From positions 1-63,670 of the forward strand of contig NZ_JAFKLZ010000005.1 of assembly GCF_017304615.1 (NCBI RefSeq): 63,670 nucleotides of DNA. Direction: 5' to 3'. Source of the stretch: Sphingomonas sp. (GTDB lineage: Bacteria > Pseudomonadota > Alphaproteobacteria > Sphingomonadales > Sphingomonadaceae). The notes under the pieces were generated by a model, which was not told the DNA's origin, ran no database searches, and worked only from the letters and a program-made list of their open reading frames with translations. Shown here piece after piece: positions 1 to 63,670 of the stretch (positions are counted from its first letter, which is position 1; each line of letters opens with the position of its first letter). Both the position numbers and the translations under genes were made by a program.

Positions 1-31
1 TGGGGGGTGCGGGCCGGTGCCGCATGTCAGC

Positions 32-298
32 TCAATACAGCGCCAGAATGTCCGCCGCGGTGGTGCCGGTCGCGCGCACATAGGCCGCGCGGAACGGCAG
101 GATCGCGCCCGCGGGCACGTTCTTCCATACTTGGTCGGCCGCGCCGTCGACGCCGCGCATCGTGACGTTGCCGGCGGTGCCGACAAACAGCGCCTTGGGA
201 ATGTCGGTCAGCGCGTTGGTGTCGTGCGGCGTCACCGCGAGCGCCCGGCGCGCGGGCGCCGCCACCGCATCGGCGGCGGAGGAAAAGGGATCGGTCAT
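32..298 (-). CDS. GTA head-spike base protein (RCAP_Rcc01079-like)
   Basis: An 88-residue protein resembling the spike-base protein of the Rhodobacter GTA (RCAP_Rcc01079 family). That family forms the base of the head spikes that help the particle bind recipient cells. The visible match is the order DPF near the N-terminus, a VTPxDT turn, an AGNV segment, LPFRA and a C-terminal ATGTTA followed by a short hydrophobic end. The reading frame is open further upstream, but the extra codons run into a palindromic repeat, so the ATG just before TDPFSS is preferred. It follows the capsid gene on the same strand. The family assignment rests on remembered motif order, not on a search. Confidence 0.75.
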   Translation of the reverse strand: MTDPFSSAADAVAAPARRALAVTPHDTNALTDIPKALFVGTAGNVTMRGVDGAADQVWKNVPAGAILPFRAAYVRATGTTAADILALY

Positions 299-324
299 GT
301 TGGTCTCCGGACAGAAAAACAGTC

Positions 325-406
325 CGTCACCCCGGCCCTGAGCCGGGGTCCCGCTTCTTCTTGAAGACATGAGAAGCGGGATGCCGGATCAGGTCCAGCA
401 TGACGG
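325..406. repeat. Dispersed palindromic repeat, family A copy 1
   Basis: This roughly 80-bp element has two nested hairpins. It begins GTCACCCCGG, has arms CCCCGGC/GCCGGGG and CCCGCTTCT/AGAAGCGGG, and ends CATGACGG. Close relatives lie at about 15796, 32200 and 41545, always between genes. This copy lies between the capsid and spike-base genes and could act as a transcript-end or mRNA-processing structure. Confidence 0.8.
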
Positions 407-498
407 AAAGGAGAATGGCAAGTCCGTCGGACGAGGACGCTATGCGCCCTCGCCGCCCGGCCTTACCGAGTCCTGATTTTGCTCGCGCAAAATCAGGC

Positions 499-1548
499 TC
501 AGCTGGCGGCGAACTTCATCACCTTGATCGCTTCCGAATTGCTGACGCACCCGCCGACCCGCTTGGTCGCGTAGAAGTGCACGAACGGCTTGTTGCTGTA
601 CGGATCGCGCAGGATCGACGTCTCGGTGCGCTCGGCGATCAGATAGCCGGCCTTGAAATTGCCGAACGCGATCGACAGCGAATTGGCGGCGACGTCCGGC
701 ATGTCCTCCGCCTCGACCACCGGATAGCCGAGCAGCGTGTCGGGCACGCCCATCTGCAGCCCCGGCTGCCACAGGAACGCCCCGTCCGACGTCTTGAACT
801 TGCGGATCCGTGCCGCGGTCGACGAGTTCATCACCCACACCGCGCCCTGGCGATAGGGCGAGCGCAGCGTCGCGACGAAATCGATCAGCCGGTCCTGCGG
901 GTTGCTCCCGAAATCCCCCGCCGCGCCCGCCGGCACGTATTGCAGCTGGCCGAAGGTGCGCGCCGCGTCGTTCGCGGTCGACAGCGTCGCGGCCAGGAAC
1001 CCCTTCGGCCGGTTGGTGCCGTTGCCGCCCACGAACGCCGCGCCCTCGGCCCGCGCGAATTCGCTGGCGATTTCCTGCGCTAGCCATGCCTCGACGTCGA
1101 ACGCCGCATCGTCGAGCATCGCCTGCGACGCCGCCGGATAGGCATAGAGCTCGCCCATCGGCGGCACGATCTCGTGGAAATCGGGGGTCGCGGTCTCGGT
1201 CCGTGCGCCCGTCTCCGCCGACCAGCCCGACGGCGTGCCGCCCGACGTCACCAGCTTGCGATACCCGGCCGATCCGACCTTCACGACATTGGCGATCGAG
1301 CGGATCGGGGAGATGCTGGCCAGTGTCTCGTCGATCACCGCGTCGATCTCGCGCGGGATGGCATAGCCGCCGGTATTGTCCGCGGTCCCGGCCAGCGCCT
1401 TCATCTCGACCGTCGCGCCGGATCGCACGTAGCTGGCAAAGCCCCCCGACGGCGCCATCCCCCCCGCCAGCACCGGCCGCGCGATTACGGGCGGCATCGC
1501 CACCCCCGCAAACGACGCCTCGAGCGCGTCCGCCTTCACTTCGATCAT
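499..1548 (-). CDS. HK97-fold major capsid protein of GTA-type cluster
   Basis: A 349-residue major capsid protein of the HK97 family, the shell protein of a GTA or siphophage head. The phage_capsid domain covers nearly the whole chain: GGYAIPREID, a SPIRSIANV strand, a PASQAMLDD segment and GFLAATL are typical of the alphaproteobacterial GTA capsid. The start is fixed by a strong AAAGGAG ribosome site seven bases before ATG; an in-frame ATG further upstream would include that site. The N-terminus before the fold is only about 60 residues, so the long coiled-coil delta domain of classical HK97 capsids, removed by the prohead protease, is short or missing. The neighbouring protease, portal and terminase genes confirm the role. 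Confidence 0.93.
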   Translation of the reverse strand: MIEVKADALEASFAGVAMPPVIARPVLAGGMAPSGGFASYVRSGATVEMKALAGTADNTGGYAIPREIDAVIDETLASISPIRSIANVVKVGSAGYRKLVTSGGTPSGWSAETGARTETATPDFHEIVPPMGELYAYPAASQAMLDDAAFDVEAWLAQEIASEFARAEGAAFVGGNGTNRPKGFLAATLSTANDAARTFGQLQYVPAGAAGDFGSNPQDRLIDFVATLRSPYRQGAVWVMNSSTAARIRKFKTSDGAFLWQPGLQMGVPDTLLGYPVVEAEDMPDVAANSLSIAFGNFKAGYLIAERTETSILRDPYSNKPFVHFYATKRVGGCVSNSEAIKVMKFAAS

Positions 1549-1566
1549 GTGACTTTCTCCTTTGGA

Positions 1567-1598
1567 CAAAAAGAAAGGGCGCCCCGGATGGGACGCCC
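1567..1598 (-). terminator. Intrinsic terminator after the NYN gene
   Basis: On the minus strand GGGCGTCCC and GGGGCGCCC pair as a nine-base stem around a short loop, followed directly by TTTCTTTTT. It lies after the NYN-domain gene and just before the capsid ribosome site. It should therefore end NYN transcription or attenuate read-through into capsid. Confidence 0.65.
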
Positions 1599-1650
1599 CT
1601 GTTGGACATTTCTAATTTTAGCGACCGCTACGCCGTCGGAATTTGCCGAT

Positions 1651-2262
1651 CTATTTGGCTGGCCACGCTACGCGGCGATGGAAGTCGGAATGCCAAAGTA
1701 ACTCCGGCGTATCTCGTCCGTTGGGAAACGCGATAAGCACGATTTGTAACCCCGCCTTCCTGGCGTGCTTCATGGCTGGAACGCAGTCAGTGTCACCGGA
1801 AACAAGAATTATGCGTTCGACAGATCGCTGCTCAGAAAAAGTCGCCATATCGAGACCGATACGCATATCGACGCCCTTCTGCTCGAAGTCCGCAGTAAAG
1901 TCGGCATCGGTCAACGCTGCCGCGGCAACCGGTGTTTTCCTAGGCTTCCAGCCACGAAATTTCAGCACTCCTTGCCGTACAGCAAAAAGGTCCTTGGCTG
2001 CTAATTGATGGAGCCAGCGATCTGAAGCCTTAAATTCGTGGTCCTGACCACTGACAGGCAGTTTGACAGTGCCACTGAACAAAGCGCAATCGTAGTAGAG
2101 CACGCGCACCAAAGCTTCGTCCGCCCCCACGCAAGCGTGCGCAACTTTCTCGATAAAATCTGGATTGTAGGTATGTTTTGCAACACGGGCCAACGCGCGA
2201 ACGTGCCCACCATCTATCAAAACCGCCGTCCGAACTTTGGAAATAGAAAACCCCCAACGCAT
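1651..2262 (-). CDS. NYN-domain (PIN-like) putative ribonuclease inserted in capsid operon
   Basis: A 203-residue protein of the NYN/LabA (DUF88) group, a PIN-like nuclease fold usually acting on RNA. Visible are the first strand LIDGG with Asp17, the KGVD segment with Asp132, and LVSGDTDC with Asp157 and Asp159, which together form the expected metal-binding acidic centre. Base composition is clearly lower in GC than the flanking GTA genes. It interrupts an operon whose other genes overlap by a few bases, and it is bracketed by two terminator-like hairpins, so it looks like later-acquired cargo. The only canonical start lies within the loop of the upstream hairpin and has no good ribosome site, so the true start is uncertain. 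Substrate and function are unknown. Confidence 0.8.
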   Translation of the reverse strand: MRWGFSISKVRTAVLIDGGHVRALARVAKHTYNPDFIEKVAHACVGADEALVRVLYYDCALFSGTVKLPVSGQDHEFKASDRWLHQLAAKDLFAVRQGVLKFRGWKPRKTPVAAAALTDADFTADFEQKGVDMRIGLDMATFSEQRSVERIILVSGDTDCVPAMKHARKAGLQIVLIAFPNGRDTPELLWHSDFHRRVAWPAK

Positions 2263-2276
2263 TGCTGCGCCGGGGG
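2241..2276 (-). terminator. Terminator-like hairpin upstream of the NYN gene
   Basis: Read on the minus strand, CCCCCGGCGCA pairs with TGCGTTGGGGG (two G-U pairs) around a four-base loop, followed by TTTTCTATTT. It has intrinsic terminator geometry at the end of the protease-side transcript. The annotated NYN ATG lies at the loop, so an attenuator role is also possible. Confidence 0.5.
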
Positions 2277-2323
2277 CCTTCGGATAAGTGCCCGCCTACG
2301 GGCGTAGCGGATAACGTGGGTGG

Positions 2324-2352
2324 CAGATATGCCATGCACACCACATCGTCAA
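2324..2352 (-). promoter_or_regulatory. Possible promoter upstream of the NYN gene
   Basis: TTGACG is followed after 17 bases by TATCTG, between the prohead protease stop codon and the NYN gene. The -35 is good and the -10 weak. Transcription would begin just before the hairpin at 2241-2276. Confidence 0.3.
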
Positions 2353-2366
2353 TAACCCCTGAAACG

Positions 2367-2744
2367 TTAAATGTTTTCACCCTCCACCGCATGCACCCGC
2401 GCGAGCGACTGCATCGGGCGGGCGACCAGGCTGATTTCCACCAGGTCGAGCTCGGTCAGTTCCCGCACCCTCCCGCGCCGCGCGGCCCGCACGCGATAGC
2501 CGAACGACAGGCCGTCGACCGCCCTCGCCGCGACCAGCGTCGCGAGCGCCGGATCATCCACCGCGCCGATCACGCGCAAGCCCGTTTCGTCCGCCTCGAC
2601 TCGCTCGATCCGCCCCACCGGCTCCCCGCGATGCTGCCACAGCAGCGGCACGTGCGCCGGCACCCGGATCGCGCCCCTGCGCACCACATCCCCGCCGCGA
2701 TCCACGCGGTCGAACACCGCCGCATAGCCGGCGAAGCGGATCAC
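2367..2744 (-). CDS. HK97-family prohead protease
   Basis: A 125-residue prohead protease (peptidase U35/S78 type) that trims capsid subunits during head maturation. Typical features are the opening IRFAGYAAVFD, GAI after a short charged turn, PLLWQH, and later LSFGYR and LVEISLV. It begins with GTG overlapping the TGA of the upstream DUF6127-like gene (GTGA), which indicates coupled translation. At 125 residues it is near the lower end for the GTA version. It is unclear how much it has to remove, because the downstream capsid seems to lack a full delta domain. Confidence 0.85.
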   Translation of the reverse strand: MIRFAGYAAVFDRVDRGGDVVRRGAIRVPAHVPLLWQHRGEPVGRIERVEADETGLRVIGAVDDPALATLVAARAVDGLSFGYRVRAARRGRVRELTELDLVEISLVARPMQSLARVHAVEGENI

Positions 2745-3043
2745 TTCACGTACCCCGCAAACCCCAGCCGCACTGCGATGCCCACGAGCACCAGTGCCAG
2801 CACCATCCGCGCCGCCCAGCCGATCAGCGCCTTCCACACCGACCGTTTCGCGTCGCGCCACGCGCCGAGCAGTTCGCGCAGCTCGGCCATGTCCTTTTCC
2901 GCCGCCGCATCGCTCAGCCCCAGCCGCGCCAGCGCCCGGCTCGCGCCCAGTTCGCCCGCTTCCTCGGCGATCGCACGGAGCGTCGCCATGTCCGCGCCCT
3001 CGTCCCGCCCTTGCGCAAACAATTGCGCCAGCACCTCGGTCAC
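2741..3043 (-). CDS. DUF6127-like small membrane protein of GTA cluster
   Basis: This 100-residue protein has a soluble helical N-terminal two thirds (ADMATLRAIAEEAGELGA, then KDMAELRELLGAWRDAKR) and one C-terminal transmembrane segment around residues 75-97. It matches what I recall of DUF6127, a sphingomonad GTA-cluster protein found between portal and protease. Its function is unknown; a role in head assembly near the membrane is only an inference from position. It is coupled on both sides: its GTG start overlaps the portal stop codon, and its TGA overlaps the protease GTG. Confidence 0.7.
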   Translation of the reverse strand: MTEVLAQLFAQGRDEGADMATLRAIAEEAGELGASRALARLGLSDAAAEKDMAELRELLGAWRDAKRSVWKALIGWAARMVLALVLVGIAVRLGFAGYVK

Positions 3044-4149
3044 GCTGTTTTCTCCAGGCCAACCATCGCGCGCTTCTCGCCGCGCGTCAGGAAATCCGCC
3101 GCGGTCACGCTCGCCCAGAGCGTCGCGCGATCCTCGGCCAGCGCCGGCACGCGATCGAGATCGACGGAGAGCGCCGCATCGGGGAACCACCCCTTCAGCC
3201 CCTGCGCCAGGCCACCCAGGATCATCCCCGCCAGCGGCAGCACTGCGAGCCGCCACAGCGCGCGATTGGCTTCGCGGTAATTGGCGTAGGTCGCATCCCC
3301 CGGCAGCCCGAGCAGCATCGGCGGCACGCCGAACGCCAGCGCGATCTCCCGCGCCGCCGCCGATTTCAGCGCGACGAAATCCATGTCCGCCGGGGTCATC
3401 GACAGCGCCTGCCACGACAGGCCGCCTTCGAGCAGCATCGGCCGCCCGGCGTTGCGCTCGCCCGAAAAGCTCGCCTCCAATTCGCGCTTAAGCCGCTCGA
3501 ACTGCGCGGGGGCCAGCGCCGACCCGTCCTTGGGATCATAGACCAGCGCCCCTGACGGCCGCGCCGCATTGTCGAGCAGCGCCTTGTTCCACTGCGCCGC
3601 CGCATTGTGGATCGCGATCGCCCCCGACGCCGCGCCCAGGCACCCGAGGCCGAGATGATCGTCGACCGGATTGAAGCACTTGAGGTGGATCACGTCGGGC
3701 CGCGGCCCGTCGGGCGACAGCCGCGTCATGCGATCGCCGACCTTGTAGCGATATGCCGCCGGCCAGCCGTCCGCGCCCGGCTCGACCGCGACGCGCTCGG
3801 GCCGCAGCGCGAACAATTCGCCCGCCCCACCGCGCCCGTCATCCAGGATCTGCACGAATGCATTGCCGTGCAGCAGCAGTTGCGCGGCCACCGTCTCCAG
3901 CAGCGCCTGACCGCCCGATCGCGCGGCGACCAGCGCCGCCAGTTCCGGCGACGAAGCGGTGAGCGGCGCGTCGGCCACGCTTTCGGCGACCAGCTTCACC
4001 GCGCGTTGCGCCACCGCATTCTCGACGAACCCGGCGCGCACCTGCGCCTCGTAACTGCGCGGCCAGTCGCCCGTGATCGCCGCCGCGCCATAACGCGACA
4101 AAGGCGGCCGCGCCTCGTGCGGCGCGGACTTGCGTCCGAAGAGTCTCAT
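3040..4149 (-). CDS. HK97-family phage portal protein
   Basis: A 369-residue portal protein, the dodecameric ring at the capsid vertex through which DNA enters. Family features include the N-terminal RLFGRK, an SVADAPL segment, LLHGNAFVQIL, DVIHLKCFNP, GVPPMLLGLPGDATYANYREA and the later WLRLAVLP-like helix. The ATG is preceded by AAGGAAAAG; the open frame extends 15 codons further but has no ribosome site there. It lies between the large terminase and the DUF6127-like gene. The 142-bp gap to the terminase is filled by a palindromic repeat. Confidence 0.92.
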   Translation of the reverse strand: MRLFGRKSAPHEARPPLSRYGAAAITGDWPRSYEAQVRAGFVENAVAQRAVKLVAESVADAPLTASSPELAALVAARSGGQALLETVAAQLLLHGNAFVQILDDGRGGAGELFALRPERVAVEPGADGWPAAYRYKVGDRMTRLSPDGPRPDVIHLKCFNPVDDHLGLGCLGAASGAIAIHNAAAQWNKALLDNAARPSGALVYDPKDGSALAPAQFERLKRELEASFSGERNAGRPMLLEGGLSWQALSMTPADMDFVALKSAAAREIALAFGVPPMLLGLPGDATYANYREANRALWRLAVLPLAGMILGGLAQGLKGWFPDAALSVDLDRVPALAEDRATLWASVTAADFLTRGEKRAMVGLEKTA

Positions 4150-4185
4150 TGGCTTTTCCTTCGATTCAATCTGTTCGCTTGCGCC

Positions 4186-4281
4186 TGCCCTCACCCTTCC
4201 GCGGCTTCGCCGCTCCCTCCCTCTCCCGATGGGAGAGGGAAGGGGCCCGCCCGGCGCGGCCGGTTGGGAAGGGTGAGGGCA
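4186..4281. repeat. Nested palindromic element between terminase and portal
   Basis: Outer 15-base perfect inverted repeats TGCCCTCACCCTTCC / GGAAGGGTGAGGGCA enclose an inner palindrome CCCTCTCCC-GAT-GGGAGAGGG. The roughly 96-bp unit fills the space between the large terminase and portal genes, which are otherwise closely packed. It looks like a mobile palindromic unit that could fold in the mRNA. Confidence 0.8.
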
Positions 4282-4291
4282 GCGCGGCTAG

Positions 4292-5638
4292 CTACAGCCC
4301 CCGCACCCGCGCCTTGCCCCGCCGCGTCAGCAGCAATTCGCTCACCGCCCACACCAGGGCATCCGCGCGGTCGGGGGATCGCCCCGGCCCGGCGTAACCG
4401 CCGGTCCTCAGCATCCCGCACAATTGATCCTCCAGCGCCGGGAAAGTGCCCGCGTGCCGCACCTTGGACGCCTCGTAGAGATGCAGCACCGGCTCCGCGC
4501 GCGCCGACTTGCCGCGGCTGGCATGGACCAGCCGCACCGGCAGCGTCATGTCCGCGCCCATCAGCACGTGGCGCACCATCTCCCCGCCCTGGTTCTTCTC
4601 CGCGACGACGCAGTCCGCACCGACCCGCTCCACGCACGCAGCGACCGCCGCCGCCCAGCCCGCGGGGCTGGCCCCCGCGACGCTCGCATCCTCGATCACA
4701 TAGCCGATCCCGTCCTCGTCCAGCCCAGCCGCGATGATCCCGCACGCGTCGCCGTCCAGTCCGGCGGGCGGATCGACGGCCACCACCACGCGGACCAATT
4801 CAGGCCGGTCGCCCGCTGCGATCCGGCACGCCTCGATCAAGTCGCGGCTCCACAGCGCGCCGTCATGATCGTCGAGCAACTCGCCCTCCAGCTCCTGCCG
4901 CCCAAGCCGCGTCCCGCCATATTGCTCCATCATCGCCGCAAGAAAGCTGGCGGGCAGATGAGGGTTGTCGCGGGTTCGGCCCTGCGTGAGCGCGTCCGCC
5001 TTTTTGGCCAGCGCGACAACCTGGTTGACCAGCGGCGTCCGGCGCGGCGTCGTCGTCACCAGCACGCGCGCATTCTCCCCGCCGCGCAGCCCCAGCATCA
5101 GGTTGCTGAACGCCGCTTCCCCGCCATGCCCCCATTTGCCGATCTCATCGCACCACGCCGCGCGATGCTCCGGCCCGCGCAGCAATTCTGGCGCGCTGGC
5201 CGAATAGACCGTCATCACCGCCCGATTGGCGAAGTGCAGCTCACCGTTCGTTTTCCACCAGCGCGGCTCGAGACCCCGCGATCGCGCGACCGCCAGCACA
5301 CCGGCGGGCCCGTCGACCATCACTCGGCGCGCGTCGTCGATCGTCGCGCCGACCAGCGCGAAGCGGCCGCCGGGCGCACGCGCCGCGACATCGGTCAGCC
5401 ATTCGGACCCGGCTCGCGTCTTGCCGAACCCCCGCCCAGCCAGGATCAGCCAGACCAGGGGTTCGCCATCCGGCGACAATTGCCCGTCATGCGCCCAGAG
5501 CGGCCAGCGCGCGAGCAATTCGCGCCGTTGATCCTGCGTCAACCGTCGCAGCGCGCGATCCTGCTCGTCCGGGGGCAGCATGGCGAGTTCCGCAATCAGG
5601 GCACGGTCGGCGGCGACCGCGTACGACGTTCCGGTCAT
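4292..5638 (-). CDS. terL: Large terminase subunit (DNA packaging motor)
   Basis: A 448-residue terminase large subunit of the GTA gp2 type, with an N-terminal packaging ATPase and a C-terminal RNase H-like nuclease. LILAGRGFGKT at about residues 64-74 is the Walker A variant, AAWCDEI is the Walker B region, and LVTTTPRRT is the coupling motif. VAVDPPAG and DRADALVWA carry the acidic nuclease residues. The ATG overlaps the small-terminase stop codon (ATGA), so the two are translationally coupled. In a GTA this motor packages host DNA by headful. Length and motifs look intact. Confidence 0.93.
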   Translation of the reverse strand: MTGTSYAVAADRALIAELAMLPPDEQDRALRRLTQDQRRELLARWPLWAHDGQLSPDGEPLVWLILAGRGFGKTRAGSEWLTDVAARAPGGRFALVGATIDDARRVMVDGPAGVLAVARSRGLEPRWWKTNGELHFANRAVMTVYSASAPELLRGPEHRAAWCDEIGKWGHGGEAAFSNLMLGLRGGENARVLVTTTPRRTPLVNQVVALAKKADALTQGRTRDNPHLPASFLAAMMEQYGGTRLGRQELEGELLDDHDGALWSRDLIEACRIAAGDRPELVRVVVAVDPPAGLDGDACGIIAAGLDEDGIGYVIEDASVAGASPAGWAAAVAACVERVGADCVVAEKNQGGEMVRHVLMGADMTLPVRLVHASRGKSARAEPVLHLYEASKVRHAGTFPALEDQLCGMLRTGGYAGPGRSPDRADALVWAVSELLLTRRGKARVRGL

Positions 5639-6156
5639 TCGGACTTCGCGGCCAGCCGCTTGCGCGCCGCCGCCAGCGCCCTGCGAAGCGCCGCATTCGT
5701 CTCGTCCCGGGTCGCCGCGATCGGCCGGATGCCGCGCCGTAGGCGCGAATCGCCGTCGCGCGCGCTGCGATACTGGCGCAGCACCGTCAGCGCGCGGTCG
5801 AAATCGAACGGCGGCGCGCCGGCCGCCGCGCGAGTCGGATCGGGCGGCTCGAGCGGCTGGCCCGCCCCGCCATGCTCCAGCACCAGCGCCTCCAGCGTGT
5901 CGTAACCGGCCGCCAGCGCATCGCGCCATTGCTGAACGAACGCCGGATCGCGCGCACGGTGGTAATAGGCCGTCGTCACGTCGATCCCGGCATGCTCGGC
6001 GGCCAGCCGGACGTTGCAGGTATAGGCCAGCGCATCGAGGAACAGCTGGCGCTTCTCCGGCGAAAACGCGTTTGCCTTGGGCTTGCGCCGCCGCTGCGGC
6101 TTGCCGTCCTGCCGGCCGACGGCCACGTCGTGATCGCCCTTCTTCGTGCGCCCCAT
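5635..6156 (-). CDS. Small terminase subunit-like protein (GTA gp1 type)
   Basis: A 173-residue protein preceding the large terminase, consistent with the GTA small terminase. A basic N-terminus (RRRKPK) is followed by a helix-turn-helix-like region with ARLAAEHAGIDVTTAYYHR-type spacing (residues about 45-65), then a helical oligomerisation region and a basic C-terminus. GGGAGA precedes the chosen ATG; upstream in-frame codons lack a ribosome site. It is the first gene of the cluster, and an IS1595 element starts 101 bp upstream, so its expression may differ from that of an intact GTA. Confidence 0.8.
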   Translation of the reverse strand: MGRTKKGDHDVAVGRQDGKPQRRRKPKANAFSPEKRQLFLDALAYTCNVRLAAEHAGIDVTTAYYHRARDPAFVQQWRDALAAGYDTLEALVLEHGGAGQPLEPPDPTRAAAGAPPFDFDRALTVLRQYRSARDGDSRLRRGIRPIAATRDETNAALRRALAAARKRLAAKSE

Positions 6157-6248
6157 GACTGTCTCCCGGCAACAAAAAGGGCCGGCAGGCGTCACCGCCC
6201 CGGCCCGAATCACACTTTCTCAACGTTCCTGTTATGTGCCATATCAGC

Positions 6249-6257
6249 GTGACGATG
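6249..6257. repeat. Left target-site duplication of IS1595 element
   Basis: GTGACGATG here is repeated exactly at 8445-8453, immediately outside both inverted ends. Duplication of about 8 bp is usual for IS1595-family elements. Confidence 0.7.
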
Positions 6258-6371
6258 GGCATTATTATATAAAGCGTACCCAATCAGGATCGGCGGTGCT
6301 AAATGAGCGCCGGTGACCGATCCCTTCTCGATTATTCGATCTTCCCGTCGCCGCCGCCAGGTGGAGTTACG

Positions 6372-7319
6372 ATGGTGCTAAAGGCGTACGGGGACGAAAG
6401 CGGCAAGCGCACCGCCGGGGGTGAAAGAGTAATCGCGCTCGGCGCCCTGATCGCTGAAAATTCCCAATGGGCTGTGTTTGAACAGCAATGGGCAGCAATG
6501 CTCGCTCATTGGGAAGTACCGTATCTGCACATGAAGGAGATACAGGAAGCGCGACTGAATCCAGATCGACCCGGTCCGTTTTCCCATTTGGCGTCTGACA
6601 TGATGAAGGTTCAGAGCCTGCTACATGGGGCGGTGAAAGTCATCGTTGATACTGGTTTGATTCCTCGCTCAATGGCCGTCTTTACCGATGATCTGGAAGA
6701 AGTGATGGTAGCGCATAAGGTCGCTGCCGACCCGTTTGCCTTCACGCTCTATATCGCTGTCGGCATGCTGGGAACTTGGGCGCTTAACAAGCACCCCGAC
6801 GACCCGAGCTTTGAACTCGTACTTGATCGTTTGGAGAAGGGGCATAAGCGCGTTGCCGAGGCGCAAGACCTCTACGAATCCGACGAATTTATGGCTTGGC
6901 GGGGATGGCCCATCGTTACTCCGCTCTCGCCCAACAATGGTCCCGGCTCCAAAGATATTTTTGGCTTGCAGGCTGCTGACCTCGTTGCATGGGTTACTCG
7001 CTTCCAGTGCGACAATATTAAGCAGTGGACGCTGCAAGTGAAGCCCACGTTGGAACCGCTGAACTTTAAGCAGTGGAGCGAAAGCATGTTTGAGTTCTTA
7101 GCTCGTCGGAGAGTAGAGCAGTCGGAGAAGTTCCCCTGGGGGGTCGTCTTTAACAGCACCTTTGCCCGACTTGTGCATTATGGCGGCATGGAGTTCTATT
7201 TTTTCGACAAAGAGCGCCTCGAAGGTCATATTTTCGCATCGCGGTCAAAGCGCCCTGACACGCGCATCATCGATTATTCTATTGCGAAGTCGGGCCGCGC
7301 TCGTCCGCTAAGCGCTTAA
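6372..7319 (+). CDS. DUF3800 protein, passenger gene of the IS1595 element
   Basis: A 315-residue DUF3800-family protein. Hallmarks are the extreme N-terminal AYGDESG, a HMKEI segment, and a C-terminal PNNGPGSKDIFGLQAADLVAW block whose Asp residues could form a metal site like that of RNase H-fold enzymes. No activity is established for the family. GGTGGAG six bases before this ATG supports the start; an upstream ATG at 6303 is in frame but lacks a ribosome site. The gene lies wholly within the inverted repeats of the IS and converges on the transposase. Its low GC content marks it as arriving with the element. Confidence 0.82.
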   Translation: MVLKAYGDESGKRTAGGERVIALGALIAENSQWAVFEQQWAAMLAHWEVPYLHMKEIQEARLNPDRPGPFSHLASDMMKVQSLLHGAVKVIVDTGLIPRSMAVFTDDLEEVMVAHKVAADPFAFTLYIAVGMLGTWALNKHPDDPSFELVLDRLEKGHKRVAEAQDLYESDEFMAWRGWPIVTPLSPNNGPGSKDIFGLQAADLVAWVTRFQCDNIKQWTLQVKPTLEPLNFKQWSESMFEFLARRRVEQSEKFPWGVVFNSTFARLVHYGGMEFYFFDKERLEGHIFASRSKRPDTRIIDYSIAKSGRARPLSA

Positions 7320-7446
7320 TCGCGCTGTCCATTAGTATTTCCGCGTCGGTGGGGTTGAGTTCGCCAGCGTCGATTAGCTTTTGCGCTTCTTGCTTGAACC
7401 GCTCGCTCTGATCCTCCGGAGTCTCCGGGGTTTTCTTCTCTGCCAT
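7279..7446 (-). CDS. 55-residue acidic ORF coupled to the IS1595 transposase
   Basis: Immediately after the transposase, TAATG joins the transposase stop to an ATG that opens 55 codons ending in TAG. The product begins MAEKKTPETPEDQSERF, is charged and helical, and has a short DAGELNPTDAEILMD segment. It has no recognised domain. Its last 41 bases overlap the 3' end of the convergent DUF3800 gene. The stop/start overlap strongly suggests it is translated as part of the element; it could modulate transposition or pair with the passenger. Confidence 0.6.
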   Translation of the reverse strand: MAEKKTPETPEDQSERFKQEAQKLIDAGELNPTDAEILMDSAIKRLADERGPTSQ

Positions 7447-8375
7447 TACGCGACCGCTCCACGAGTTGTTTGATAGGTCAGACGTTTGCCAACGATGCCC
7501 GAAAGCAGAATGTCAGCGCGATCAGCATCGTTGTAACCGAGGGCAACGCGATTGGAGTAGCGGAAATCGAACTCCGCCAGATAGCGGTGCAAGTGGTTTT
7601 CGTGGCAATGCTGATAGATGCCGCGCATGCCCCGCTTAAAGATCGAGAAGAAGCCTTCGACGGTGTTGGTGGTCACGTCACCGCGCACATACTCGCCGCG
7701 CCCGTGGGTGGTCCAATCGTGCGAGGCGTACTCCTTACCAACGGCGCTGTAGAGGCGGCTTTCGTCGGTGGTCAGCTTGGCTTCCTTGGCGATGTTGGCG
7801 CGAACGATCTGGGCGACCTCATCGCGGACCAGCGAGTTAGCGGGCATTGAGCGCGCTGCGCCGCTATCGCGGTCGATTAGCGCCACGACGCGCAGCTTGT
7901 GCGCCGAGCCGCCCTTGCCGGGCTTCTTTTGAACGCGCGGGTTGTAGCCGATGTAGGTCTCGTCAACCTCGACCCGGCCACCATTGCCACCGAACATGTC
8001 CGGGCTGCCATCGCGCATCGCTTCACGGATACGGTGCGACATGAACCATGCGGTCTTTAGGGTGACGCCCAAAGTCCGGTGAAGCTGATTGCTCGAAATG
8101 CCCTTCTTGCTTCCAGCGATCAGGAACATCGCCTGAAGCCAGATGCGGAGAGGAACCTTGCTGTCCTCGAAAATGGTCCCGATCTTGACGGTGAAGGGCT
8201 TGCGGCACTGGTAGCACTTATAGAGGCCAACGCGGGTCGATTTGCCGCCCATCAAACCGATGCGGTCAACGCCTCCGCAGTGCGGGCACACCGGGCCTTG
8301 CGGCCAAATGCGCGCCTCGACGTAGGCGTAAGCCACTTTCTCGTCGTGGAAGTGGGGAGATGAAAGAACCGACAT
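7446..8375 (-). CDS. IS1595-family transposase
   Basis: A 309-residue transposase of the IS1595/ISXO2 type. The N-terminal zinc ribbon has Cys30/Cys33 (CPHC) and Cys54/Cys57 (CYQC). The DDE-type catalytic domain shows EVDETYIG (Asp138), TDESRLY (Asp204), then NTVEG (Asn237/Glu240) followed by the conserved FFSIFKRGMRGIYQH helix with its Lys. The frame is complete with no internal stop, so the element may still be active. A TTGACG-type -35 lies within the right inverted repeat, so transcription probably starts just inside the element. Confidence 0.93.
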   Translation of the reverse strand: MSVLSSPHFHDEKVAYAYVEARIWPQGPVCPHCGGVDRIGLMGGKSTRVGLYKCYQCRKPFTVKIGTIFEDSKVPLRIWLQAMFLIAGSKKGISSNQLHRTLGVTLKTAWFMSHRIREAMRDGSPDMFGGNGGRVEVDETYIGYNPRVQKKPGKGGSAHKLRVVALIDRDSGAARSMPANSLVRDEVAQIVRANIAKEAKLTTDESRLYSAVGKEYASHDWTTHGRGEYVRGDVTTNTVEGFFSIFKRGMRGIYQHCHENHLHRYLAEFDFRYSNRVALGYNDADRADILLSGIVGKRLTYQTTRGAVA

Positions 8376-8444
8376 GGTTATGAACCTCGTTTGTTGAGGC
8401 CCTTCTACGCCTGAAAAGGTGGGTACGTCAAGTATAATAACGCC

Positions 8445-8453
8445 GTGACGATG
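8445..8453. repeat. Right target-site duplication of IS1595 element
   Basis: GTGACGATG, identical to 6249-6257, directly outside the right inverted repeat. Confidence 0.7.
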
Positions 8454-8570
8454 TCAAGAATAATTATCCCATTTGGTTATCATTGACGCTGGCGGCGATC
8501 CGGCGCAGTCTGGCTCGACCGGCGTGCCGCCCGCGCCCATCCGCTGGCGGCAACCCGGCAAAGGACGATT

Positions 8571-9176
8571 ATGACCACGCGCACGACTCGGCGTTCCATC
8601 CTCATTCCGCTCACGCTCGCCGCCGGGCTGACCGCGTGCGGCGCCCGCACGGAGGCGACCATGACCAATGCCATCGACCAGTCCGGCCCCAAGAAGGCCA
8701 GGCTCAGGGATGCGATGGATCAGGGCACCGTCGTGAGGGCCGCAACGCCTTCCGCGAAGCAATTTGCCGATCTCGCGACGAAGAATGACGCGTTCGAAAT
8801 CGCCGCCGCCAGGCTCGCGCAATCCAAGAGCACGTCGCCCGCGATCCGCGCCTATGCCGCGAAGATGATCGCCGCGCATGCCGGCCTGACCGCACGGATC
8901 ACCAAAGCCGCTGCGGCGGCACGCCCCGCGATCGCCCCCGACGCATCATCGACGCAGGATTACGACGCCAAGCTCGCCGAGCTGCGCACGCTGAGCGGTG
9001 CCGCGTTCGACCAGGCCTATGTCGCCGGACAGATCCACGAACACCATGTCGCGCTGTCGCTGTACGAACTCTATGCGCGCGGCGGCGAGGACTCGAGCCT
9101 AAAGGCTGCCGCGATCGCTATCGTCCCAATCGTCAAATCGCACATCGCGATGGCGGAGGCGCTGGCGGCGAAATAG
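8571..9176 (+). CDS. DUF4142 lipoprotein
   Basis: A 201-residue envelope protein with an N-terminal lipoprotein signal ending in LTAC (Cys23) and a DUF4142 four-helix, ferritin-like domain (about residues 55-200). It contains KNDAFEIAAARLA, YAAKMIAAHAGLT and IHEHHVALSLYELYA. DUF4142 proteins are exported, often stress-induced, and of unknown biochemistry. AAGGA precedes the ATG. It stands alone, close to the right end of the IS1595 element. Confidence 0.82.
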   Translation: MTTRTTRRSILIPLTLAAGLTACGARTEATMTNAIDQSGPKKARLRDAMDQGTVVRAATPSAKQFADLATKNDAFEIAAARLAQSKSTSPAIRAYAAKMIAAHAGLTARITKAAAAARPAIAPDASSTQDYDAKLAELRTLSGAAFDQAYVAGQIHEHHVALSLYELYARGGEDSSLKAAAIAIVPIVKSHIAMAEALAAK

Positions 9177-9307
9177 GCGTCAGGCGGGCGGATCAGCGCC
9201 ATCGCAACCCGGCCTACGATGCGGCTGTCACTCCGATCTTGCGCAACAGTCGGCTGTTGGGCGGACGAGCCGCGTTAATTCCCGTCCCGGCGACGGACGG
9301 TGCTCCC

Positions 9308-10150
9308 CTAACCTATCGGTTGCCCCGGCCAGCGAGCCGTCTGGCCACGGCGGCAGAGCGCGACGGTGCGATCGTACGTGGCGGGAATTTCCGGTTTCCG
9401 GCCCGCGCCGGTAAAGGGCACGAACATTGCCGGCCCCAGCGAACAGCGGTCGAAACCGCCATCGCTGCGCTTGGTGAACACGATCAGCTGCTCGACGGCC
9501 GTGTTGGCGCCGATCGGCATGACAAGGCGGCCACCGGTCTTCACCTGCGCCAGCAACGCCGGCGGCGCCTCCGAACTGCCAGCGGTGACGATTATGCCGT
9601 CATATGGCGCATATTCCGGCCAACCGACGAACCCGTCGCCAGCCTTTATCGTTACCCCTTTGAATTTTAAGCGATCTAACCGTGCGGACGCCGACTGCGC
9701 CAATTCCGGCACGATCTCGATCGAATGCACGACCGCGCCCAGCCTGGACAAGACGGCTGCCTGATACCCGGACCCGGTCCCGATTTCGAGAACATTGCCC
9801 CCTGGCCGTGCGCCGACGGAATACGTCATCATCGCGACGATGTAAGGATCGGAAATGGTCTGGCCGAAGCCGATCGGCAGGGGTGTGTCCTTGCTGGCGT
9901 TGACCTGCTGATCAACGGGAACGAATTGAGCGCGATCGATGCTCGCTATCGCCTTGAGCACCGCTTGGAAGATGGGATCCTTCTCCACGCCTGGATAATC
10001 AACCCGCGCCAGTTTCAGTACATCGCTTGCAAGTCGCGACCCTGCCGGGCTCCGCGCCTCCTTGCTCCGGAGCGGATAGAAGCCAGAAAGGCATACGATC
10101 GCTAGCGCGAACACCAGTGCACGAGCGACGTGGTGAGGATACAGAACCAT
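9308..10150 (-). CDS. pcm: Protein-L-isoaspartate O-methyltransferase with exported N-terminus
   Basis: A 280-residue PCMT-family protein that methylates isoaspartyl residues in damaged proteins using S-adenosylmethionine. The Rossmann SAM loop LEIGTGSGYQAAVL and the following PIGFGQTISDPYIVA are diagnostic. Before the enzyme, about 40 residues include a hydrophobic stretch (ALVFALAIVCLSGF) that looks like a signal peptide or anchor; cytosolic PCMT usually lacks this, so a periplasmic version is likely. An upstream GTG at 10174 is also possible, and neither start has a clear ribosome site. No neighbouring surE or nlpD is seen. Confidence 0.85.
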   Translation of the reverse strand: MVLYPHHVARALVFALAIVCLSGFYPLRSKEARSPAGSRLASDVLKLARVDYPGVEKDPIFQAVLKAIASIDRAQFVPVDQQVNASKDTPLPIGFGQTISDPYIVAMMTYSVGARPGGNVLEIGTGSGYQAAVLSRLGAVVHSIEIVPELAQSASARLDRLKFKGVTIKAGDGFVGWPEYAPYDGIIVTAGSSEAPPALLAQVKTGGRLVMPIGANTAVEQLIVFTKRSDGGFDRCSLGPAMFVPFTGAGRKPEIPATYDRTVALCRRGQTARWPGQPIG

Positions 10151-10377
10151 CTTTGCCGGATGTACTTGGCCCACCCGGCATCAACAAGAATGACCTGCGC
10201 CGCGGTAGTTGGAGAACAGCACCTTTCCCCTCGCCACCCTCAAAATACGACGAACCGTTGCAACTTCTTGCGGTCAATGCGGTTTACAACGCGCTTGCCG
10301 TGCCCCTGCCCGATTTGGCATAGGGCGCTGAGCGGCGGGCCTTGTAACCGTCCGCGCAATCCAGGGGATGCTAAAGT

Positions 10378-10719
10378 ATGAAGAAGCTCATGATCGTCGC
10401 CGCCGCCGCCGGCCTGTTCTCGCTTGCCGCGTGCAACAAGTCGACCGACGTGGTCAACAACACCGCCGCCGCCGCTGACAACGCCCTGGAAGACCTGGGC
10501 AATGCGACCGACGCCGCCGGCGACGCCGCGGCCAACGCGGGCAGCGCGATCGACGCAGCCACCGACAATGCGACCGGCGCCGCCGGGGCCGCCGCCAGCA
10601 ACGCTGCCGACGCGGTGAAGGCCTCCGCCGACAACGCCGCCGCCGACCTCAAGAAGAAGGCCGACGACGTGAAGGCCGCGGGCGAAAAGGCCGCCGACGC
10701 GATCAAGGCAAACAAGTAA
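10378..10719 (+). CDS. Small alanine-rich lipoprotein
   Basis: A 113-residue protein with lipobox LAAC (Cys19), followed by an Ala/Asp/Asn-rich region built from irregular 11-residue-like units (for example AADNALEDLGNATDAAGDAA) and a Lys-rich amphipathic end. The composition resembles apolipoprotein- or LEA-like helices, suggesting an extended periplasmic helix. Such proteins are common in sphingomonads and their function is unknown. It is a single-gene unit closed by a strong terminator. Confidence 0.75.
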   Translation: MKKLMIVAAAAGLFSLAACNKSTDVVNNTAAAADNALEDLGNATDAAGDAAANAGSAIDAATDNATGAAGAAASNAADAVKASADNAAADLKKKADDVKAAGEKAADAIKANK

Positions 10720-10770
10720 CGCTTGGCGAGGGGCGACCGGGGCAACCCGGTCCGTCCGACCAGAAACAGG

Positions 10771-10805
10771 AAAAGCGGCGGCGGGGCGACCTTCCGCCGC
10801 TTTTT
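10771..10805 (+). terminator. Intrinsic terminator after the alanine-rich lipoprotein gene
   Basis: AAAAGCGGCGG pairs with CCGCCGCTTTT around a short GC-rich loop and is followed by T residues. With A residues on the other side it could also terminate convergent dapF transcription. Confidence 0.85.
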
Positions 10806-10843
10806 CGTGTGCGCAGCGATACTGAAGGGAATATCGCGCCGGG

Positions 10844-11785
10844 CTATCGGCCTTCGATCGCCGCCGCCCAGGCCGCGATCTCGTCGTTGAAATGCCGGTC
10901 GACTCGCACGTCCCCTGCGATCGCACGGGCTAGGTCGATCGCCGCCGACCCCGCCCACTCCCAGGTCGCATTGCCCGACAGCCGCACCATCCCGTCGGGC
11001 GCTGCGCACCCCTTCACCAGCCCCCCGCGGTTAAACACCGTGACTTCCGCATCGAACGCCGCTCGCTCGGTCAGGCACGCAGCGAACAGCGACGCTGCCA
11101 TCGCGCTCCCGCAACTGTCGGTCAGCCCGACCCCGCGCTCGCACGTTCGGACGAACAATTCCGCCGCTCCCCGCACCTCCACGAACGATACGTTCGCGCG
11201 GTTGGGCAGCCAGTCGGGCGCCGTCTCGCAGAAGCTGCCCACTGCAACCAGTTCGGCGTCGTCGATCGTGTCCACGAACGCGATCAAGTGCGGGTTGGGG
11301 ATCGCTACCGCCGTGAACGCCCGATCGCTCGGCAACCCGGCGATCGGCATCTGCACATTCTGGTGCCGCCCGATCGTCATCGGCCAGTCATCGAGTTCCA
11401 GGCTCGCCGGACCGGCCAGTTCGCTGATCGTCACCACGCCGGGCGCGAGGTCGGGATCGCGCCGCACTTCAGCCCCGCTTGTCTTCAGACGCACCAGCGC
11501 CTGGTCGATCCCAAGCGCCTCGAACCCCGCGCGGGCGACGCAACGCAGGCCGTTGAGGCACGTCTCCGCCTCCGACCCGTCGCTATTGAACATCCGCATC
11601 CCGAACGCATGCTGGCCATCGCCGTCGGTCAGCAGCAACAGACCGTCACTCCCCACCGCGCCGCGCCGGTCAGCCAGCGCGCGAGCGATCACCGCCCATT
11701 CGGCGTCGTCCCGCACGACGCCACGCGCATCGACCAGCGCGAAATCGTTGCCCGATCCGTGGCACTTAATGAAGTTGATCCGCAT
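10844..11785 (-). CDS. dapF: Diaminopimelate epimerase
   Basis: A 313-residue DapF that interconverts LL- and meso-diaminopimelate for lysine and peptidoglycan synthesis. The N-terminal KCHGSGNDF, the first catalytic region NSDGSEAETC and the second, TDSCGS, each retain a cysteine, giving the two-cysteine racemase centre. The first cysteine is followed by LNG where the family usually has GNG, a small deviation in the loop. The frame is open 30 codons upstream into the preceding gene, but MRINFIKCHGSG is the normal start. It follows the DUF6456 gene on the same strand. Confidence 0.88.
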   Translation of the reverse strand: MRINFIKCHGSGNDFALVDARGVVRDDAEWAVIARALADRRGAVGSDGLLLLTDGDGQHAFGMRMFNSDGSEAETCLNGLRCVARAGFEALGIDQALVRLKTSGAEVRRDPDLAPGVVTISELAGPASLELDDWPMTIGRHQNVQMPIAGLPSDRAFTAVAIPNPHLIAFVDTIDDAELVAVGSFCETAPDWLPNRANVSFVEVRGAAELFVRTCERGVGLTDSCGSAMAASLFAACLTERAAFDAEVTVFNRGGLVKGCAAPDGMVRLSGNATWEWAGSAAIDLARAIAGDVRVDRHFNDEIAAWAAAIEGR

Positions 11786-11861
11786 GGCGGCGATGTAGCG
11801 CCGCCGCCTCGCAGGTTCAAACATGCCGCTTCGCGTCGTTCGCGCGTCCACCGCGCGCGGG

Positions 11862-12350
11862 TCAGGGAAGGCCATAATGACTCGCTAGCCGGTCGAGCGC
11901 CAACCCCAGCACCAGCCGCCCGGAACGCCCCGGCCACCCGAGCGCGCGTTCGGCGGCGGGGATCGCTTCGCCAGCGCAGACGACACGCCAGAGAATGTCG
12001 CTCAGGCCGCCGCCCACCGCGGCGATCGCGGCGTCGAACCGGCGCTTGGCGGCGATCTGCGCCAGCGCCGGGTCGACGTCCGCGCCGCCCCGGCCGCCGC
12101 CATCGACGCGCACGGCGTCCCACTGCATTGTCACGCGCGCGCCGAGCTGCGCGATCTCATAGTCGCGGCGCATTCGCTCGCCCGCCTCGATCTGGCGCGG
12201 ATCGACCAACCCGCGCGCCGCCAGCCAGCTAAGGGGCGATTCGGCGCGGTTGACGGTAACGGTGCGTGTCCGCCGCGGTTTCGCCGCCGCGCGGCCGGGG
12301 ATGATCGCGACATCGGCGGGATCGAATGGCACTTCCACCAAGTCGCGCAT
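11862..12350 (-). CDS. DUF6456 protein
   Basis: A 162-residue basic protein with a DUF6456-like domain: ESPLSWLAARG, then QIEAGERMRRDYEIAQLGARVT and a C-terminal helical region with ILWRVVCAGEAIPAAE and LALDRLASHYG. The domain is found in alphaproteobacteria and looks like a DNA-associated helical protein, but no function is established. A very strong AAGGAGG ribosome site precedes ATG. It diverges from an XRE regulator across 89 bp, so mutual regulation is plausible. Confidence 0.75.
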   Translation of the reverse strand: MRDLVEVPFDPADVAIIPGRAAAKPRRTRTVTVNRAESPLSWLAARGLVDPRQIEAGERMRRDYEIAQLGARVTMQWDAVRVDGGGRGGADVDPALAQIAAKRRFDAAIAAVGGGLSDILWRVVCAGEAIPAAERALGWPGRSGRLVLGLALDRLASHYGLP

Positions 12351-12439
12351 GAAACCTCCTTCGGTTGAGTCGGGACACTCTTGCCATCTGGTTCGTTAAG
12401 TAGGAAAGTGTATAACCTATTTGGCAAATGGAGCCACCG

Positions 12440-13003
12440 ATGATCACTGCGATCCGCGAAGTCCGCCGGGCGAAGGGTATGACGCTCGACGATGTCGCCA
12501 AGGCGTGCGAGCCGCCGACCACAGCACAGACGATCGGCCGACTCGAAACCGGCACGCGCACCGTGTCGGTCGGCTGGCTCAATCGAATCGCGGCGGCGCT
12601 GGGCGTCGAGGCGGCGGACCTGGTCAAGCTGCCCGACCACGCGGAGCTGCCGGTCGCGGCGTTGCTCGCGGCGGACGGGGCGCACGCGCCCACCCATCCG
12701 ATCCTATTACCACCGCCGCGAGCCGTGGGTGGCACACTCGGAATCGCCGTGACGGGCGGGATTGGCGATTATCGCAGCGGCGACACGATCTGGTGCGAGC
12801 CGCTTGCGCCAGAAGCGTTCGCGGGCGCGCTCAACCGCGACGTGCTGGTGCCGCGGCCCGGCGGGCGGTTCCTGTTTGGGCGGCTGATCGGGCGCGAGGG
12901 CGACCGGCTGCAGATTCTCCCGCTCGGCGCGGGGCAGCGGCAACAAGTCATCACCGACCCGCCCTGGATCGCCCGGGCGACGACCCTCATCCGCGCGCTC
13001 TGA
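12440..13003 (+). CDS. XRE-family regulator with LexA/S24-like C-terminus
   Basis: A 187-residue DNA-binding regulator. Residues about 1-65 form a Cro/C1 helix-turn-helix (IREVRRAKGMTLDDVAKA, then TIGRLETGTRTVS). The C-terminal half (GDTIWCEPL, DVLVPRPGGRFLFGRLIG) has the beta-rich spacing of phage-type repressors, but I cannot identify the Ser/Lys protease dyad. GGAG six bases before this ATG supports it over the ATG twelve bases upstream. It diverges from the DUF6456 gene and probably autoregulates. Confidence 0.72.
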   Translation: MITAIREVRRAKGMTLDDVAKACEPPTTAQTIGRLETGTRTVSVGWLNRIAAALGVEAADLVKLPDHAELPVAALLAADGAHAPTHPILLPPPRAVGGTLGIAVTGGIGDYRSGDTIWCEPLAPEAFAGALNRDVLVPRPGGRFLFGRLIGREGDRLQILPLGAGQRQQVITDPPWIARATTLIRAL

Positions 13004-13099
13004 TTCGCTCAGCGCCCTACGAGGACTGCCCGCAAATCCGACACCGTGATGATCTGGAACCCCGCTCTCACGAACGGCGCCGGTGGGGATGACCGGCGA

Positions 13100-13175
13100 T
13101 GGTGGGCGCTGACGGGCTCGAACCGCCGACCCTCTCGGTGTAAACGAGATGCTCTACCAACTGAGCTAAGCGCCC
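13100..13175 (-). tRNA. tRNA-Val (anticodon TAC)
   Basis: A 76-base cloverleaf with CCA encoded: acceptor GGGCGCT/AGCGCCC, D-arm GCTC..GAGC, anticodon stem TCTCG/CGAGA with loop TTTACAC, and T-arm GGCGG-TTCGAAC-CCGTC. The anticodon TAC reads valine codons. Confidence 0.97.
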
Positions 13176-13219
13176 GCCCAGCGGCGTTTGGCGCGAGATG
13201 CGCGACAACGCAAGCCGGA

Positions 13220-14155
13220 TCAGAGCGCCGCGAAGCCGCCCTGGCGCAAAGCCGTGAGATAGCTCTCCATCTTGGCGCGCGCCTCGGCGCTCAATCCCAG
13301 GAAGGCGCGGCGGCGGTCGAATGGGTCCGGCTGGCGAACGAACAGTCCGACATCGGTCATCCGCCCGATCCAGCGCAGCGCCGTGGTCGGTGCGACGGCG
13401 GCGGCGATGCACAGGCTCGATACCGACACCTGCGCGCCCTCGAGTTCCGCGGCATACAGGTCGAGCAACATGTCCCAGGCGGGATCCTCGAACAGCCCGT
13501 CCGCGAAGAACTGATTGCGCAGCCGCCGGCCGCGAATGATCTTGCGAACGTCGGCGGCGGTGACGTTCGATGCGGCTGGTGTCGCTGGCGGCGGCGTGAA
13601 GCCGAGGGAGCGGTCCGCCAATCCGCCCGGCCTCTTGTCCTCGTTCGCCAGCCGCGACAGCACGCGCGAAATCCGTGCGACTTCCTCGTTCAGTTGCCGG
13701 AGCTGGGCCGATTCACCGTCACCCTTCCTGTCATGAAGCGTATCGCGTGAGAAACCGCTGAGGCCGATCAGGAACGCCGCCGCGCGATCGGCCAGCGTTG
13801 GCTCGCACAGCAGCTCGACTCGCTCCCCGAGCAAAGCCTCTGCGACGAGATCGATCTGACCCTGGTCGAGCGCAACCACGAACCGCGCGCCCGTTTCGCC
13901 GCGTAGCGCCGCGAGACGGGGAAGCGCGGCGGCGAGCATGTCATCCGGCACCCCCTGCGCCTCGACGGCGACGAGTTCGATCGGGCCGGGGTGATCGAAC
14001 CGCCTGTCGATGGCGCCACGCCAGTCGGTCCGCCCGCGAAATTCCGCATCGGCCAGACCGATCGCACGATCGGCTTCGTCCGCGCCCAAGCCGCCGTTGG
14101 TAACGATCAGCGCCAACGGACGATCGCCCGTGCTATAATCCCCCGCTCGCCGCAT
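13220..14155 (-). CDS. MarR-like winged-helix protein of unknown role
   Basis: A 311-residue two-part protein. Residues about 1-130 form an alpha/beta region (PLALIVTNGG, ARFVVALDQGQIDLV) resembling a degenerate receiver-like fold. The C-terminal part (about 205-305) is a MarR-type winged helix: DLYAAELEGAQVSVSSLCIAAAVAPTTALRWI, then VGLFVRQPDPFDRRRAFLGLSAEA, which matches the helix-turn-helix and wing. It is probably a DNA-binding regulator. The target is unknown, and it stands next to tRNA-Val without an obvious operon. Confidence 0.6.
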   Translation of the reverse strand: MRRAGDYSTGDRPLALIVTNGGLGADEADRAIGLADAEFRGRTDWRGAIDRRFDHPGPIELVAVEAQGVPDDMLAAALPRLAALRGETGARFVVALDQGQIDLVAEALLGERVELLCEPTLADRAAAFLIGLSGFSRDTLHDRKGDGESAQLRQLNEEVARISRVLSRLANEDKRPGGLADRSLGFTPPPATPAASNVTAADVRKIIRGRRLRNQFFADGLFEDPAWDMLLDLYAAELEGAQVSVSSLCIAAAVAPTTALRWIGRMTDVGLFVRQPDPFDRRRAFLGLSAEARAKMESYLTALRQGGFAAL

Positions 14156-14221
14156 CGACGCGCCCCACGCCCCACGGCCGCCCCTCGGCCGGATGCACCA
14201 GCCTTGCGTATTTTACGTACG

Positions 14222-14242
14222 TCGGAGAGGACTCCCCTCCGA
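14222..14242. terminator. Hairpin between pntB and the winged-helix gene
   Basis: TCGGAGAGG and CCCCTCCGA form an almost perfect 9-base stem around ACT in the 137-bp gap after pntB. There is no long T-tract directly next to it, so it may be a transcript-end hairpin rather than an efficient terminator. Confidence 0.4.
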
Positions 14243-14292
14243 AACGGCTGTATTTTAACGGATATTTGCCTCCATTTCGGTGGCATCGCCGA

Positions 14293-15783
14293 TCAACCCA
14301 GCGCCTTGACGATCTCCTCGACCATCTTCTTGGCGTCGGCGAGCAGCATCATCGTGTTGTCCTGATAGAAGACGTCGTTGTCGACGCCCGCATAACCCAC
14401 GCCGCCCATCGACCGCTTGATGAACAGCACCGTCTTGGCCTTGTTCACGTCGAACACCGGCATGCCATAGATCGGCGAGGACTTGTCGGTCTTGGCCGCC
14501 GGATTGACCACGTCGTTGGCGCCGATGATGAACGCGACGTCGGTCTGCGCGAACTCGGAATTGATGTCCTCCAGCTCGAACACTTCGTCATACGGCACGT
14601 TGGCTTCGGCGAGCAGCACGTTCATATGCCCCGGCATGCGACCGGCCACCGGGTGGATGGCGTACTTCACCTTGACGCCTTCTTCCTTCAGCTTGTCGGC
14701 CATTTCGCGGAGGACATGCTGCGCCTGGCTGACCGCCATGCCATAGCCGGGGACGATGATCACCTGGTCGGCCTGCGACATCAGGAACGCCGCATCCTCG
14801 GCCGAGCCCCGCTTCCACGGACGCTGTTCCTTCGCCTCGCCGCCCGCGGCGCTGCCAGCGTCGCCGCCGAAGCCGCCCGCGATCACGCTGATGAAGCTGC
14901 GGTTCATCGCGCGGCACATGATGTAGGACAGGATCGCGCCCGACGAGCCGACCAGCGCGCCGGTGATGATCATCGCGCTGTTATGCAGCGTGAACCCCAT
15001 CGCCGCCGCCGCCCAGCCCGAATAGCTGTTGAGCATGCTGACCACGACCGGCATGTCCGCCCCGCCGATCGGGATGATTAGCAGGAAGCCGATCGCGAAC
15101 GAGAGCCCCGTCACCGTCCAGAAGATCCAGGGCGACTGATCCTGCGTGAAGTACGCGATGAGGCCAAGGATGCCCGCCAGCACCGCGAGATTGATGATGT
15201 GGCGCCCCGGCAGCAGGATCGGCTTGCCGCCCATATTGCCGTTGAGCTTCAGGAACGCGATCACGCTCCCCGAGAAGGTGATCGCGCCGATCGCGACGCC
15301 GAGCCCCATCTCGATCCGGCTGACCTGATGAATCGCCAGGAACGGCTGGCCGATCATCGGATGGACCATGTCGGCAATGCCGAACGCCAGCGGGTTGAGG
15401 AAGGCGGCGGCGGCGACCAGCACCGCCGCCAAGCCGACTAGCGAGTGGAACGCCGCAACCAGCTGCGGCATCGCTGTCATCGCGATGCGCCGCGCGGTGA
15501 CGATGCCGATCGCGGCGCCGATGCCGACGGCGACGAGGATTTCCCCCGCTATTGTCCAATCGATCGGGAAGTCGAGCGCGGAAACGTCGGCATTCTTCGA
15601 CATGTATTTCGGAGCATGCACGACCAGCGTCGTCACCACCGCGATCGTCATGCCGATCATGCCGAAGCGGTTGCCGCGCTGGCTCGAGGTCGGACTCGAC
15701 AGGCCGCGCAGCGCGAGGATGAAGCACACCCCCGCGACCAGATAGGCCAGCGCCGCCCAGGGATTTACTGCGATCTGTTCCAT
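14293..15783 (-). CDS. pntB: NAD(P) transhydrogenase subunit beta
   Basis: A 496-residue PntB, the membrane and NADP-binding half of proton-translocating transhydrogenase, which uses the proton gradient to make NADPH from NADH. It has multiple hydrophobic segments up to about residue 270, then the dIII domain with VIIVPGYGMAVSQAQH, HPVAGRMPGHMNVLLAEA, IGANDVVNPAAK and FIKRSMGGVGYAG, all signature NADP-site elements. It is the last gene of an operon with pntAa, an unknown gene and pntAb. A family A repeat separates it from pntAb. Confidence 0.96.
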   Translation of the reverse strand: MEQIAVNPWAALAYLVAGVCFILALRGLSSPTSSQRGNRFGMIGMTIAVVTTLVVHAPKYMSKNADVSALDFPIDWTIAGEILVAVGIGAAIGIVTARRIAMTAMPQLVAAFHSLVGLAAVLVAAAAFLNPLAFGIADMVHPMIGQPFLAIHQVSRIEMGLGVAIGAITFSGSVIAFLKLNGNMGGKPILLPGRHIINLAVLAGILGLIAYFTQDQSPWIFWTVTGLSFAIGFLLIIPIGGADMPVVVSMLNSYSGWAAAAMGFTLHNSAMIITGALVGSSGAILSYIMCRAMNRSFISVIAGGFGGDAGSAAGGEAKEQRPWKRGSAEDAAFLMSQADQVIIVPGYGMAVSQAQHVLREMADKLKEEGVKVKYAIHPVAGRMPGHMNVLLAEANVPYDEVFELEDINSEFAQTDVAFIIGANDVVNPAAKTDKSSPIYGMPVFDVNKAKTVLFIKRSMGGVGYAGVDNDVFYQDNTMMLLADAKKMVEEIVKALG

Positions 15784-15795
15784 TCAACCCCCAGA

Positions 15796-15879
15796 CGTCA
15801 CCCCGGACTTGTTCCGGGGTCCACCGCGCCGCAAGGCGCAAGTGGATGAGTGGATCCCGGGACGAGCCCGGGATGACGA
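15796..15879. repeat. Dispersed palindromic repeat, family A copy 2
   Basis: GTCACCCCGG with CCCCGGA/TCCGGGG arms, then ATCCCGGGA/GCCCGGGAT and a closing GATGACG. Located inside the transhydrogenase operon between pntAb and pntB, where it could tune the relative yield of the two messages. Confidence 0.8.
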
Positions 15880-15881
15880 AA

Positions 15882-16190
15882 TCAATGCTTGGCCGCCGGC
15901 CGATCCTTCTTCTTGTACATCGCGAGCATGCGCGCCGTGACCGCGAACCCGCCGAAGATGTTGACGCTGGCCAGCACCACCGCGACCAGCCCGAGCCATT
16001 TCGACGTCGCCCCCGTGGCCCCCAGCCCACTCGCTGCCGCCGCGATCAGCGCGCCGACGATGATCACCGACGAAATCGCGTTGGTCACCGCCATCAACGG
16101 CGTGTGCAGCGCCGGTGTCACCGACCACACGACATAATAGCCGACGAAACACGCCAGCACGAAGATCGAAAGGATCGAGATGAAGTCCAT
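15882..16190 (-). CDS. pntAb: NAD(P) transhydrogenase subunit alpha, membrane part
   Basis: A 102-residue membrane subunit with three hydrophobic segments (ISILSIFVLACFVGYYVVW, ISSVIIVGALIAAAA and the VAVVLASVNIFGGFAVT region). It corresponds to the C-terminal membrane domain of PntA, which is a separate gene in alphaproteobacteria. Together with PntAa and PntB it forms the proton-pumping transhydrogenase. Its ATG directly follows the TGA of the preceding unknown gene, so translation is coupled to that gene and not directly to pntAa. Confidence 0.93.
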   Translation of the reverse strand: MDFISILSIFVLACFVGYYVVWSVTPALHTPLMAVTNAISSVIIVGALIAAAASGLGATGATSKWLGLVAVVLASVNIFGGFAVTARMLAMYKKKDRPAAKH

Positions 16191-16598
16191 TCAGCGGCGT
16201 CCCTTTTTCGACAGCCCAAGAGCGCTTTCCAAAGCGTTCAATGCTTCGTCGTGTTTCGCCTTGAGCGCGCGAAGGTTTGCGCGATCAAAGACAGGATCAT
16301 TCGTACGGCATCCGGCGATTGACAGTGCGCCGCTCACATCCTCGAACTCTGGATCGACCCTCGCATCAGCAGTCGCTACTGCCTCCTTACCGAACTGCGA
16401 AGTCAACGCTACGCGGATCGCCAACAGGCTCTTTCCGACATTAGCAAATAGCCGATCTTGTCCGGGCGGGTCGCAGTAGAACACGCCGCCTAACCGATAA
16501 GCTACCCGCTCCTTCACGTATTGATCGAACATCTGTGCTTTGAAATTTGGTTGAGGCAAAACCGCCTGAAGCCCCGCAAAGAGCAACGCGCTGATCAC
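16191..16598 (-). CDS. Unrecognised 135-residue protein within the pnt operon
   Basis: Starts at a GTG overlapping the pntAa stop codon and ends with a TGA adjoining the pntAb ATG, so it is embedded in the transhydrogenase operon. The N-terminus (VISALLFAGLQAVLP) is hydrophobic and may be a weak signal or anchor. The rest contains FDQYVKERVAYRLGGVFYCDPPGQDRLF, two cysteines, and a helical, basic end finishing KKGRR. I recognise no family. Base composition is lower in GC than the pnt genes, suggesting later insertion. It could be a periplasmic or membrane-associated protein. Confidence 0.65.
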   Translation of the reverse strand: MISALLFAGLQAVLPQPNFKAQMFDQYVKERVAYRLGGVFYCDPPGQDRLFANVGKSLLAIRVALTSQFGKEAVATADARVDPEFEDVSGALSIAGCRTNDPVFDRANLRALKAKHDEALNALESALGLSKKGRR

Positions 16599-17716
16599 CC
16601 GAGCAGCCTTGCGTTCACGACCTTGCCGTCCTTCGTCAGCCGCACCGCATCGCCGATTTCCTCGTCGAGTACGGGCTTGCCCGCGTCCTTGTCCCAGAAG
16701 GTCGAGAGGAAATTGTAGAGGTTGCGCGCGAACAGCGCCGAGGCGTCCGCCGCCAGACGGCTGGCGACATTCTTGTGGCCGACGATCTTGACCCCGTGGC
16801 GCTCGACCACCTGGCCCGCGACGGCGCCCTCGACGTTGCCGCCGGCCTCGACCGCCAGATCGACGATCACGCTGCCCGCCTTCATCGTCGCGATCTGCGC
16901 GTCGCTGATCAGCCGCGGCGCGGGGCGGCCGGGGATCAGCGCCGTCGTGATCACGATGTCCTGCTTGGCTATGTGCGACGACACCAGTTCGGCCTGCGCC
17001 TTCTGATATTCCTCGCTCATCTCGGTTGCGTAGCCGCCCGAGCCTTCGCCCTCGATCCCGGCCACGTTCTCGACGAAGATCGGTTTCGCGCCCAGCGACA
17101 GGATCTGTTCCTTGGTCGCCGACCGCACGTCGGTCGCCGAGACTTGCGCGCCCAGCCGTCGCGCGGTCGCGATCGCCTGCAGCCCCGCGACGCCCACGCC
17201 CATCACGAACGCCTTGGCAGCGCTGACCGTGCCCGCCGCGGTCATCATCATCGGGAAGGCGCGGCCATATTCGGCCGCCGCGTCGAGCACCGCCTTGTAA
17301 CCGGCAAGGTTCGCCTGACTCGACAGGATGTCCATCGACTGCGCACGCGTGATGCGCGGCATGAACTCCATCGCCAGCGCTTCGTAGCCCGCCGCCGCAT
17401 AGCCATCGACGCGCTCGCGCGCGCCGAACGGGTTGAGACCCGCGACCACCCATGCGCCGGCATTGGCGCCCGTCAGGCTCGCCGGCTCCGGCCCCTGCAC
17501 GCCGAGCACGATGTCCGCGCCCTTCAGCGTCGCCGCCCGCGCGCCGACGCTCGCACCCGCCGCGGCGAAATCGGCATCGGCGATGCTCGCGCTATCGCCC
17601 GCCCCGGCCTCGACCGCGATCTCGGCGCCCAGCGCGATGAATTTCTTTACGGTCTCCGGCGTGGCGGCGACACGGCGTTCGCCGTCGGCAATTTCCTTGA
17701 GGACGGCGATCTTCAA
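16595..17716 (-). CDS. pntAa: NAD(P) transhydrogenase subunit alpha, NAD-binding part
   Basis: A 373-residue PntAa, the soluble NAD(H)-binding domain related to alanine dehydrogenase. MKIAVLKE at the start, RRVAATPETV, the SSQANLAGYKAVLDAA helix, the Rossmann region VMGVGVAGLQAIATARRLGA, and VIVDLAVEAGGN identify it. It delivers hydride to PntB across the dimer. The gene follows a tiny aa3-oxidase subunit IV gene and its stop overlaps the GTG of the unknown 135-residue gene. Confidence 0.95.
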   Translation of the reverse strand: MKIAVLKEIADGERRVAATPETVKKFIALGAEIAVEAGAGDSASIADADFAAAGASVGARAATLKGADIVLGVQGPEPASLTGANAGAWVVAGLNPFGARERVDGYAAAGYEALAMEFMPRITRAQSMDILSSQANLAGYKAVLDAAAEYGRAFPMMMTAAGTVSAAKAFVMGVGVAGLQAIATARRLGAQVSATDVRSATKEQILSLGAKPIFVENVAGIEGEGSGGYATEMSEEYQKAQAELVSSHIAKQDIVITTALIPGRPAPRLISDAQIATMKAGSVIVDLAVEAGGNVEGAVAGQVVERHGVKIVGHKNVASRLAADASALFARNLYNFLSTFWDKDAGKPVLDEEIGDAVRLTKDGKVVNARLLG

Positions 17717-17741
17717 ATTCTTAGCCCCCCAGCCAACGAAC

Positions 17742-17879
17742 TTACTTGTGGCCGCCGGAGGCGATCAGCCAGATCACGATCGCTGCAATGATGATGCAAG
17801 CCACCGCGCCCCATTTCAGCAGCGCGATCACCGAATGATAGGTCTGCTCGTGCGTTTTCATGTCGGTATGGCCGGCCAT
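17742..17879 (-). CDS. aa3-type cytochrome c oxidase subunit IV
   Basis: A 45-residue single-span membrane protein: a hydrophilic start (MAGHTDMKTHEQTYHSV), one transmembrane helix (about residues 17-40) and a short GGHK tail. This matches the bacterial aa3-type cytochrome oxidase subunit IV family (COX4_pro_2), which in sphingomonads commonly lies just upstream of pntAa. It is too short for usual gene-length cut-offs. No other oxidase subunits are in the window. Confidence 0.85.
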   Translation of the reverse strand: MAGHTDMKTHEQTYHSVIALLKWGAVACIIIAAIVIWLIASGGHK

Positions 17880-18030
17880 GGTTCACCCTGTCTCCCGTGT
17901 TTGTCGCGCGGTCTTAACCGGCGTGAACGCGACCCTCAACCCCCTGAACAAACCCTATCCGGCTGCTTAAGGCTGCCTTTACCTTGCATCCTTATGGGTG
18001 GCCGCCTGAGCAAACAAACAAGAGGGCGGG

Positions 18031-19449
18031 ATGACGCGCAACGGACAGCGCCTCCTGATGTTGATCGACGACGAACCGGCGCAGCGGCGGCTGGTCTCGG
18101 CGATCGCGGCACGGCGCGATTGGCGGTCGGTCTTCGCCGCCGACGGGGAAACCGCGATCGCGATGCTCGGCACGCAGGACGGGATGCAGCTCGACGCCAT
18201 CCTGATCGACAGCATCGGGCCGGAGGCGGACGCCGACCGGCTGATCACCGAATTGCGCCTGCGCCGTCCCCAGCTCCCGATCCTGATGCTGACGGCGAAC
18301 GGTTCGGTCGCCGACGCGGTCTCGGCGATGCGCGCCGGCGCAACCGACTTCCTCGTGAAGCCGTTCGCCGCCGACCGGTTGCTCGCCGCGCTCGACACGG
18401 TTGCGGCCGGCACCGACGCGGGCGAATTGCGCCCGCTGACCGAAAAGATTCCGGCTCTCCTGGGCTTTGACGAGATCGTCGGCTCCGCGCCCGATTTCCG
18501 CGCCGCGCTCGCTATCGCCGCCAAGGCCGCCCGCGCGCGCGTTCCCGTCCTGATCGAGGGCGAGAGCGGCGTCGGAAAGGAAGTCGTCGCTGAGGCGATC
18601 CACGCTGCTTCCACGCGCGGCAAGAAGCCGATGATTGCGATCAATTGCGGCGCGATCCCCGCGAACCTCGTGGAAAGCGAGCTTTTCGGGCACGAAAAGG
18701 GCGCGTTCACGGGCGCGTTCGAGCGTAAGATCGGCCGGTTCCAGGACGCCGATGGCGGCACCTTGTTCCTCGACGAAATCGGCGAGATGCCACTCGACGC
18801 GCAAGTCAAACTCCTCCGCGTGCTACAGTCGGGCGAAGTCCAGCCGATCGGCGCGCGGCACGTCCGCGAAGTCGATGTCCGCGTGATCGCGGCGACCAAC
18901 AAGAAACTGATCGAGGAAGTCGAGGCGGGGCGGTTCCGCGAAGACCTCTATTACCGCCTCAACGTCGTCCAGGTGACGATCCCCCCGCTGCGCGACCGCA
19001 CCGGCGACATTCCGGCGCTCGCCCGCCACTTGCTCGCGCGGATCGCCGACCAGCCCGGCCTGCGCCCGCTCGGCATCACCGACGACGCGCTGGCGCTGCT
19101 TGGCCGCTACGACTGGCCGGGCAACGTCCGCCAGCTCCAGAACGCCCTGTTCCGCGCCGCCGTGCTGTGTGACGGCGACGCACTGACGCTCTCGGACTTT
19201 CCGCAGATCGCGGCGCTCGGCTCGGGCCGAGTGACCACACCGGTCGGCCAGATGGCGACCAGCGGCGGCGTGACGCTGTTCCGCGCCGACGGGCATCTGC
19301 GCGCGCTGGAGGACATCGAAGCCGACGTCATCCGCCTCGCGATCGGCCATTATCGCGGCCGCATGACCGAGGTTGCGCGGCGGCTCGGGATCGGGCGCTC
19401 GACGCTGTACCGCAAGCTGGGTGAGTTGGGGATCGATAACGCGGCGTAA
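18031..19449 (+). CDS. Sigma-54-dependent response regulator
   Basis: A 472-residue NtrC-type activator. The receiver domain (about 1-120) has an Asp13/Asp14 pocket, phospho-acceptor Asp60 and Lys110 (VKPF). The AAA+ domain has Walker A GESGVGKE, the sigma-54 contact loop GAFTGA, Walker B TLFLDEIGEM and the sensor region FREDLYYRLNV. A Fis-type helix-turn-helix (TEVARRLGIGRSTLYRKL) ends the chain. It should turn on sigma-54 promoters when phosphorylated. No partner histidine kinase is adjacent, so the input is unknown. Confidence 0.94.
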   Translation: MTRNGQRLLMLIDDEPAQRRLVSAIAARRDWRSVFAADGETAIAMLGTQDGMQLDAILIDSIGPEADADRLITELRLRRPQLPILMLTANGSVADAVSAMRAGATDFLVKPFAADRLLAALDTVAAGTDAGELRPLTEKIPALLGFDEIVGSAPDFRAALAIAAKAARARVPVLIEGESGVGKEVVAEAIHAASTRGKKPMIAINCGAIPANLVESELFGHEKGAFTGAFERKIGRFQDADGGTLFLDEIGEMPLDAQVKLLRVLQSGEVQPIGARHVREVDVRVIAATNKKLIEEVEAGRFREDLYYRLNVVQVTIPPLRDRTGDIPALARHLLARIADQPGLRPLGITDDALALLGRYDWPGNVRQLQNALFRAAVLCDGDALTLSDFPQIAALGSGRVTTPVGQMATSGGVTLFRADGHLRALEDIEADVIRLAIGHYRGRMTEVARRLGIGRSTLYRKLGELGIDNAA

Positions 19450-19455
19450 GCGCAG

Positions 19456-19473
19456 GTCCGGCCACGGCCGGAC
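19456..19473. terminator. Palindrome between the sigma-54 regulator and folP
   Basis: GTCCGGCC-AC-GGCCGGAC is a perfect 8-base hairpin in the gap between two converging genes. Further GC hairpins follow before folP ends. It probably marks transcript ends but has no T-tract. Confidence 0.4.
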
Positions 19474-19555
19474 TGGTGCGCAAAGCGCAGCGCCAAGCCC
19501 GGCCGGGGGACGGCGTCCGCCGATCCGGCCGACGACGACGGCTTTGCCGTCGGCG

Positions 19556-20601
19556 CTACCTTCCCACCAGAGCCTGGTCGCGCATCCCCCGCCACACCTT
19601 CAACGCCTGCACCGTTTCCGGAACATCGTGGACGCGGAGCAGCTGCACCCCAGCTTCCGCCCCCTTCAACGCCAGCGCGAGGCTCCCGCCGAGCCGCTGA
19701 TCGGCAAGCGCTTCGTTCGACAGTGCGCCGATCATCCGCTTGCGGCTCGCGCCCAGCATGATCGGGCAGCCAAGGCCGTGGAACATCGCCAGTCCGTTCA
19801 ATAGCGACAAGTTGTCCTGGAGCGACTTGCCGAAACCGATACCCGGATCGACGATGATCTTCGCCCGATCGACACCGCCCGCGACCACCGCCGCGATGCG
19901 CGCTTCGAGCCAGTCGAAAACCTCGGTCAGTACGTTGGCATAGCCGCCGCCGTCATGTGGCCCCTTTGCCGGATCGGGCGAGTGCATCAGCATGACCGGG
20001 CACCCCGCGCTCGCCACCACCTCCAGCGCGCGCTCGTCCCATAGCAACGCCGCGACGTCGTTGACGATTGCCGCCCCCGCGCCGATCGCCGATTCCATCA
20101 CCGCGGCCTTGCGCGTATCGATCGACACGAGCGTCCCCGCGGTCGCCAGGCCACGCACGACCGGTTCGGTCCGCGCGATCTCGTCGCCTTCCCAGACGAT
20201 CGACGCGCCGGGTCGAGTCGATTCGCCACCGACATCGATCATCGCCGCCCCTGCCGCCGCCATCGCGACACCGGCGGAGACGGGGTCGTTCGTCGCGCCA
20301 CCGTCCGAAAAACTGTCGGGGGTGACGTTGAGGATACCGGCCACGAGCGGCTGATCGAACCGCAACGTGCGCTCGCCCAGCACGAGCGGCGCACGAGGCG
20401 CGGTGATGGCGGCGTGGAGATGCGCGGCACGCTCGTCAGTCGCACCCAATGTGCGTTCGAACTCGGCGACCGGCAGCGTTCGCTTCGCGTCGCCCTGGAT
20501 CACCTCATAGGCGGCAAACCACTGCATCCCGCCCGCGATCCGCGCGACCTCGCCGTCGCGACCAATCGGCGTATCGACGAATTGGACGGGGCGGAGGTGC
20601 A

Positions 20602-20602
<1 letters not shown>
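19556..20602 (-). CDS. folP: Dihydropteroate synthase
   Basis: A 348-residue DHPS that joins 4-aminobenzoate to dihydropterin pyrophosphate in folate synthesis, the target of sulfonamides. The TIM-barrel core has GILNVTPDSFSDGG, MIDVGGESTRPGA, SIDTRK, NDVAAL, DPGIGFGKS and LGASRKRMIG. About 80 extra N-terminal residues precede the usual core, as in other alphaproteobacterial forms. It starts at GTG overlapping the ccrM stop (TAGTG), so it is translated together with ccrM. Confidence 0.94.
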
Positions 20603-21729
<1,127 letters not shown>

Positions 21730-21859
21730 TTACCCCTTCCCCGAATAGCTCGCGCACGAAAACCGGGCGCGCGGACTCCGGTCAAGCAAAGTTTAGTTAA
21801 CGAGGAAGGTGACCAAATCGTTAAGATTCCGGAACATTTCGCGACGCCGACCAGATATT

Positions 21860-21878
21860 GAGTCCCGACTTATCCACA
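21860..21878. promoter_or_regulatory. GANTC site and consensus DnaA box upstream of ccrM
   Basis: GAGTC (21860-21864), a CcrM site, lies six bases from TTATCCACA (21870-21878), which matches the DnaA-box consensus exactly. Another GANTC (GACTC) overlaps the end of rnhB at 21907. Both lie in the 183-bp gap that must contain any ccrM promoter of its own. No functional claim can be made beyond the site matches. Confidence 0.45.
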
Positions 21879-21909
21879 GCCCCAAGCGATGGGGTGTGGC
21901 GCAAAAGAC

Positions 21910-22536
21910 TCAAAGCGGCAGAACCGCCAATTCTTTTCCATACAAACTCGCGACCGGCGCAAAACTTCTCCGATGCAGCGGTGTCGGTCCGTATTCGCGC
22001 AGCGCTCGCAGATGATCGGGCGCGCCATAGCCCTTGTTCGAATGCCAGCCGTAGTGCGGATATGATTCGGCGTGCGCGATCATGATCGTGTCGCGGGTAT
22101 GCTTGGCGACGATCGACGCGGCGGCGATCGACAGGCTGATCGCGTCGCCCTTCACGATCGCGGTCGCCGCGTAGCTCCAGCGCGGCAAACGGTTGCCGTC
22201 GACCAGCACATGGCCGGGGTCGCAGCCGAGCGCCCCCGCAATCTGATCCACCGCCAGCGTCATCGCCTTCATCGTCGCCCAATAGATGTTGAGGCTGTCG
22301 ATCTCCTCGGCCTCGCAGATGCCGATGCCAACGACCGCTCGTTCCTTGATACGGTCGTGCAGCGTTGCGCGCGTGGCAGCGGTCAGCTTCTTCGAATCGT
22401 CGAGCCCGCGCGGGACGCCCTTGGCCGGGAGGATGACCGCGGCGGCGACCACCGGCCCGGCGAGCGGCCCGCGACCGGCTTCGTCCACGCCGACGACGGG
22501 CGCGATGCAGAGGCGTTCGTGCTTTAGGCTGGGCAC
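21910..22536 (-). CDS. rnhB: Ribonuclease HII
   Basis: A 208-residue RNase HII that cuts RNA in RNA-DNA hybrids and removes single ribonucleotides from DNA. GVDEAGRGPLAGPV carries the first acidic pair; LDDSKKL, LVDGN, and KGDAISLSIAAASIVAK complete the active-site pattern; GYGAPDH is typical near the C-terminus. GGAGG eight bases before the GTG at 22536, which overlaps the thiD stop (TAGTG), makes that the likely start; another GTG lies five codons upstream. Confidence 0.94.
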   Translation of the reverse strand: MPSLKHERLCIAPVVGVDEAGRGPLAGPVVAAAVILPAKGVPRGLDDSKKLTAATRATLHDRIKERAVVGIGICEAEEIDSLNIYWATMKAMTLAVDQIAGALGCDPGHVLVDGNRLPRWSYAATAIVKGDAISLSIAAASIVAKHTRDTIMIAHAESYPHYGWHSNKGYGAPDHLRALREYGPTPLHRRSFAPVASLYGKELAVLPL

Positions 22537-23732
22537 TAATCCAGCCTCCACGGCGGATAGCGCCGGTTCTCACCCGCCTGATACAGGCACACCGGATTGC
22601 CCGACGGATCGGTCAGCCGCGCCTCGCGCCACAGCCAGGACTGGTCGGTCGGGAGCTGATCGAACGTCACGCCCTCATTCTGCAACCGCGCGACCTCGGC
22701 GTCGAGGTCCTGGCACTCGAAATAGACAGTGGGCCGCGCCCCGCTTTCGACCGACAGCGTCGCGCCGCCCGCCGTTTCGAAGCGGGCATAATGCGCGTCT
22801 TCGGTCTCGACGATCTGTTTGAGGCCGAGCCTGGCGTAGAAGGCGCAGGACTTGGTGTAGTCGTCGGTCGGCAGCGTGATCTGGTTGAGCCGCGCGCACG
22901 GCCCGAGATCAAGCCGCACCGCTTGATGCCCCATCGGCCCATGCCCGTTACCCAGCCCGGGCGCGTCGCGAAGCGCCAGCCGTACGAACTGCCGCGCGTT
23001 GGCGACCGCTACTTTGAGCGGCTGGCCATAGGCGAGGTTGGTCGCGATCGCCGAGGCGAGCGTGCAGCCGGTGCCATGCGTGCTGACGGTATCGATCCGC
23101 TCGGAATCCCAGCGCGTTTCGCCGCCACCGATCTCGATCAGGCGGTCGGTCAGCACCGCGCCATCGCCGTGACCGCCTTTCGCCAATATCGCGCAGTCGA
23201 GCAACCGCGCCAAAACATCCTCCGTTCGTCCTGAGCCTGTCGAAGGGCGTGTTGTTTGGCCACGTGCTTCGACAAGCTCAGCACGAACGGTTGGGGTTTG
23301 CGCAAGTGCTTCGAGCTCGGGAAGGTTGGGCGTCACCACCGCCGCCAGCGCCATCAGTCGCTCGAACGCCGCGACCGTCTCGGCATCGGCCAGCACGTCA
23401 CCGCTGGTCGCCACCATGACGGGATCGAACACGATCGGCACCTTCAATCCCGTCAGCAGGTCCGCCACCGCATTTGCGGTCTCGGCGGATCCGATCATCC
23501 CGATCTTGACCGCATCGACGCCGATGTCGGTCACCACCGAATTGATCTGCGCGACGACCATGCCGGCCGGCACGGGCAGCACCGCCTGAACGCCCAAGGT
23601 ATTCTGCGCGGTGATCGCGGTGATCGCGGTCATGGCGTGGCCGCCGAGCATCGTCACCGTCTTGATGTCGGCCTGGATGCCCGCACCGCCGCCCGAATCG
23701 CTGCCGGCGATGATGAGGATGCGCGGGGTCAT
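22536..23732 (-). CDS. thiD: Hydroxymethylpyrimidine kinase fused to a VOC/glyoxalase domain
   Basis: A 398-residue fusion. Residues about 1-275 are ThiD, which phosphorylates HMP and HMP-phosphate for thiamine synthesis: IAGSDSGGGAGIQADIKT, KIGMIGS, DPVMVATSG, TPNLPE and the anion hole THGTGCTLASAIA. Residues about 285-398 resemble a vicinal-oxygen-chelate domain (NQITLPTDDYTKSCAFYARLGL, ARFETAGGATLSVES, ARLTDPSGNPVCLYQ). About residues 148-170 are encoded by an inserted palindromic repeat. An upstream GTG adds six residues. No other thiamine genes are near. Confidence 0.88.
   Translation of the reverse strand: MTPRILIIAGSDSGGGAGIQADIKTVTMLGGHAMTAITAITAQNTLGVQAVLPVPAGMVVAQINSVVTDIGVDAVKIGMIGSAETANAVADLLTGLKVPIVFDPVMVATSGDVLADAETVAAFERLMALAAVVTPNLPELEALAQTPTVRAELVEARGQTTRPSTGSGRTEDVLARLLDCAILAKGGHGDGAVLTDRLIEIGGGETRWDSERIDTVSTHGTGCTLASAIATNLAYGQPLKVAVANARQFVRLALRDAPGLGNGHGPMGHQAVRLDLGPCARLNQITLPTDDYTKSCAFYARLGLKQIVETEDAHYARFETAGGATLSVESGARPTVYFECQDLDAEVARLQNEGVTFDQLPTDQSWLWREARLTDPSGNPVCLYQAGENRRYPPWRLD
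23223..23290. repeat. Palindromic repeat (family C) inside thiD
   Basis: CGTTCGTCCTGAGCCTGTCG and, reversed, TTCGACAAGCTCAGCACGAACG form an inverted pair with a short spacer. It lies within the coding sequence, read in frame as roughly 23 residues containing VRAELVEARG and STGSGRTE. A degenerate relative lies at about 46664 upstream of the PhzF gene. Confidence 0.8.
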
Positions 23733-23859
23733 CGAAGGTGCAAAGGCCACACTTGGTTCACACTAATCGCGCATCGCGGAATGGTCCGATTTGCGGTCGA
23801 TATACGTCCTGCGCCGACCGACGACCTGCATGCCACAATGGGCGGCATGGAGGAAAGCG

Positions 23860-24750
23860 TCATCCCCGCTTGCGCGCCTGCGGATAGCTGCCCAGCACGC
23901 GCAACCATTTGGAATGAAATCCCAATTCATCCATCGCCCGGTCGAAATTTTCGTCGCCGGGACGTCCTTCAACGTCGGCGTAGAAATCGGTCGCCGCGAA
24001 GCTGCCGCCCTTTTGATAGCTTTCCAGCTTGGTCATGTTGACGCCGTTGGTCGCGAACCCGCCCATCGCCTTGTAGAGCGCAGCGGGGACGTTCTTCACC
24101 TCGAAGATGATCGTCGTCATGAACGGGCCGTCGCCGGTCAGCGGGCGAGAGCCGCGCGCCAGCGTGACGAAGCGCGTCGTGTTGTGCTCGGCGTCCGCAA
24201 TGTCGCTCGCCAGCGTGTCGAGGCCATAGATTTTCGCGGACGGCGGCGGCGCCAGCGCGGCCACCTTCGGATCGTTCAGTTCGGCAACCAGCGCCGCGGC
24301 CCCCGCCGTGTCGGGATAGGCGATCGGCGCGATGCGCCGCGCCTTCAGCCAGTGACGACATTGGCCGAGCGCCTGGGGGTGGCTCATCGCTTCCCTGACG
24401 CCCTCGATCGGCCCCAGCCCCATCAGCGCATAGCGGATCGGCAGGAAATGCTCGCCGGTGATGACCAGCCCCGATTCGGGCAGCAGGAAATGCATGTCGG
24501 CGACGCGGCCGTGGAGCGAATTCTCGATCGGGATGACCGCGCAATCGGCGCGCCCGTCCTTCACCGCGTCGATCGCATCCTCGAACGAAAAACAGGGCAG
24601 CGGTAGGCCATCGGGAAACGCTTCCTGCGCCGCGACATGGCTGTTCGCGCCCGGCGCGCCTTGGAAAGCGACCGCGCGTTCCGGGGCGGCGGCGGCGGCT
24701 TCGGTCATCGCATCGACGATCGGGCGGGCGGGGGCGGCGAAATTCTCCAT
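23860..24750 (-). CDS. pheA: Prephenate dehydratase
   Basis: A 296-residue prephenate dehydratase converting prephenate to phenylpyruvate in phenylalanine synthesis. The catalytic domain shows AFQGAPGANSHVAA, IPIENSLHGRV, SHPQALGQC and the NTTRF motif. The C-terminal ACT domain (about residues 205-285, TTIIFEVKNVPAALYKAMGGFATNGVNMTKLESY) binds phenylalanine for feedback control. It has no chorismate-mutase domain. The start is uncertain: ATG at residue 15 would also leave a complete enzyme. It diverges from the cytochrome c gene. Confidence 0.93.
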   Translation of the reverse strand: MENFAAPARPIVDAMTEAAAAAPERAVAFQGAPGANSHVAAQEAFPDGLPLPCFSFEDAIDAVKDGRADCAVIPIENSLHGRVADMHFLLPESGLVITGEHFLPIRYALMGLGPIEGVREAMSHPQALGQCRHWLKARRIAPIAYPDTAGAAALVAELNDPKVAALAPPPSAKIYGLDTLASDIADAEHNTTRFVTLARGSRPLTGDGPFMTTIIFEVKNVPAALYKAMGGFATNGVNMTKLESYQKGGSFAATDFYADVEGRPGDENFDRAMDELGFHSKWLRVLGSYPQARKRG

Positions 24751-24928
24751 CGGATCGCGCGATTAGAGGCGCGATACTCGGGGAGCAACGGGGCTTTTGT
24801 TTGACGCGCTCCCGCGCAGGGGCGGAGCCAGCCCGCATGGTGACGGAGAGGTCGCCCAAACGAACCTTGCCCCCTGCGTTTCGCGTTACTAAAGGGTCAG
24901 GCAATCAATCAGGGGCCTCGCCGATACC

Positions 24929-25579
24929 ATGAACGACAATACCAACACGATTGCTGGATGGGTGCTGGCCGGTTGCTTCGCCGCGCTGGGGCTGACGATC
25001 GTGGGCGGGATGATCTACGAAAGCGGCGAGCCGAAGAAGGAAGGCTTCCCGGTCGAGGCCGTAGCCGAGGGCGGCGACAGCGGCGGCGCGGCGGAAGTGC
25101 CGATCGCGAGCCTGCTCCCCGCCGCCGACGCCGCCAAGGGCGCCGAAGTGTTCAAGAAGTGCGCGGCGTGCCACACGATCAACCAGGGCGGCGCGAACGG
25201 GATCGGCCCGAACCTTTATGGCATCGTCGGCGATGCCAAGGCCGAAGGGCGTGGCGGCTTCGCCTTCTCCGACGCGCTGAAGTCCAAGGGCGGCAAGTGG
25301 ACGTTCGACGACCTGAACGCCTGGCTGACCAGCCCGCGCAAGTTCGCGGCGGGCACCAAGATGACCTTCGCCGGCCTGTCCGATCCGAAGCAGCGCGCCG
25401 ACGTGATCCTCTACATGAACCAGCAGGGTTCGAACCTGCCGCTGCCCCCGCCCCCGGCGGCCGGTGCCGCCCCTGCGGGTAAGGACGGCGCGGCGCCCGC
25501 GGAGGGTAACACCGCCGCTCCGGCTGAGGGCAACGCTGCGGCCCCCGCCGGCAACACGGCCGCACCCGAGAAGAAATAA
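24929..25579 (+). CDS. Membrane-anchored cytochrome c (CycM-like)
   Basis: A 216-residue c-type cytochrome with an uncleaved N-terminal anchor (about residues 9-29), a spacer, and a class I domain. The heme motif is CAACH (Cys78, Cys81, His82) and the axial Met is probably Met145 (TKMTF). IGPNLYGIVG and ADVILYMN are typical of mitochondrial-type cytochromes c that carry electrons from the bc1 complex to oxidase. The last 40 residues are Ala/Pro repeats (AAPAEGN units), an unstructured tail. A single-gene unit. Confidence 0.92.
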   Translation: MNDNTNTIAGWVLAGCFAALGLTIVGGMIYESGEPKKEGFPVEAVAEGGDSGGAAEVPIASLLPAADAAKGAEVFKKCAACHTINQGGANGIGPNLYGIVGDAKAEGRGGFAFSDALKSKGGKWTFDDLNAWLTSPRKFAAGTKMTFAGLSDPKQRADVILYMNQQGSNLPLPPPPAAGAAPAGKDGAAPAEGNTAAPAEGNAAAPAGNTAAPEKK

Positions 25580-25589
25580 CTTCCCAACC

Positions 25590-25612
25590 GTGCTCCTGCG
25601 AAAGCAGGAGCC
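25590..25612. repeat. Palindromic repeat, family B copy 1
   Basis: GTGCTCCTGCGAAAGCAGGAGC is a hairpin with arms GCTCCTGC/GCAGGAGC in the gap between two converging genes. The same unit occurs twice at 29380-29457. Confidence 0.75.
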
Positions 25613-25624
25613 TAGGGTGATTTC

Positions 25625-26563
25625 CTAGTCCCGCGCGGTCGGCGCGTGGGCCGCAACCTGCTCGGCAGAATGCGCTTCGGCTTCCGACTTGCCCTGTTCG
25701 AACGAGCGGTTGCGGTAGAATTCCTCGACGTGCGCCCAGCCTTCCTCAGCGGTCTCGCAATAGGTGAAGATCTTGAGGTCCTTGGCCGACACCACGCCTT
25801 CCTCGACCAGTGCGTCGAAATTGACCACGCGCTCCCAGAACTCCCGGCCATAGAGCAGAACGGGGATCGGCTGGATCTTGCCGGTCTGGATCAGCGTCAG
25901 CAGCTCGAAGAATTCGTCGAACGTGCCGAACCCGCCGGGGAACGCCGCCAGCGCACGGGCGTGGAGCAGGAAATGCATCTTGCGCAGCGCGAAATAGTGG
26001 AACTGCAGGCTCAGTCCCGGCGTGACATAGGGATTGGGCGCCTGTTCGTGCGGCAACAGGATGTTGAGCCCGATCGATTCGGCGCCGACATCGGCCGCGC
26101 CGCGATTGGCCGCCTCCATGATCGACGGGCCGCCACCCGAGCACACCACGAACTGGCGCTTGCCGTTGGCGTCGCGCGGGCATTGGCTGGCGACGCGGGC
26201 GAGCTCGCGCGCGACGTCGTAATATTTGGATTTGGCGACCAGCCGTTCGGCGATCTTGCGGCTCGCATCGTCCTTGGCGGCAGCCAGCAGCGCCTTGGCC
26301 TTTTCCGGCTCGGGGATACGCGCGGATCCGTACATCACGAAGGTCGAGGCGATGCCCGCCTCGTCCAGGATCAGTTCGGGCTTCAGCAGTTCGAGCTGGA
26401 ACCGGACCGGACGCAAATCCTCGCGCAACAGGAAATCGAGATCCTGGAACGCCAGCCGATAGGCCGGGTTCGCGGTCTGAGGGGTGGAGATGCCTTGCTT
26501 GGCGCGGTCGGCCTCTTCCTTGGCCTGCGGAAAGACGCGCGACGGGATGCGAGTATCAGTCAT
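25625..26563 (-). CDS. LOG-family nucleotide phosphoribohydrolase
   Basis: A 312-residue TIGR00730/LOG-type protein. The core has CSGGGPSIMEAANRGA and PGGFGTFDEFFE, the substrate and catalytic motif of enzymes that release bases from nucleoside 5'-monophosphates. An N-terminal helical extension of about 80 residues and a C-terminal tail make it longer than the plain LOG enzyme, as in the larger bacterial subgroup. An upstream in-frame start adds six residues. It is a lone gene; its physiological substrate is not evident. Confidence 0.85.
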   Translation of the reverse strand: MTDTRIPSRVFPQAKEEADRAKQGISTPQTANPAYRLAFQDLDFLLREDLRPVRFQLELLKPELILDEAGIASTFVMYGSARIPEPEKAKALLAAAKDDASRKIAERLVAKSKYYDVARELARVASQCPRDANGKRQFVVCSGGGPSIMEAANRGAADVGAESIGLNILLPHEQAPNPYVTPGLSLQFHYFALRKMHFLLHARALAAFPGGFGTFDEFFELLTLIQTGKIQPIPVLLYGREFWERVVNFDALVEEGVVSAKDLKIFTYCETAEEGWAHVEEFYRNRSFEQGKSEAEAHSAEQVAAHAPTARD

Positions 26564-26635
26564 CCCAGCCACGTAGAGCAAAGTGATGACGCTTTGAAGA
26601 GGCCAGAATTGCCGTTTCTCGAAGCACGCCGAGCG

Positions 26636-27298
26636 TTACCGGCAGAACGCCTTGTGGTCGTCCTCGAGGTGGAGGTGATCGTAGTGCGCCGCGTTGTAGT
26701 CGGGGCTGAGCACGGTGCCGAACCGCTTGCAGGCAGAGCTGTGGATGAGCCTCCAGAAACGCTGCACATCCCCGTCACCCGAACGCCAGCTGTCCTTGAC
26801 CGAAATGCGGCGGCCGTCGGCGAGGATGAACGCCGACACGTCGACCGCATTGGCCAGCGCATGTCCCGACAACCGCGCGGTCGCTGTGCCGACCGTGCTG
26901 CGGCACGCATAGGTGCCCATCGTTTCGATACGGACGAGCTGGCTGCCGAGCATTTGATACGCGGCAGGCGCGACGGCGTTGCGCGTCCAGCCGATGAATT
27001 CCTCCGCGAGCCCGCAGCGCATCGCCTTGATCCCCGTCACCGGCACGCCGATGTCGAGCAACTGTACCGCGCCGATCACCTGGCACCCGCCGCCATAATC
27101 GCGGTCGGGGAGCGGCGAGAAGCGCACGCCTTCGCGGCTGAGATCGTCGAAACAGGCCTGTGTATCCCGGCTCGTCGGCAAGTTGAGGGTGAGCGGCGGC
27201 GCGCCCATCGGACGCGTCGGGCGCGTCGGCGGCTCCGCCCCGCCGCCGAACACGCAGCCGGCGAGCAGCAAACCGAACATGGGAGCCAGCCGCTTCAT
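26636..27298 (-). CDS. Extensin-like domain lipoprotein
   Basis: A 220-residue envelope protein. The signal ends in LLAGC (Cys15), a lipobox. The extensin-like_C domain (about residues 45-220) has four or more cysteines, SGHALANAVDVSAF and a late AHYDHLHLE; these His/Asp pairs resemble the metal site of D,D-carboxypeptidases of the VanY/M15 kind. A role in peptidoglycan trimming is plausible from fold similarity but unproven. It is upstream of, and in the same direction as, the LOG-family gene. Confidence 0.83.
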   Translation of the reverse strand: MKRLAPMFGLLLAGCVFGGGAEPPTRPTRPMGAPPLTLNLPTSRDTQACFDDLSREGVRFSPLPDRDYGGGCQVIGAVQLLDIGVPVTGIKAMRCGLAEEFIGWTRNAVAPAAYQMLGSQLVRIETMGTYACRSTVGTATARLSGHALANAVDVSAFILADGRRISVKDSWRSGDGDVQRFWRLIHSSACKRFGTVLSPDYNAAHYDHLHLEDDHKAFCR

Positions 27299-27405
27299 GC
27301 GCGCAAAGGTGCGCAAACATAGTTAACCAAACGTAAACGCCACCCGCGCGAGGGGCGCAGGCGGCGTGTTACGCGATCAAAGGATGGAAAGTTGCGGTCG
27401 CTTTA

Positions 27406-27993
27406 TCAGGCGTAGGTAACGGCAACCTTCTGACGGCGACGGAGTGCCGCGCCCATCATGCCGAACCCACCGATCATCATCGCCCAGGTCGCCGGCTCCG
27501 GCACGGCGGGTGCGCCGGTGTCGAAGAAGGTGATGTGCGACCAGCCCGGATTGTTCGGGAACAGGCTGCTCAACGCGATCGAACCCGAAAGGATCGGCGA
27601 GGCGTCATAATACAGGAAAGTCTGGCCCGCCTGATTGATGGCGAAATAGTGCACCACCGGGTCGCCCGCGCCGGGCGTGTAGGTGAACGACAGCGAATTG
27701 GTCGCGCTGGTATAGTTCACGGAGAACTCGGAGCCGCTGATCGTCGGGAACAACGTCGAGATGTCGGTCGAGCCGTCGCTGTTCTTCTTGAAGATCGCCG
27801 GCGAGCCGGTGCCGTTACCAACGCCCTGTCCGGTCGTGCCGGTCGGGAAAGCGTAGCAGTTCGAAAAACCGCCCTGGCCACCGCATTCGTTGCCGGAGAA
27901 TTGGCCGATCAGCGTCGGCGCGGCGTTTGCCGGGCTCGCTGCCACCAAAGCGGCAAAGGCGACGGCGGCCAAAAGTCCCATACGATTCGTCAT
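27406..27993 (-). CDS. PEPxxWA-CTERM exported protein
   Basis: A 195-residue secreted protein with a signal peptide (cleavage near ANA, residue 24), a beta-rich middle with two cysteines (NECGGQGGFSNCYAF), and a C-terminal sorting tail VPEPATWAMMIGGFGMMG followed by RRRQ. The tail is the PEP-CTERM variant recognised by exosortase/archaeosortase systems in sphingomonads. The passenger domain is not recognised. The sorting enzyme is not in the window. Confidence 0.88.
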   Translation of the reverse strand: MTNRMGLLAAVAFAALVAASPANAAPTLIGQFSGNECGGQGGFSNCYAFPTGTTGQGVGNGTGSPAIFKKNSDGSTDISTLFPTISGSEFSVNYTSATNSLSFTYTPGAGDPVVHYFAINQAGQTFLYYDASPILSGSIALSSLFPNNPGWSHITFFDTGAPAVPEPATWAMMIGGFGMMGAALRRRQKVAVTYA

Positions 27994-28134
27994 CGAATTT
28001 ATCCCACTATCAAATAGATGCAGCCGATGCGCCCAGTGATATTTTGCGGCTGTTAGTGATTACTTACACGTTAAGGCCAAGTAATAATACGCACTGACTT
28101 CGTGACAGTTTTCATCGTCTCATTTTGGCGCAAG

Positions 28135-28162
28135 TTGACACCCCGATAACCGTCGCTATGGC
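28135..28162 (+). promoter_or_regulatory. Putative serC promoter
   Basis: TTGACA at 28135-28140 and TATGGC at 28157-28162, spaced 16 bases, 58 bp before the serC start. The predicted start of transcription lies directly before the structured leader. Confidence 0.5.
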
Positions 28163-28170
28163 CGTCGACG

Positions 28171-28213
28171 GGCCACGCGGTCCCAACGCCGCGCGTGCTC
28201 TCTGCAAGGAGAG
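28171..28213 (+). ncRNA. Structured serC leader (serC RNA motif candidate)
   Basis: Two adjacent hairpins precede serC. The first pairs CCACGCGG with the CCGCGCGTG side around TCCCAACG. The second pairs CTCTCT with GGAGAG and so buries the Shine-Dalgarno AAGGAGAG. Position and sequence fit the alphaproteobacterial serC motif described by comparative genomics upstream of serC. Opening the second hairpin would be needed for translation, which suggests regulation. No ligand is established. Confidence 0.55.
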
Positions 28214-28219
28214 ACTGAC

Positions 28220-29377
28220 ATGACTGATTTGAACGTTGCCGACGCCACAACTGCGTCCCCTGCCAAGCCCGCCACCAAGCCGGCACGCCCCTATTTTTCC
28301 AGCGGACCATGCGCCAAGCCTCCGGGCTGGGACGCGGCGAAACTCGCCACCGACAGCCTGGGCCGCTCGCACCGCTCGAAGATCGGCAAGCTACGCCTGC
28401 AATACGCCATCGACCTGATGCGCGAGTTGCTCGGCCTGCCCGACACGCACCGTATCGGCATCGTCCCCGGCTCCGACACCGGCGCGTTCGAGATGGCGAT
28501 GTGGACGATGCTCGGCGCGCGTGGCGTGACGATGCTGGCGTGGGAAAGCTTCGGCGAGGGCTGGGTGACCGACGCGGTCAAGCAGCTCAAGATCGATCCG
28601 ACCGTGATCCGCGCCGATTACGGCCAGCTGCCCGACTTGACGCAAGTCGATTGGTCGACCGACGTTCTGTTCACCTGGAACGGCACGACCAGCGGCGTGC
28701 GCGTGCCGAACGGCGACTGGATCCCGGCCGACCGCGAAGGGCTGAGCTTCGCCGACGCGACCTCGGCCGTGTTCGCGTATGACTTGCCGTGGGACAAGAT
28801 CGATGTCGCCACGTTCAGCTGGCAGAAGGTGCTGGGCGGCGAAGGCGCGCACGGCGTCCTGATCCTGGGCCCGCGCGCGGTCGAGCGGCTGGAAAGCTAT
28901 ACCCCCGCCTGGCCGCTGCCCAAGGTGTTTCGCCTGGTGTCGAAAGGCGCGCTGGCCGAGGGCGTGTTCAAGGGCGAGACGATCAACACGCCGTCGATGC
29001 TCGCGGTCGAGGATGCGATCTTCAGCCTCGAATGGGCGAAGTCGCTCGGTGAGGGCGGCTTGATCGCGCGGAGCGCCGCCAATGCGGCGGCGCTGGACGA
29101 GATCGTCGCGGCACGCGACTGGCTCGGCCATCTCGCGACCGACGAGGCGAGCCGGTCGAAGACCAGCGTGTGCCTGACGGTCGCCGGCGCCGACGAGGCG
29201 TTCATCAAGGCGATGGCCGGCGCGCTCGAAAAGGAAGGCGCCGCGTTCGACGTCGCCGGATACCGCGACGCGCCGCCGGGGCTACGCATCTGGTGCGGCG
29301 CGACGGTCGATACGGCTGACATCGTCGCGCTCGGGCCGTGGCTCGACTGGGCCTACGCAACAGCCAAATCCGCCTGA
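28220..29377 (+). CDS. serC: Phosphoserine aminotransferase
   Basis: A 385-residue class V aminotransferase of the alphaproteobacterial SerC type. It transfers an amino group to 3-phosphohydroxypyruvate in serine synthesis and also serves in pyridoxal phosphate synthesis. RPYFSSGPCAKPPGW near the start, GRSHRSKIGK, IVPGSDTGAFEMAMW, and the PLP-lysine region ATFSWQKVLGGEGAHG are characteristic. It is followed by serA, so the two steps of the pathway are together, and preceded by a structured leader. Confidence 0.95.
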   Translation: MTDLNVADATTASPAKPATKPARPYFSSGPCAKPPGWDAAKLATDSLGRSHRSKIGKLRLQYAIDLMRELLGLPDTHRIGIVPGSDTGAFEMAMWTMLGARGVTMLAWESFGEGWVTDAVKQLKIDPTVIRADYGQLPDLTQVDWSTDVLFTWNGTTSGVRVPNGDWIPADREGLSFADATSAVFAYDLPWDKIDVATFSWQKVLGGEGAHGVLILGPRAVERLESYTPAWPLPKVFRLVSKGALAEGVFKGETINTPSMLAVEDAIFSLEWAKSLGEGGLIARSAANAAALDEIVAARDWLGHLATDEASRSKTSVCLTVAGADEAFIKAMAGALEKEGAAFDVAGYRDAPPGLRIWCGATVDTADIVALGPWLDWAYATAKSA

Positions 29378-29379
29378 CC

Positions 29380-29457
29380 GTGCTCCTGCGAGAGCAGGAG
29401 CTCAGGACCACAGGCGACTTCCCTTGCGACTCCAGGCTCCTGCCTTCGCAGGAGCAC
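29380..29457. repeat. Palindromic repeat pair, family B copy 2
   Basis: Two hairpins, GCTCCTGCGAGAGCAGGAGC and GGCTCCTGCCTTCGCAGGAGC, face each other across about 30 bp between serC and serA. It may modulate read-through into serA. Confidence 0.75.
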
Positions 29458-29481
29458 CGCAAATTTCCGAGGATTCTCCCG

Positions 29482-31059
29482 ATGCCAAAAGTACTCATCA
29501 GCGACAAAATGGACCCCAAGGCCGCCCAGATCTTCCGCGAGCGCGGGGTCGAGGTGGACGAAATCACCGGCAAGACCCCCGACGAACTCGCCGCGATGAT
29601 CGGCGAGTATGACGGGCTCGCGATCCGCTCGTCCACCAAGGTGACCAAGGCGATCCTCGACGCCGCGACCAATCTCAAGGTCGTCGGCCGCGCGGGGATC
29701 GGGGTCGACAATGTCGACATTCCGGCCGCCTCCGCCAAAGGCGTGGTCGTGATGAACACGCCGTTCGGCAACTCGATCACCACCGCCGAACACGCCATTG
29801 CCCTCATGTTCGCGCTCGCCCGCGACTTGCCCGAAGCCGACAAATCGACCCAGGCCGGCAAGTGGGAGAAGAACCGCTTCATGGGGGTCGAGATGACCTC
29901 CAAGACGCTGGGCCTGATCGGCGCGGGGAACATCGGGTCGATCGTCGCCGACCGCGCGCAGGGCCTGCGGATGAAGGTCATCGCGTTCGACCCGTTCCTG
30001 TCGCCCGAACGCGCGGTCGAGCTCGGGGTGGAGAAGGTCGATCTCGACGATCTGCTCGCGCGCGCCGATTTCATCACGCTCCACACGCCGCTGACCGACC
30101 AGACGCGCAACATCCTGAGCCGCGACAATCTGCTCCGCACCAAGAAGGGCGTGCGGATCGTCAATTGCGCGCGCGGCGGGCTGATCGACGAAGCGGCGCT
30201 CAAGGAATTGCTCGACAGCGGGCACATCGCGGGGGCGGCGCTCGACGTCTTCGTGACCGAGCCGGCGACCGATTCGCCGCTGTTCGGCACGCCCAATTTC
30301 ATCTCCACGCCGCACCTCGGCGCATCGACGAGCGAAGCGCAGGTCAATGTCGCGATCCAGGTCGCCGAGCAGATGGCCGACTATCTCGTGTCGGGCGGTG
30401 TCACCAACGCGCTCAACGTGCCGAGCCTGTCGGCCGAGGAAGCGCCGCGGCTGAAGCCGTACATGGCGCTGGCGGAAAAGCTCGGTTCGCTGGTCGGTCA
30501 GCTGACCACCGGGGCGATCGGCCGCATCTCGATCCATTCGGAAGGGGCCGCCGCCGAGCTCAACCAGAAGCCGATCGTCGCGGCGGTGCTCGCCGGGTTC
30601 CTGCGCACGCAGACCGACACGGTGAACATGGTCAACGCGCCCTTGCTCGCCAAGGAGCGCGGCATGGAAGTGCGCGAAGTCCGCACCGAGCGCGAGGGCG
30701 ACTATCACACGCTGCTGCGCGTGTCGGTCAAGACCGATGCCGGCGAGCGGTCGGTCGCCGGCACCCTGTTCGGTGACGCCGCGCCGCGCCTGGTCGAACT
30801 GTTCGGGATCAAGGTCGAGGCCGACCTCGTCGGGCACATGCTCTACGTCGTCAACGAGGACGCGCCGGGGTTCATCGGGCGGCTCGGCACATTGCTGGGC
30901 ACGGAGGGCGTCAATATCGGCACGTTCCACCTCGGGCGTCGGTCGGCGGGCGGCGAAGCGGTGCTGCTCTTGTCGGTCGACGACGCGGTGACGCCCGAAC
31001 TGATCGCCAAGGTCCGCGGTCTGGCGGGCGTGAAGACCGTGATGGGGCTGTCGTTCTGA
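29482..31059 (+). CDS. serA: D-3-phosphoglycerate dehydrogenase
   Basis: A 525-residue long-form SerA that oxidises 3-phosphoglycerate with NAD to begin serine synthesis. Order: substrate domain, NAD domain with LGLIGAGNIGSIVADRA, the catalytic-arm motif NCARGGLIDEAAL and HLGASTSEAQ, an intervening domain (about residues 320-450), and a C-terminal ACT domain (NEDAPGFIGRLGTLLGTEGVNIGTFHLGR) for serine feedback. The open frame extends upstream into the repeat, but MPKVLISDKMD with its preceding GAGGA is the normal start. It is co-directional with serC. Confidence 0.97.
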   Translation: MPKVLISDKMDPKAAQIFRERGVEVDEITGKTPDELAAMIGEYDGLAIRSSTKVTKAILDAATNLKVVGRAGIGVDNVDIPAASAKGVVVMNTPFGNSITTAEHAIALMFALARDLPEADKSTQAGKWEKNRFMGVEMTSKTLGLIGAGNIGSIVADRAQGLRMKVIAFDPFLSPERAVELGVEKVDLDDLLARADFITLHTPLTDQTRNILSRDNLLRTKKGVRIVNCARGGLIDEAALKELLDSGHIAGAALDVFVTEPATDSPLFGTPNFISTPHLGASTSEAQVNVAIQVAEQMADYLVSGGVTNALNVPSLSAEEAPRLKPYMALAEKLGSLVGQLTTGAIGRISIHSEGAAAELNQKPIVAAVLAGFLRTQTDTVNMVNAPLLAKERGMEVREVRTEREGDYHTLLRVSVKTDAGERSVAGTLFGDAAPRLVELFGIKVEADLVGHMLYVVNEDAPGFIGRLGTLLGTEGVNIGTFHLGRRSAGGEAVLLLSVDDAVTPELIAKVRGLAGVKTVMGLSF

Positions 31060-31084
31060 GCCGAAGGCGCTAAGGGAGCGCGCG

Positions 31085-32194
31085 ATGACTCACGCGCTCC
31101 TCCCGTCCGGTTTCCATGACCGGTTGCCGCCGCTGGCCGATGCGGCGGCGCGGCTGGAGGCGCGCGTGCTGGAGGCGGCGCATGCCCATGGCTATGAGCG
31201 TGTCGATCCGCCGCTCGCCGAGTTCGAGGACGCGCTCGCGCACCGGCTGAAATCGACCCGCGCGCAGGATGCGGTGCGCTTCGTCGATCCGGTCAGCCAG
31301 CGCACGCTCGCGATCCGGCCCGACATCACCGCGCAGGTCGGGCGGATCGCGGCGACGCGGATGGGCCACCACCCGCGCCCGGTGCGGCTGAGCTATGCCG
31401 GGTCGGTGCTGCGGTTGCGCGCGGGGCAGCTCTCGCCCGAACGCGAGCGGCGCCAGGCGGGCTGCGAGTTGATCGGGCTCGATACGGTGGCGGCGGCGCG
31501 GGAGATCGTGACGGTTGCGGTCGAGGCGCTGGAGGCAGCGGGCGTCACCGGCATCTCGGTCGACTTCACCTTGCCCGACCTGCTCGGCGTGCTGAGCGCG
31601 GGGCCGTTCCCGCTCGGCGAGGCCTCGCTCGACGATCTCGCCAACCGGCTCGATGCCAAGGATGCCGGCGGTGTCGCGGCGATCGCGCCCGCCTATCTGC
31701 CGCTGATCGAGGCGGCGGGGCCGTTCGATGCCGCGCACGATCGGCTCTGCGCGTTCGACGCGGGCGGGGCGCTGACCAGCCGGCTCGACGGGTTGTGGAA
31801 AGTGGCGGAGGCGGTGCGCGGCCGCGTCGCGCTGACGCTCGACCCGACCGAGCGGCACGGGTTCGAATATCAGACCTGGCTCGGCTTCTCGCTGTTCGCC
31901 GACGGGGCGCTGGGCGAGATCGGGCGCGGCGGCAGCTATACGATCGTGCACGAGGACGGCAGCGAGGAGGCCGCGATCGGCTTCTCGCTCTACACCGATG
32001 CGATCGTCGCGGGCGGCGGCGAGGACGCGCGGCGGCGGCTGTTCGTGCCGCTCGGCACCGACCCCGCGCTGGCGGCGAAGCTGCGCGGCGAGGGCTGGGT
32101 CACCGTCGCTGCGCTGGAGGCCGGCGACACGCCCGAGGCGCAACTCTGTACGCATGTTTTACTCGACGGCGAGGTCCGACCGCTCGCCACTTAG
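31085..32194 (+). CDS. hisZ: ATP phosphoribosyltransferase regulatory subunit
   Basis: A 369-residue HisZ, a histidyl-tRNA-synthetase-like protein without synthetase activity. It binds the short-form HisG to make the first histidine-pathway enzyme feedback sensitive. It has LPSGFHDRLPP, the class II core segments FVDPVSQRTLAIRPDITAQVGRIA and FSLFADGALGEIGRGGSY, and lacks a proper anticodon-binding domain. GGGAG precedes ATG. It lies between serA and purA; hisG is not in the window, so a short-form HisG is expected elsewhere. Confidence 0.88.
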   Translation: MTHALLPSGFHDRLPPLADAAARLEARVLEAAHAHGYERVDPPLAEFEDALAHRLKSTRAQDAVRFVDPVSQRTLAIRPDITAQVGRIAATRMGHHPRPVRLSYAGSVLRLRAGQLSPERERRQAGCELIGLDTVAAAREIVTVAVEALEAAGVTGISVDFTLPDLLGVLSAGPFPLGEASLDDLANRLDAKDAGGVAAIAPAYLPLIEAAGPFDAAHDRLCAFDAGGALTSRLDGLWKVAEAVRGRVALTLDPTERHGFEYQTWLGFSLFADGALGEIGRGGSYTIVHEDGSEEAAIGFSLYTDAIVAGGGEDARRRLFVPLGTDPALAAKLRGEGWVTVAALEAGDTPEAQLCTHVLLDGEVRPLAT

Positions 32195-32199
32195 TCCAC

Positions 32200-32288
32200 C
32201 GTCACCCCGGCTTTGTGCCGGGGTCCGCCGCGCCTCGGGCTTTATCGCTTGCGGCTCTGCGGATGCCGGGACGAGCCCGGCATGACGA
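32200..32288. repeat. Dispersed palindromic repeat, family A copy 3
   Basis: GTCACCCCGGC with GCCGGGGT, a central CGGGCTTTATCGCTTGCGGCT section, then GCCGGGACGAGCCCGGC and ATGACG. It occupies nearly the whole hisZ-purA gap. Confidence 0.8.
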
Positions 32289-32305
32289 ATTAAAACGAGG
32301 GAAGA

Positions 32306-33607
32306 ATGGCAAACGTCGCCGTGATCGGCGCCCAATGGGGTGACGAGGGCAAGGGCAAGATCGTCGACTGGCTGTCGGAGCGCGCCGATGTGGTCGTGCG
32401 GTTCCAGGGCGGGCACAATGCCGGGCATACGCTGGTCATCGACGGCAAGACGTACAAGCTCGCGCTGCTGCCCTCGGGCGTGGTGCGGGGCACGCTGTCG
32501 GTCATCGGCAACGGCGTGGTGTTCGATCCCTGGCACTTCCGCGACGAAGTGGCGAAGATCGCCGAGCAGGGCATTTCGATCACCCCCGACGTGCTCCACA
32601 TCGCCGAGACCGCACCGCTGATCCTGCCACTCCACCGCGATCTCGACGCATTGCGCGAGGATGCGCTGGAGGAGGGCAATTCGGGGCAGAAGATCGGCAC
32701 CACGCGGCGGGGCATCGGGCCGGCGTATGAAGACAAGGTCGGCCGCCGCGCGATCCGCATCTGCGACCTGGCGCATCTCGACGAGCTCGGGCCGCAGATC
32801 GATCGCCTGTGCGCGCATCACGACGCGCTGCTCGCCGGGTTCGGCAAGCCGCCGGTGGATCGCGAGAAGCTGCTGGCCGATCTGCGCGAGATCGCCGATG
32901 TCGTGCTGCCCTTCGCCAAGCCGGTCTGGGTGACGCTCAACGAGGCGCAGGCGCACGGGCGGCGCATCCTGTTCGAAGGCGCGCAGGGCGTGCTGCTCGA
33001 CGTCGATCACGGCACCTATCCGTTCGTCACCTCGTCCAACACCGTGGCGGGAACGGCCTCGGCAGGCTCCGGTCTTGGGCCGAGCCGGGTCGGGTTCGTG
33101 CTGGGGATCGTGAAGGCTTATACGACCCGCGTCGGGTCGGGGCCGTTTCCGACCGAACAGGATAACGAGATCGGCGACTATCTCGGCACGCGCGGCAAGG
33201 AATTCGGGGTCAACACCGGGCGCAAGCGGCGCTGCGGCTGGTTCGACGCGGTGCTGGTGCGGCAATCGGCGGCGGTCAGCGGCATCACCGGGATCGCGTT
33301 GACCAAGCTCGACATCCTCGACGGGCTGGAAGAAATAAGGATCTGCACGGGGTATCGGCTGGGCGGCAAGACCTACGACTATCTGCCCCCGCATCCGCAG
33401 GACCAGGCAGCGGTCGAGCCGATTTACGAAACGGTGCCGGGCTGGTCGGAATCGACCGCGGGCGCGCGGAGCTGGGCCGACCTGCCGGCGGCGGCGGTCA
33501 AATATATCCGCCGGATCGAGGAATTGATTCGCTGCCCCGTGGCGCTGGTGTCGACCAGCCCGGAACGGAACGACACCATCCTGGTGCGCGATCCGTTCGC
33601 GGACTGA
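32306..33607 (+). CDS. purA: Adenylosuccinate synthetase
   Basis: A 433-residue PurA that joins IMP and aspartate, using GTP, in AMP synthesis. It begins with the P-loop-like [17 protein letters not shown] and contains [56 protein letters not shown], and a GTP-binding SxSPER region near the end. The length is normal and GAGGGAAG precedes the ATG. It converges on the Thr/Pro-rich protein gene nine bases beyond its stop. Confidence 0.97.
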
Positions 33608-33616
33608 TCCGAAGGG

Positions 33617-33928
33617 TTACTTCTTCTTTTTCTTGGTCGTGGTGGTCGTCGTCGTGCTGGCGGCCGTGCCGTTGTCGCTTGTCGTCGCGGTCGTCGAGGT
33701 CGTGGCGTTCGGATCGGCCATCGGCGTGGTCGCCGTCGTGTCGGTGGTCGTTGTCGTGCTGGTATCGGGTGTCGACACGGGCGGGGTCGTGACCGGGGGC
33801 ACGGTCGTGCCGGGCGTCGAGACCGGCGGAACATTGGTCTGCGGGGTCGATACCGGCGGCACGGTCTGCGCGGTGGCGATGCCCGACGTGCCGGCGATCA
33901 ACGCGCCGGCGAGAATGGCGAACTTCAT
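33617..33928 (-). CDS. Thr/Pro-rich exported low-complexity protein
   Basis: A 103-residue protein with a signal peptide (MKFAILAGALIAGTSGIATAQ), then 9-residue PPVSTPxTxV repeats (about five), an acidic Thr-rich region (TSTTTTTDTTATT), and a final block of Thr followed by five Lys. A good GGAGAAG ribosome site precedes ATG; the open frame upstream is spurious. It is likely a periplasmic or surface filament of extended structure. It belongs to no domain family and its function is unknown. Confidence 0.65.
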   Translation of the reverse strand: MKFAILAGALIAGTSGIATAQTVPPVSTPQTNVPPVSTPGTTVPPVTTPPVSTPDTSTTTTTDTTATTPMADPNATTSTTATTSDNGTAASTTTTTTTKKKKK

Positions 33929-34069
33929 GAAAATCTTCTCCTGGTCCCATGATGGACCCAAGTGGGAAGATTCCTGCCGCGAAATGGGTCCGGCCACGGA
34001 TACGAGGCATCCCCGAATTCCAACGACTGACCGTCAATTGAGCGGAATCAACGATTAACCGTCCCGCGA

Positions 34070-35137
34070 TCAGCCCATTTGCGCGCGGTGCAGCAGTTTC
34101 TGGTCCGCCAGCACCAGCGCGACCATCGCTTCGACGACGGGCACGCCACGGATGCCGACGCAGGGATCGTGGCGACCTTTGGTGCGGATCTCGGTGGAGT
34201 CGCCGTCACGCGTGATCGTCTCGACCGGGGTCAGGATCGAACTGGTCGGCTTGAACGCGACGCGCACGCGGATCGGCTGACCGGTCGAAATCCCGCCCGC
34301 AATGCCCCCGGCATGGTTGGCGAGGAAGACAGGCCCGTTATTGCCGGGCCGCATCGGGTCGGCATTCCCCTCCCCCGTCGCCAGCGCCGCGGCAAAGCCA
34401 TCACCGATCTCGACCCCCTTCACCGCGTTGATCCCCATACAGGCGTGCGCGAGTTCGGCGTCGAGCTTGGCGTAGAGCGGCGCGCCCCAGCCCGGCGGTA
34501 CCCCGGTCGCCTCGCAAACGATGGTCGCGCCGAGAGACGATCCCGCCTTGCGCGCGTCATCGACCAGCCGCTCCCAGCGGGCAGCCGCCTGGGCATCGGG
34601 CGAGAAGAAGGAGTTGCGGCCGATCTCGTCCGCATTGAAGCACGAGTAGAGGATGGGATCGTGTCCGATCGCCTCGACCCACGCGGTGATCGTCACTTCG
34701 GGAATCACGAGCCGCGCCACCGCCCCAGCCGCGACTCGCGACGCCGTCTCGCGCGCCGACGACCGCCCGCCGCCACGATAGTCGCGAAAACCGTATTTGA
34801 CGTCATAGGCGTAATCGGCATGGCCGGGGCGATAGGCCGCCGCAACCTCCGAATAATCCTTCGACCGCTGGTCGACATTCTCGATCATCAGGCTGATCGG
34901 CGTGCCGGTCGTCTTGCCCTCGAACACGCCCGACAGGATGCGGACCTGGTCGGGCTCCTGCCGCTGCGTCGTGAAGCGCGACTGGCCGGGACGGCGCGCG
35001 TCGAGGAACGGCTGGATGTCGGTTGCGCTGAGGCTCAGCCCCGGCGGGCACCCATCCACCACCGCGCCGATCGCCGGCCCGTGGCTCTCCCCCCAGGTGG
35101 TGAAGCGGAAGACGTGGCCGAAGGCGTTGTAGCTCAC
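34070..35137 (-). CDS. aroC: Chorismate synthase
   Basis: A 355-residue chorismate synthase, the last shikimate-pathway enzyme, which forms chorismate from EPSP using reduced flavin. Signatures: [27 protein letters not shown] at the start, [53 protein letters not shown] and [18 protein letters not shown]. The length is typical. It lies five bases after fabI on the same strand and probably shares its transcript. Confidence 0.97.
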
Positions 35138-35141
35138 GCCC

Positions 35142-35945
35142 TCAAACCAGTGCGATGTCCGGCGCGTCCTCGGCCTTCATGCCGATGACGTTATAGCCGG
35201 CGTCGACATGGTGGACTTCGCCGGTCACGCCGCTCGCCAGGTCGCTGAGCAGGTACAGGCCCGCGCCGCCGACATCCTCGATCGTGACGTTCCGCTTGAG
35301 CGGCGAGTTCAGCTCGTTCCATTTCAGGATCAGGCGGAAATCGCCGATCCCGCTCGCCGCCAGCGTCTTGATCGGCCCGGCCGAGATTGCGTTGACGCGG
35401 ATATTGTCGCGCCCCAGATCGACCGCGAGATACTGCACGCTGGTCTCTAGCGCGGCCTTGGCCAGCCCCATCACGTTATAATGCGGGATCACCTTCTCCG
35501 CGCCGTAATAGCTCAGCGTCAGCAAACTGCCGCCCTCCGGCATCATCGCCGCGGCACGCTGGGCGACGGCGACGAACGAATAGACGCTGATGTTCATCGT
35601 CATCAGGAAATTGTCGAGGCTGGTGTCGACGAACCGCCCGCGCAGCTCGCTCTTGTCCGAAAAGCCGATCGCATGGACGACGAAATCGATCGTCGGCCAG
35701 TCCTTGCCCAGATCGGCGAAGCATTTGTCCAGGCTCGCCATGTCGGACACGTCGCAATCGAACAGCCGCGCGACGCCTAGTTGCTCGGCCAGCGGACGGA
35801 CGCGCTTCTCCATCGTCTCGCCCTGATAGCTGAATGCGAGGTCCGCACCCTGCTCCGCCAGCTTCTGCGCAATCCCCCAGGCGAGGCTCTTGTCATTCGC
35901 CAGGCCCATGATCAGCCCGCGCTTGCCCTGCATCAGTCCGCTCAC
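35142..35945 (-). CDS. fabI: Enoyl-ACP reductase I
   Basis: A 267-residue FabI, the NADH-dependent reductase completing each fatty-acid elongation cycle and the target of triclosan. It starts [23 protein letters not shown], with [24 protein letters not shown], the Tyr/Lys region [24 protein letters not shown] and the Ala-rich [13 protein letters not shown] loop. GTG at 35945 overlaps the stop of the YihY gene and gives the usual [10 protein letters not shown] start; ATG four codons on is the alternative. Confidence 0.97.
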
Positions 35946-36886
35946 GTTGCGACGGTCTCCGTATTCGTGGTTTGTGGAGCCTTTACGTCCTCCAACGGGG
36001 TTTCGGCTAGTGCCGCGTTCAAATGCGCGCCGATCGAGATGCCGAACCCTACGATCCAGAAGAACAGGAGGGTGACGATTACGCCGGCCAGGCTGCCATA
36101 GGTTAGATCGTAGCTGCCGAATTGCGCGAGCGTCACGGGCAGCAACGCGGTCGCGCTCATCCACCAGATCGTCGTGAACAGGGCGCCGGGCCAGCGCGGG
36201 CATTGGCGGACGCGATATTTGCTCGGCGTGACCGCGGCGAACAGCATGTAGAGCGCGGCGAACAACACGATCGCCGGCACCAGCCGCGCCGCGCCGACCC
36301 AGCCGCCGACTTCCTGCGCCCAGGGCAGCAAGCGATAGATGAACTGTTCGACGATGGTCAGCAGTCCCTGGACGAAGAATGCCAGCAGCGCGAGGATCAC
36401 CGACGCGACGATGACCGCCATCGACCGCAGCCGATACTGCCAGAAGGGCCGGTCGAACGTGATGCCATAGGCGCGGCGAAATACGTCGCGGATCGTCTCG
36501 ACGAAACTGCCGACGGTCCACAACGCCACAACCGCGCCCAGGATCAGCAAGCCCCCGGTGCGGGCGGCGAGCACATCCTCGATCGGCTTGCGTAGAATCT
36601 CTCCCACACTCGGCGGCAGCGTGTAGAGAAACGACTCGACCGCATGCTTGGTCTCGCTCCGCTGGCCCAGGAGCGACGAGATCGCGGCCGCCAGGATGAA
36701 GAACGGAAACACCGTTATCAACGCCAGATAGGCGAGATTGCCCGCGTACATGAACCCGTTGTCGAAGATGCCGACGACAACTCGCTTGGTGACAATCCAC
36801 ACCCGCGTCCAGATCGGCTTGCCGAAGCGTTCGCGGACCCCGCGAAGGGCGCGCGCCTCGGGGGAGAGGGGCGATAGGTGCGACAT
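35942..36886 (-). CDS. YihY/BrkB-family inner membrane protein
   Basis: A 314-residue polytopic protein of the YihY/virulence factor BrkB family with about six transmembrane segments. FMYAGNLAYLALITVFPFFILAAAI and FGSYDLTYGSLAGVIVTLLFFWIVGFGISIGAHLNAAL are the two most conserved stretches, and WWMSATALLPVTLAQFG falls between them. Despite older labels it is not RNase BN. It may be a transporter or an envelope protein; no substrate is known. Its stop overlaps the fabI GTG, so the genes form one transcript with aroC. Confidence 0.88.
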   Translation of the reverse strand: MSHLSPLSPEARALRGVRERFGKPIWTRVWIVTKRVVVGIFDNGFMYAGNLAYLALITVFPFFILAAAISSLLGQRSETKHAVESFLYTLPPSVGEILRKPIEDVLAARTGGLLILGAVVALWTVGSFVETIRDVFRRAYGITFDRPFWQYRLRSMAVIVASVILALLAFFVQGLLTIVEQFIYRLLPWAQEVGGWVGAARLVPAIVLFAALYMLFAAVTPSKYRVRQCPRWPGALFTTIWWMSATALLPVTLAQFGSYDLTYGSLAGVIVTLLFFWIVGFGISIGAHLNAALAETPLEDVKAPQTTNTETVAT

Positions 36887-36894
36887 CTAGGCGA

Positions 36895-37836
36895 TCAGAC
36901 GCCCATATTGCCGCGCGGGTTCCTGTCCTTGTCCTTCCAGCCCTGGACGAATTCGACCAGCGCATCGTCGTCGACCGGCAGGTCGACCATCAGCGTGACG
37001 AGCTGGTCGCCCCGAGGATCATTGGGGCCCCCGCCCTTCTTGTGGAACCCCTTGCCTTTCAGCCGCAGCACCTTGCCCGAGCTCGACCCCTTGGGGATCG
37101 TCAGCATCACCGGCTTGTCGGCGGTCGGCACACGCACGCTCGCGCCGAGCACGGCCTCGGACAGGCTGATCGGCAGATCGAGCCGGATGTCGTCGCCGTC
37201 GCGGGTGAAGAAACGGTGCTGCTGGACCTCGATCGTGATGATCGCGTCGCCCGCACCGCCCGGCCCCGGCTGGCCCTTGCCCGACAGACGCATCTGCGTG
37301 CCGGTCTCGACGCCCGCAGGCAGCTTCAGGTCGATCGTCTTGCCGTCCGCCAGCGTAATGCGCTGCGGCGCGAGCGTCGCGGCATCGACAAACGGCACCG
37401 CCAGCTTATAGGCGGCGTTGGCGCCCTTGGGCTGCTGGCGCCGGCCGAAGCTGCTGGCGAAGCCGCCCTGCCCGCCGCGCCCGCCGAACAATCCTTCGAA
37501 CAAATCGCTGAAATCGCCGCCGCTATCGGTGAATTCGAACCCGCCCGCGCCGGACCGGAACCCGCCTTGCTGCGGACCACCGCCACCGCCGAACCCAAAC
37601 GGCATGGCCGGATTCCCGTCGGCGTCGATCTCGCCACGGTCGAACCGCGCGCGCTTGTCCTTGTCGGTCAGCAGGTCATAGGCCTGAGTCACCTGGCTGA
37701 ACTTCTCCGCCGCCTTGGGATTGTCCTTGTTGCGGTCGGGATGAAGCTCCTTCGCGAGCTTGCGATATGCCTTCTTGATCGCGGCCTCATCGGCCCCGCG
37801 CGCGACGCCGAGGGTGGTATAGGGATCTGCTGCCAT
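36895..37836 (-). CDS. DnaJ-like (CbpA-type) co-chaperone
   Basis: A 313-residue type II J-protein. The J domain (residues 1-70) has HPD at 32-34, followed by a Gly/Phe-rich linker (GFGGGGGPQQGGF, LFGGRGGQGGF). Two beta-domain peptide-binding repeats follow (YKLAVPFVDAATLAPQRITLADG, LPAGVETGTQMRLSGKG, RLKGKGFHKKGGGPNDPRGDQ) and a short dimerisation end. The zinc finger of true DnaJ is absent. It should stimulate a DnaK-type Hsp70. It stops nine bases before the YihY start, possibly one transcript. Confidence 0.92.
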   Translation of the reverse strand: MAADPYTTLGVARGADEAAIKKAYRKLAKELHPDRNKDNPKAAEKFSQVTQAYDLLTDKDKRARFDRGEIDADGNPAMPFGFGGGGGPQQGGFRSGAGGFEFTDSGGDFSDLFEGLFGGRGGQGGFASSFGRRQQPKGANAAYKLAVPFVDAATLAPQRITLADGKTIDLKLPAGVETGTQMRLSGKGQPGPGGAGDAIITIEVQQHRFFTRDGDDIRLDLPISLSEAVLGASVRVPTADKPVMLTIPKGSSSGKVLRLKGKGFHKKGGGPNDPRGDQLVTLMVDLPVDDDALVEFVQGWKDKDRNPRGNMGV

Positions 37837-37926
37837 CTTGGCCTGCTATTTGGGGGATTGATCGGCCGAGTGCAAACGATGGTGACGCGTGTGTTGCCAC
37901 CGCCATAATTATGCGCAAGGTGTTCC

Positions 37927-38082
37927 ATGGCCTATGAACCATTCGGGCAGGGCAACCGTTGGTGGGATCGGTTGGCGCCAACTCGCCTGCCTTTCATTTT
38001 TTGGCCATTCTCGTTCAAAGCGTGGCTTGCGCTACAGATGGTTATCGTGACTACGGTCATCGCATTTTTGTTGGCGCGCTAG
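37927..38082 (+). CDS. 51-residue basic single-span membrane protein
   Basis: An ATG with an AAGGTG ribosome site opens 51 codons ending in TAG. The peptide starts MAYEPFGQGNRWWDRL, then FIFWPFSFKAW and a hydrophobic segment (LALQMVIVTTVIAFLLAR) consistent with one transmembrane helix. It diverges from the DnaJ-like gene and meets the transglutaminase gene tail to tail with a few overlapping bases. No family is recognised. The absence of alternative coding here and the ribosome site support translation. Confidence 0.5.
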   Translation: MAYEPFGQGNRWWDRLAPTRLPFIFWPFSFKAWLALQMVIVTTVIAFLLAR

Positions 38083-38972
38083 CCTGGTCCTGGCCCTTCG
38101 ACCGGTGCGACGTCGACCGATACGTCCATCTTCTGTGCGCCGGAGCCGAGCACGATGCCGTCGATCGGGGCGATTTCGGCATAATCGCGGCCGATCGCCA
38201 TCACGACATGGTCGCCCGCCATCCAGATGCCGTTGGTCGGGTCCAGCCCGATCCAGCCGCGCTGCGGCCCGCACCACAGCAACACCCAGGCGTGGGTCGC
38301 GTCGGCGCCGATCAGCCGCTCCTGCCCCGGCGGCGGGATCGTGCGGATATAGCCGGAGACGTATGCCGCCGGCAGCCCGGCGGCGCGCAGGCCGGTGATC
38401 ATGATCTGGGTCAGGTCCTGGCACACCCCGCGCCGCTTGAGGAACGCTTCGCGCGGCGGGGTGTCGACCAGGGTCGCGGCGGGATCGAACGCGAACTCGC
38501 GCTGGATGCGCCGGGCAAGCGCGATCCCGGCCTCCAGCGCGCCACGACCTGGATCGAGATCCTGCGCGCACCACGCGGCGATGTCGGCGTCGAGCGGGAT
38601 CAGCGGCGACGGATAGAGATAGGCGGTCGGCCCGGCGGGTCCGAGCTCACGGTCGGCGCGCGCGAGGCTGGCGATGTCCCCGAGCGTCGGATCGGCCGCC
38701 GCCGGCACGGGCACGGGCCGATCGACGATCACTCGCGCCGCGCTTTCGATCGTCAGATTGCGCACGGGTTCGCGCACCACCAGCCGCATGACGTTCGCGA
38801 GTCCCGCCTCGGCCAAAGCGGGCCGCGTCTCCCCAGCCGGAGTCACGGCGAGCGCGTATCGTTCGACCTTCTGGCCCGACCAGTGAATCGGCTTCAGGCG
38901 CAGATTGCACCGCGCGAACGCGACCGGCTGGCCATAGTCGAACCGCGTGACGTGCCGGATGTCGTAGATCAC
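38079..38972 (-). CDS. Transglutaminase-like cysteine protein
   Basis: A 297-residue protein with an N-terminal beta domain typical of bacterial transglutaminases (IYDIRHVTRFDYGQPV, LRLKPI) and a core domain whose catalytic triad is Cys184 (GVCQD), His227 (THAW) and Asp244 (LDPTN). Such enzymes cut or form amide bonds; the natural substrate is unknown. It begins with GTG ten bases after the stop of the ATP-grasp/Alpha-E gene. The gene order with that partner recurs in many bacteria and implies joint action on peptides or polyamides. Confidence 0.88.
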   Translation of the reverse strand: MIYDIRHVTRFDYGQPVAFARCNLRLKPIHWSGQKVERYALAVTPAGETRPALAEAGLANVMRLVVREPVRNLTIESAARVIVDRPVPVPAAADPTLGDIASLARADRELGPAGPTAYLYPSPLIPLDADIAAWCAQDLDPGRGALEAGIALARRIQREFAFDPAATLVDTPPREAFLKRRGVCQDLTQIMITGLRAAGLPAAYVSGYIRTIPPPGQERLIGADATHAWVLLWCGPQRGWIGLDPTNGIWMAGDHVVMAIGRDYAEIAPIDGIVLGSGAQKMDVSVDVAPVEGPGPG

Positions 38973-38982
38973 GCGCCAAAGC

Positions 38983-41463
38983 TCATGCGAGCGTAAGGCC
39001 GCCCGCGCGCAGAGGTTCCGCCCCCTGCAGGAAATAACGCCGCGCGATTGCTTCGGACAAGCGCGTCAATTGACGCTCCGCCTCGAACAATTGCGCTGCT
39101 TCCAGATGGGCTGCATTTGCCGTGGCGAGCAACGCCTTGAGCGCCAGCGCCTCGGCCTGCTGGTCCTCGGGCAAGCCATCGTCGTTGAGCACGGGAAGGT
39201 GGTCGAGATGCGCGGCGATCGTATCGACCTGATACGCCAGGCTGCGCGGATTGCCGGGATCGAGCGCGACGAGATCGACCACCGGCACTCGCGCGATGCC
39301 CGTCAGGTAGCGCTGACGGTAGCTGATCTGGCTGTCGGCGAGGTCGAGCAGGGTCGACAAATCGTCGGCGGTCGCCCCCGCCATCCCGAACGTGCGCACC
39401 AGCCGCGCGACGACGACCCCGCGCTCGACCCGGCGGCCGAGGTCGTGAAAGCGCCAGGACGCGGTGCGGCCCATATGCTCGGCGGCGAGTCCCGACAGCG
39501 CGGCGTAGCGGCGCTGGAGCGACCCGCAGCGATCGAGCATGCTGCCTTTGGTCGGGTGCGGCGCGTCGAGTAGCCGACACATGTCGGCCGACAGCCGATC
39601 CCGCGACACGCCTGCGATATTACGCGCGAGCCGGTTCATCGCGGGAATATTGTGCCAACCGTCCATGGCGTCGAGCGCGGTGCGGGCAAGCTGGACGAGA
39701 TCGGGCCGCTTAAGCCGTTCGGGATGCGCCGCCGCACCCGCCGCCACGACCAAGCCCGCCATCCGCCCGACCGTTTCGTGGTCGAGCGCCGCGCCGGCAT
39801 CGGCGTCGATCGAATTGCCCAGCATCACGCGCACGATCGTCAGCAGCGCTTCGCCGCGTTCCAGATACCGCCCGAGCCAGAAGAAATTGTCGGCGACGCG
39901 GCTGGGCAAGGTGCCCGGATTACGGCGAATCTGGGTGCTGTCGGTGGCGGGCAACAGCGATACGTGCGCGACCGGATCGGGGCTGTGCACCGTGACGTCG
40001 GCCGACCACAAACCGTCGCCCATCACCGCTGCGCGGTCGTCGGCGTGCGCGCCGATCCGCGCGAACCCGCCGGGCAATACCGCCCAGCCGCCATCGGGCG
40101 CTCGCGCCGCGAACACGCGTAGCGTGAAGGGCCGCGCGGCGAGATCGTTGTCGGCGACCACCGGCATGGTCGACAGCCGCACCGTCTCCTGCCCGACATA
40201 ATCCTCCGGCCGCCGCGCGAGGTCGGCGAGCAAGGCCGCACGCTGCTCGGACGACAGGTCCGCGCCCAGCATCGCACCATCGGGCAGCCCCAGCGGCTTC
40301 ACGCCAAAGGCAGGCGCGATCCGCAATTCGTCCAGCCGGCCTTCGACCAGCGCGCGTGCATCATCGGCGCCGCACCACCACGTCGCGACATTGGGCAGCC
40401 GCAGCTTTTCCCCGGTCAGCCGCTCGGCCAGCAGCGGCAGGAACGCCTGCATCGCCGGCGCCTCCAGCACGCCCGCGCCGGGCGCGTTGGAGATCAGCAC
40501 GTTATGCGCGGCGAAGGCGTCGATCAGCCCCGCGACCCCGATCTGCGAATGCGAATCGAACGCCAGCGGATCGAGCAAGCGGGGGTCGGCGCGCTGCCAC
40601 AGCGCATCGACGCGCTTCAGCCCGGCAATGGTGCGGACGTAGAGCCTGTCCTCCGCCACCGTCAGGTCGGCGCCCTCGACCAGCAGGAAGCCCAGATAGC
40701 GCGCGAGGTGCGCCTGTTCGGCATAACTCGCGTTCCAGCGACCCGGCGTGAGCAGACCGATGCGCGGTTCGGCGCGCTTGCACAGTTCGGCAAGCCCTTC
40801 GCGGAACGCCGCGAAGAACGGCGCATGGCGCAGGATGTTGAGCCGCCCCTGCAGCCCGCCCAACGTCCGCGACGTGGCGAGACGGTTTTCGAGCGCATAG
40901 CCCGCCCCCACCGGCGAGCGGACATGGTCGGCGAGCACGCGCCATTCGCCGTCAGGCCCGCGCCCGAGGTCGAACGCGACGAACTGGAGCTGATACCCGC
41001 CGGGCACGGTCAGTCCGACCATCGGGCGCAGGAACAGGGGGCTGCCATTGACCAGCGCCGCCGGAATAGTGCCGTCGGCGACCAGCCTGCCCTCGCCGTA
41101 AAGATCGGCGAGCACGGTTTCGAGCAGGGCGGCGCGCTGCGCGGCCCCTGCGGCGATCCCCTGCCACTCGTCCTCGGCGATCAGCAGCGGGATGGGCGAG
41201 ACGGGCCAGGGCCGCTCGTCGCTGTCCCCGGCGACGCGAAATCCGGTGCCGATGTCCTCGGCGTGGCGCTGGACGCGCTGGCGGGCATGGCCGAGATCGT
41301 CGCCCGCGGCGATGGCGAGTTCCTCGAACGCAGCGGTCCAAGCCTCGGCGTCGCCGCTCGCGACGACATCGCCCGCGCCGGCGCGCCCGCGATAGTCCGC
41401 CAGCCAGCGCGCGGCGTGCGCGCTCGCATCGAACAATCCTTCGCTGGTCGCCTGACTGGCCAT
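38983..41463 (-). CDS. Circularly permuted ATP-grasp / Alpha-E fusion protein
   Basis: An 826-residue two-domain protein. Residues about 1-480 are a circularly permuted ATP-grasp of the DUF404/DUF407 type (SPIPLLIAEDEWQGIAAGAAQRAALLE, VAFDLGRGPDGEW, PVGAGYALENRLATSR, FVRTIAGLKRVDALW-like YVRTIAG, NAPGAGVLEAPAM, VGQETVRLSTMPV). Residues about 500-820 are an Alpha-E (DUF403) helical domain (RVADNFFWLGRYLERGEALLTIVRVMLG, RFHDLGRRVERGVVVARLVRTF, DTIAAHLDHLPVL). In many genomes these are separate genes. The cassette was predicted to make or modify peptide-like amides. The upstream ATG is disfavoured. Confidence 0.88.
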   Translation of the reverse strand: MASQATSEGLFDASAHAARWLADYRGRAGAGDVVASGDAEAWTAAFEELAIAAGDDLGHARQRVQRHAEDIGTGFRVAGDSDERPWPVSPIPLLIAEDEWQGIAAGAAQRAALLETVLADLYGEGRLVADGTIPAALVNGSPLFLRPMVGLTVPGGYQLQFVAFDLGRGPDGEWRVLADHVRSPVGAGYALENRLATSRTLGGLQGRLNILRHAPFFAAFREGLAELCKRAEPRIGLLTPGRWNASYAEQAHLARYLGFLLVEGADLTVAEDRLYVRTIAGLKRVDALWQRADPRLLDPLAFDSHSQIGVAGLIDAFAAHNVLISNAPGAGVLEAPAMQAFLPLLAERLTGEKLRLPNVATWWCGADDARALVEGRLDELRIAPAFGVKPLGLPDGAMLGADLSSEQRAALLADLARRPEDYVGQETVRLSTMPVVADNDLAARPFTLRVFAARAPDGGWAVLPGGFARIGAHADDRAAVMGDGLWSADVTVHSPDPVAHVSLLPATDSTQIRRNPGTLPSRVADNFFWLGRYLERGEALLTIVRVMLGNSIDADAGAALDHETVGRMAGLVVAAGAAAHPERLKRPDLVQLARTALDAMDGWHNIPAMNRLARNIAGVSRDRLSADMCRLLDAPHPTKGSMLDRCGSLQRRYAALSGLAAEHMGRTASWRFHDLGRRVERGVVVARLVRTFGMAGATADDLSTLLDLADSQISYRQRYLTGIARVPVVDLVALDPGNPRSLAYQVDTIAAHLDHLPVLNDDGLPEDQQAEALALKALLATANAAHLEAAQLFEAERQLTRLSEAIARRYFLQGAEPLRAGGLTLA

Positions 41464-41544
41464 GCTTCCAACCCCCGGCGCTTCAGAACCAGAATCCATG
41501 CTGCGTGGCAACACGGATTAGATCGCAGCAGGCCGATCTATTTT

Positions 41545-41625
41545 CGTCATGCCGGACGTGATCCGGCATCCCGCTTCTTGTTCTGGGCGGAAAAAGCGGG
41601 ACCCCGGATCAAGTCCGGGGTGACG
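41545..41625. repeat. Dispersed palindromic repeat, family A copy 4
   Basis: Reverse-oriented relative of the copy at 325: CGTCATGCCGGA, ATCCGGCATCCCGCTT, AAAGCGGGACCCCGGAT, CCGGGGTGACG. It fills the gap between the ATP-grasp and ligD genes. Confidence 0.8.
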
Positions 41626-41633
41626 TGCTCTTT

Positions 41634-44174
41634 CTATAAATCGGGCAGCACCTGGCCGGCGACGCCCCAGCCGGCGAGTCCCTTGCTCGACGCGCGCTTC
41701 AGCAACTCTTCCCCGTCGCCGACATGCCACGTCGCCGCGCTGTCGATGTCGTCGAGTTCGGCCCAGGTCACCGGCGTCGCGACCGGAGCCCCGCTCCTGG
41801 CGCGCGCGGTATAGGGCATCACGGCGGTCGATCCGCGCTGGTTGCGCAGCCAGTCGATGAAGATGCGGCCCTTGCGCTTCGCCTTGGACATCGTCGCTAC
41901 GAAGCGATCGGGTTCGGCCTGAGCGAGCGCCTGACTGAAGCGGTCGGCGAAATCCTTGACCGCCGGCCACTCGGCTTGGGGCGTCAACGGCACGACGACG
42001 TGCACGCCCTTCCCGCCAGACAGCATCGCGAAGCTGACCAGGCCGATTTCGGCGAGATGCTCCTTCAAATCGACGGCCGCTTTCTTGACCGCGTCGAAGC
42101 CGAGACCTTCGTCTGGGTCGAGGTCGAACACCATACGATCGGGCTGTTCGATCGATCCGACCGACGACCCCCAGCCGTGGAACTCGATCGTCCCCATCTG
42201 CACGCACGCCACGAGCCCGCCAGCATCGTCGATATAGATATAGGGTTCGACCGACCCGTCCTTCTCCTTGATCTTCACGTGCTTGACGTGGTCGCCGAAC
42301 GACCCGGCGTCGTGTTTCTGGAAGAAGCAGTTCTTCCCCCGTCCCTGCGGACAGCGGACCAGGCTGATCGGACGATGCGCGGCGAAGGGGAGAATGACCG
42401 GCGCCAGCTCCTCGTAGAAGGCCGCCAGGTCGCCCTTAGTGACAGTGGAATCCGGAAAGATCAGGCGGTCCGGGTGCGTGATCGTGACGCCGGAAGCGCG
42501 CTTGGGCGCAGGCCTGGCCTTCTCCACCACCACCTTGGTCGCCTCCTTGTCCTCGCGCAGCCCCAGAAAGCTCGGGTGGCGCAATACACCATCGGGCGTC
42601 ACCTCCGTGTAGGCGATCTCCGCGACCAGCTTCGGCGTCACCCAATGCGCACCACGCGTCGCTGCTTTGGGCGCATCTACCGTCGGCGTCTTGCGGGTCA
42701 GCTTGTCGAGCCTTGCGCGCAAGTCGTTCATCGTCTCGACCGAAAAGCCGGTGCCGACCTTGCCGGCATAGCGCAGCGCCTTGCCCTCATGCACACCGAG
42801 CAACAGCGCGCGAAAGCCGCGGCTCTTGTCGCTCTCAGTCCAGCCGACGATCACGAATTCCTGCCGCTGCAGGCATTTGATCTTGAGCCAGTTCTGCGTG
42901 CGCTTGCCAGCGTAGGCCGCGTCGGCGCGCTTTGAGACGATGCCCTCATACCCCTCGTGGCACATCGCCTGGAACAGCTTCTCGCCGTCGCCAATGATGT
43001 GTTCGGCGAATTGCAGGCGCTTGTCCTCCCCGTCGATCAGCGCGCGCAGCCGCTCCTTGCGCTGGACGTTGGGCAGCTTGTCGAGCTTCTCGCCGTCGCG
43101 TTCGAGCAGGTCGAACGCGAACAGGGTCATGGCGCCGCCAGTCGAAATCGCATCCTTGAGCGTGGAGAAATCGGGGCGCCCGCCCTTGAACGCGACGATC
43201 TCGCCATCGATCAGCGCCGACCCGACCGGAAGGGCCGCCGCCGCTTCGGCGACGCCAGGAAACTTGTGGGTCCAGTCGAGCCCGTTCCGGGTGAACACCT
43301 TTGCCTTGCCGTTCGCGACCGCGATCAGCGCGCGGTAACCGTCATATTTGACCTCGTGGATCCAGCCGGAGCCGGTGGGCACGCTGTCGACGAGAGTGCA
43401 GAGTTGCGGCTCGTGGAATTTCGGAAGGCCTCGTTCTTTTTCGTCATTCCCGCGAAAGCGGGAACCCATCTCCTGCCCGCGCCGCGCACTCGACGGTAAG
43501 GAGTTGGACCCCCGCTTTCGCGGGGGCGACGACGGCTTTGTGGCTGCAGCCCGCAGCTTCTTCCAGCTCGCCAACTCCTTCGCCTTCTTCCCCGCGGCGA
43601 TCGCTTGCATCGTGCGGCCGGTCTTCACGCTCGTCACCGCGCCGTCGACCAGGTCGTCCGAACCGCCGGCATAGTCATCCGCAATCTTGCGCAGCAGCCA
43701 GTTGGTGTGTCGCTCCTTCCCGCGCGGCTTCAGCCGGATCAGCAGCCATTCGCCCTTCATCCGCTCGCCGTGCAGGATGAAATGCAAGTGCCCGTCCTTC
43801 AAGTCGTCGGCCGACTTTCCGGGAATCGGCTCCCACCAGCCGTCGTCCCACAGCATCACCGTGCCGCCGCCATACTCGTCCTGCGGGATCGTGCCCTCGA
43901 AATCGGCATAGCTGAGCGGGTGGTCTTCGGTCTGGACCGCGAGCCGCTTGTCGCCGGGGTTGAGGCTGGGCCCGCGCGTCACCGCCCAGCTCTTCATCAC
44001 GCCCCCGACCTGCAACCGCAAGTCCCAGTGCAGCCGCGTCGCGTCGTGTTTCTGCACCATGAAGCGCCGATTATCTTTGGTGCCGGTGTTCGGCCCGACC
44101 TCTCCGCGCGGTTCCGCGGTCTTCGCGAAATCGCGCTTCTTGTTGTAGGTCGAAAGGGGGTCGGGTTCCGCCAT
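41634..44174 (-). CDS. ligD: ATP-dependent DNA ligase D (NHEJ)
   Basis: An 846-residue LigD of the PE-ligase-polymerase order. The phosphoesterase domain (about 1-190) has VQKHDATRLHWDLRL. The ligase domain has the AMP-lysine motif EVKYDGYRAL (Lys near 274) and an OB fold. The C-terminal primase/polymerase domain (about 560-846) has VRCPQGRGKNCFFQKH and DLDPDEG. It repairs double-strand breaks with Ku. Residues about 214-245 (SPPRKRGSN..SRFRGNDE) come from an in-frame palindromic repeat in the linker between PE and ligase. ATG overlaps the ku stop (TGATG). Confidence 0.96.
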   Translation of the reverse strand: MAEPDPLSTYNKKRDFAKTAEPRGEVGPNTGTKDNRRFMVQKHDATRLHWDLRLQVGGVMKSWAVTRGPSLNPGDKRLAVQTEDHPLSYADFEGTIPQDEYGGGTVMLWDDGWWEPIPGKSADDLKDGHLHFILHGERMKGEWLLIRLKPRGKERHTNWLLRKIADDYAGGSDDLVDGAVTSVKTGRTMQAIAAGKKAKELASWKKLRAAATKPSSPPRKRGSNSLPSSARRGQEMGSRFRGNDEKERGLPKFHEPQLCTLVDSVPTGSGWIHEVKYDGYRALIAVANGKAKVFTRNGLDWTHKFPGVAEAAAALPVGSALIDGEIVAFKGGRPDFSTLKDAISTGGAMTLFAFDLLERDGEKLDKLPNVQRKERLRALIDGEDKRLQFAEHIIGDGEKLFQAMCHEGYEGIVSKRADAAYAGKRTQNWLKIKCLQRQEFVIVGWTESDKSRGFRALLLGVHEGKALRYAGKVGTGFSVETMNDLRARLDKLTRKTPTVDAPKAATRGAHWVTPKLVAEIAYTEVTPDGVLRHPSFLGLREDKEATKVVVEKARPAPKRASGVTITHPDRLIFPDSTVTKGDLAAFYEELAPVILPFAAHRPISLVRCPQGRGKNCFFQKHDAGSFGDHVKHVKIKEKDGSVEPYIYIDDAGGLVACVQMGTIEFHGWGSSVGSIEQPDRMVFDLDPDEGLGFDAVKKAAVDLKEHLAEIGLVSFAMLSGGKGVHVVVPLTPQAEWPAVKDFADRFSQALAQAEPDRFVATMSKAKRKGRIFIDWLRNQRGSTAVMPYTARARSGAPVATPVTWAELDDIDSAATWHVGDGEELLKRASSKGLAGWGVAGQVLPDL
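43441..43533. repeat. Palindromic repeat (family B-like) inside ligD
   Basis: CGTCATTCCCGCGAAAGCGGGAA and CCCCCGCTTTCGCGGGGGCGACGAC form the two hairpin ends of a roughly 93-bp unit. It falls within ligD and is read in frame without a stop. Its hairpins have the same short-loop design as the intergenic GCTCCTGC units at 25590 and 29380. Confidence 0.85.
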
Positions 44175-45037
44175 CAAGCGCGTTTCCTGGTTGTCGCTTT
44201 CTTCGCGGGGGCGCGCTTGGCAGCGGGTTTCTTCGCCGCAGCGCCGGGCTTTTCGATCGATTTCTTCAGCGCCGCCATCAGGTCGACGACGTTCGACGCG
44301 GAGCGCCCGCCGCCCTCATCCTTGTCCTCGATGATCTTGCGATTGGTCTTCTGCTTGGACTTGCGCGCGATCAGGTCCTTGAGGGCATCAACGTACCGGT
44401 CGTGGAATTTCGACGGGTCGAACGTGTGCGATTTCTTCTCGATCAGCGTTGTCGCGAGGTCGAGCAAGTCGGCGTCCGGTTTGGCGTCGGGGATGTCGCG
44501 GAAATAGCCCTGCGCCTCGTTGACCTCGTCGGCGTAGCGCAGCGTCTCCAGCACCATGCCGCGTCCGCACGGCTTCAGGCTGACGATATATTCGCGTCCG
44601 CGCATCGCCAGCTGTCCCAGCCCGACCTTCTTCGCCCGCCGCAGCGCCTCACGCAGCACGATAAATGCTTCCTCGGCCAGGTCGTCGGCGGGGACGACGA
44701 AATAGGGACGCTCGTAATACAGCACGTCGATCTCGTCGGCATCGACGAACTGGGTCAGCTCGAGCGTCTTCTTCGATTCGAGCTTCACCGCGTCGATCTC
44801 GTCCTGATCTAGGAGGACATAGTCGCCCTTGTGCAGCTCATATCCTTTGACGATGTCGTCGGCATCGATCGCGCCGATGCCGGGGACGACTTTCTCGTAT
44901 TTGACTCGCTTGCCCGAAGGCTCGTGGACTTGGTGGAACGCGATTTGCGCGCCCGATTTTGTCGCGGCGTAGATTTCGACCGGGATCGACACCAGCGCCA
45001 GCCTGATCTGTCCCTGCCAATAGGCGCGTGCTGCCAT
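44174..45037 (-). CDS. ku: Ku DNA end-binding protein
   Basis: A 287-residue bacterial Ku that threads onto broken DNA ends and recruits LigD. The Ku core (about 1-255) shows WQGQIRLALVSIPVEIYAAT, FHQVHEPSGKRVKYEKVVPG, IVKGYELHKGDYVLLDQDEID, YYERPYFVVP, and GREYIVSLKPCGRGMVLETLRYADEV. The basic C-terminal tail (KKPAAKRAPAKKATTRKRA) is the DNA-binding extension known from other Ku proteins. It forms a two-gene operon with ligD and diverges from pdxH. Confidence 0.97.
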   Translation of the reverse strand: MAARAYWQGQIRLALVSIPVEIYAATKSGAQIAFHQVHEPSGKRVKYEKVVPGIGAIDADDIVKGYELHKGDYVLLDQDEIDAVKLESKKTLELTQFVDADEIDVLYYERPYFVVPADDLAEEAFIVLREALRRAKKVGLGQLAMRGREYIVSLKPCGRGMVLETLRYADEVNEAQGYFRDIPDAKPDADLLDLATTLIEKKSHTFDPSKFHDRYVDALKDLIARKSKQKTNRKIIEDKDEGGGRSASNVVDLMAALKKSIEKPGAAAKKPAAKRAPAKKATTRKRA

Positions 45038-45126
45038 GATCGGGAAACCTCTCCGTTGCGGAAGCGATTCAATTCACCAGTGCGGGAGTCGTTCCCCTTC
45101 GCGGTGTCGTGCGTTAAGGGGCGCGC

Positions 45127-45708
45127 ATGGCCGACGATCCCTTCGCCTTGTTCGACGCCTGGTTTGCCGAAGCGCAGGCGAGCGAGCCCAACGATCCCAA
45201 CGCGATGGCGCTGGCGACGGCTGGTGAGGTGGGTAATCCTTCGGTGCGCATGGTGCTTCTGAAGGGGCAAGGGCCGGACGGCTTCGTTTTCTATACGAAC
45301 CTCGATAGCCACAAGGGCAACGATCTGCGCGAAAATCAGCAAGTTGCGCTACTGTTCCATTGGAAGTCGTTGCGTCGTCAAATTCGCATCGAAGGCAACG
45401 TCGAACCGGTGACCGACGCGGAGGCTGACGCTTATTTCGCTACTCGCGGCCGCGATTCGCAGCTCGGCGCTTGGGCATCGGATCAGTCGCGTTCCCTCGA
45501 TAGTCGCGAAATTTTCGAAGCACGGTTCGAGGAAGTTAAGGCGCGGTTCGACGGCCAAGACGTGCCCCGCCCACCTAATTGGTCCGGTTTTCGTGTCATC
45601 CCGGAAAATATCGAATTCTGGCAGGATCGCGCGCATCGGTTGCACGAGCGTCGTTTCTTCGTCGCGCAGAACGACGGTCTGTGGGCCGAATGGCTGCTCT
45701 ACCCATGA
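45127..45708 (+). CDS. pdxH: Pyridoxamine 5'-phosphate oxidase
   Basis: A 193-residue FMN oxidase making pyridoxal 5'-phosphate. Features: NAMALATAGEVGNPSVRMVLLKG, FVFYTNLDSHKGNDL, ALLFHWKSLRRQIRIEGNVE, LGAWASDQS, and the C-terminal RLHERRFF and GLWAEWLLYP. The coding DNA is somewhat poorer in GC than its neighbours. Its stop overlaps the ATG of the cation transporter (ATGA), so the two are coupled. serC elsewhere in the window feeds the same cofactor pathway. Confidence 0.95.
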   Translation: MADDPFALFDAWFAEAQASEPNDPNAMALATAGEVGNPSVRMVLLKGQGPDGFVFYTNLDSHKGNDLRENQQVALLFHWKSLRRQIRIEGNVEPVTDAEADAYFATRGRDSQLGAWASDQSRSLDSREIFEARFEEVKARFDGQDVPRPPNWSGFRVIPENIEFWQDRAHRLHERRFFVAQNDGLWAEWLLYP

Positions 45709-46649
45709 CCGAAGACCAGCGCCGCGCGATACCCTTCGCCGTGCGCGCCGCGCTCGCCAGCGTGGCGATGGCGTGCGGGCTGATCGCGCTCAAATCCTAT
45801 GCGGCGTGGAGCACCGGGTCGGTCGCTATGCTCGGCAGCCTTGCTGACTCCGGTCTCGACCTGCTCGCCAGCCTCGTCACGCTCTACGGCGTCAAGCTCG
45901 CCGCCGAACCGGCGGATCACGATCACCGCTTCGGGCACGGCAAGGCGGAGGCGCTGGCGGCGCTGTTCCAGGTCGTGCTGATCACCGTGTCGGCGATCGG
46001 GATCGCGTGGCGCGCGATCGCCGCGCTGAACAGCAACGCGCCGACGCAGGACGCCGAATTCGGCATCGGCGTGTCGATCGCGGCGATCCTGGCGACGATC
46101 GTCCTGCTCGCCTATCAGCGCAGCATCATCCGCCGGACCGGGTCGGTCGCGATCATGGCGGACAATGTCCATTACCAGTCCGACGTCCTGCTCAACGGGT
46201 CGGTAATCGCCGCACTCGCGCTCGACCAGTTCCTCGGCTGGCACCGCGCCGACCCGATATTCGGCATCGCCATCGCGGCGTGGCTTGCCTGGGGCGCGTT
46301 CCAGGCGTCGAGCCACGCGATCGACATGCTGATGGACAAGGAATGGCCCGAGGACCAGCGCGCCGCCTTCATCGAGGTCGCCGCGCGCCAGCCGGGGATC
46401 AAGGGCATCCACGATTTCCGCACGCGCCGCTCCGGCAGCCACGACTTCGCGCAATTCCACATGGAGGTGGCGAGCGACATCACCGTGCGGCAAGCGCATG
46501 ATGTGGTGGAAGGCGTCGAGACCGCGTTGCGCCGCGTATTCCCCAAGGTCGAGGTGTTGATCCATCTCGATCCCGAAGGGCATGTCGATACCGACAATCC
46601 GCTGGTCGAAGCGGACGTGACGCCGCACTGGTTCGGGAAACGCGTTTAG
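45705..46649 (+). CDS. Cation diffusion facilitator (FieF-like)
   Basis: A 314-residue CDF exporter with six transmembrane segments and a cytoplasmic C-terminal domain. GSVAMLGSLADSGLDLLASLVTLYG and DHDHRFGHGKAEALAALFQ carry the conserved Asp/His metal site; VHYQSDVLLNGSV is the second site; DFRTRRSGSHDFAQFHMEV begins the dimerising cytoplasmic domain. It exports divalent cations (Fe2+, Zn2+ or Cd2+) against protons; which one cannot be read from sequence. The longer open frame upstream runs through pdxH; the overlapping ATG is the start. Confidence 0.92.
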   Translation: MTEDQRRAIPFAVRAALASVAMACGLIALKSYAAWSTGSVAMLGSLADSGLDLLASLVTLYGVKLAAEPADHDHRFGHGKAEALAALFQVVLITVSAIGIAWRAIAALNSNAPTQDAEFGIGVSIAAILATIVLLAYQRSIIRRTGSVAIMADNVHYQSDVLLNGSVIAALALDQFLGWHRADPIFGIAIAAWLAWGAFQASSHAIDMLMDKEWPEDQRAAFIEVAARQPGIKGIHDFRTRRSGSHDFAQFHMEVASDITVRQAHDVVEGVETALRRVFPKVEVLIHLDPEGHVDTDNPLVEADVTPHWFGKRV

Positions 46650-46663
46650 GCGCTGGCCAAACT

Positions 46664-46729
46664 TCCGTTCGCCCTGTGCTCTTCGAAGGGCGTGACCGGA
46701 ACACCTGCTTCGACAAGCTCACACAAAGG
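46664..46729. repeat. Degenerate palindromic repeat, family C
   Basis: CCGTTCGCCCTGTGCTCTTCGAAGGGCG and CTTCGACAAGCTCAC match the repeat inside thiD, but with substitutions that break much of the pairing. It lies between the cation exporter and PhzF genes. Confidence 0.6.
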
Positions 46730-46747
46730 ATTGAGTGGGAGAACGAA

Positions 46748-47542
46748 ATGAGATTGCCCATCGCCCAGATCGACGCCTTCGCCTCGCGCCCGTTCGAAGG
46801 CAATCCGGCGGCGGTGATGCCGCTCGGCGACTGGCTGGACGACGCCACGCTTCAGGCGATCGCGGCCGAAAACAACCTGTCGGAAACCGCCTTCATCGTG
46901 GCGAGCGGTGATGAGGACGTCGATTTCGACCTGCGCTGGTTCACGCCGACGAGCGAAGTCGTCTTGTGCGGCCATGCCACGCTCGCGAGCGGGCATTTCG
47001 TGCTGTCCTCAGCCGCCGATATGGACCGCGTGCGGTTCCGGACGCGCAAGGCCGGCATGCTCGACGTGGCGCGCGCCGGGGCGGGCTATGAACTCGCGCT
47101 GCCGGCCTGGGGGCCGGACCCCAAGCCCCTGCCCGCGATCATCGCCGGGTTGGGGCTGGACGGCGCGGCGGAGACGCTGTGGCACGAACATCGCTACGGA
47201 CTGATCGTGCTCGACAGCGCTGATCAGGTTCGCGCGCTCGACCCGGATTTCCGCGCCTTGGCCCGGGAGGGCGACGTGCTGACCATCGTAACCGCGCCGG
47301 GCGAGGACACCGACGTGATCAGCCGCGCGTTCGCGCCGGGCGCGGGAATCGACGAGGATCCGGTGACGGGTTCGGCGCATGCGGTGATGGTGCCCTATTG
47401 GACAAAGCGGCTCGGCCGTGACCAATTCACCGCCTATCAGGCGAGCGAGCGCGGCGGGCATCTGACCTGCAGACTCGATGACGACCGCGTCGTGCTCGGC
47501 GGTGGCTGCGTCACGGTGATGGAAGGAACCTTCCTGCTTTGA
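46748..47542 (+). CDS. PhzF-family epimerase/isomerase
   Basis: A 264-residue PhzF-like protein of the diaminopimelate-epimerase fold. QIDAFASRPFEGNPAAVMPL starts the chain, AENNLSETAFIV carries the conserved catalytic Glu of PhzF, RWFTPTSEVVLCGHATLASGHF is the second signature, and DEDPVTGSAHAVMVPYW the third. No phenazine cluster is present, so this is one of the many stand-alone PhzF proteins of unknown substrate. GGGAGAACG precedes the chosen ATG; the longer frame begins inside a repeat. Confidence 0.88.
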   Translation: MRLPIAQIDAFASRPFEGNPAAVMPLGDWLDDATLQAIAAENNLSETAFIVASGDEDVDFDLRWFTPTSEVVLCGHATLASGHFVLSSAADMDRVRFRTRKAGMLDVARAGAGYELALPAWGPDPKPLPAIIAGLGLDGAAETLWHEHRYGLIVLDSADQVRALDPDFRALAREGDVLTIVTAPGEDTDVISRAFAPGAGIDEDPVTGSAHAVMVPYWTKRLGRDQFTAYQASERGGHLTCRLDDDRVVLGGGCVTVMEGTFLL

Positions 47543-47566
47543 CGGCCATGCCGTAGCGTCAACCCG

Positions 47567-47587
47567 CCGCCAGCAAAAAACTGGCGG
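47567..47587 (+). terminator. Hairpin after the PhzF-family gene
   Basis: CCGCCAG and CTGGCGG pair across an A-rich loop shortly after the stop codon, and T residues follow within about ten bases. Probable transcript end. Confidence 0.45.
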
Positions 47588-47617
47588 AAAACCGGCCTTT
47601 TTGCTAAGGTCGCCCGC

Positions 47618-48034
47618 GTGACTGACCATGCGCTCCCCCACGATTACCCGATTCCGATCGATCCCGCGGACATCGATTTCATGGGGCACGTTAACAATGC
47701 GTCCTATCTGAAATGGGTGCAGGACGCGGTGCTCAGTCACTGGCGCAAGATCGCCCCGGCCGATGCCGTCGCCAGCCTGCTGTGGGTCGCGCTCAAGCAC
47801 GAGATTACCTATCGCAAGCCGACCTTCCTGGATGACGAGGTGATCGCGACCGTCCTGCTCGAAAAGGTGCAGGGCGCGCGGGCCTTCTACCAGACGATCA
47901 TCAAGCGCGGCGAGGACGTGCTGGCCGAGGTGCAATCGAGCTGGTGCTGCATCGACGCTGAGACGCTGCGGCCGGCGCGGCTGGCGTCGAACGTGATCGA
48001 GAAGTTCTTCGCCAAGCCGGCAGACGCCGCTTAG
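47618..48034 (+). CDS. Hotdog-fold acyl-CoA thioesterase
   Basis: A 138-residue single hotdog domain of the 4HBT/YbgC kind. IDFMGHVNNASYLKWVQDAVLSHW carries the catalytic Asp/His pattern, followed by EITYRKPTFLDDEV and a beta-rich middle ending SSWCCID. It hydrolyses acyl-CoA thioesters; acyl preference cannot be inferred. It starts with GTG preceded by AAGG at good spacing. Not clearly in an operon. Confidence 0.87.
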   Translation: MTDHALPHDYPIPIDPADIDFMGHVNNASYLKWVQDAVLSHWRKIAPADAVASLLWVALKHEITYRKPTFLDDEVIATVLLEKVQGARAFYQTIIKRGEDVLAEVQSSWCCIDAETLRPARLASNVIEKFFAKPADAA

Positions 48035-48098
48035 GTTCTTTACCTGTATCAGCGCGAAATTGTGCGTATCGCAGGCGAAACGATGCTAGTGATACGGG

Positions 48099-48308
48099 AT
48101 GTCCGACGCATCGCCCCGCCAGCTATCGACCGTCGAGCGCGCGTATCAGCTCGCCAGGTCGGGCAGCTGCCGATCGATCGATGACATCCGCCGCAAGCTG
48201 AGCGCCGAGCACTACGATTCGGTGCAGGGGCATTTGAGCGGCGCATCGATCAAGCGCGACCTGACCGCCTTGTGCAAGGAAGCATGCAAGGCGGCCGTCG
48301 CGCCCTGA
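48099..48308 (+). CDS. 69-residue helical protein of unknown function
   Basis: A small basic helical protein. STVERAYQLARSGSCRSIDDIRRKLSAEHYDSVQGHL reads as a helix-turn-helix-like pair of helices, then SGASIKRDLTALCKEACKAA. It has two or three cysteines. I recall similar short conserved proteins in sphingomonads but cannot name a family. It is convergent with mnmA and ends seven bases before the mnmA stop codon. Confidence 0.6.
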   Translation: MSDASPRQLSTVERAYQLARSGSCRSIDDIRRKLSAEHYDSVQGHLSGASIKRDLTALCKEACKAAVAP

Positions 48309-48315
48309 CGATCAC

Positions 48316-49425
48316 CTACGCGGCGAGCGCGTCTTCCGCCGCTTGCGTTTCCTCGATCCAGCCGCCGCCGAGTACGCGATCGCCCGCGTAGAACACCGCT
48401 GCCTGACCCGGAGACACGCCATATTCGGGGCTGTCGAAGAACACCCGGTCGCCGGCCAGGCGTGCCGGGACAGGTTTCGCCAGGCTGCGCACCTTGACGC
48501 TGAGTGCGCCGTTGGTCGGGCCGATCCGATTGATCTCGCTGAGTCGCGCCGACGCGACCGCAAGCGCCGAGCGCGGGCCGACCACGACTTCGCCGCGCGA
48601 CGGGTCGAGGCGCACAACGTAAAGCGGCTCCGGGCTGCCGCCGATCTCCAGCCCGCGGCGCTGGCCGATCGTGAAATGGATAAGCCCGCGATGCTCGCCG
48701 AGCTTGCGGCCGCCGAGATCGACGATGTCCCCGCCCGCGCCGGCTTCGGGCCGCAGCTTCTTGACGAGCGACGCGTAATCGCCGTCTGGGACGAAACAGA
48801 TATCCTGGCTGTCGGGCTTCGCCGCGACACCCAGGCCCAGGTCCGCCGCCAGCTCGCGCACCCGCGGCTTGGGCAGGCCGCCCAGGGGAAAGCGCAGGAA
48901 ATCGAGCTGGTCCTGCGTCGTCGCGAACAGGAAATAGCTCTGGTCGCGCGCCGGATCGGCCGCGCGGTGCAGTTCGGCGCCGGCCACCCCCTCGACTCGA
49001 CGGACATAATGCCCGGTCGCAAGGCAATCCGCGCCCAGATCGCGCGCGAGGGCGAACAGGTCGGTGAATTTCGGTCCCATGTTGCAGCGGACGCAAGGAA
49101 TCGGGGTGCGGCCCGCGACATATTCATCCGCGAACTGGTCGATCACCGTCTCGCGGAACGCGCTTTCATGGTCGTGGACGTAATGCGCGATACCCAGCCG
49201 ATCGCACACGGCGCGCGCGTCGCGGATATCGCGGCCCGCGCAGCAACTCCCTGCGCGCCCGGTCGCCTCGCCGTGATCGTAGAGCTGGAGCGTGATGCCA
49301 ATCGTTTCCGCACCGCTCTTCGCCGCAAGCGCCGCCACGACGGACGAATCGACCCCGCCCGACATCGCGACGACGATGCGTTTGCCCGATAGATCGGGGC
49401 CCAACTGGAAATCCGCGACGGTCAT
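48316..49425 (-). CDS. mnmA: tRNA-specific 2-thiouridylase
   Basis: A 369-residue MnmA that makes 2-thiouridine at wobble position 34 of tRNAs for Lys, Glu and Gln. The N-terminal PP-loop [18 protein letters not shown] binds ATP; PCVRCN supplies the catalytic cysteine, [10 protein letters not shown] the second motif, and GQRRGL starts the central domain. About 15 extra residues precede the PP-loop. It diverges from the small 75-residue ORF upstream of sciP. Confidence 0.96.
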
Positions 49426-49576
49426 TTGCGCGCGTTCAATAGGGATGCCGACGCCAATTGCCTAGGTTCGGGGAGGATTCGTTAGCGCACGCTAATAGAT
49501 TGTAACATCCGTGTTTACCGGGCCTTAGGCTCATCCCGTTACATCCACGAGTCTGTTGAAGACGAACGAGTGACGC

Positions 49577-49804
49577 GTGGACCTGAGCTATCTCCGATTC
49601 GAGCACGATGCGTCGGTGGCGGTGTTGCCGCCCGATCTCGCCGTGCTGTTGGTCGGGATCGCAGCGCGCCAGGCGGCATCGCCGACTGCAACGATGCAGG
49701 CGCGGTTCGCGCCGACGACCTGGGCCGACTTGCCGTTCAGCCCGCCATCGGGCGCGTTTGACCAGCGCCAGGCCGTGCGGATCGAACGGTGGAGGCAGGA
49801 GTAA
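49577..49804 (+). CDS. Putative 75-residue protein upstream of sciP
   Basis: GTG opens 75 codons (DLSYLRFEHDASVAVLPPDLAVLLVGIAARQ). A hydrophobic strand-rich start is followed by FAPTTWADLPFSPPSGAFDQRQ and a basic end. The weak GAACGAG ribosome region and GTG start leave doubt. It is transcribed in the same direction as sciP, 105 bp upstream. No family is recognised. Confidence 0.4.
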   Translation: MDLSYLRFEHDASVAVLPPDLAVLLVGIAARQAASPTATMQARFAPTTWADLPFSPPSGAFDQRQAVRIERWRQE

Positions 49805-49909
49805 AGAGCGCGTTTACCGAGCCGCTTCAAGGGATGTTCAAGTCCGGCCGCTAATGGTCGTTATTGGTAATAATGCTTTGGGGTCCCCCCGACCCGAACG
49901 AGGTAACGA

Positions 49910-50209
49910 ATGATCGAGAACCAGAAGATAAGGCCAGCAAAAGTCATCGGTCCGCTCGGCGAGCCGCTGACGCTCGATACGTTGCCCCCGCCGGAAACGA
50001 CGCGCTGGGTCGTGCGCCGCAAGGCCGAAGTGGTCGCGGCGGTGAATGGCGGCCTGCTCTCGGTCGATGAAGTGTGCGATCGCTATGGCCTGACCGTCGA
50101 GGAATTCGCCGGCTGGCAGCGTGCGATCGATCGTTCGGGCATGCCCGGGCTACGCGTCACGCGCATCCAGCACTATAAAAGCCTCTACGAGCGCCAGCAA
50201 AAATATTAA
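49910..50209 (+). CDS. sciP: SciP, CtrA-activity inhibitor (DUF1153)
   Basis: A 99-residue DUF1153 protein matching SciP of Caulobacter, which binds DNA and CtrA to stop CtrA from activating promoters early in the cell cycle. VIGPLGEPLTLDTLPPPETTRWVVRRKAEVVAAVNGGLLS is nearly diagnostic, and VCDRYGLTVEEFAGWQRAID is its helix-turn-helix. With ccrM, also in the window, it marks the alphaproteobacterial cell-cycle circuit. GAGGTAACGA is the ribosome site. Confidence 0.93.
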   Translation: MIENQKIRPAKVIGPLGEPLTLDTLPPPETTRWVVRRKAEVVAAVNGGLLSVDEVCDRYGLTVEEFAGWQRAIDRSGMPGLRVTRIQHYKSLYERQQKY

Positions 50210-50334
50210 TTAAAAATATTGACGTACGTTAATCGGTCAGAACGCTGTCGGAACAAATTTTACGGCCAAGAGTCATGCCTCCTGTCGCAGCCGGGCAAAA
50301 CGCCGGGTGCAAGATAAGGTAACAGGAGGTCTCG

Positions 50335-50589
50335 ATGGTCGGAATTATCGTTTGGCTGGTGGTGGGTGGTCTGGCGGGCTGGCTCGCCAGCATCGTGATG
50401 CGGACCGACGGCCAACAGGGGCTGTTGCTCAACATTATCGTCGGTATCGTCGGGGCGGTGATCGCCAACCTGATCTTCGGCGTGGGTATCAATCAGGCCA
50501 TCACAGTGATGACATTCATCTATTCGGTGATCGGCGCCATCATCCTGTTGGCGATCCTCAATCTGATCAACCGCGGCCGCGTTCGCTAA
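50335..50589 (+). CDS. GlsB/YeaQ/YmgE-type stress membrane protein
   Basis: An 84-residue, very hydrophobic protein with three Gly-rich transmembrane segments (GIIVWLVVGGLAGWLAS, LLLNIIVGIVGAVIANLIFG, FIYSVIGAIILLAILNLI). It matches the GlsB/YeaQ/YmgE transglycosylase-associated family, induced by acid or general stress in other bacteria. AGGAGGT precedes ATG and a strong terminator follows. A second member lies at 51454 on the other strand, with a SIMPL gene between. Confidence 0.9.
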   Translation: MVGIIVWLVVGGLAGWLASIVMRTDGQQGLLLNIIVGIVGAVIANLIFGVGINQAITVMTFIYSVIGAIILLAILNLINRGRVR

Positions 50590-50603
50590 CGACGCGGATC
50601 GGC

Positions 50604-50640
50604 AAAAGGGGCCGTTCCCGCGAGGGAGCGGCCCCTTTTT
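50604..50640 (+). terminator. Strong intrinsic terminator after the GlsB-type gene
   Basis: AAAAGGGGCCGTTCC pairs with GGAGCGGCCCCTTTTT around a GCGAG loop; a T-run follows. It may serve both strands because the SIMPL gene converges here. Confidence 0.9.
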
Positions 50641-50644
50641 CGTG

Positions 50645-51370
50645 TCACTTCAGCAGGAAGCGCACCGATACGGTCGCGGTGACGTCAGTTTCGCCGGGCG
50701 CGATGGCGGTGTCGGCCTTCGGCGCCGCGGCGACCCGCGCCATGTACACGACCGGCGGCTGCGGGCCGGCCATTTCGCCGCTTTCGCTGATCGACAGGAT
50801 GCGCACCACCGTCAGCCCCGCCGCCTTGGCATAGAGGTCGGCGCGGGCCCGGGCACGCTTGATCGCGTCGGTTCGCGCTTCGTCCAGCGCAGCGTCGGGC
50901 TGGTCGAGCGACAGGCTTGGCCCGTCGATCTGGTTCGCGCCCTGCGCCACCAGCGCGTCGAGGATCGCGCCCGACTTCGCGACGTCGCGGAACCGGATCG
51001 AAACGGTGTTCGACGCCTGATAGCCGGTGATGGCAGGCGGCTGATTCTCCGCGTAGCGATATTGCGGTTGCAGCGACACGTTCGAAGTCGCGATGTCGCG
51101 CGGCTGCACGCCGGCGGCCTTGAGCGCGGCGAGCACGCCCACCATGCGCTTGGCATTGTCGGCCAGCGCCGCTGCCGCCGTCGCGTTCTGCGTCACCACC
51201 CCGGCGCGGATCGTCGCGATGTCGGGCACGCGCGTGGTCTTGCCGGTGGCGCTGACGTCCAGAATAGTTCCGTCGGGAATCATCGCGGGCGCGCCGGCGA
51301 CCTGCGCCGCGGCGGGCAAGGCGGCAAGCGGCGACAACGTCAGCAGACAAGCGGTAGCGAACAGGCGCAT
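50645..51370 (-). CDS. SIMPL-domain exported protein
   Basis: A 241-residue protein with a signal peptide (cleavage near AAAQ, residue 23) and a SIMPL/DUF541 domain (ISATGKTTRVPDIATI-like start, KRMVGVLAALKAAGVQPRDIATSNVSLQPQYRY, KRARARADLYAKAAGLTVVRILSISE). Family members are periplasmic or surface proteins, related to oxidative stress in E. coli, whose chemistry is unknown. GGAGATTAGA supports this ATG over a TTG four codons upstream. Confidence 0.87.
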   Translation of the reverse strand: MRLFATACLLTLSPLAALPAAAQVAGAPAMIPDGTILDVSATGKTTRVPDIATIRAGVVTQNATAAAALADNAKRMVGVLAALKAAGVQPRDIATSNVSLQPQYRYAENQPPAITGYQASNTVSIRFRDVAKSGAILDALVAQGANQIDGPSLSLDQPDAALDEARTDAIKRARARADLYAKAAGLTVVRILSISESGEMAGPQPPVVYMARVAAAPKADTAIAPGETDVTATVSVRFLLK

Positions 51371-51453
51371 TCTAATCTCCAAAGCAGACGAAAAGGTCCG
51401 TCACGACCCGATTGGCAGGATAACGTACAACGCACGATGAACAGCCACGCCCA

Positions 51454-51714
51454 CTAGGCCCGGCGATCCCTCGCCAGCCGGAAAACGGCGAGCGCCGCCG
51501 CCGCACCCAGTATCGAGGCGCCGAAATTCGGCCAGGAGCCGCTCGACGTCCATCGCATCGTTTCCGTGACGAAACCGGCGATCAGCGCACCGCCGATGCC
51601 GATCAGGATATTGACGATCATCCCGCCCGGATTTCGACCGGGCGCGATCAGTTTTCCGATTACGCCAACTACAAGGCCGATCGCCAGCCACGCCAGGACC
51701 GATCGTTCGGGCAT
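51454..51714 (-). CDS. Second GlsB/YeaQ-type membrane protein
   Basis: An 86-residue protein with hydrophobic segments (LAWLAIGLVVGVIGKLIAPG, GGMIVNILIGIGGALIAGF and FGASILGAAAALAVFRLA). The GMIVNILIGIGGALIAGF block is typical of the transglycosylase-associated/YeaQ family. GGAGG precedes the chosen ATG. It is not a simple copy of the plus-strand member at 50335; the two share only the family pattern. It lies 83 bp upstream of the SIMPL gene on the same strand. Confidence 0.85.
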   Translation of the reverse strand: MPERSVLAWLAIGLVVGVIGKLIAPGRNPGGMIVNILIGIGGALIAGFVTETMRWTSSGSWPNFGASILGAAAALAVFRLARDRRA

Positions 51715-51872
51715 CGGAGGCCTCCTCCCCAAAGCCGGGTCCTTTTTCGACTCGGTGCCTCACCTTCTGCCTGAAGCGGCATCGTTGCAATCGTTTACCA
51801 TCCGAAACGGTGGCTCCGTGTTGCCGTTTCGCTCCGAAAAGTGCACAGAAGCGCCATTCGGCACCGAGCCTC

Positions 51873-51899
51873 TTGAGGTCGGTGCTTTATTTGTATAAC
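51873..51899 (+). promoter_or_regulatory. Possible promoter of the RND efflux operon
   Basis: TTGAGG and TATAAC spaced by 15 bases, 60 bp before the adaptor gene. The spacing is short and the match is partial. Confidence 0.3.
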
Positions 51900-51958
51900 A
51901 CAGCCTTGCGGGGCGTAGAGAGCATCCGCGATCAGCGAGTTACGGGGACCGGGACGAG

Positions 51959-53134
51959 ATGAACTACGAACCGAGCAGCGGGTATGCGCTCACCGACGAG
52001 ACCGAGCGGCCGTCGCGGCGGCGCGCCTGGATCATCGGCGGCGTCATCATCGTGCTGGTCCTGATCGCGGCTTTCGTGATGATGCGTCCGGGCAAGACGG
52101 CGCCGGCGGACTCTGCGGGCGGCAAGCAGGGTGAGCAATTGCCACCCGTCACCGTCGCCGCGCCCGGCAACAATATCGTCGATCGCACGGTCACCGGCAC
52201 CGGCAGCCTTGCCGCGCGCGTCGACATGCCGGTCGGCGTCGCGGGCGAAGGCGGCCGCGTGACCGCCGTCCTGGTTCAGCCTGGCCAGTGGGTCGCCGCC
52301 GGTCAGGTGCTGGCGACGGTCGACGCCTCCGTGCAGACGCAAACGGCGAACAGCCTGGAAGCGCAGATCGCGGTCGCGCGCGCCGACGCCAAGCTGGCGC
52401 AGGCGAACGTCGATCGCGCCCAGGCGCTGGTCGGCAACGGATTCATCTCGAAGGCCGATCTGGAAACCCGGATCGCCACGCGGGACGCAGCGGTCGCGCG
52501 CGTGCGCGTCGCCGAAGCAACCCTGGCGCAGCAGCGCGCGGCGAACGGCCGGCTCGCGATCCGCGCGCCCGCCGCGGGACTCGTCCTGACGCGCTCGGTC
52601 GAACCCGGCCAGATCATCAGCGCCGGATCGGGCGCGCTGTTCCGCATGGCCAAGGGCGGCGAGATGGAGTTGCGCGCCGAACTCAGCGAAAGCGACATCC
52701 AAACGCTCAGCGTCGGCGCGCGCGCGCAAGTGACGCCGGTCGGCAGCACGCAGACCTTCAACGGCGCGATCTGGCAAATTTCGCCGGTGATCGACCCGAA
52801 TACGCGGCGCGGCATCGTGCGCATCGCGATTCCCTATGACAAGGCACTGCGTCCCGGCGGTTTCGCTTCCGCATCGATCTATGGCGGCGCGTCGACCGCG
52901 CCGGTGCTGCCCAATTCCGCGATCCAGACTGACACCAAGGGCAATTTCGTCTATGTCCTCGACAAGGACGACAAGGTTCAGCCGGTTCGTGTCACCACGG
53001 GTGAAGTCACCGACGCCGGTGTCACGATCACCAGCGGCCTGACGGGCAGCGAGCGTGTCGTTCTGCAGGCCGGCGCGTTCCTGAACCCGGGGCAGAAGGT
53101 CAAGCCGATCCTGAAGCAAATCGCCAAGAAGTGA
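51959..53134 (+). CDS. RND efflux periplasmic adaptor (membrane fusion) protein
   Basis: A 391-residue HlyD/AcrA-type adaptor. A short cytoplasmic start is followed by one transmembrane anchor (about residues 23-45), then the lipoyl, helical hairpin (QTANSLEAQIAVARADAKLAQANVDRAQ) and beta-barrel parts, with LAIRAPAAGLVLTRSVEPGQIISAGS as the second lipoyl half. It links the permease to an outer-membrane TolC-type channel, which is not encoded here. It lies 11 bp before the permease gene. Confidence 0.92.
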   Translation: MNYEPSSGYALTDETERPSRRRAWIIGGVIIVLVLIAAFVMMRPGKTAPADSAGGKQGEQLPPVTVAAPGNNIVDRTVTGTGSLAARVDMPVGVAGEGGRVTAVLVQPGQWVAAGQVLATVDASVQTQTANSLEAQIAVARADAKLAQANVDRAQALVGNGFISKADLETRIATRDAAVARVRVAEATLAQQRAANGRLAIRAPAAGLVLTRSVEPGQIISAGSGALFRMAKGGEMELRAELSESDIQTLSVGARAQVTPVGSTQTFNGAIWQISPVIDPNTRRGIVRIAIPYDKALRPGGFASASIYGGASTAPVLPNSAIQTDTKGNFVYVLDKDDKVQPVRVTTGEVTDAGVTITSGLTGSERVVLQAGAFLNPGQKVKPILKQIAKK

Positions 53135-53145
53135 GGCGCTGACAC

Positions 53146-56100
53146 ATGGGCTTCCGCAATATCTCCGCGTGGTCGATCCGCAACCCGGTTCCCAGCATCG
53201 TCCTGTTCATGGCGCTGACGCTGGCCGGGATCGTCAGCTTCATGACGATGAAGGTCAATCAGGACCCGGACATCGACTTCCCGCTCGTGTTCGTGGTGAT
53301 TTCGCAGCCCGGCGCGGCGCCGACGGAGCTCGAGAACCAGGTCACGCAGAAGATCGAGAATGCGCTGCGCAGCGTGGCGGGCGTCGATGAGATCAACTCG
53401 ACCGTCACCGAAGGCAATTCGCAGACCGCCGTCCAGCTCCAGATCGGCACGCCGATCGACCGCGCGCTCGAGGACATTCGCAGCGCCGTCCAGCAGACGC
53501 GCAGTTCGCTGCCCGACGGCATCCTCGAGCCGCAGGTGTTCCGCGTCGATACCAGCGGCAACGACCTGGCGAGCTATGCCGCGGTGTCGACCAGCATGTC
53601 GGTCAAGGACTTGTCCTGGTATATCGACGACACCGTGACCAAGGCGTTGCTGGGCGTGCCCGGCATGGCGACGGTCGATCGCAACGGCGGCGTCGACCGC
53701 GAAATCCGCGTCAAGCTCGACCCCGCCAAGCTGCAGTCCCTGGGTCTCACCGCGAGCCAGGTCAACGCGCAGTTGCGCCAAGTCAATGTGAACGCCGCTG
53801 GTGGCCGCGCGGAGATCGCCGGATCGGAACAGACCGTGCGCGTGCTCGGCAACGCGCAGGACGCCTATCGGCTCGGCCAGACACAGATTTCGGTCGGCAA
53901 CGGCCGGCTAGTGAAGCTGACCGACATCGGGACCGTGGTGGACGACGCCGCCGAACAGCGGTCCGCGTCGCAGCTCAACGGCGCGCAGGTCATCACCTTC
54001 GACTTCCAGCGCGCCAAGTCGGCGTCGGACATCGCCGTGTTCCATGGCGCCGAAAAGAAGCTCGCCGAGCTCGAAAAGGCGAACCCCGACGTCAAGTTCA
54101 AGCTTATCTTCAACGAAACCGAATATGCCGAGAAGCAATATCACTCGGCGATTGAGGCGATGATCGAGGGCGCTTTGCTCGCGGTGGTCGTGGTGTTCCT
54201 GTTCCTGCGCGACTGGCGCGCGACCGCGATTTCGGCGCTGGCCATCCCGCTGTCGGCGATCCCGACCTTCTGGGTCATGAGCCTCCTGGGCTTCACGCTC
54301 AACCAGATGACCCTGCTCGCGCTGAGCCTGGTCGCGGGCGTGCTGGTCGATGACGCGATCGTCGAGATCGAGAACATCGTGCGCCACATGCGCATGGGCA
54401 AGACCGCGTATCAGGCCGCGATCGACGCCGCCGACGAAATCGGCATCGCCGTGCTGGCGACGACGATGTCGATCGTCGCGGTGTTCTTTCCGGTCGCGTT
54501 CATGCCGGGCGTCCCGGGCCAGTTCTTCAAGAGCTTCGGCCTCACCATCGTCGTCTCGGTGCTGATGAGCCTTGCCGTCGCGCGCCTCGTCACCCCGATG
54601 ATCGCCGCCTATTTCCTGCGCGCCAAGGGCCATGCGTCGCACGGCGAGGGCCGGTTGATGGACGTCTATATGGGCGCGCTGCGCTGGACGCTCCGGCATC
54701 GCTGGTCGTCGATCGTCGCGGGCGCGGTGGCGCTGGCGCTGACCGTGTTCTTCTTCGCGATCATCCCGCAATCCTTCCAGCCCGACCAGGACCAGGACGC
54801 GTCGACCGCCAACATCGAAATGGTGCCCGGCACGACGCTGGCCGAGACACAGGTGGTCGCCAATCAGGTCTATGACCTGCTCAGGAAGCAGCCGCAGGTC
54901 AGCGATATTTACACGCGCGTCGGCGTCGGCAACGCGCGCGTCACCGCGATCTTCAAGAAGGACAAGGTCGGCACCAGCGTGCAGTTCGAGCGCCGGCTGG
55001 CGCCCGCCCTTGCGCAGATCCCAGACGCGCGGGTATCGTTCCGTTCGCAACAGGGCTGGGGGTCAAGCGGCCGCGACATCACCATCGTGCTCGGCGGCGC
55101 AGATCCGAAGGCGCTCAACGACCAGGCGCAAAAGGTCGTCGCCGACCTGCAGAAGCTGAAGGTGGTGACCGCGCCGCGCGTGCAGGGCGACCTGCAGCAG
55201 CCCGAACTGGAAATCCGCCCGCGCTTCGACCTTGCCGCCGACCTCGGCGTCACGACGGCCGCGCTGTCGAACACGATCCGCCTGGCGACGTTGGGCGACA
55301 TCGATCAGAACAAGGCGAAATTCTCGCTCAGCGACCGCCAGATCCCGATCACTGTCGCGCTCGAACAATCGTCGCGGTCGCGGCTGGCGACGATCCAGAA
55401 CCTGCCCGTCGCGACTTCGACCGGCGGGTCGGTGCCGCTATCGACCGTCGCCGACATCGGTTTCGGCGCCAGCCCGAACAAAATCCAGCGCGTGCAACAG
55501 CAGCGTCAGATCACGATCGGCGCCGACCTCGCGCTCAACCCGAAAACGGGCAAGCCGTTGGTGTCGGGCGAAGCGTGGAAGGAGATCGACAAGATACCGT
55601 CGCTGGCCAAGCTGCCCGCGGGCATCGAGCGGCTGACGCTCGGCCAGCAGAAATGGCAGCAGGAGATGATTCTGAACTTCTTCATCGCGCTCGGCTCGGG
55701 GATCATGCTCGTGTTCGCGGTGCTCGTGCTGCTCTATCGCCGCGTGCTGCCGCCGTTCGTCAACATGGGGTCGCTGCTCCTCGCGCCGCTGGGGGGCCTG
55801 ATCGCCCTGTGGATCGTGGGCCAGCCGGTCTCGATGCCGGTCTATATCGGCCTGCTCATGCTGTTCGGCATCGTCGCCAAGAATTCGATCCTGCTGATCG
55901 ATTTCGCGCTGGAGGAAATGCAGAAGGGCGTGCCGAGCCTGGAGGCGATCGAGGATGCCGGGCACAAGCGCGCCCAGCCGATCGTGATGACCACCGTGGC
56001 GATGGTCGCGGGCATGGTGCCGACCGCGCTGTCGCTGTCGGGCGACGCGTCATGGCGCGCGCCGATGGGGACGGTCGTGATCGGCGGTCTGACGCTGTCG

Positions 56101-56292
56101 ACGGTGCTGACGCTGCTGATCGTGCCGGCCAGCTTCAGCCTGGCGGTCGGGATCGAAAAGTGGCTCGGACCGAAGCTCGGCCGCCGCTTGCTCACGTATC
56201 GTCCCGGTGACGAGGACCGCCCGGTCATCGCGCAGCCGGGTCCGGTGCGACCGATCGGGTATCACGGCGAGGGGCCGCAGCCCGCGGAATGA
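53146..56292 (+). CDS. RND-family efflux permease
   Basis: A 1048-residue inner-membrane antiporter of the AcrB/MexF superfamily. The twelve-helix plan is visible: first helix [20 protein letters not shown], large periplasmic loops, and TM4 [14 protein letters not shown] with the two essential Asp of the proton relay. The second half begins [17 protein letters not shown] and ends with [23 protein letters not shown]. Its pattern resembles multidrug (hydrophobe/amphiphile) rather than heavy-metal pumps, but the substrate is unknown. It pairs with the adaptor gene and is closed by a long hairpin. Confidence 0.95.
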
Positions 56293-56332
56293 CGCAATCT
56301 TGGGGAAGGACTTGAACCTTCCCCAGATTGCG
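56293..56332 (+). terminator. Long hairpin after the RND permease gene
   Basis: CGCAATCTTGGGGAAGG and CCTTCCCCAGATTGCG pair over 17 bases with one mismatch, starting at the stop codon. No T-tract follows, so it may act as an mRNA 3' end or Rho-assisted terminator. Confidence 0.65.
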
Positions 56333-56346
56333 CGATTGTCGATAGC

Positions 56347-57612
56347 ATGAGGCTGGCGCTGCCCCTTCCCGGCTCGACCGCCACGCCGCCTGCTCTGCGC
56401 CGGATGCGAATCATCGCGACGGCGCTGTTGCTGGCGATGGCGGCGCTGTTCCTCGTCGCCCGCGCCTTCGGCACGCAGCATCCCGCCTGGGGATTCGTCC
56501 GCGCCTTTGCCGAAGCGGCAATGGTCGGCGGCCTGGCCGACTGGTTCGCGGTGACGGCGCTGTTCCGCCACCCGCTCGGCCTGCCCATCCCGCACACCGC
56601 GATCGTGCCGCGTAACAAGGACCGGATCGGCGACACGCTGGCCAGCTTCCTGCGCGACAATTTTCTGATCCCCCGCGTTGTCGCGCGCCGGATGCAGCGG
56701 CTCGACGTGGCGGGCGCGGCTGGGCGCTGGCTCGCCAACCCCCGTGGCGCGACCGAAGGCCGGTTGCGCCGGGGGGCGTCGCGGCTGGCGGCGGACATGC
56801 TCGAATCGCTCGACCAGGAACGGCTGGGCGGGATGGTGCGGACGACCTTGGCCCAGCGGCTGCGCGCACTCGAAGTCTCGCCGCTGCTCGGCAATGCGCT
56901 GGCCGCCGCGATCGCCGACAATCGCCACATCCCGCTGCTCGACGGCATCGTGAAATGGTCGGCCAAGGTGCTGGAGGCGAACGAGCCGATCATCCGCGCG
57001 ATGGTCCACGAACGCGCCGGATCGCTGATGCGCTGGACCGGACTCGACGAAACGCTGGCGAACAAGATCATCGCCGGGCTCGACGGGCTGATCCAGGACA
57101 TGGCGGCCGACCCCCATCACCCGTTGCGCGCGAAGGCCGACGAAGGCCTCGCGCAACTCGCGCACGACCTCCAGCACGATCCAGCGATGCAAGCGCGCGT
57201 CGAGGGGTTCAAGGCGGAGATGCTCGACAATCCCGCGCTCAGCGACTGGTGGCAGGGCATCTGGGAACAGATGCGCGGCGCGATGCTGAAGATCGCGCGC
57301 GATCCCGATTCGATGATGGCGGGCAAGTTCGGCGAGGCACTGCGCCAGCTCGGCACGACGTTGCAGGAGGATCCCGAACTCGCCGCGACGATCAACCGCT
57401 TCGCGCGCCGCGCCGCGGTCGGCGCCGCCGCCGATTATGGCGACGCGATCGTGCGGCTGGTGTCGGAGACGGTGCGCGGCTGGGACGCGCAGACGATCAC
57501 GCGGCGGCTGGAAAACGCGGTCGGCCGCGACCTGCAATATATCCGCATCAACGGGACGCTGGTCGGCGGGCTGGTCGGCGTCGCCATCCACGCGGTGGAC
57601 GTCGCGCTCTAA
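56347..57612 (+). CDS. DUF445 membrane protein
   Basis: A 421-residue DUF445 (YjiN-like) protein. One transmembrane segment near residues 21-42 is followed by FVRAFAEAAMVGGLADWFAVTALFRHPLGLPIPHTAIVPRNKDRIG, the hallmark of the family, then a long helical cytoplasmic or periplasmic region. It closes with INGTLVGGLVGVAIHAVDVAL, a second membrane segment at the C-terminus. Function is unknown. It converges on the HAD-hydrolase gene, overlapping it by four bases. Confidence 0.88.
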   Translation: MRLALPLPGSTATPPALRRMRIIATALLLAMAALFLVARAFGTQHPAWGFVRAFAEAAMVGGLADWFAVTALFRHPLGLPIPHTAIVPRNKDRIGDTLASFLRDNFLIPRVVARRMQRLDVAGAAGRWLANPRGATEGRLRRGASRLAADMLESLDQERLGGMVRTTLAQRLRALEVSPLLGNALAAAIADNRHIPLLDGIVKWSAKVLEANEPIIRAMVHERAGSLMRWTGLDETLANKIIAGLDGLIQDMAADPHHPLRAKADEGLAQLAHDLQHDPAMQARVEGFKAEMLDNPALSDWWQGIWEQMRGAMLKIARDPDSMMAGKFGEALRQLGTTLQEDPELAATINRFARRAAVGAAADYGDAIVRLVSETVRGWDAQTITRRLENAVGRDLQYIRINGTLVGGLVGVAIHAVDVAL

Positions 57613-58274
57613 GGCCAGTCGAGGACCGGCCAGCCCCTCTCCGCCGCCAGCGCGCGCAGCTTCGCGTGCGGGTTGACCGCGAACGGCTCGTCCGCCCAGG
57701 CCAGGGTCGGCGCGTCGGACACGTGGTCCGAATAGAAGCGGACATGCGCGTCGTCGCGCGCGATCCCTTCCCTCGCCATCCAGGCCCGGATCATCCGCAG
57801 TTTCGCGTCGGCGTAGCAATTCTCCCCCGCGATCCGCGCGATCATGCGATCGCCCTCGACGGTCGAGGGCGTCGCGATGACGTCCGCGATCCCCAGCGCG
57901 CGAGCAATCGGCCTCACGTAGAAGTCGTAGGATGCCGTCGCCAGCACGACGCGATACCCCGCCGCCCGGTCCGCCGCGATCCGCGCGCGCGCCTGATCGT
58001 AAACCCCGCCCACCGCGATCCGCTCGCCGAACGATTCGGCCGCCGCCTCCACCGGCGCCAGGTCCGCCCGACGCCCCATCACCAGCGCCTGTGTCATTTC
58101 CTTCAACCGCACGCGGTCGATTCGCTTCGTTAGATAGAGCGCTGCCGGCCCCAACGTCGCCAGCAGCGAAACCGCGCCCCACGACCGCCGCGTCGCATAA
58201 TGCGTCAGGAACGGCGTCCACGTCGCGCGCCGCGTGATCGTCTTGTCCATGTCGTAGATTGCGAGCCGGTGCAT
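57609..58274 (-). CDS. HAD-superfamily IB phosphatase
   Basis: A 221-residue HAD hydrolase of the SerB-like IB subclass. Motif I DMDKT near the N-terminus contains the nucleophile Asp, VVLATASYD motif II, and FYSDHVSDAPTLAWADEPFAVNP motifs III-IV. Proteins of this subgroup dephosphorylate small substrates, often lipid- or sugar-related; serine phosphatase activity is unlikely without further match. The start is uncertain: ATG codons at 58283 and 58313 are also in frame. It diverges from the mlaE gene across 51 bp. Confidence 0.85.
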   Translation of the reverse strand: MHRLAIYDMDKTITRRATWTPFLTHYATRRSWGAVSLLATLGPAALYLTKRIDRVRLKEMTQALVMGRRADLAPVEAAAESFGERIAVGGVYDQARARIAADRAAGYRVVLATASYDFYVRPIARALGIADVIATPSTVEGDRMIARIAGENCYADAKLRMIRAWMAREGIARDDAHVRFYSDHVSDAPTLAWADEPFAVNPHAKLRALAAERGWPVLDWP

Positions 58275-58325
58275 GCCGCGCATGTTATTGCCGATCCTGC
58301 CATTATCTTCCATGGTCTCCCGCGA

Positions 58326-59426
58326 ATGAACGACGAAGCAGCCTTTACCGACGATGGCACCGCCGGCACGCTGCGCTTTTCGGGCAACCTGTCGCTGGCC
58401 AGGCTGGGCGATCTGCCTGATCGGCTCCTGGCCTATCACGACCCGGTCGAACGGCTCGATCTGTCGGGGATCGACCGCATCGACACGATCGGCGCGTGGA
58501 CGATCCATCGCTTCGCGCAAAAGCACGGCGCGACGGTAGAGGGACTGTCACCCGACGGCCGCCATCTGTTCGATCAGGTCGTCGCCGCCGATCAGCCGGT
58601 CAGCATCCGCAACGAGCGCGTCCCGGCGTTCCAGCGCGTCCTCGGCGAAATCGGCGCGGCGACGGTCCAGGCGGGCCGGACGCTCTACGGCCTGCTCGGC
58701 TTCCTCGGCGCGATCACGATCGCGTGCGGGTCGATCGTCCGGCATCGCCGTTTCCGGTTCGACGCGACGGTGCAGCAGTTCGAAGTGGTCGGCGTGTCGG
58801 CGCTGGCGATCATCGGGCTTATGAGCTTCCTGATCGGCATCGTCATCGCGCAGCAGGGCGCGGTCCAGCTCCGCCAGTTCGGCGCGGAAATCTACACGAT
58901 CAATTTGGTCGGGCGGCTGAGCTTGCGCGAACTCGGCGTGCTGATGACCGCGATCATGGTCGCCGGCCGCTCCGGGTCCGCCTTCGCGGCTCAGATCGGC
59001 ACGATGCAATTGACCGAGGAAATCGACGCGATGCGCACGATTGGCGTGTCACCCACGGAGGCGCTGGTCGTGCCGCGGGTCCTGGCATCGACCGTCATGA
59101 TGATATTCCTGGGCTTCTATTCGGCGCTGGTCGCGATCATCGGCGGCGGGATCTTGTGCTGGGCCTCGCTCGGCATTCCGTTCGTCACCTATGTCCAGCA
59201 AATCCGCGAGGTCGTGCCGATCAGCGACGTCTATGTCGGGCTGATCAAGGCGCCGGTGTTCGGCGCAATCATCGGGATGGCGGGCTGTTTCCAGGGGATG
59301 CAGGTCGAAGCGGACGCCGAACAGGTCGGGCTGCGCACCACCGCCGCGGTGGTTCAGGGCATCTTCCTGGTGATCGTGCTCGACGCGTTCTTCGCGGTGT
59401 TCTTCTCGTCGGTCGGGTGGCTGTGA
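58326..59426 (+). CDS. mlaE: Mla-type ABC permease with N-terminal STAS domain
   Basis: A 366-residue permease of the MlaE family. Residues about 1-90 form a STAS domain (LDLSGIDRIDTIGAWTIHRFAQ), fused here instead of being a separate MlaB. The MlaE core has FEVVGVSALAIIGLMSFLIGIVIAQQGAVQLRQFGAEI, AIMVAGRSGSAFAAQIGTM and FAVFFSSVGWL. It moves phospholipids between the outer and inner membranes with MlaF and MlaD. Its stop overlaps the mlaF ATG. Confidence 0.93.
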   Translation: MNDEAAFTDDGTAGTLRFSGNLSLARLGDLPDRLLAYHDPVERLDLSGIDRIDTIGAWTIHRFAQKHGATVEGLSPDGRHLFDQVVAADQPVSIRNERVPAFQRVLGEIGAATVQAGRTLYGLLGFLGAITIACGSIVRHRRFRFDATVQQFEVVGVSALAIIGLMSFLIGIVIAQQGAVQLRQFGAEIYTINLVGRLSLRELGVLMTAIMVAGRSGSAFAAQIGTMQLTEEIDAMRTIGVSPTEALVVPRVLASTVMMIFLGFYSALVAIIGGGILCWASLGIPFVTYVQQIREVVPISDVYVGLIKAPVFGAIIGMAGCFQGMQVEADAEQVGLRTTAAVVQGIFLVIVLDAFFAVFFSSVGWL

Positions 59427-60268
59427 TGGCGACGGACGCGCGCGACAACGACCGGGACGTCATCATCCGCGTGCGCGGTCTGAAGAACACCTTCGGCGAG
59501 CAGGTCGTGCACGAGGACCTCGACCTCGATGTCTATCGCGGTGAGATCATCGGCGTGGTCGGCGGATCGGGCACGGGCAAGTCGGTGCTGATGCGCTCGA
59601 TCATCGGGCTCCAGATTCCCGACGAAGGCGAGGTAACGGTATTCGGCGAACCCACGATCGGGCGCGAGGAAACCGAGGCGTCCGACATCCGAAAGCGCTG
59701 GGGCATATTGTTTCAGGGCGGCGCGTTGTTCTCGACGCTGACCGTCGCCGAAAATGTCCAGGTGCCGATCAAGGAATTCTACCCCAATCTCGACCCCGTG
59801 CTGCTCGACGAGATCGCGTCGTACAAGGTGGTGATGACCGGCCTGCCCGCCGATGCCGGGCCGAAATATCCCGCCGAATTGTCGGGCGGCATGAAGAAGC
59901 GCGCCGGGCTGGCGCGGGCGCTGGCGCTCGACCCCGAATTGCTGTTTCTCGACGAGCCCACGGCCGGCCTCGACCCGATCGGCGCCGCGGCGTTCGACGA
60001 ACTGACCAAGTCGCTCCAGCGCACGATGGGGCTGACGGTGTTCCTGATCACCCACGATCTCGACTCGCTCTACGCGATCTGCGACCGTGTCGCGGTGCTG
60101 GCCGACAAGAAAGTGATCGCGGTCGGCACCATCGACGAGCTGATTGCGTTGGATCACCCGTGGATCGAGGAATATTTCAAAGGACCGCGGGGGCGCGCGG
60201 CGGTCGCGACACAGGAAGCGCACGAACGCGCACCGCAACGGACGCCGCAAGAGACAGGGGCTGATTGA
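59426..60268 (+). CDS. mlaF: Mla-type ABC ATP-binding protein
   Basis: A 280-residue ATPase with Walker A GGSGTGKS, Q-loop LFQGGALFSTLTV, signature LSGGMKKRAGLARALA, Walker B LLFLDEPTAGLDP and switch His in LITHDL. The short C-terminal extension (after EEYFKGPRGRAA) is of the type that contacts MlaB-like domains. It drives lipid transport with MlaE. ATG overlaps the mlaE stop (TGATG) and its own stop overlaps the mlaD start. Confidence 0.95.
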   Translation: MATDARDNDRDVIIRVRGLKNTFGEQVVHEDLDLDVYRGEIIGVVGGSGTGKSVLMRSIIGLQIPDEGEVTVFGEPTIGREETEASDIRKRWGILFQGGALFSTLTVAENVQVPIKEFYPNLDPVLLDEIASYKVVMTGLPADAGPKYPAELSGGMKKRAGLARALALDPELLFLDEPTAGLDPIGAAAFDELTKSLQRTMGLTVFLITHDLDSLYAICDRVAVLADKKVIAVGTIDELIALDHPWIEEYFKGPRGRAAVATQEAHERAPQRTPQETGAD

Positions 60269-61218
60269 TGGAAACGCGGTCAAACCATGTGCTGGTCGGC
60301 GGGGTTGTCCTGATCCTGCTCGCGGTGCTGGCGCTGTTCGTCGTCTGGCTGTCGCGCTTCGGCGCGGAGGGCAAGCGCGAATACGACATCTATTTCAAGC
60401 AATCGGTCGATGGCCTCGCCAAGGGATCGTCGGTCAATTTCTCCGGCGTGCCGATCGGTCAGGTCAAGGACATCGCGCTCGACGCCAAGGCGCCCGAATT
60501 CGTCCGCGTGCGCGTGTCGGTCGATGAAAAGACGCCCGTGCTGCTCGGCACCACCGCATCGATCCAGGGCAGCTTCACCGGCCCCTCGACCGTCCAGCTC
60601 GACGGCGCGCAGACCGGCAAGCCGCTGATCAGTTGCGAAAACAGTTCGTGTGCGCTGGGCGTGCCGGTGATCCCGGCCAGGGCGGGCGGGCTCGGCGCCC
60701 TGTTGTCGAACGCGCCGGCGCTGCTCGAACGGCTTTCGACCCTCACCCAGAAGCTGACCGGGCTGGTCAGCGACCGCAATCAGGCGTCGATCGCCGGCAT
60801 CCTCGACAACACGAACAAATTGTCGAAAGCGCTCGCCGATCGCGGGCCGGAAATCGCCGCGACGCTCGCCGAAACGCGGATCGCGATTCAGAAGGCTGGC
60901 GTGGCGGCGGAGCAGATCGGGAACCTTGCGGATACGACCAACGGCCTGATGTCTGAAGACGTCAAGCCGACCATCGCCAACCTCAACAAGACGATCTCGT
61001 CGGCGCAGCGCGCGATGGAGACGCTCGATTCGACGATAAGCGACGCGCGCCCCGGACTGCAGAATTTTTCCAAGCAGACGATTCCCGAACTCGGCCAGTT
61101 GATCCACGATCTGCGTGAAATGGCCGCGTCGCTGTCCTCGGTCGCCGAAAAGATTGACCGCGGCGGCGCGGGGTCGATCATCGGCAGCCCCAAACTCCCC
61201 GACTACAAGGGCAAGTGA
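60268..61218 (+). CDS. mlaD: MlaD-type MCE-domain lipid-binding protein
   Basis: A 316-residue protein anchored by one N-terminal helix (about residues 9-29). An MCE domain follows (YDIYFKQSVDGLAKGSSVNFSGVPIGQVKDIALD, EKTPVLLGTTASIQGSFTGPSTVQLDG), then a long helical C-terminal tail that may form a channel or bridge. It binds and hands over phospholipids between the membranes. A preceding TTG is also in frame; the ATG overlapping the mlaF stop is used. It is followed by an auxiliary lipoprotein gene. Confidence 0.93.
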   Translation: METRSNHVLVGGVVLILLAVLALFVVWLSRFGAEGKREYDIYFKQSVDGLAKGSSVNFSGVPIGQVKDIALDAKAPEFVRVRVSVDEKTPVLLGTTASIQGSFTGPSTVQLDGAQTGKPLISCENSSCALGVPVIPARAGGLGALLSNAPALLERLSTLTQKLTGLVSDRNQASIAGILDNTNKLSKALADRGPEIAATLAETRIAIQKAGVAAEQIGNLADTTNGLMSEDVKPTIANLNKTISSAQRAMETLDSTISDARPGLQNFSKQTIPELGQLIHDLREMAASLSSVAEKIDRGGAGSIIGSPKLPDYKGK

Positions 61219-61219
61219 C

Positions 61220-61798
61220 ATGAAGCGCTACCTTCCGCTCCTTCTCGCCTTGCCGCTGGCCGGCTGCTTCGGTTTCGGGGGCAAGCCGCCCAAGACGCTG
61301 CTGACGCTGAACCCGACGGCCACGCTGCCGGTCGGATCGGCCCAGAATTCGGCCGCCGCAAAAACCATCACGATCCTGGTCCCGGTGGTGCCTCAGGCGC
61401 TCGCCGTGGCGCGCATTCCGGTGACCACCGGCGACCAGGTCGCCTATGTTGTCGGCGCGGCGTGGGTCGAGGCGCCGCAACGGCTGTTCGCGCGGCTGAT
61501 GTCCGACACGATCGCCGCCAAGACCGGGCGCGTCGTGCTGTCGTCGGCGCAATCGTTCAGCAATCCCGGCGCGCGGCTATCCGGCGAACTGCGCAATTTC
61601 GGCGTCGACGGATCGACCGGCGAGGCGGTGGTGACCTTCGACGGCGCGCTGATCCGGGAAGCCGGCAAGGACGTCGAGAAGAAGCGCTTCGAGGCGCGCG
61701 TGCCGATCAGCCCGATCGACAATACCACCGTCGGCCCGGCGCTGAATAAGGCCGCCAATCAGGTCGCGGGCGACGTCGCGGCCTGGGTCGGCAGCTGA
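61220..61798 (+). CDS. Mla-system auxiliary lipoprotein (ABC-type transport auxiliary)
   Basis: A 192-residue lipoprotein with the signal ending in LAGC (Cys16) and an ABC_trans_aux/PqiC-like domain (KTITILVPVVPQALAVARIPVTTGDQVAYVVGAAWVEAPQRLFARLMSDTI). Proteins of this family sit at the outer membrane facing the MlaD/PqiB tunnel. Its ATG is two bases after the mlaD stop, giving the order mlaE-mlaF-mlaD-lipoprotein that is common in alphaproteobacteria; no MlaA or MlaC homologue is seen here. Confidence 0.88.
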   Translation: MKRYLPLLLALPLAGCFGFGGKPPKTLLTLNPTATLPVGSAQNSAAAKTITILVPVVPQALAVARIPVTTGDQVAYVVGAAWVEAPQRLFARLMSDTIAAKTGRVVLSSAQSFSNPGARLSGELRNFGVDGSTGEAVVTFDGALIREAGKDVEKKRFEARVPISPIDNTTVGPALNKAANQVAGDVAAWVGS

Positions 61799-61805
61799 GC
61801 GGTGC

Positions 61806-61949
61806 TTACCGCGCCGCGATCGCGCCGCCGGTTGGCACGCGATGCCACAGCTGGCAGACGCCCTCGACACCGCGGCCTTGCGCACTGGCGGCCTGCCCGG
61901 CGAACGCGGCCAAAGCCGCCGCGACTGCGATCGTAAAACGCGATACCAT
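61806..61949 (-). CDS. Small 47-residue putative secreted protein
   Basis: ATG opens 47 codons on the minus strand. A signal-peptide-like start (VSRFTIAVAAALAAFAGQAASAQ) gives a mature peptide of about 23 residues, GRGVEGVCQLWHRVPTGGAIAA-like, with a single Cys. It converges on the lipoprotein gene. The ribosome site is weak, so this is tentative. Confidence 0.4.
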   Translation of the reverse strand: MVSRFTIAVAAALAAFAGQAASAQGRGVEGVCQLWHRVPTGGAIAAR

Positions 61950-62058
61950 TTCCTGAATCCCACTTTTCGGCTGGGCCGTCTGCGCGCGATACGGGGCGCG
62001 AAGCGGCATCGCCAGCACCGATCGTGGCAAGAATTCGTATGTAGAGGCCCGGATTGCC

Positions 62059-62946
62059 TTAAGTCTTGCGGCGCACAGGCACCGGAACGTTGCAGATATC
62101 AGCGCCCCCCGCTGGCACGGTGAAGAAGGGCGGCTCGCGGTTTTCGCGGGCGTGCAGATATTTGGCGAAGGCGGGCGAACCGGGCGACAGATACTCGAAA
62201 TGCGGCCGATCAGCGGCAGGCAGAGCGCTCGCCAGGCGCGCGCTGACGATCGGCGTCGGCTTCTGCGCATCACCGTAGAAACCGAGCTTGCCCGTGCCGC
62301 GCTCGAGCGAGGAGAGCGCATCGATTCCCTCGATCACGCGCCCCACCAGCGCGATGTTGCGGTCGAGTGCGCGAGGCGCATGCCCGATCACCGCGTAAAG
62401 CTCCGACCCGCTACCCACCGACGGCGCCAAATCCCGCGCTACGCCGACCATGCCGTAGCAATGCGTCAGCCAGCTTTTCTTGCCGTCCGATGCGACCGGC
62501 CAACCCGCGGCGTCGAAGCCTGCGATCGAAGCGAAGCTGTCGGGCCGCGTCATCCGCACGGCCGGTAGTGCTCCGGTACGGACATATTCCGCCGGGCCGC
62601 CATCGGCGACGCCTGCCGGTAGCTTCTTCTTCTCGGTCACGTCGCCCCATTGCGCGACATAATTGTCCTGCACGCGATAAACGCTGGTCGCATCCCACCA
62701 TCCGGCATTGGCGAGCGCCCTCATCCGCTCGACATGGCGCGGCGCGAAGCTGGGCGCTAGCTGGACGATCACCTTGCGGCCGTTGGCCAGCGTAAAGATC
62801 AGGATGTCGTCGTCGGGGATCGTCCGCCATGCCGATGATGGCGCGGTGTTGGCGATTTCCCCGGGCGACAGCGGCGGTTTGACCTCGGGTTTCTTGGGAG
62901 ACGTGGCGGCTTGCGCGAAGAACGCGGCGGCAAGAAGGATCGGCAT
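62059..62946 (-). CDS. Exported cyclophilin-type peptidyl-prolyl isomerase
   Basis: A 295-residue cyclophilin-domain protein with a signal peptide (LLAAAFFAQA). FTLANGRKVIVQLAPSFAPRHVERMRALANAGWWDATSVYRVQDNYVAQWGD is the typical start, FASIAGFDAAGWPVASDG the insert, WLTHCYGMVGVARDLAPSVGSGSELYAVIGHAPRALDRNIALVGRVIEG the core, and the tail is longer than in compact cyclophilins. It assists folding in the periplasm. The long open frame upstream crosses tRNA-Ser and is spurious. Confidence 0.88.
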   Translation of the reverse strand: MPILLAAAFFAQAATSPKKPEVKPPLSPGEIANTAPSSAWRTIPDDDILIFTLANGRKVIVQLAPSFAPRHVERMRALANAGWWDATSVYRVQDNYVAQWGDVTEKKKLPAGVADGGPAEYVRTGALPAVRMTRPDSFASIAGFDAAGWPVASDGKKSWLTHCYGMVGVARDLAPSVGSGSELYAVIGHAPRALDRNIALVGRVIEGIDALSSLERGTGKLGFYGDAQKPTPIVSARLASALPAADRPHFEYLSPGSPAFAKYLHARENREPPFFTVPAGGADICNVPVPVRRKT

Positions 62947-63033
62947 GGCGGGAAGCTGCCACGTCGCCCCGACACGGGCAAGCGCTTGCGCGAGCGAGCG
63001 TGCTTCCCTAGAGGCGAGCGCTCCCGGCAATGC

Positions 63034-63124
63034 GGAGCGGTGGCCGAGTGGTCGAAGGCGCTCGCCTGGAAAGTGAGTATACGGCAAAACCGTATCGAGG
63101 GTTCGAATCCCTCCCGCTCCGCCA
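63034..63124 (+). tRNA. tRNA-Ser (anticodon GGA)
   Basis: A 91-base type II tRNA with encoded CCA: acceptor GGAGCGG/CCGCTCC, D-arm GCCGAGTGGTCGAAGGC, anticodon stem with loop CTGGAAA, long variable arm TATACGG..CCGTATC and T-arm GAGGG-TTCGAAT-CCCTC. Anticodon GGA reads TCC/TCT serine codons. Confidence 0.97.
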
Positions 63125-63521
63125 AGCAGTCTGCGAATTCCCCGATTCCCTGTTACCGAACCCTGTTCTGGGCGCAGTTTCGCGCGTTTTGTCCGCACAC
63201 CGATACTGCGGAGAGTAATATGCACGGTCCGTTTTGGAGGAAATGCAGAGCGATTCTCTGACGACATGCAGTGCAGTACGGAATCTAAAACGCGAGGTGG
63301 GGAGCCTGTTAAATTCAAAAAACAGGGGCTCGACTGTCAGTCACGACAGATAACTAGTTGACGAAAATGTGCATTTCGGCCGCGATCGCGTTTGCTAAAA
63401 CAGGTCGATAACAGGGCGTTATCAGGCCCAGTTGCATCCCAGTATCCTGCTTGCGGTGACGCGTAAATTGGCGGATATTGCAACTTCCACCACATAAACT
63501 CGAAGGAGTATGTGCTGTGGA
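63125..63521. other. Non-coding stretch between tRNA-Ser and the IS6 element
   Basis: About 400 bp without a convincing gene and with lower GC content than most of the window. It contains a perfect small palindrome GATAAC-AGGGC-GTTATC (63407-63423), a hairpin CCTGTT/AACAGG (63305-63326), and near its end GAAGGAG followed by ATG/GTG codons that read directly into the IS. No tRNA 3'-end repeat is visible. Confidence 0.5.
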
Positions 63522-63670
63522 GGCACTGTCAGACCAACGGGGCAGCTGCTAGCGGCTGCCGATGCCCCGCCGATCCCGAGCGCTACCGCCGAGCCCATTT
63601 AGACGTTTCAACTCCTCGCCCGAAGTAATCCGCCTGGTGGTGATGATGTACGTCCGCTTTCCGCTGTCGC
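63522..63670 (+). mobile_element. IS6-family insertion sequence, left end (cut by window)
   Basis: The left terminus GGCACTGTCAGACCAACG is of the GGC(A/T)CTGT type used by IS6/IS26 relatives. It is followed 40 bp later by the start of an IS6-type transposase. The right end lies outside the window, so the flanking 8-bp duplication cannot be checked. Confidence 0.75.
63562..63670 (+). CDS. IS6-family transposase, N-terminal fragment at window edge
   Basis: ATG opens a frame that runs off the window after 36 codons. The visible residues RRFNSSPEVIRLVVMMYVRFPLS match the start of the IS6-family transposase helix-turn-helix region seen in alphaproteobacterial members of the family. Only the window end, not a stop codon, interrupts it. 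The copy's completeness and transposition ability cannot be judged. Confidence 0.8.
   Translation, partial: MPRRSRALPPSPFRRFNSSPEVIRLVVMMYVRFPLS

What the first reader, a model, noticed from the sequence alone, without database searches (positions are those of the whole stretch)
6249..8453. IS1595 element carrying a DUF3800 passenger and a coupled 55-codon ORF
Inverted ends (19 of 25 matching) and a 9-bp direct repeat delimit a 2187-bp unit with three genes: an intact DDE transposase, a 55-codon ORF joined to it by TAATG, and a converging DUF3800 gene. IS1595 relatives with passengers are known (established), but the three-part layout suggests that the small ORF and DUF3800 travel as a set. 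DUF3800 has the acidic spacing of an RNase H-like enzyme (inference).
Basis: partly seen in the sequence, partly recalled or inferred. Interest (0 to 1): 0.72.

Follow-up and report, generated by a model that had tools for sequence, protein, structure and literature searches.

The report
Jumping gene with swappable cargo slot
A small bacterial jumping gene carries a nuclease-like passenger in a slot whose contents differ from copy to copy, and several copies have landed in the same promoter, the one in front of genes for virus-like gene-transfer particles.

Summary
In detail: a 2,187-bp IS1595 element (6258-8444) with 19/25 inverted ends and a 9-bp target repeat, and an empty orthologous site in a same-genus genome. 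The grouping is wrong. The 55-codon ORF goes with the transposase, not with DUF3800: 68 of 73 delimited relatives with transposase identity of 50% or more carry it, including 46 of 51 without DUF3800; 0 of 23 more distant ones do. DUF3800 is exchangeable cargo: 22 of 96 delimited elements carry one, always convergent; on the transposase tree the label needs 21 changes, no fewer than shuffled labels. All 96 delimited elements are 1.8-4.2 kb, so none is a plain IS. Other cargo includes two complete PD-Lambda-5 defence pairs and GmrSD-, PIN- and Panacea-type genes. The window's DUF3800 models as an RNase HII-like fold. A third of tested cargo start codons sit in the loop of a hairpin at the element end. 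Nine elements occupy one conserved promoter of a gene-transfer-agent-like packaging operon, in one orientation. Passenger-carrying IS1595 elements are known; the core small gene, the cargo turnover and the promoter site are the new part.

The parts
6258..8444 (-). IS1595-family element, 2187 bp (transposase reads on -)
   Evidence: empty site in L228
6249..6257 (.). target-site duplication copy 1, GTGACGATG
8445..8453 (.). target-site duplication copy 2, GTGACGATG
6258..6282 (+). cargo-end terminal inverted repeat; lacks the TTGAC found in most transposase-end repeats
   Evidence: TTGAC in left only 55, neither 20, both 10, right only 1 of 86 delimited elements with transposase identity of 45% or more
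8420..8444 (-). transposase-end terminal inverted repeat, contains TTGACG (likely -35 of tnp; inference)
7446..8375 (-). IS1595 transposase, 309 aa; D138, D204, E240 invariant among 21 aligned sequences
7279..7446 (-). 55-codon ORF, predicted two-helix protein, core accessory gene of this transposase clade
6303..7319 (+). DUF3800 cargo gene (338 aa; alternative start 6372, 315 aa), RNase HII-like model
6287..6323 (+). hairpin (14 bp, -21.2 kcal/mol) with ATG 6303 in the loop; 24 of 14,417 GC-matched 37-nt stretches of the window are as stable
   Evidence: weaker (z -1.3, 30 shuffles)
8452..8457 (-). TTGACA, -35-like box of the interrupted promoter of the packaging operon
6232..6238 (-). CACATAA, -10-like box of the same promoter, now separated from its -35 by the element
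5635..6156 (-). terminase small subunit, first gene of the gene-transfer-agent-like packaging operon downstream

Best explanation
This is one copy of a widespread 'cargo IS': an IS1595-family element whose fixed core is the inverted ends, the transposase and a small (about 50-70 residues) helical protein, and whose slot between that core and the far end holds genes that are replaced often. Shown by comparison: core, slot, turnover, mobility (empty site). Inferred: cargo is exchanged by recombination at the shared core and shared right end; in many copies the far end carries a ribosome-binding site and start codon folded into a hairpin, which dampens or times cargo translation; here the cargo is an RNase HII-like nuclease of the DUF3800 family that probably acts in conflict with phages or other mobile DNA or RNA and so pays for the element's upkeep; the small protein assists or regulates transposition. 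This copy entered the promoter of a gene-transfer-agent-like packaging operon between its -35 and -10 boxes and probably lowered its expression. The confidence below is for the core-plus-exchangeable-cargo reading; for the nuclease/conflict role I would say about 0.4, for translational control by the hairpin about 0.45, for silencing of the operon about 0.5.
Against: No relative of this exact DUF3800 protein was found nearby (1 of 296 order genomes, itself; one weak hit in 384 other Alphaproteobacteria genomes; none in plasmids, viral or genome contigs), so its own selection cannot be tested. PADLOC has no hit for it. 24 of 37 cargo starts show no significant start-loop hairpin, and another fold test of the window's upstream region gave only z -1.3. 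The matched Pfam families cover at most 41 of 90 cargo proteins, so 'defence' is a lean, not a rule, and no enrichment test against a gene background was run. The small-ORF profile was built from copies next to the transposase and used with a loose cut-off, so those counts are partly by construction. Ends were accepted only with an exact duplication, so perfect duplications are partly by construction too. The plain packaging-gene proximity count (13 of 137) is not clearly above the control (1 of 43 loci with shorter flanks).
Confidence: 0.8

Rival explanations
1. The small ORF and DUF3800 form one functional unit (for example a regulator or antitoxin with its nuclease) that moves together.
For: All 22 delimited DUF3800 elements contain the small ORF; in 10 it stands away from the transposase, in 8 of these abutting and divergent from the DUF3800 start; the 23 delimited elements lacking a close transposase (and the small ORF) have no DUF3800. 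One genome (G016) has small ORF and DUF3800 together at a contig end.
Against: 46 of 51 delimited non-DUF3800 elements at 50% transposase identity or more also carry the small ORF; next to the transposase it is coupled to tnp; DUF3800 genes outside IS1595 are common (76 PF12686 places in 67 of 296 genomes, 6 of them beside a transposase), yet only 12 small-ORF hits arose in 147 genomes, 10 of them in or beside IS1595.
Confidence: 0.08
2. DUF3800 is a transposition accessory nuclease rather than cargo.
For: RNase HII-like model; most frequent single cargo type, fixed orientation.
Against: Absent from 74 of 96 delimited elements, including close kin (L055/L058 have 90% DNA identity over the core, only L055 has DUF3800).
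Confidence: 0.07
3. The right-end hairpin is a DNA-level signal (subterminal transposase or small-protein site), not an RNA control of cargo translation.
For: Just inside the inverted repeat, often at one place (start codon 45 nt inside the end in 11 of 36 elements); palindromic.
Against: No equivalent at the transposase start (0 of 37); its loop coincides with the start codon although that lies 35-58 nt from the end in the 13 significant cases.
Confidence: 0.3
4. The element is a decaying passenger insertion with no function for the cargo.
For: The DUF3800 sequence is nearly an orphan; its Pfam score is just under the cut-off.
Against: All three frames are intact; D8 and D203 are kept in an alignment with 13-24% identity to the window protein.
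Confidence: 0.07

Closest known systems
IS1595-family elements with passenger genes (tIS; Siguier, Gagnevin and Chandler 2009: content recalled, seen only as a cited reference in PMC5704250)
   Same: Transposase family, inverted ends, target duplication, passenger genes; PMC5704250 (passages) describes tISs as insertion sequences with passenger genes, names MTnSag1 and tISCpe8, 25-bp ends and 8-bp repeats.
   Different: Here every delimited copy carries cargo, a second core gene is conserved, and cargo turns over faster than the transposase; IS1595 members (ISPna2, ISSod11) of 700-1287 nt are listed elsewhere (PMC7371123, passage of a table).
DUF3800 proteins (PF12686)
   Same: Y.DES start and LQAAD motif; RNase H fold as reported from AlphaFold in PMC10910872 (passages).
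   Different: Located inside IS1595; no Rfam DUF3800 RNA at curated score in the window, though one relative locus, L203, has DUF3800-VIII at the gene's 3' end.
Tn7-like transposons with defence cargo (PMC8649781, search listing and start of abstract only)
   Same: Transposon cargo that includes defence genes.
   Different: Here the units are about 2-4 kb with one transposase and mostly one or two cargo genes; the size contrast with Tn7-like elements is recalled.
IS10/IS50 protection against outside-in transcription (recalled, from no call)
   Same: A hairpin that hides a start site near the element's end.
   Different: Here it sits at the cargo gene, not at the transposase.

Membership tests
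IS1595 family | IS1595 DDE domain and zinc ribbon | tested here: met
   PF12762 3e-32, PF12760 3.5e-11, NF033547 191.3 bits against cut-off 75
IS1595 family | terminal inverted repeats of about 25 bp | tested here: met
   19/25; similar ends in relatives
IS1595 family | target duplication of about 8 bp | tested here: met
   9 bp here; 92 of 96 delimited elements 8 bp, 4 of 96 9 bp
IS1595 family | ISfinder subgroup (for example ISNwi1) | not tested
   no ISfinder copy on hand; the ISNwi1 name is recalled
DUF3800 (PF12686) | score over Pfam's curated cut-off | tested here: inconclusive
   20.9 against 21 bits; home-made profile E 3e-9
DUF3800 (PF12686) | conserved acidic positions and RNase H fold | tested here: met
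   D8, D203 invariant in 18 rows; RNase HII/HIII top structure matches of the model
RNase HII | catalytic activity on RNA/DNA hybrids | not testable with these tools
   fold only; about 8-16% identity in the top structure matches
Known anti-phage defence system (PADLOC) | match of the window's cargo protein to a defence model | tested here: inconclusive
   no family at E 0.01 for the window protein; 3 of 18 DUF3800 members match the candidate model PDC-M04A
Gene transfer agent (RcGTA-like) operon next to the element | HK97-type packaging genes plus GTA head-spike base protein | tested here: met
   terminase, portal, capsid; NF048002 spike base, Rcc01079 family, 103 bits against cut-off 28; that Rcc01079 belongs to RcGTA is recalled
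Gene transfer agent (RcGTA-like) operon next to the element | particles that transfer host DNA | not testable with these tools
   needs experiment; the contig also ends beside the capsid gene

The most novel reading that the evidence does not exclude
A lineage of IS1595 elements is a dedicated miniature shuttle for conflict genes (DUF3800 nucleases above all): tnp plus its small helical partner is the engine, the right end is a plug-in expression cassette with a start-codon-masking hairpin, and the shuttle repeatedly silences gene transfer agents by inserting at one place and in one orientation in their promoter, with selection on hosts or elements favouring those insertions.
Probability: 0.35. 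Interest if true: 0.8.

Novelty: new variant of a known kind. Interest (0 to 1): 0.62.

Why it matters
It turns a single odd insertion into a rule: in this transposase clade no delimited copy had an empty cargo slot, the contents are decoupled from the transposase, and a tiny conserved gene travels with the engine. Such 2-4 kb units could be a systematic source of new defence and toxin-antitoxin genes, because each slot flags a candidate. The recurrent hit on the gene-transfer-agent promoter makes a long-standing question testable: whether production of these particles is costly enough that cells gain by losing it. In the library searched (open-access papers only, seen as listings, with passages of a few papers) I saw no paper describing DUF3800 in IS1595 or IS1595 insertions in this promoter; this is not proof that none exists.

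Tried and rejected
Looked for close relatives of the DUF3800 protein in viral contigs, genome contigs, plasmids, the order and the class: none useful, so direct selection tests on it were dropped. Rfam scans of the window found only two tRNAs at curated thresholds; three weak hits in 6200-8500 were far below their gathering scores. Rfam on 25 DUF3800-bearing IS1595 loci and 11 DUF3800 loci without them gave one DUF3800 RNA, in L203; a class-wide search for that RNA gave 1 of 240 genomes, beside a DUF3800 gene without transposase. Considered the small ORF as antitoxin of DUF3800: weakened by its presence with unrelated cargo. Its model is two helices with no meaningful PDB match; Pfam matches of the 47 members were weak and scattered, the best-supported HTH_DNAJC9 in 7 of 47 at E 7.5e-4 or worse. 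Stem-loop scans beside DUF3800 mixed likely terminators with other hairpins and were not used as support. The proximity count to packaging genes alone is weak against its control (1 of 43); the shared promoter sequence is the real evidence. One locus in that count, L050, has only a weak terminase match and no such promoter. Considered one ancient insertion in the GTA promoter: disfavoured because the duplications differ between hosts yet match within each element, though exact duplications were required for calling ends, and L055/L056/L058 share one. Papers PMC8101967, PMC6209633, PMC9208149 and PMC3646047 were searched for passages and held nothing on this association.

Full report
1. What is there. 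Ends 6258-6282 and 8420-8444 match at 19 of 25, inside GTGACGATG at 6249-6257 and 8445-8453. The transposase (7446-8375, -) is IS1595 by Pfam and NCBIfam. The 55-codon ORF (7279-7446, -) follows it by TAATG, and a 338-aa ORF (6303-7319, +) converges and overlaps it by 41 nt. The 338-aa protein scores 20.9 bits for DUF3800, just below the cut-off of 21. The element has one match in its 3.34-Mb genome.

2. It moved. In a same-genus genome with an 80% identical terminase small subunit, the orthologous intergenic stretch reads through the insertion point with one target copy (L228 1287-1383, 77% identity). The target lies between TTGACA and CACATAA on the minus strand, upstream of terminase small (5635-6156), terminase large, portal and HK97 capsid. 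The ORF next to the capsid matches the Rcc01079 spike-base family, which points to a gene-transfer-agent-like cluster. A terL homologue is present in 22 of 33 sampled genomes of the family. PMC9836097 (passages) states that gene-transfer-agent genes are conserved to varying degrees in about half of the members of Rhizobiales, Sphingomonadales and Caulobacterales.

3. Relatives. I fetched 60 regions that hold 61 of the 98 places; the 36 lower-scoring ones were left out. With the window and the 80 loci this gave 141 loci, 137 after 4 duplicates were dropped; one transposase per locus was analysed. A script asked for an exact 8- or 9-bp duplication abutting ends that match at 17 or more of 24: 96 of 137 were delimited. 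Many of the other 41 are cut by contig ends; they were dropped from element counts. All 96 are 1,774-4,153 bp, whereas transposase plus ends needs about 1.05 kb. None is a plain IS. Duplications are 8 bp in 92 and 9 bp in 4. They are AT-rich (mean A+T 0.73 against 0.42 in flanks), and 24 of 96 sites hold a run of five A or T, against 26 of 1,910 control windows.

4. The small ORF is core. A profile of 47 small ORFs (A2) finds a member (over 12 bits, a loose cut) in 39 of 39 delimited elements with transposase identity of 60% or more, 29 of 34 at 50-60% and 0 of 23 below 50%. It lies next to the transposase or at the far end, in delimited elements always on the transposase strand. The profile was built from next-to-transposase copies, so those counts are partly circular; the 28 distal ones in delimited elements were not in it. 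Among 41 undelimited loci some lack it (15, of which 5 at 60% or more). In a separate search of 147 genomes there were 12 hits: 9 inside elements, one near a transposase remnant (L226), one beside a DUF3800 gene at a contig end (L224), one beside a Panacea-like ORF without transposase (L225). In 23 close relatives pN/pS has a median of 0.57 and pN<pS in 99% of 253 pairs; the transposase gives 0.37. Synonymous sites are near saturation. The model is two helices, mean pLDDT 86, pTM 0.50, without informative matches.

5. DUF3800 is cargo. A profile from 28 ORFs at Pfam-hit loci finds DUF3800 at E<0.01 in 26 of 137 loci and 22 of 96 delimited elements. All 22 converge with the transposase, whereas other main cargo splits 35 to 39. 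None of the 23 delimited elements below 50% transposase identity has one. On a transposase tree of 73 rows the label needs 21 changes (19 forced by supported branches), against 19.0 for shuffled labels. Pairwise over 376 pairs the DUF3800 proteins have a median identity of 21%, their transposases 60%; shuffled sequences reach 28% at the 95th percentile. The two closest DUF3800 pairs have 63% and 56% identity in elements whose transposases are 57-58% identical, which fits movement between elements. L055 and L056 have 95% identical transposases and 29% identical DUF3800. DNA homology between close elements ends near the end of the core; L191 and L194 match over the core and the last 238 nt with no DNA match between. 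So cargo is exchanged inside a conserved frame. The exchange mechanism is inferred.

6. Other cargo. Ninety non-DUF3800 proteins from delimited elements were scanned (alignment A4). Pfam: Panacea 4, PIN 4, GmrSD_N 3, DUF4145 3, HNH 2, P63C 2, integrase core 2 (probably a nested IS; not checked), single methylases, Schlafen AlbA_2 and others; the 25 families cover at most 41 of the 90. PADLOC: complete PD-Lambda-5 A and B pairs in L052 and L195, NsnA-like GmrSD proteins in L124, L133 and L180. A PemK-like toxin lies in L041. This leans toward conflict genes; no enrichment test against a gene background was run.

8. The right end as a cargo cassette. Among elements with a cargo gene that starts within 120 nt of the right end, the start codon lies 45 nt inside the end in 11 of 36 (transposase identity 55% or more), in most of these after a GGNGGTGCTA-like sequence (by eye). 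The start codon falls in the loop of a stem that scores at shuffle p<=0.05 in 13 of 37 cargo starts (10 of 15 with transposase identity of 64% or more), 0 of 37 transposase starts and 15 of 206 chromosomal ORF starts. In the window the stem is CGGTGCT-AAATG-AGCGCCG (1 of 200 shuffles as good); the 89-nt leader folds better than 190 of 200 shuffles, but a third test gave z -1.3. Elements share ancestry, so these are not 37 independent cases. Right repeats mostly lack the TTGAC of left repeats (55 left only, 20 neither, 10 both, 1 right only, of 86), which fits a built-in transposase promoter at one end only (inference).

9. The promoter site. Thirteen of 137 loci have packaging genes in the flanks, the window included; a control of 43 loci with shorter flanks had 1, so the count alone is not decisive. 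The site is: nine elements (window, L049, L055, L056, L058, L060, L062, L071, L128) lie in one conserved promoter (TTGACATCGTCACGCTG...), all with the transposase end toward the -35 box; in seven the duplication begins 17-18 nt after TTGACA, over the -10 region, in the window about 20 bp earlier and in L128 about 17 bp later (alignment by eye). Duplications differ between hosts but match within each element, which argues for separate recent insertions; exact duplications were however required for calling ends, and L055, L056 and L058 share one and may not be independent. In 17 usable regions upstream of this operon in other genomes of the family there was no transposase, and 6 show the promoter pattern intact; the other 11 did not match my strict pattern. 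Silencing is inferred.

10. Verdict. Element and passenger are ordinary in kind (passenger-carrying IS1595 elements are known). New here: the small gene as core partner, the never-empty slot with very fast turnover, DUF3800 as the commonest tenant in fixed orientation, the start-masking hairpin in part of the clade, and the recurrent promoter site.

Noticed in passing
window 6232-8457 and L049, L055, L056, L058, L060, L062, L071, L128: Nine cargo-carrying IS1595 elements occupy the same conserved promoter of a gene-transfer-agent-like packaging operon, in one orientation.
   Followed up: partly
L203:5591-5655 and L223: Rfam DUF3800-VIII RNA (59 bits against 40.2 in L203) at the 3' end of a DUF3800 gene beside an IS1595 transposase, and in L223 beside a DUF3800 gene with no transposase.
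   Followed up: partly
L052, L195: Complete two-gene PD-Lambda-5 defence systems as cargo of delimited 3.5-kb IS1595 elements.
   Followed up: partly
target sites of 96 delimited elements (for example L038, L043, L047): Insertions favour AT-rich 8-mers; several sit in T-tracts after GC-rich stretches that look like intrinsic terminators.
   Followed up: partly
window 32-370 (-): Spike-base protein of the Rcc01079 family beside the capsid gene; the window is a whole contig that ends there.
   Followed up: no
L168: One IS1595 element carries two different DUF3800 genes, both convergent with the transposase.
   Followed up: no
G000:C1:153244-153918 and G000:C4:11366-12166: The same genome holds two distant IS1595 transposases (36% and 31% identity), at least one in a 2.4-kb cargo-bearing element.
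   Followed up: partly
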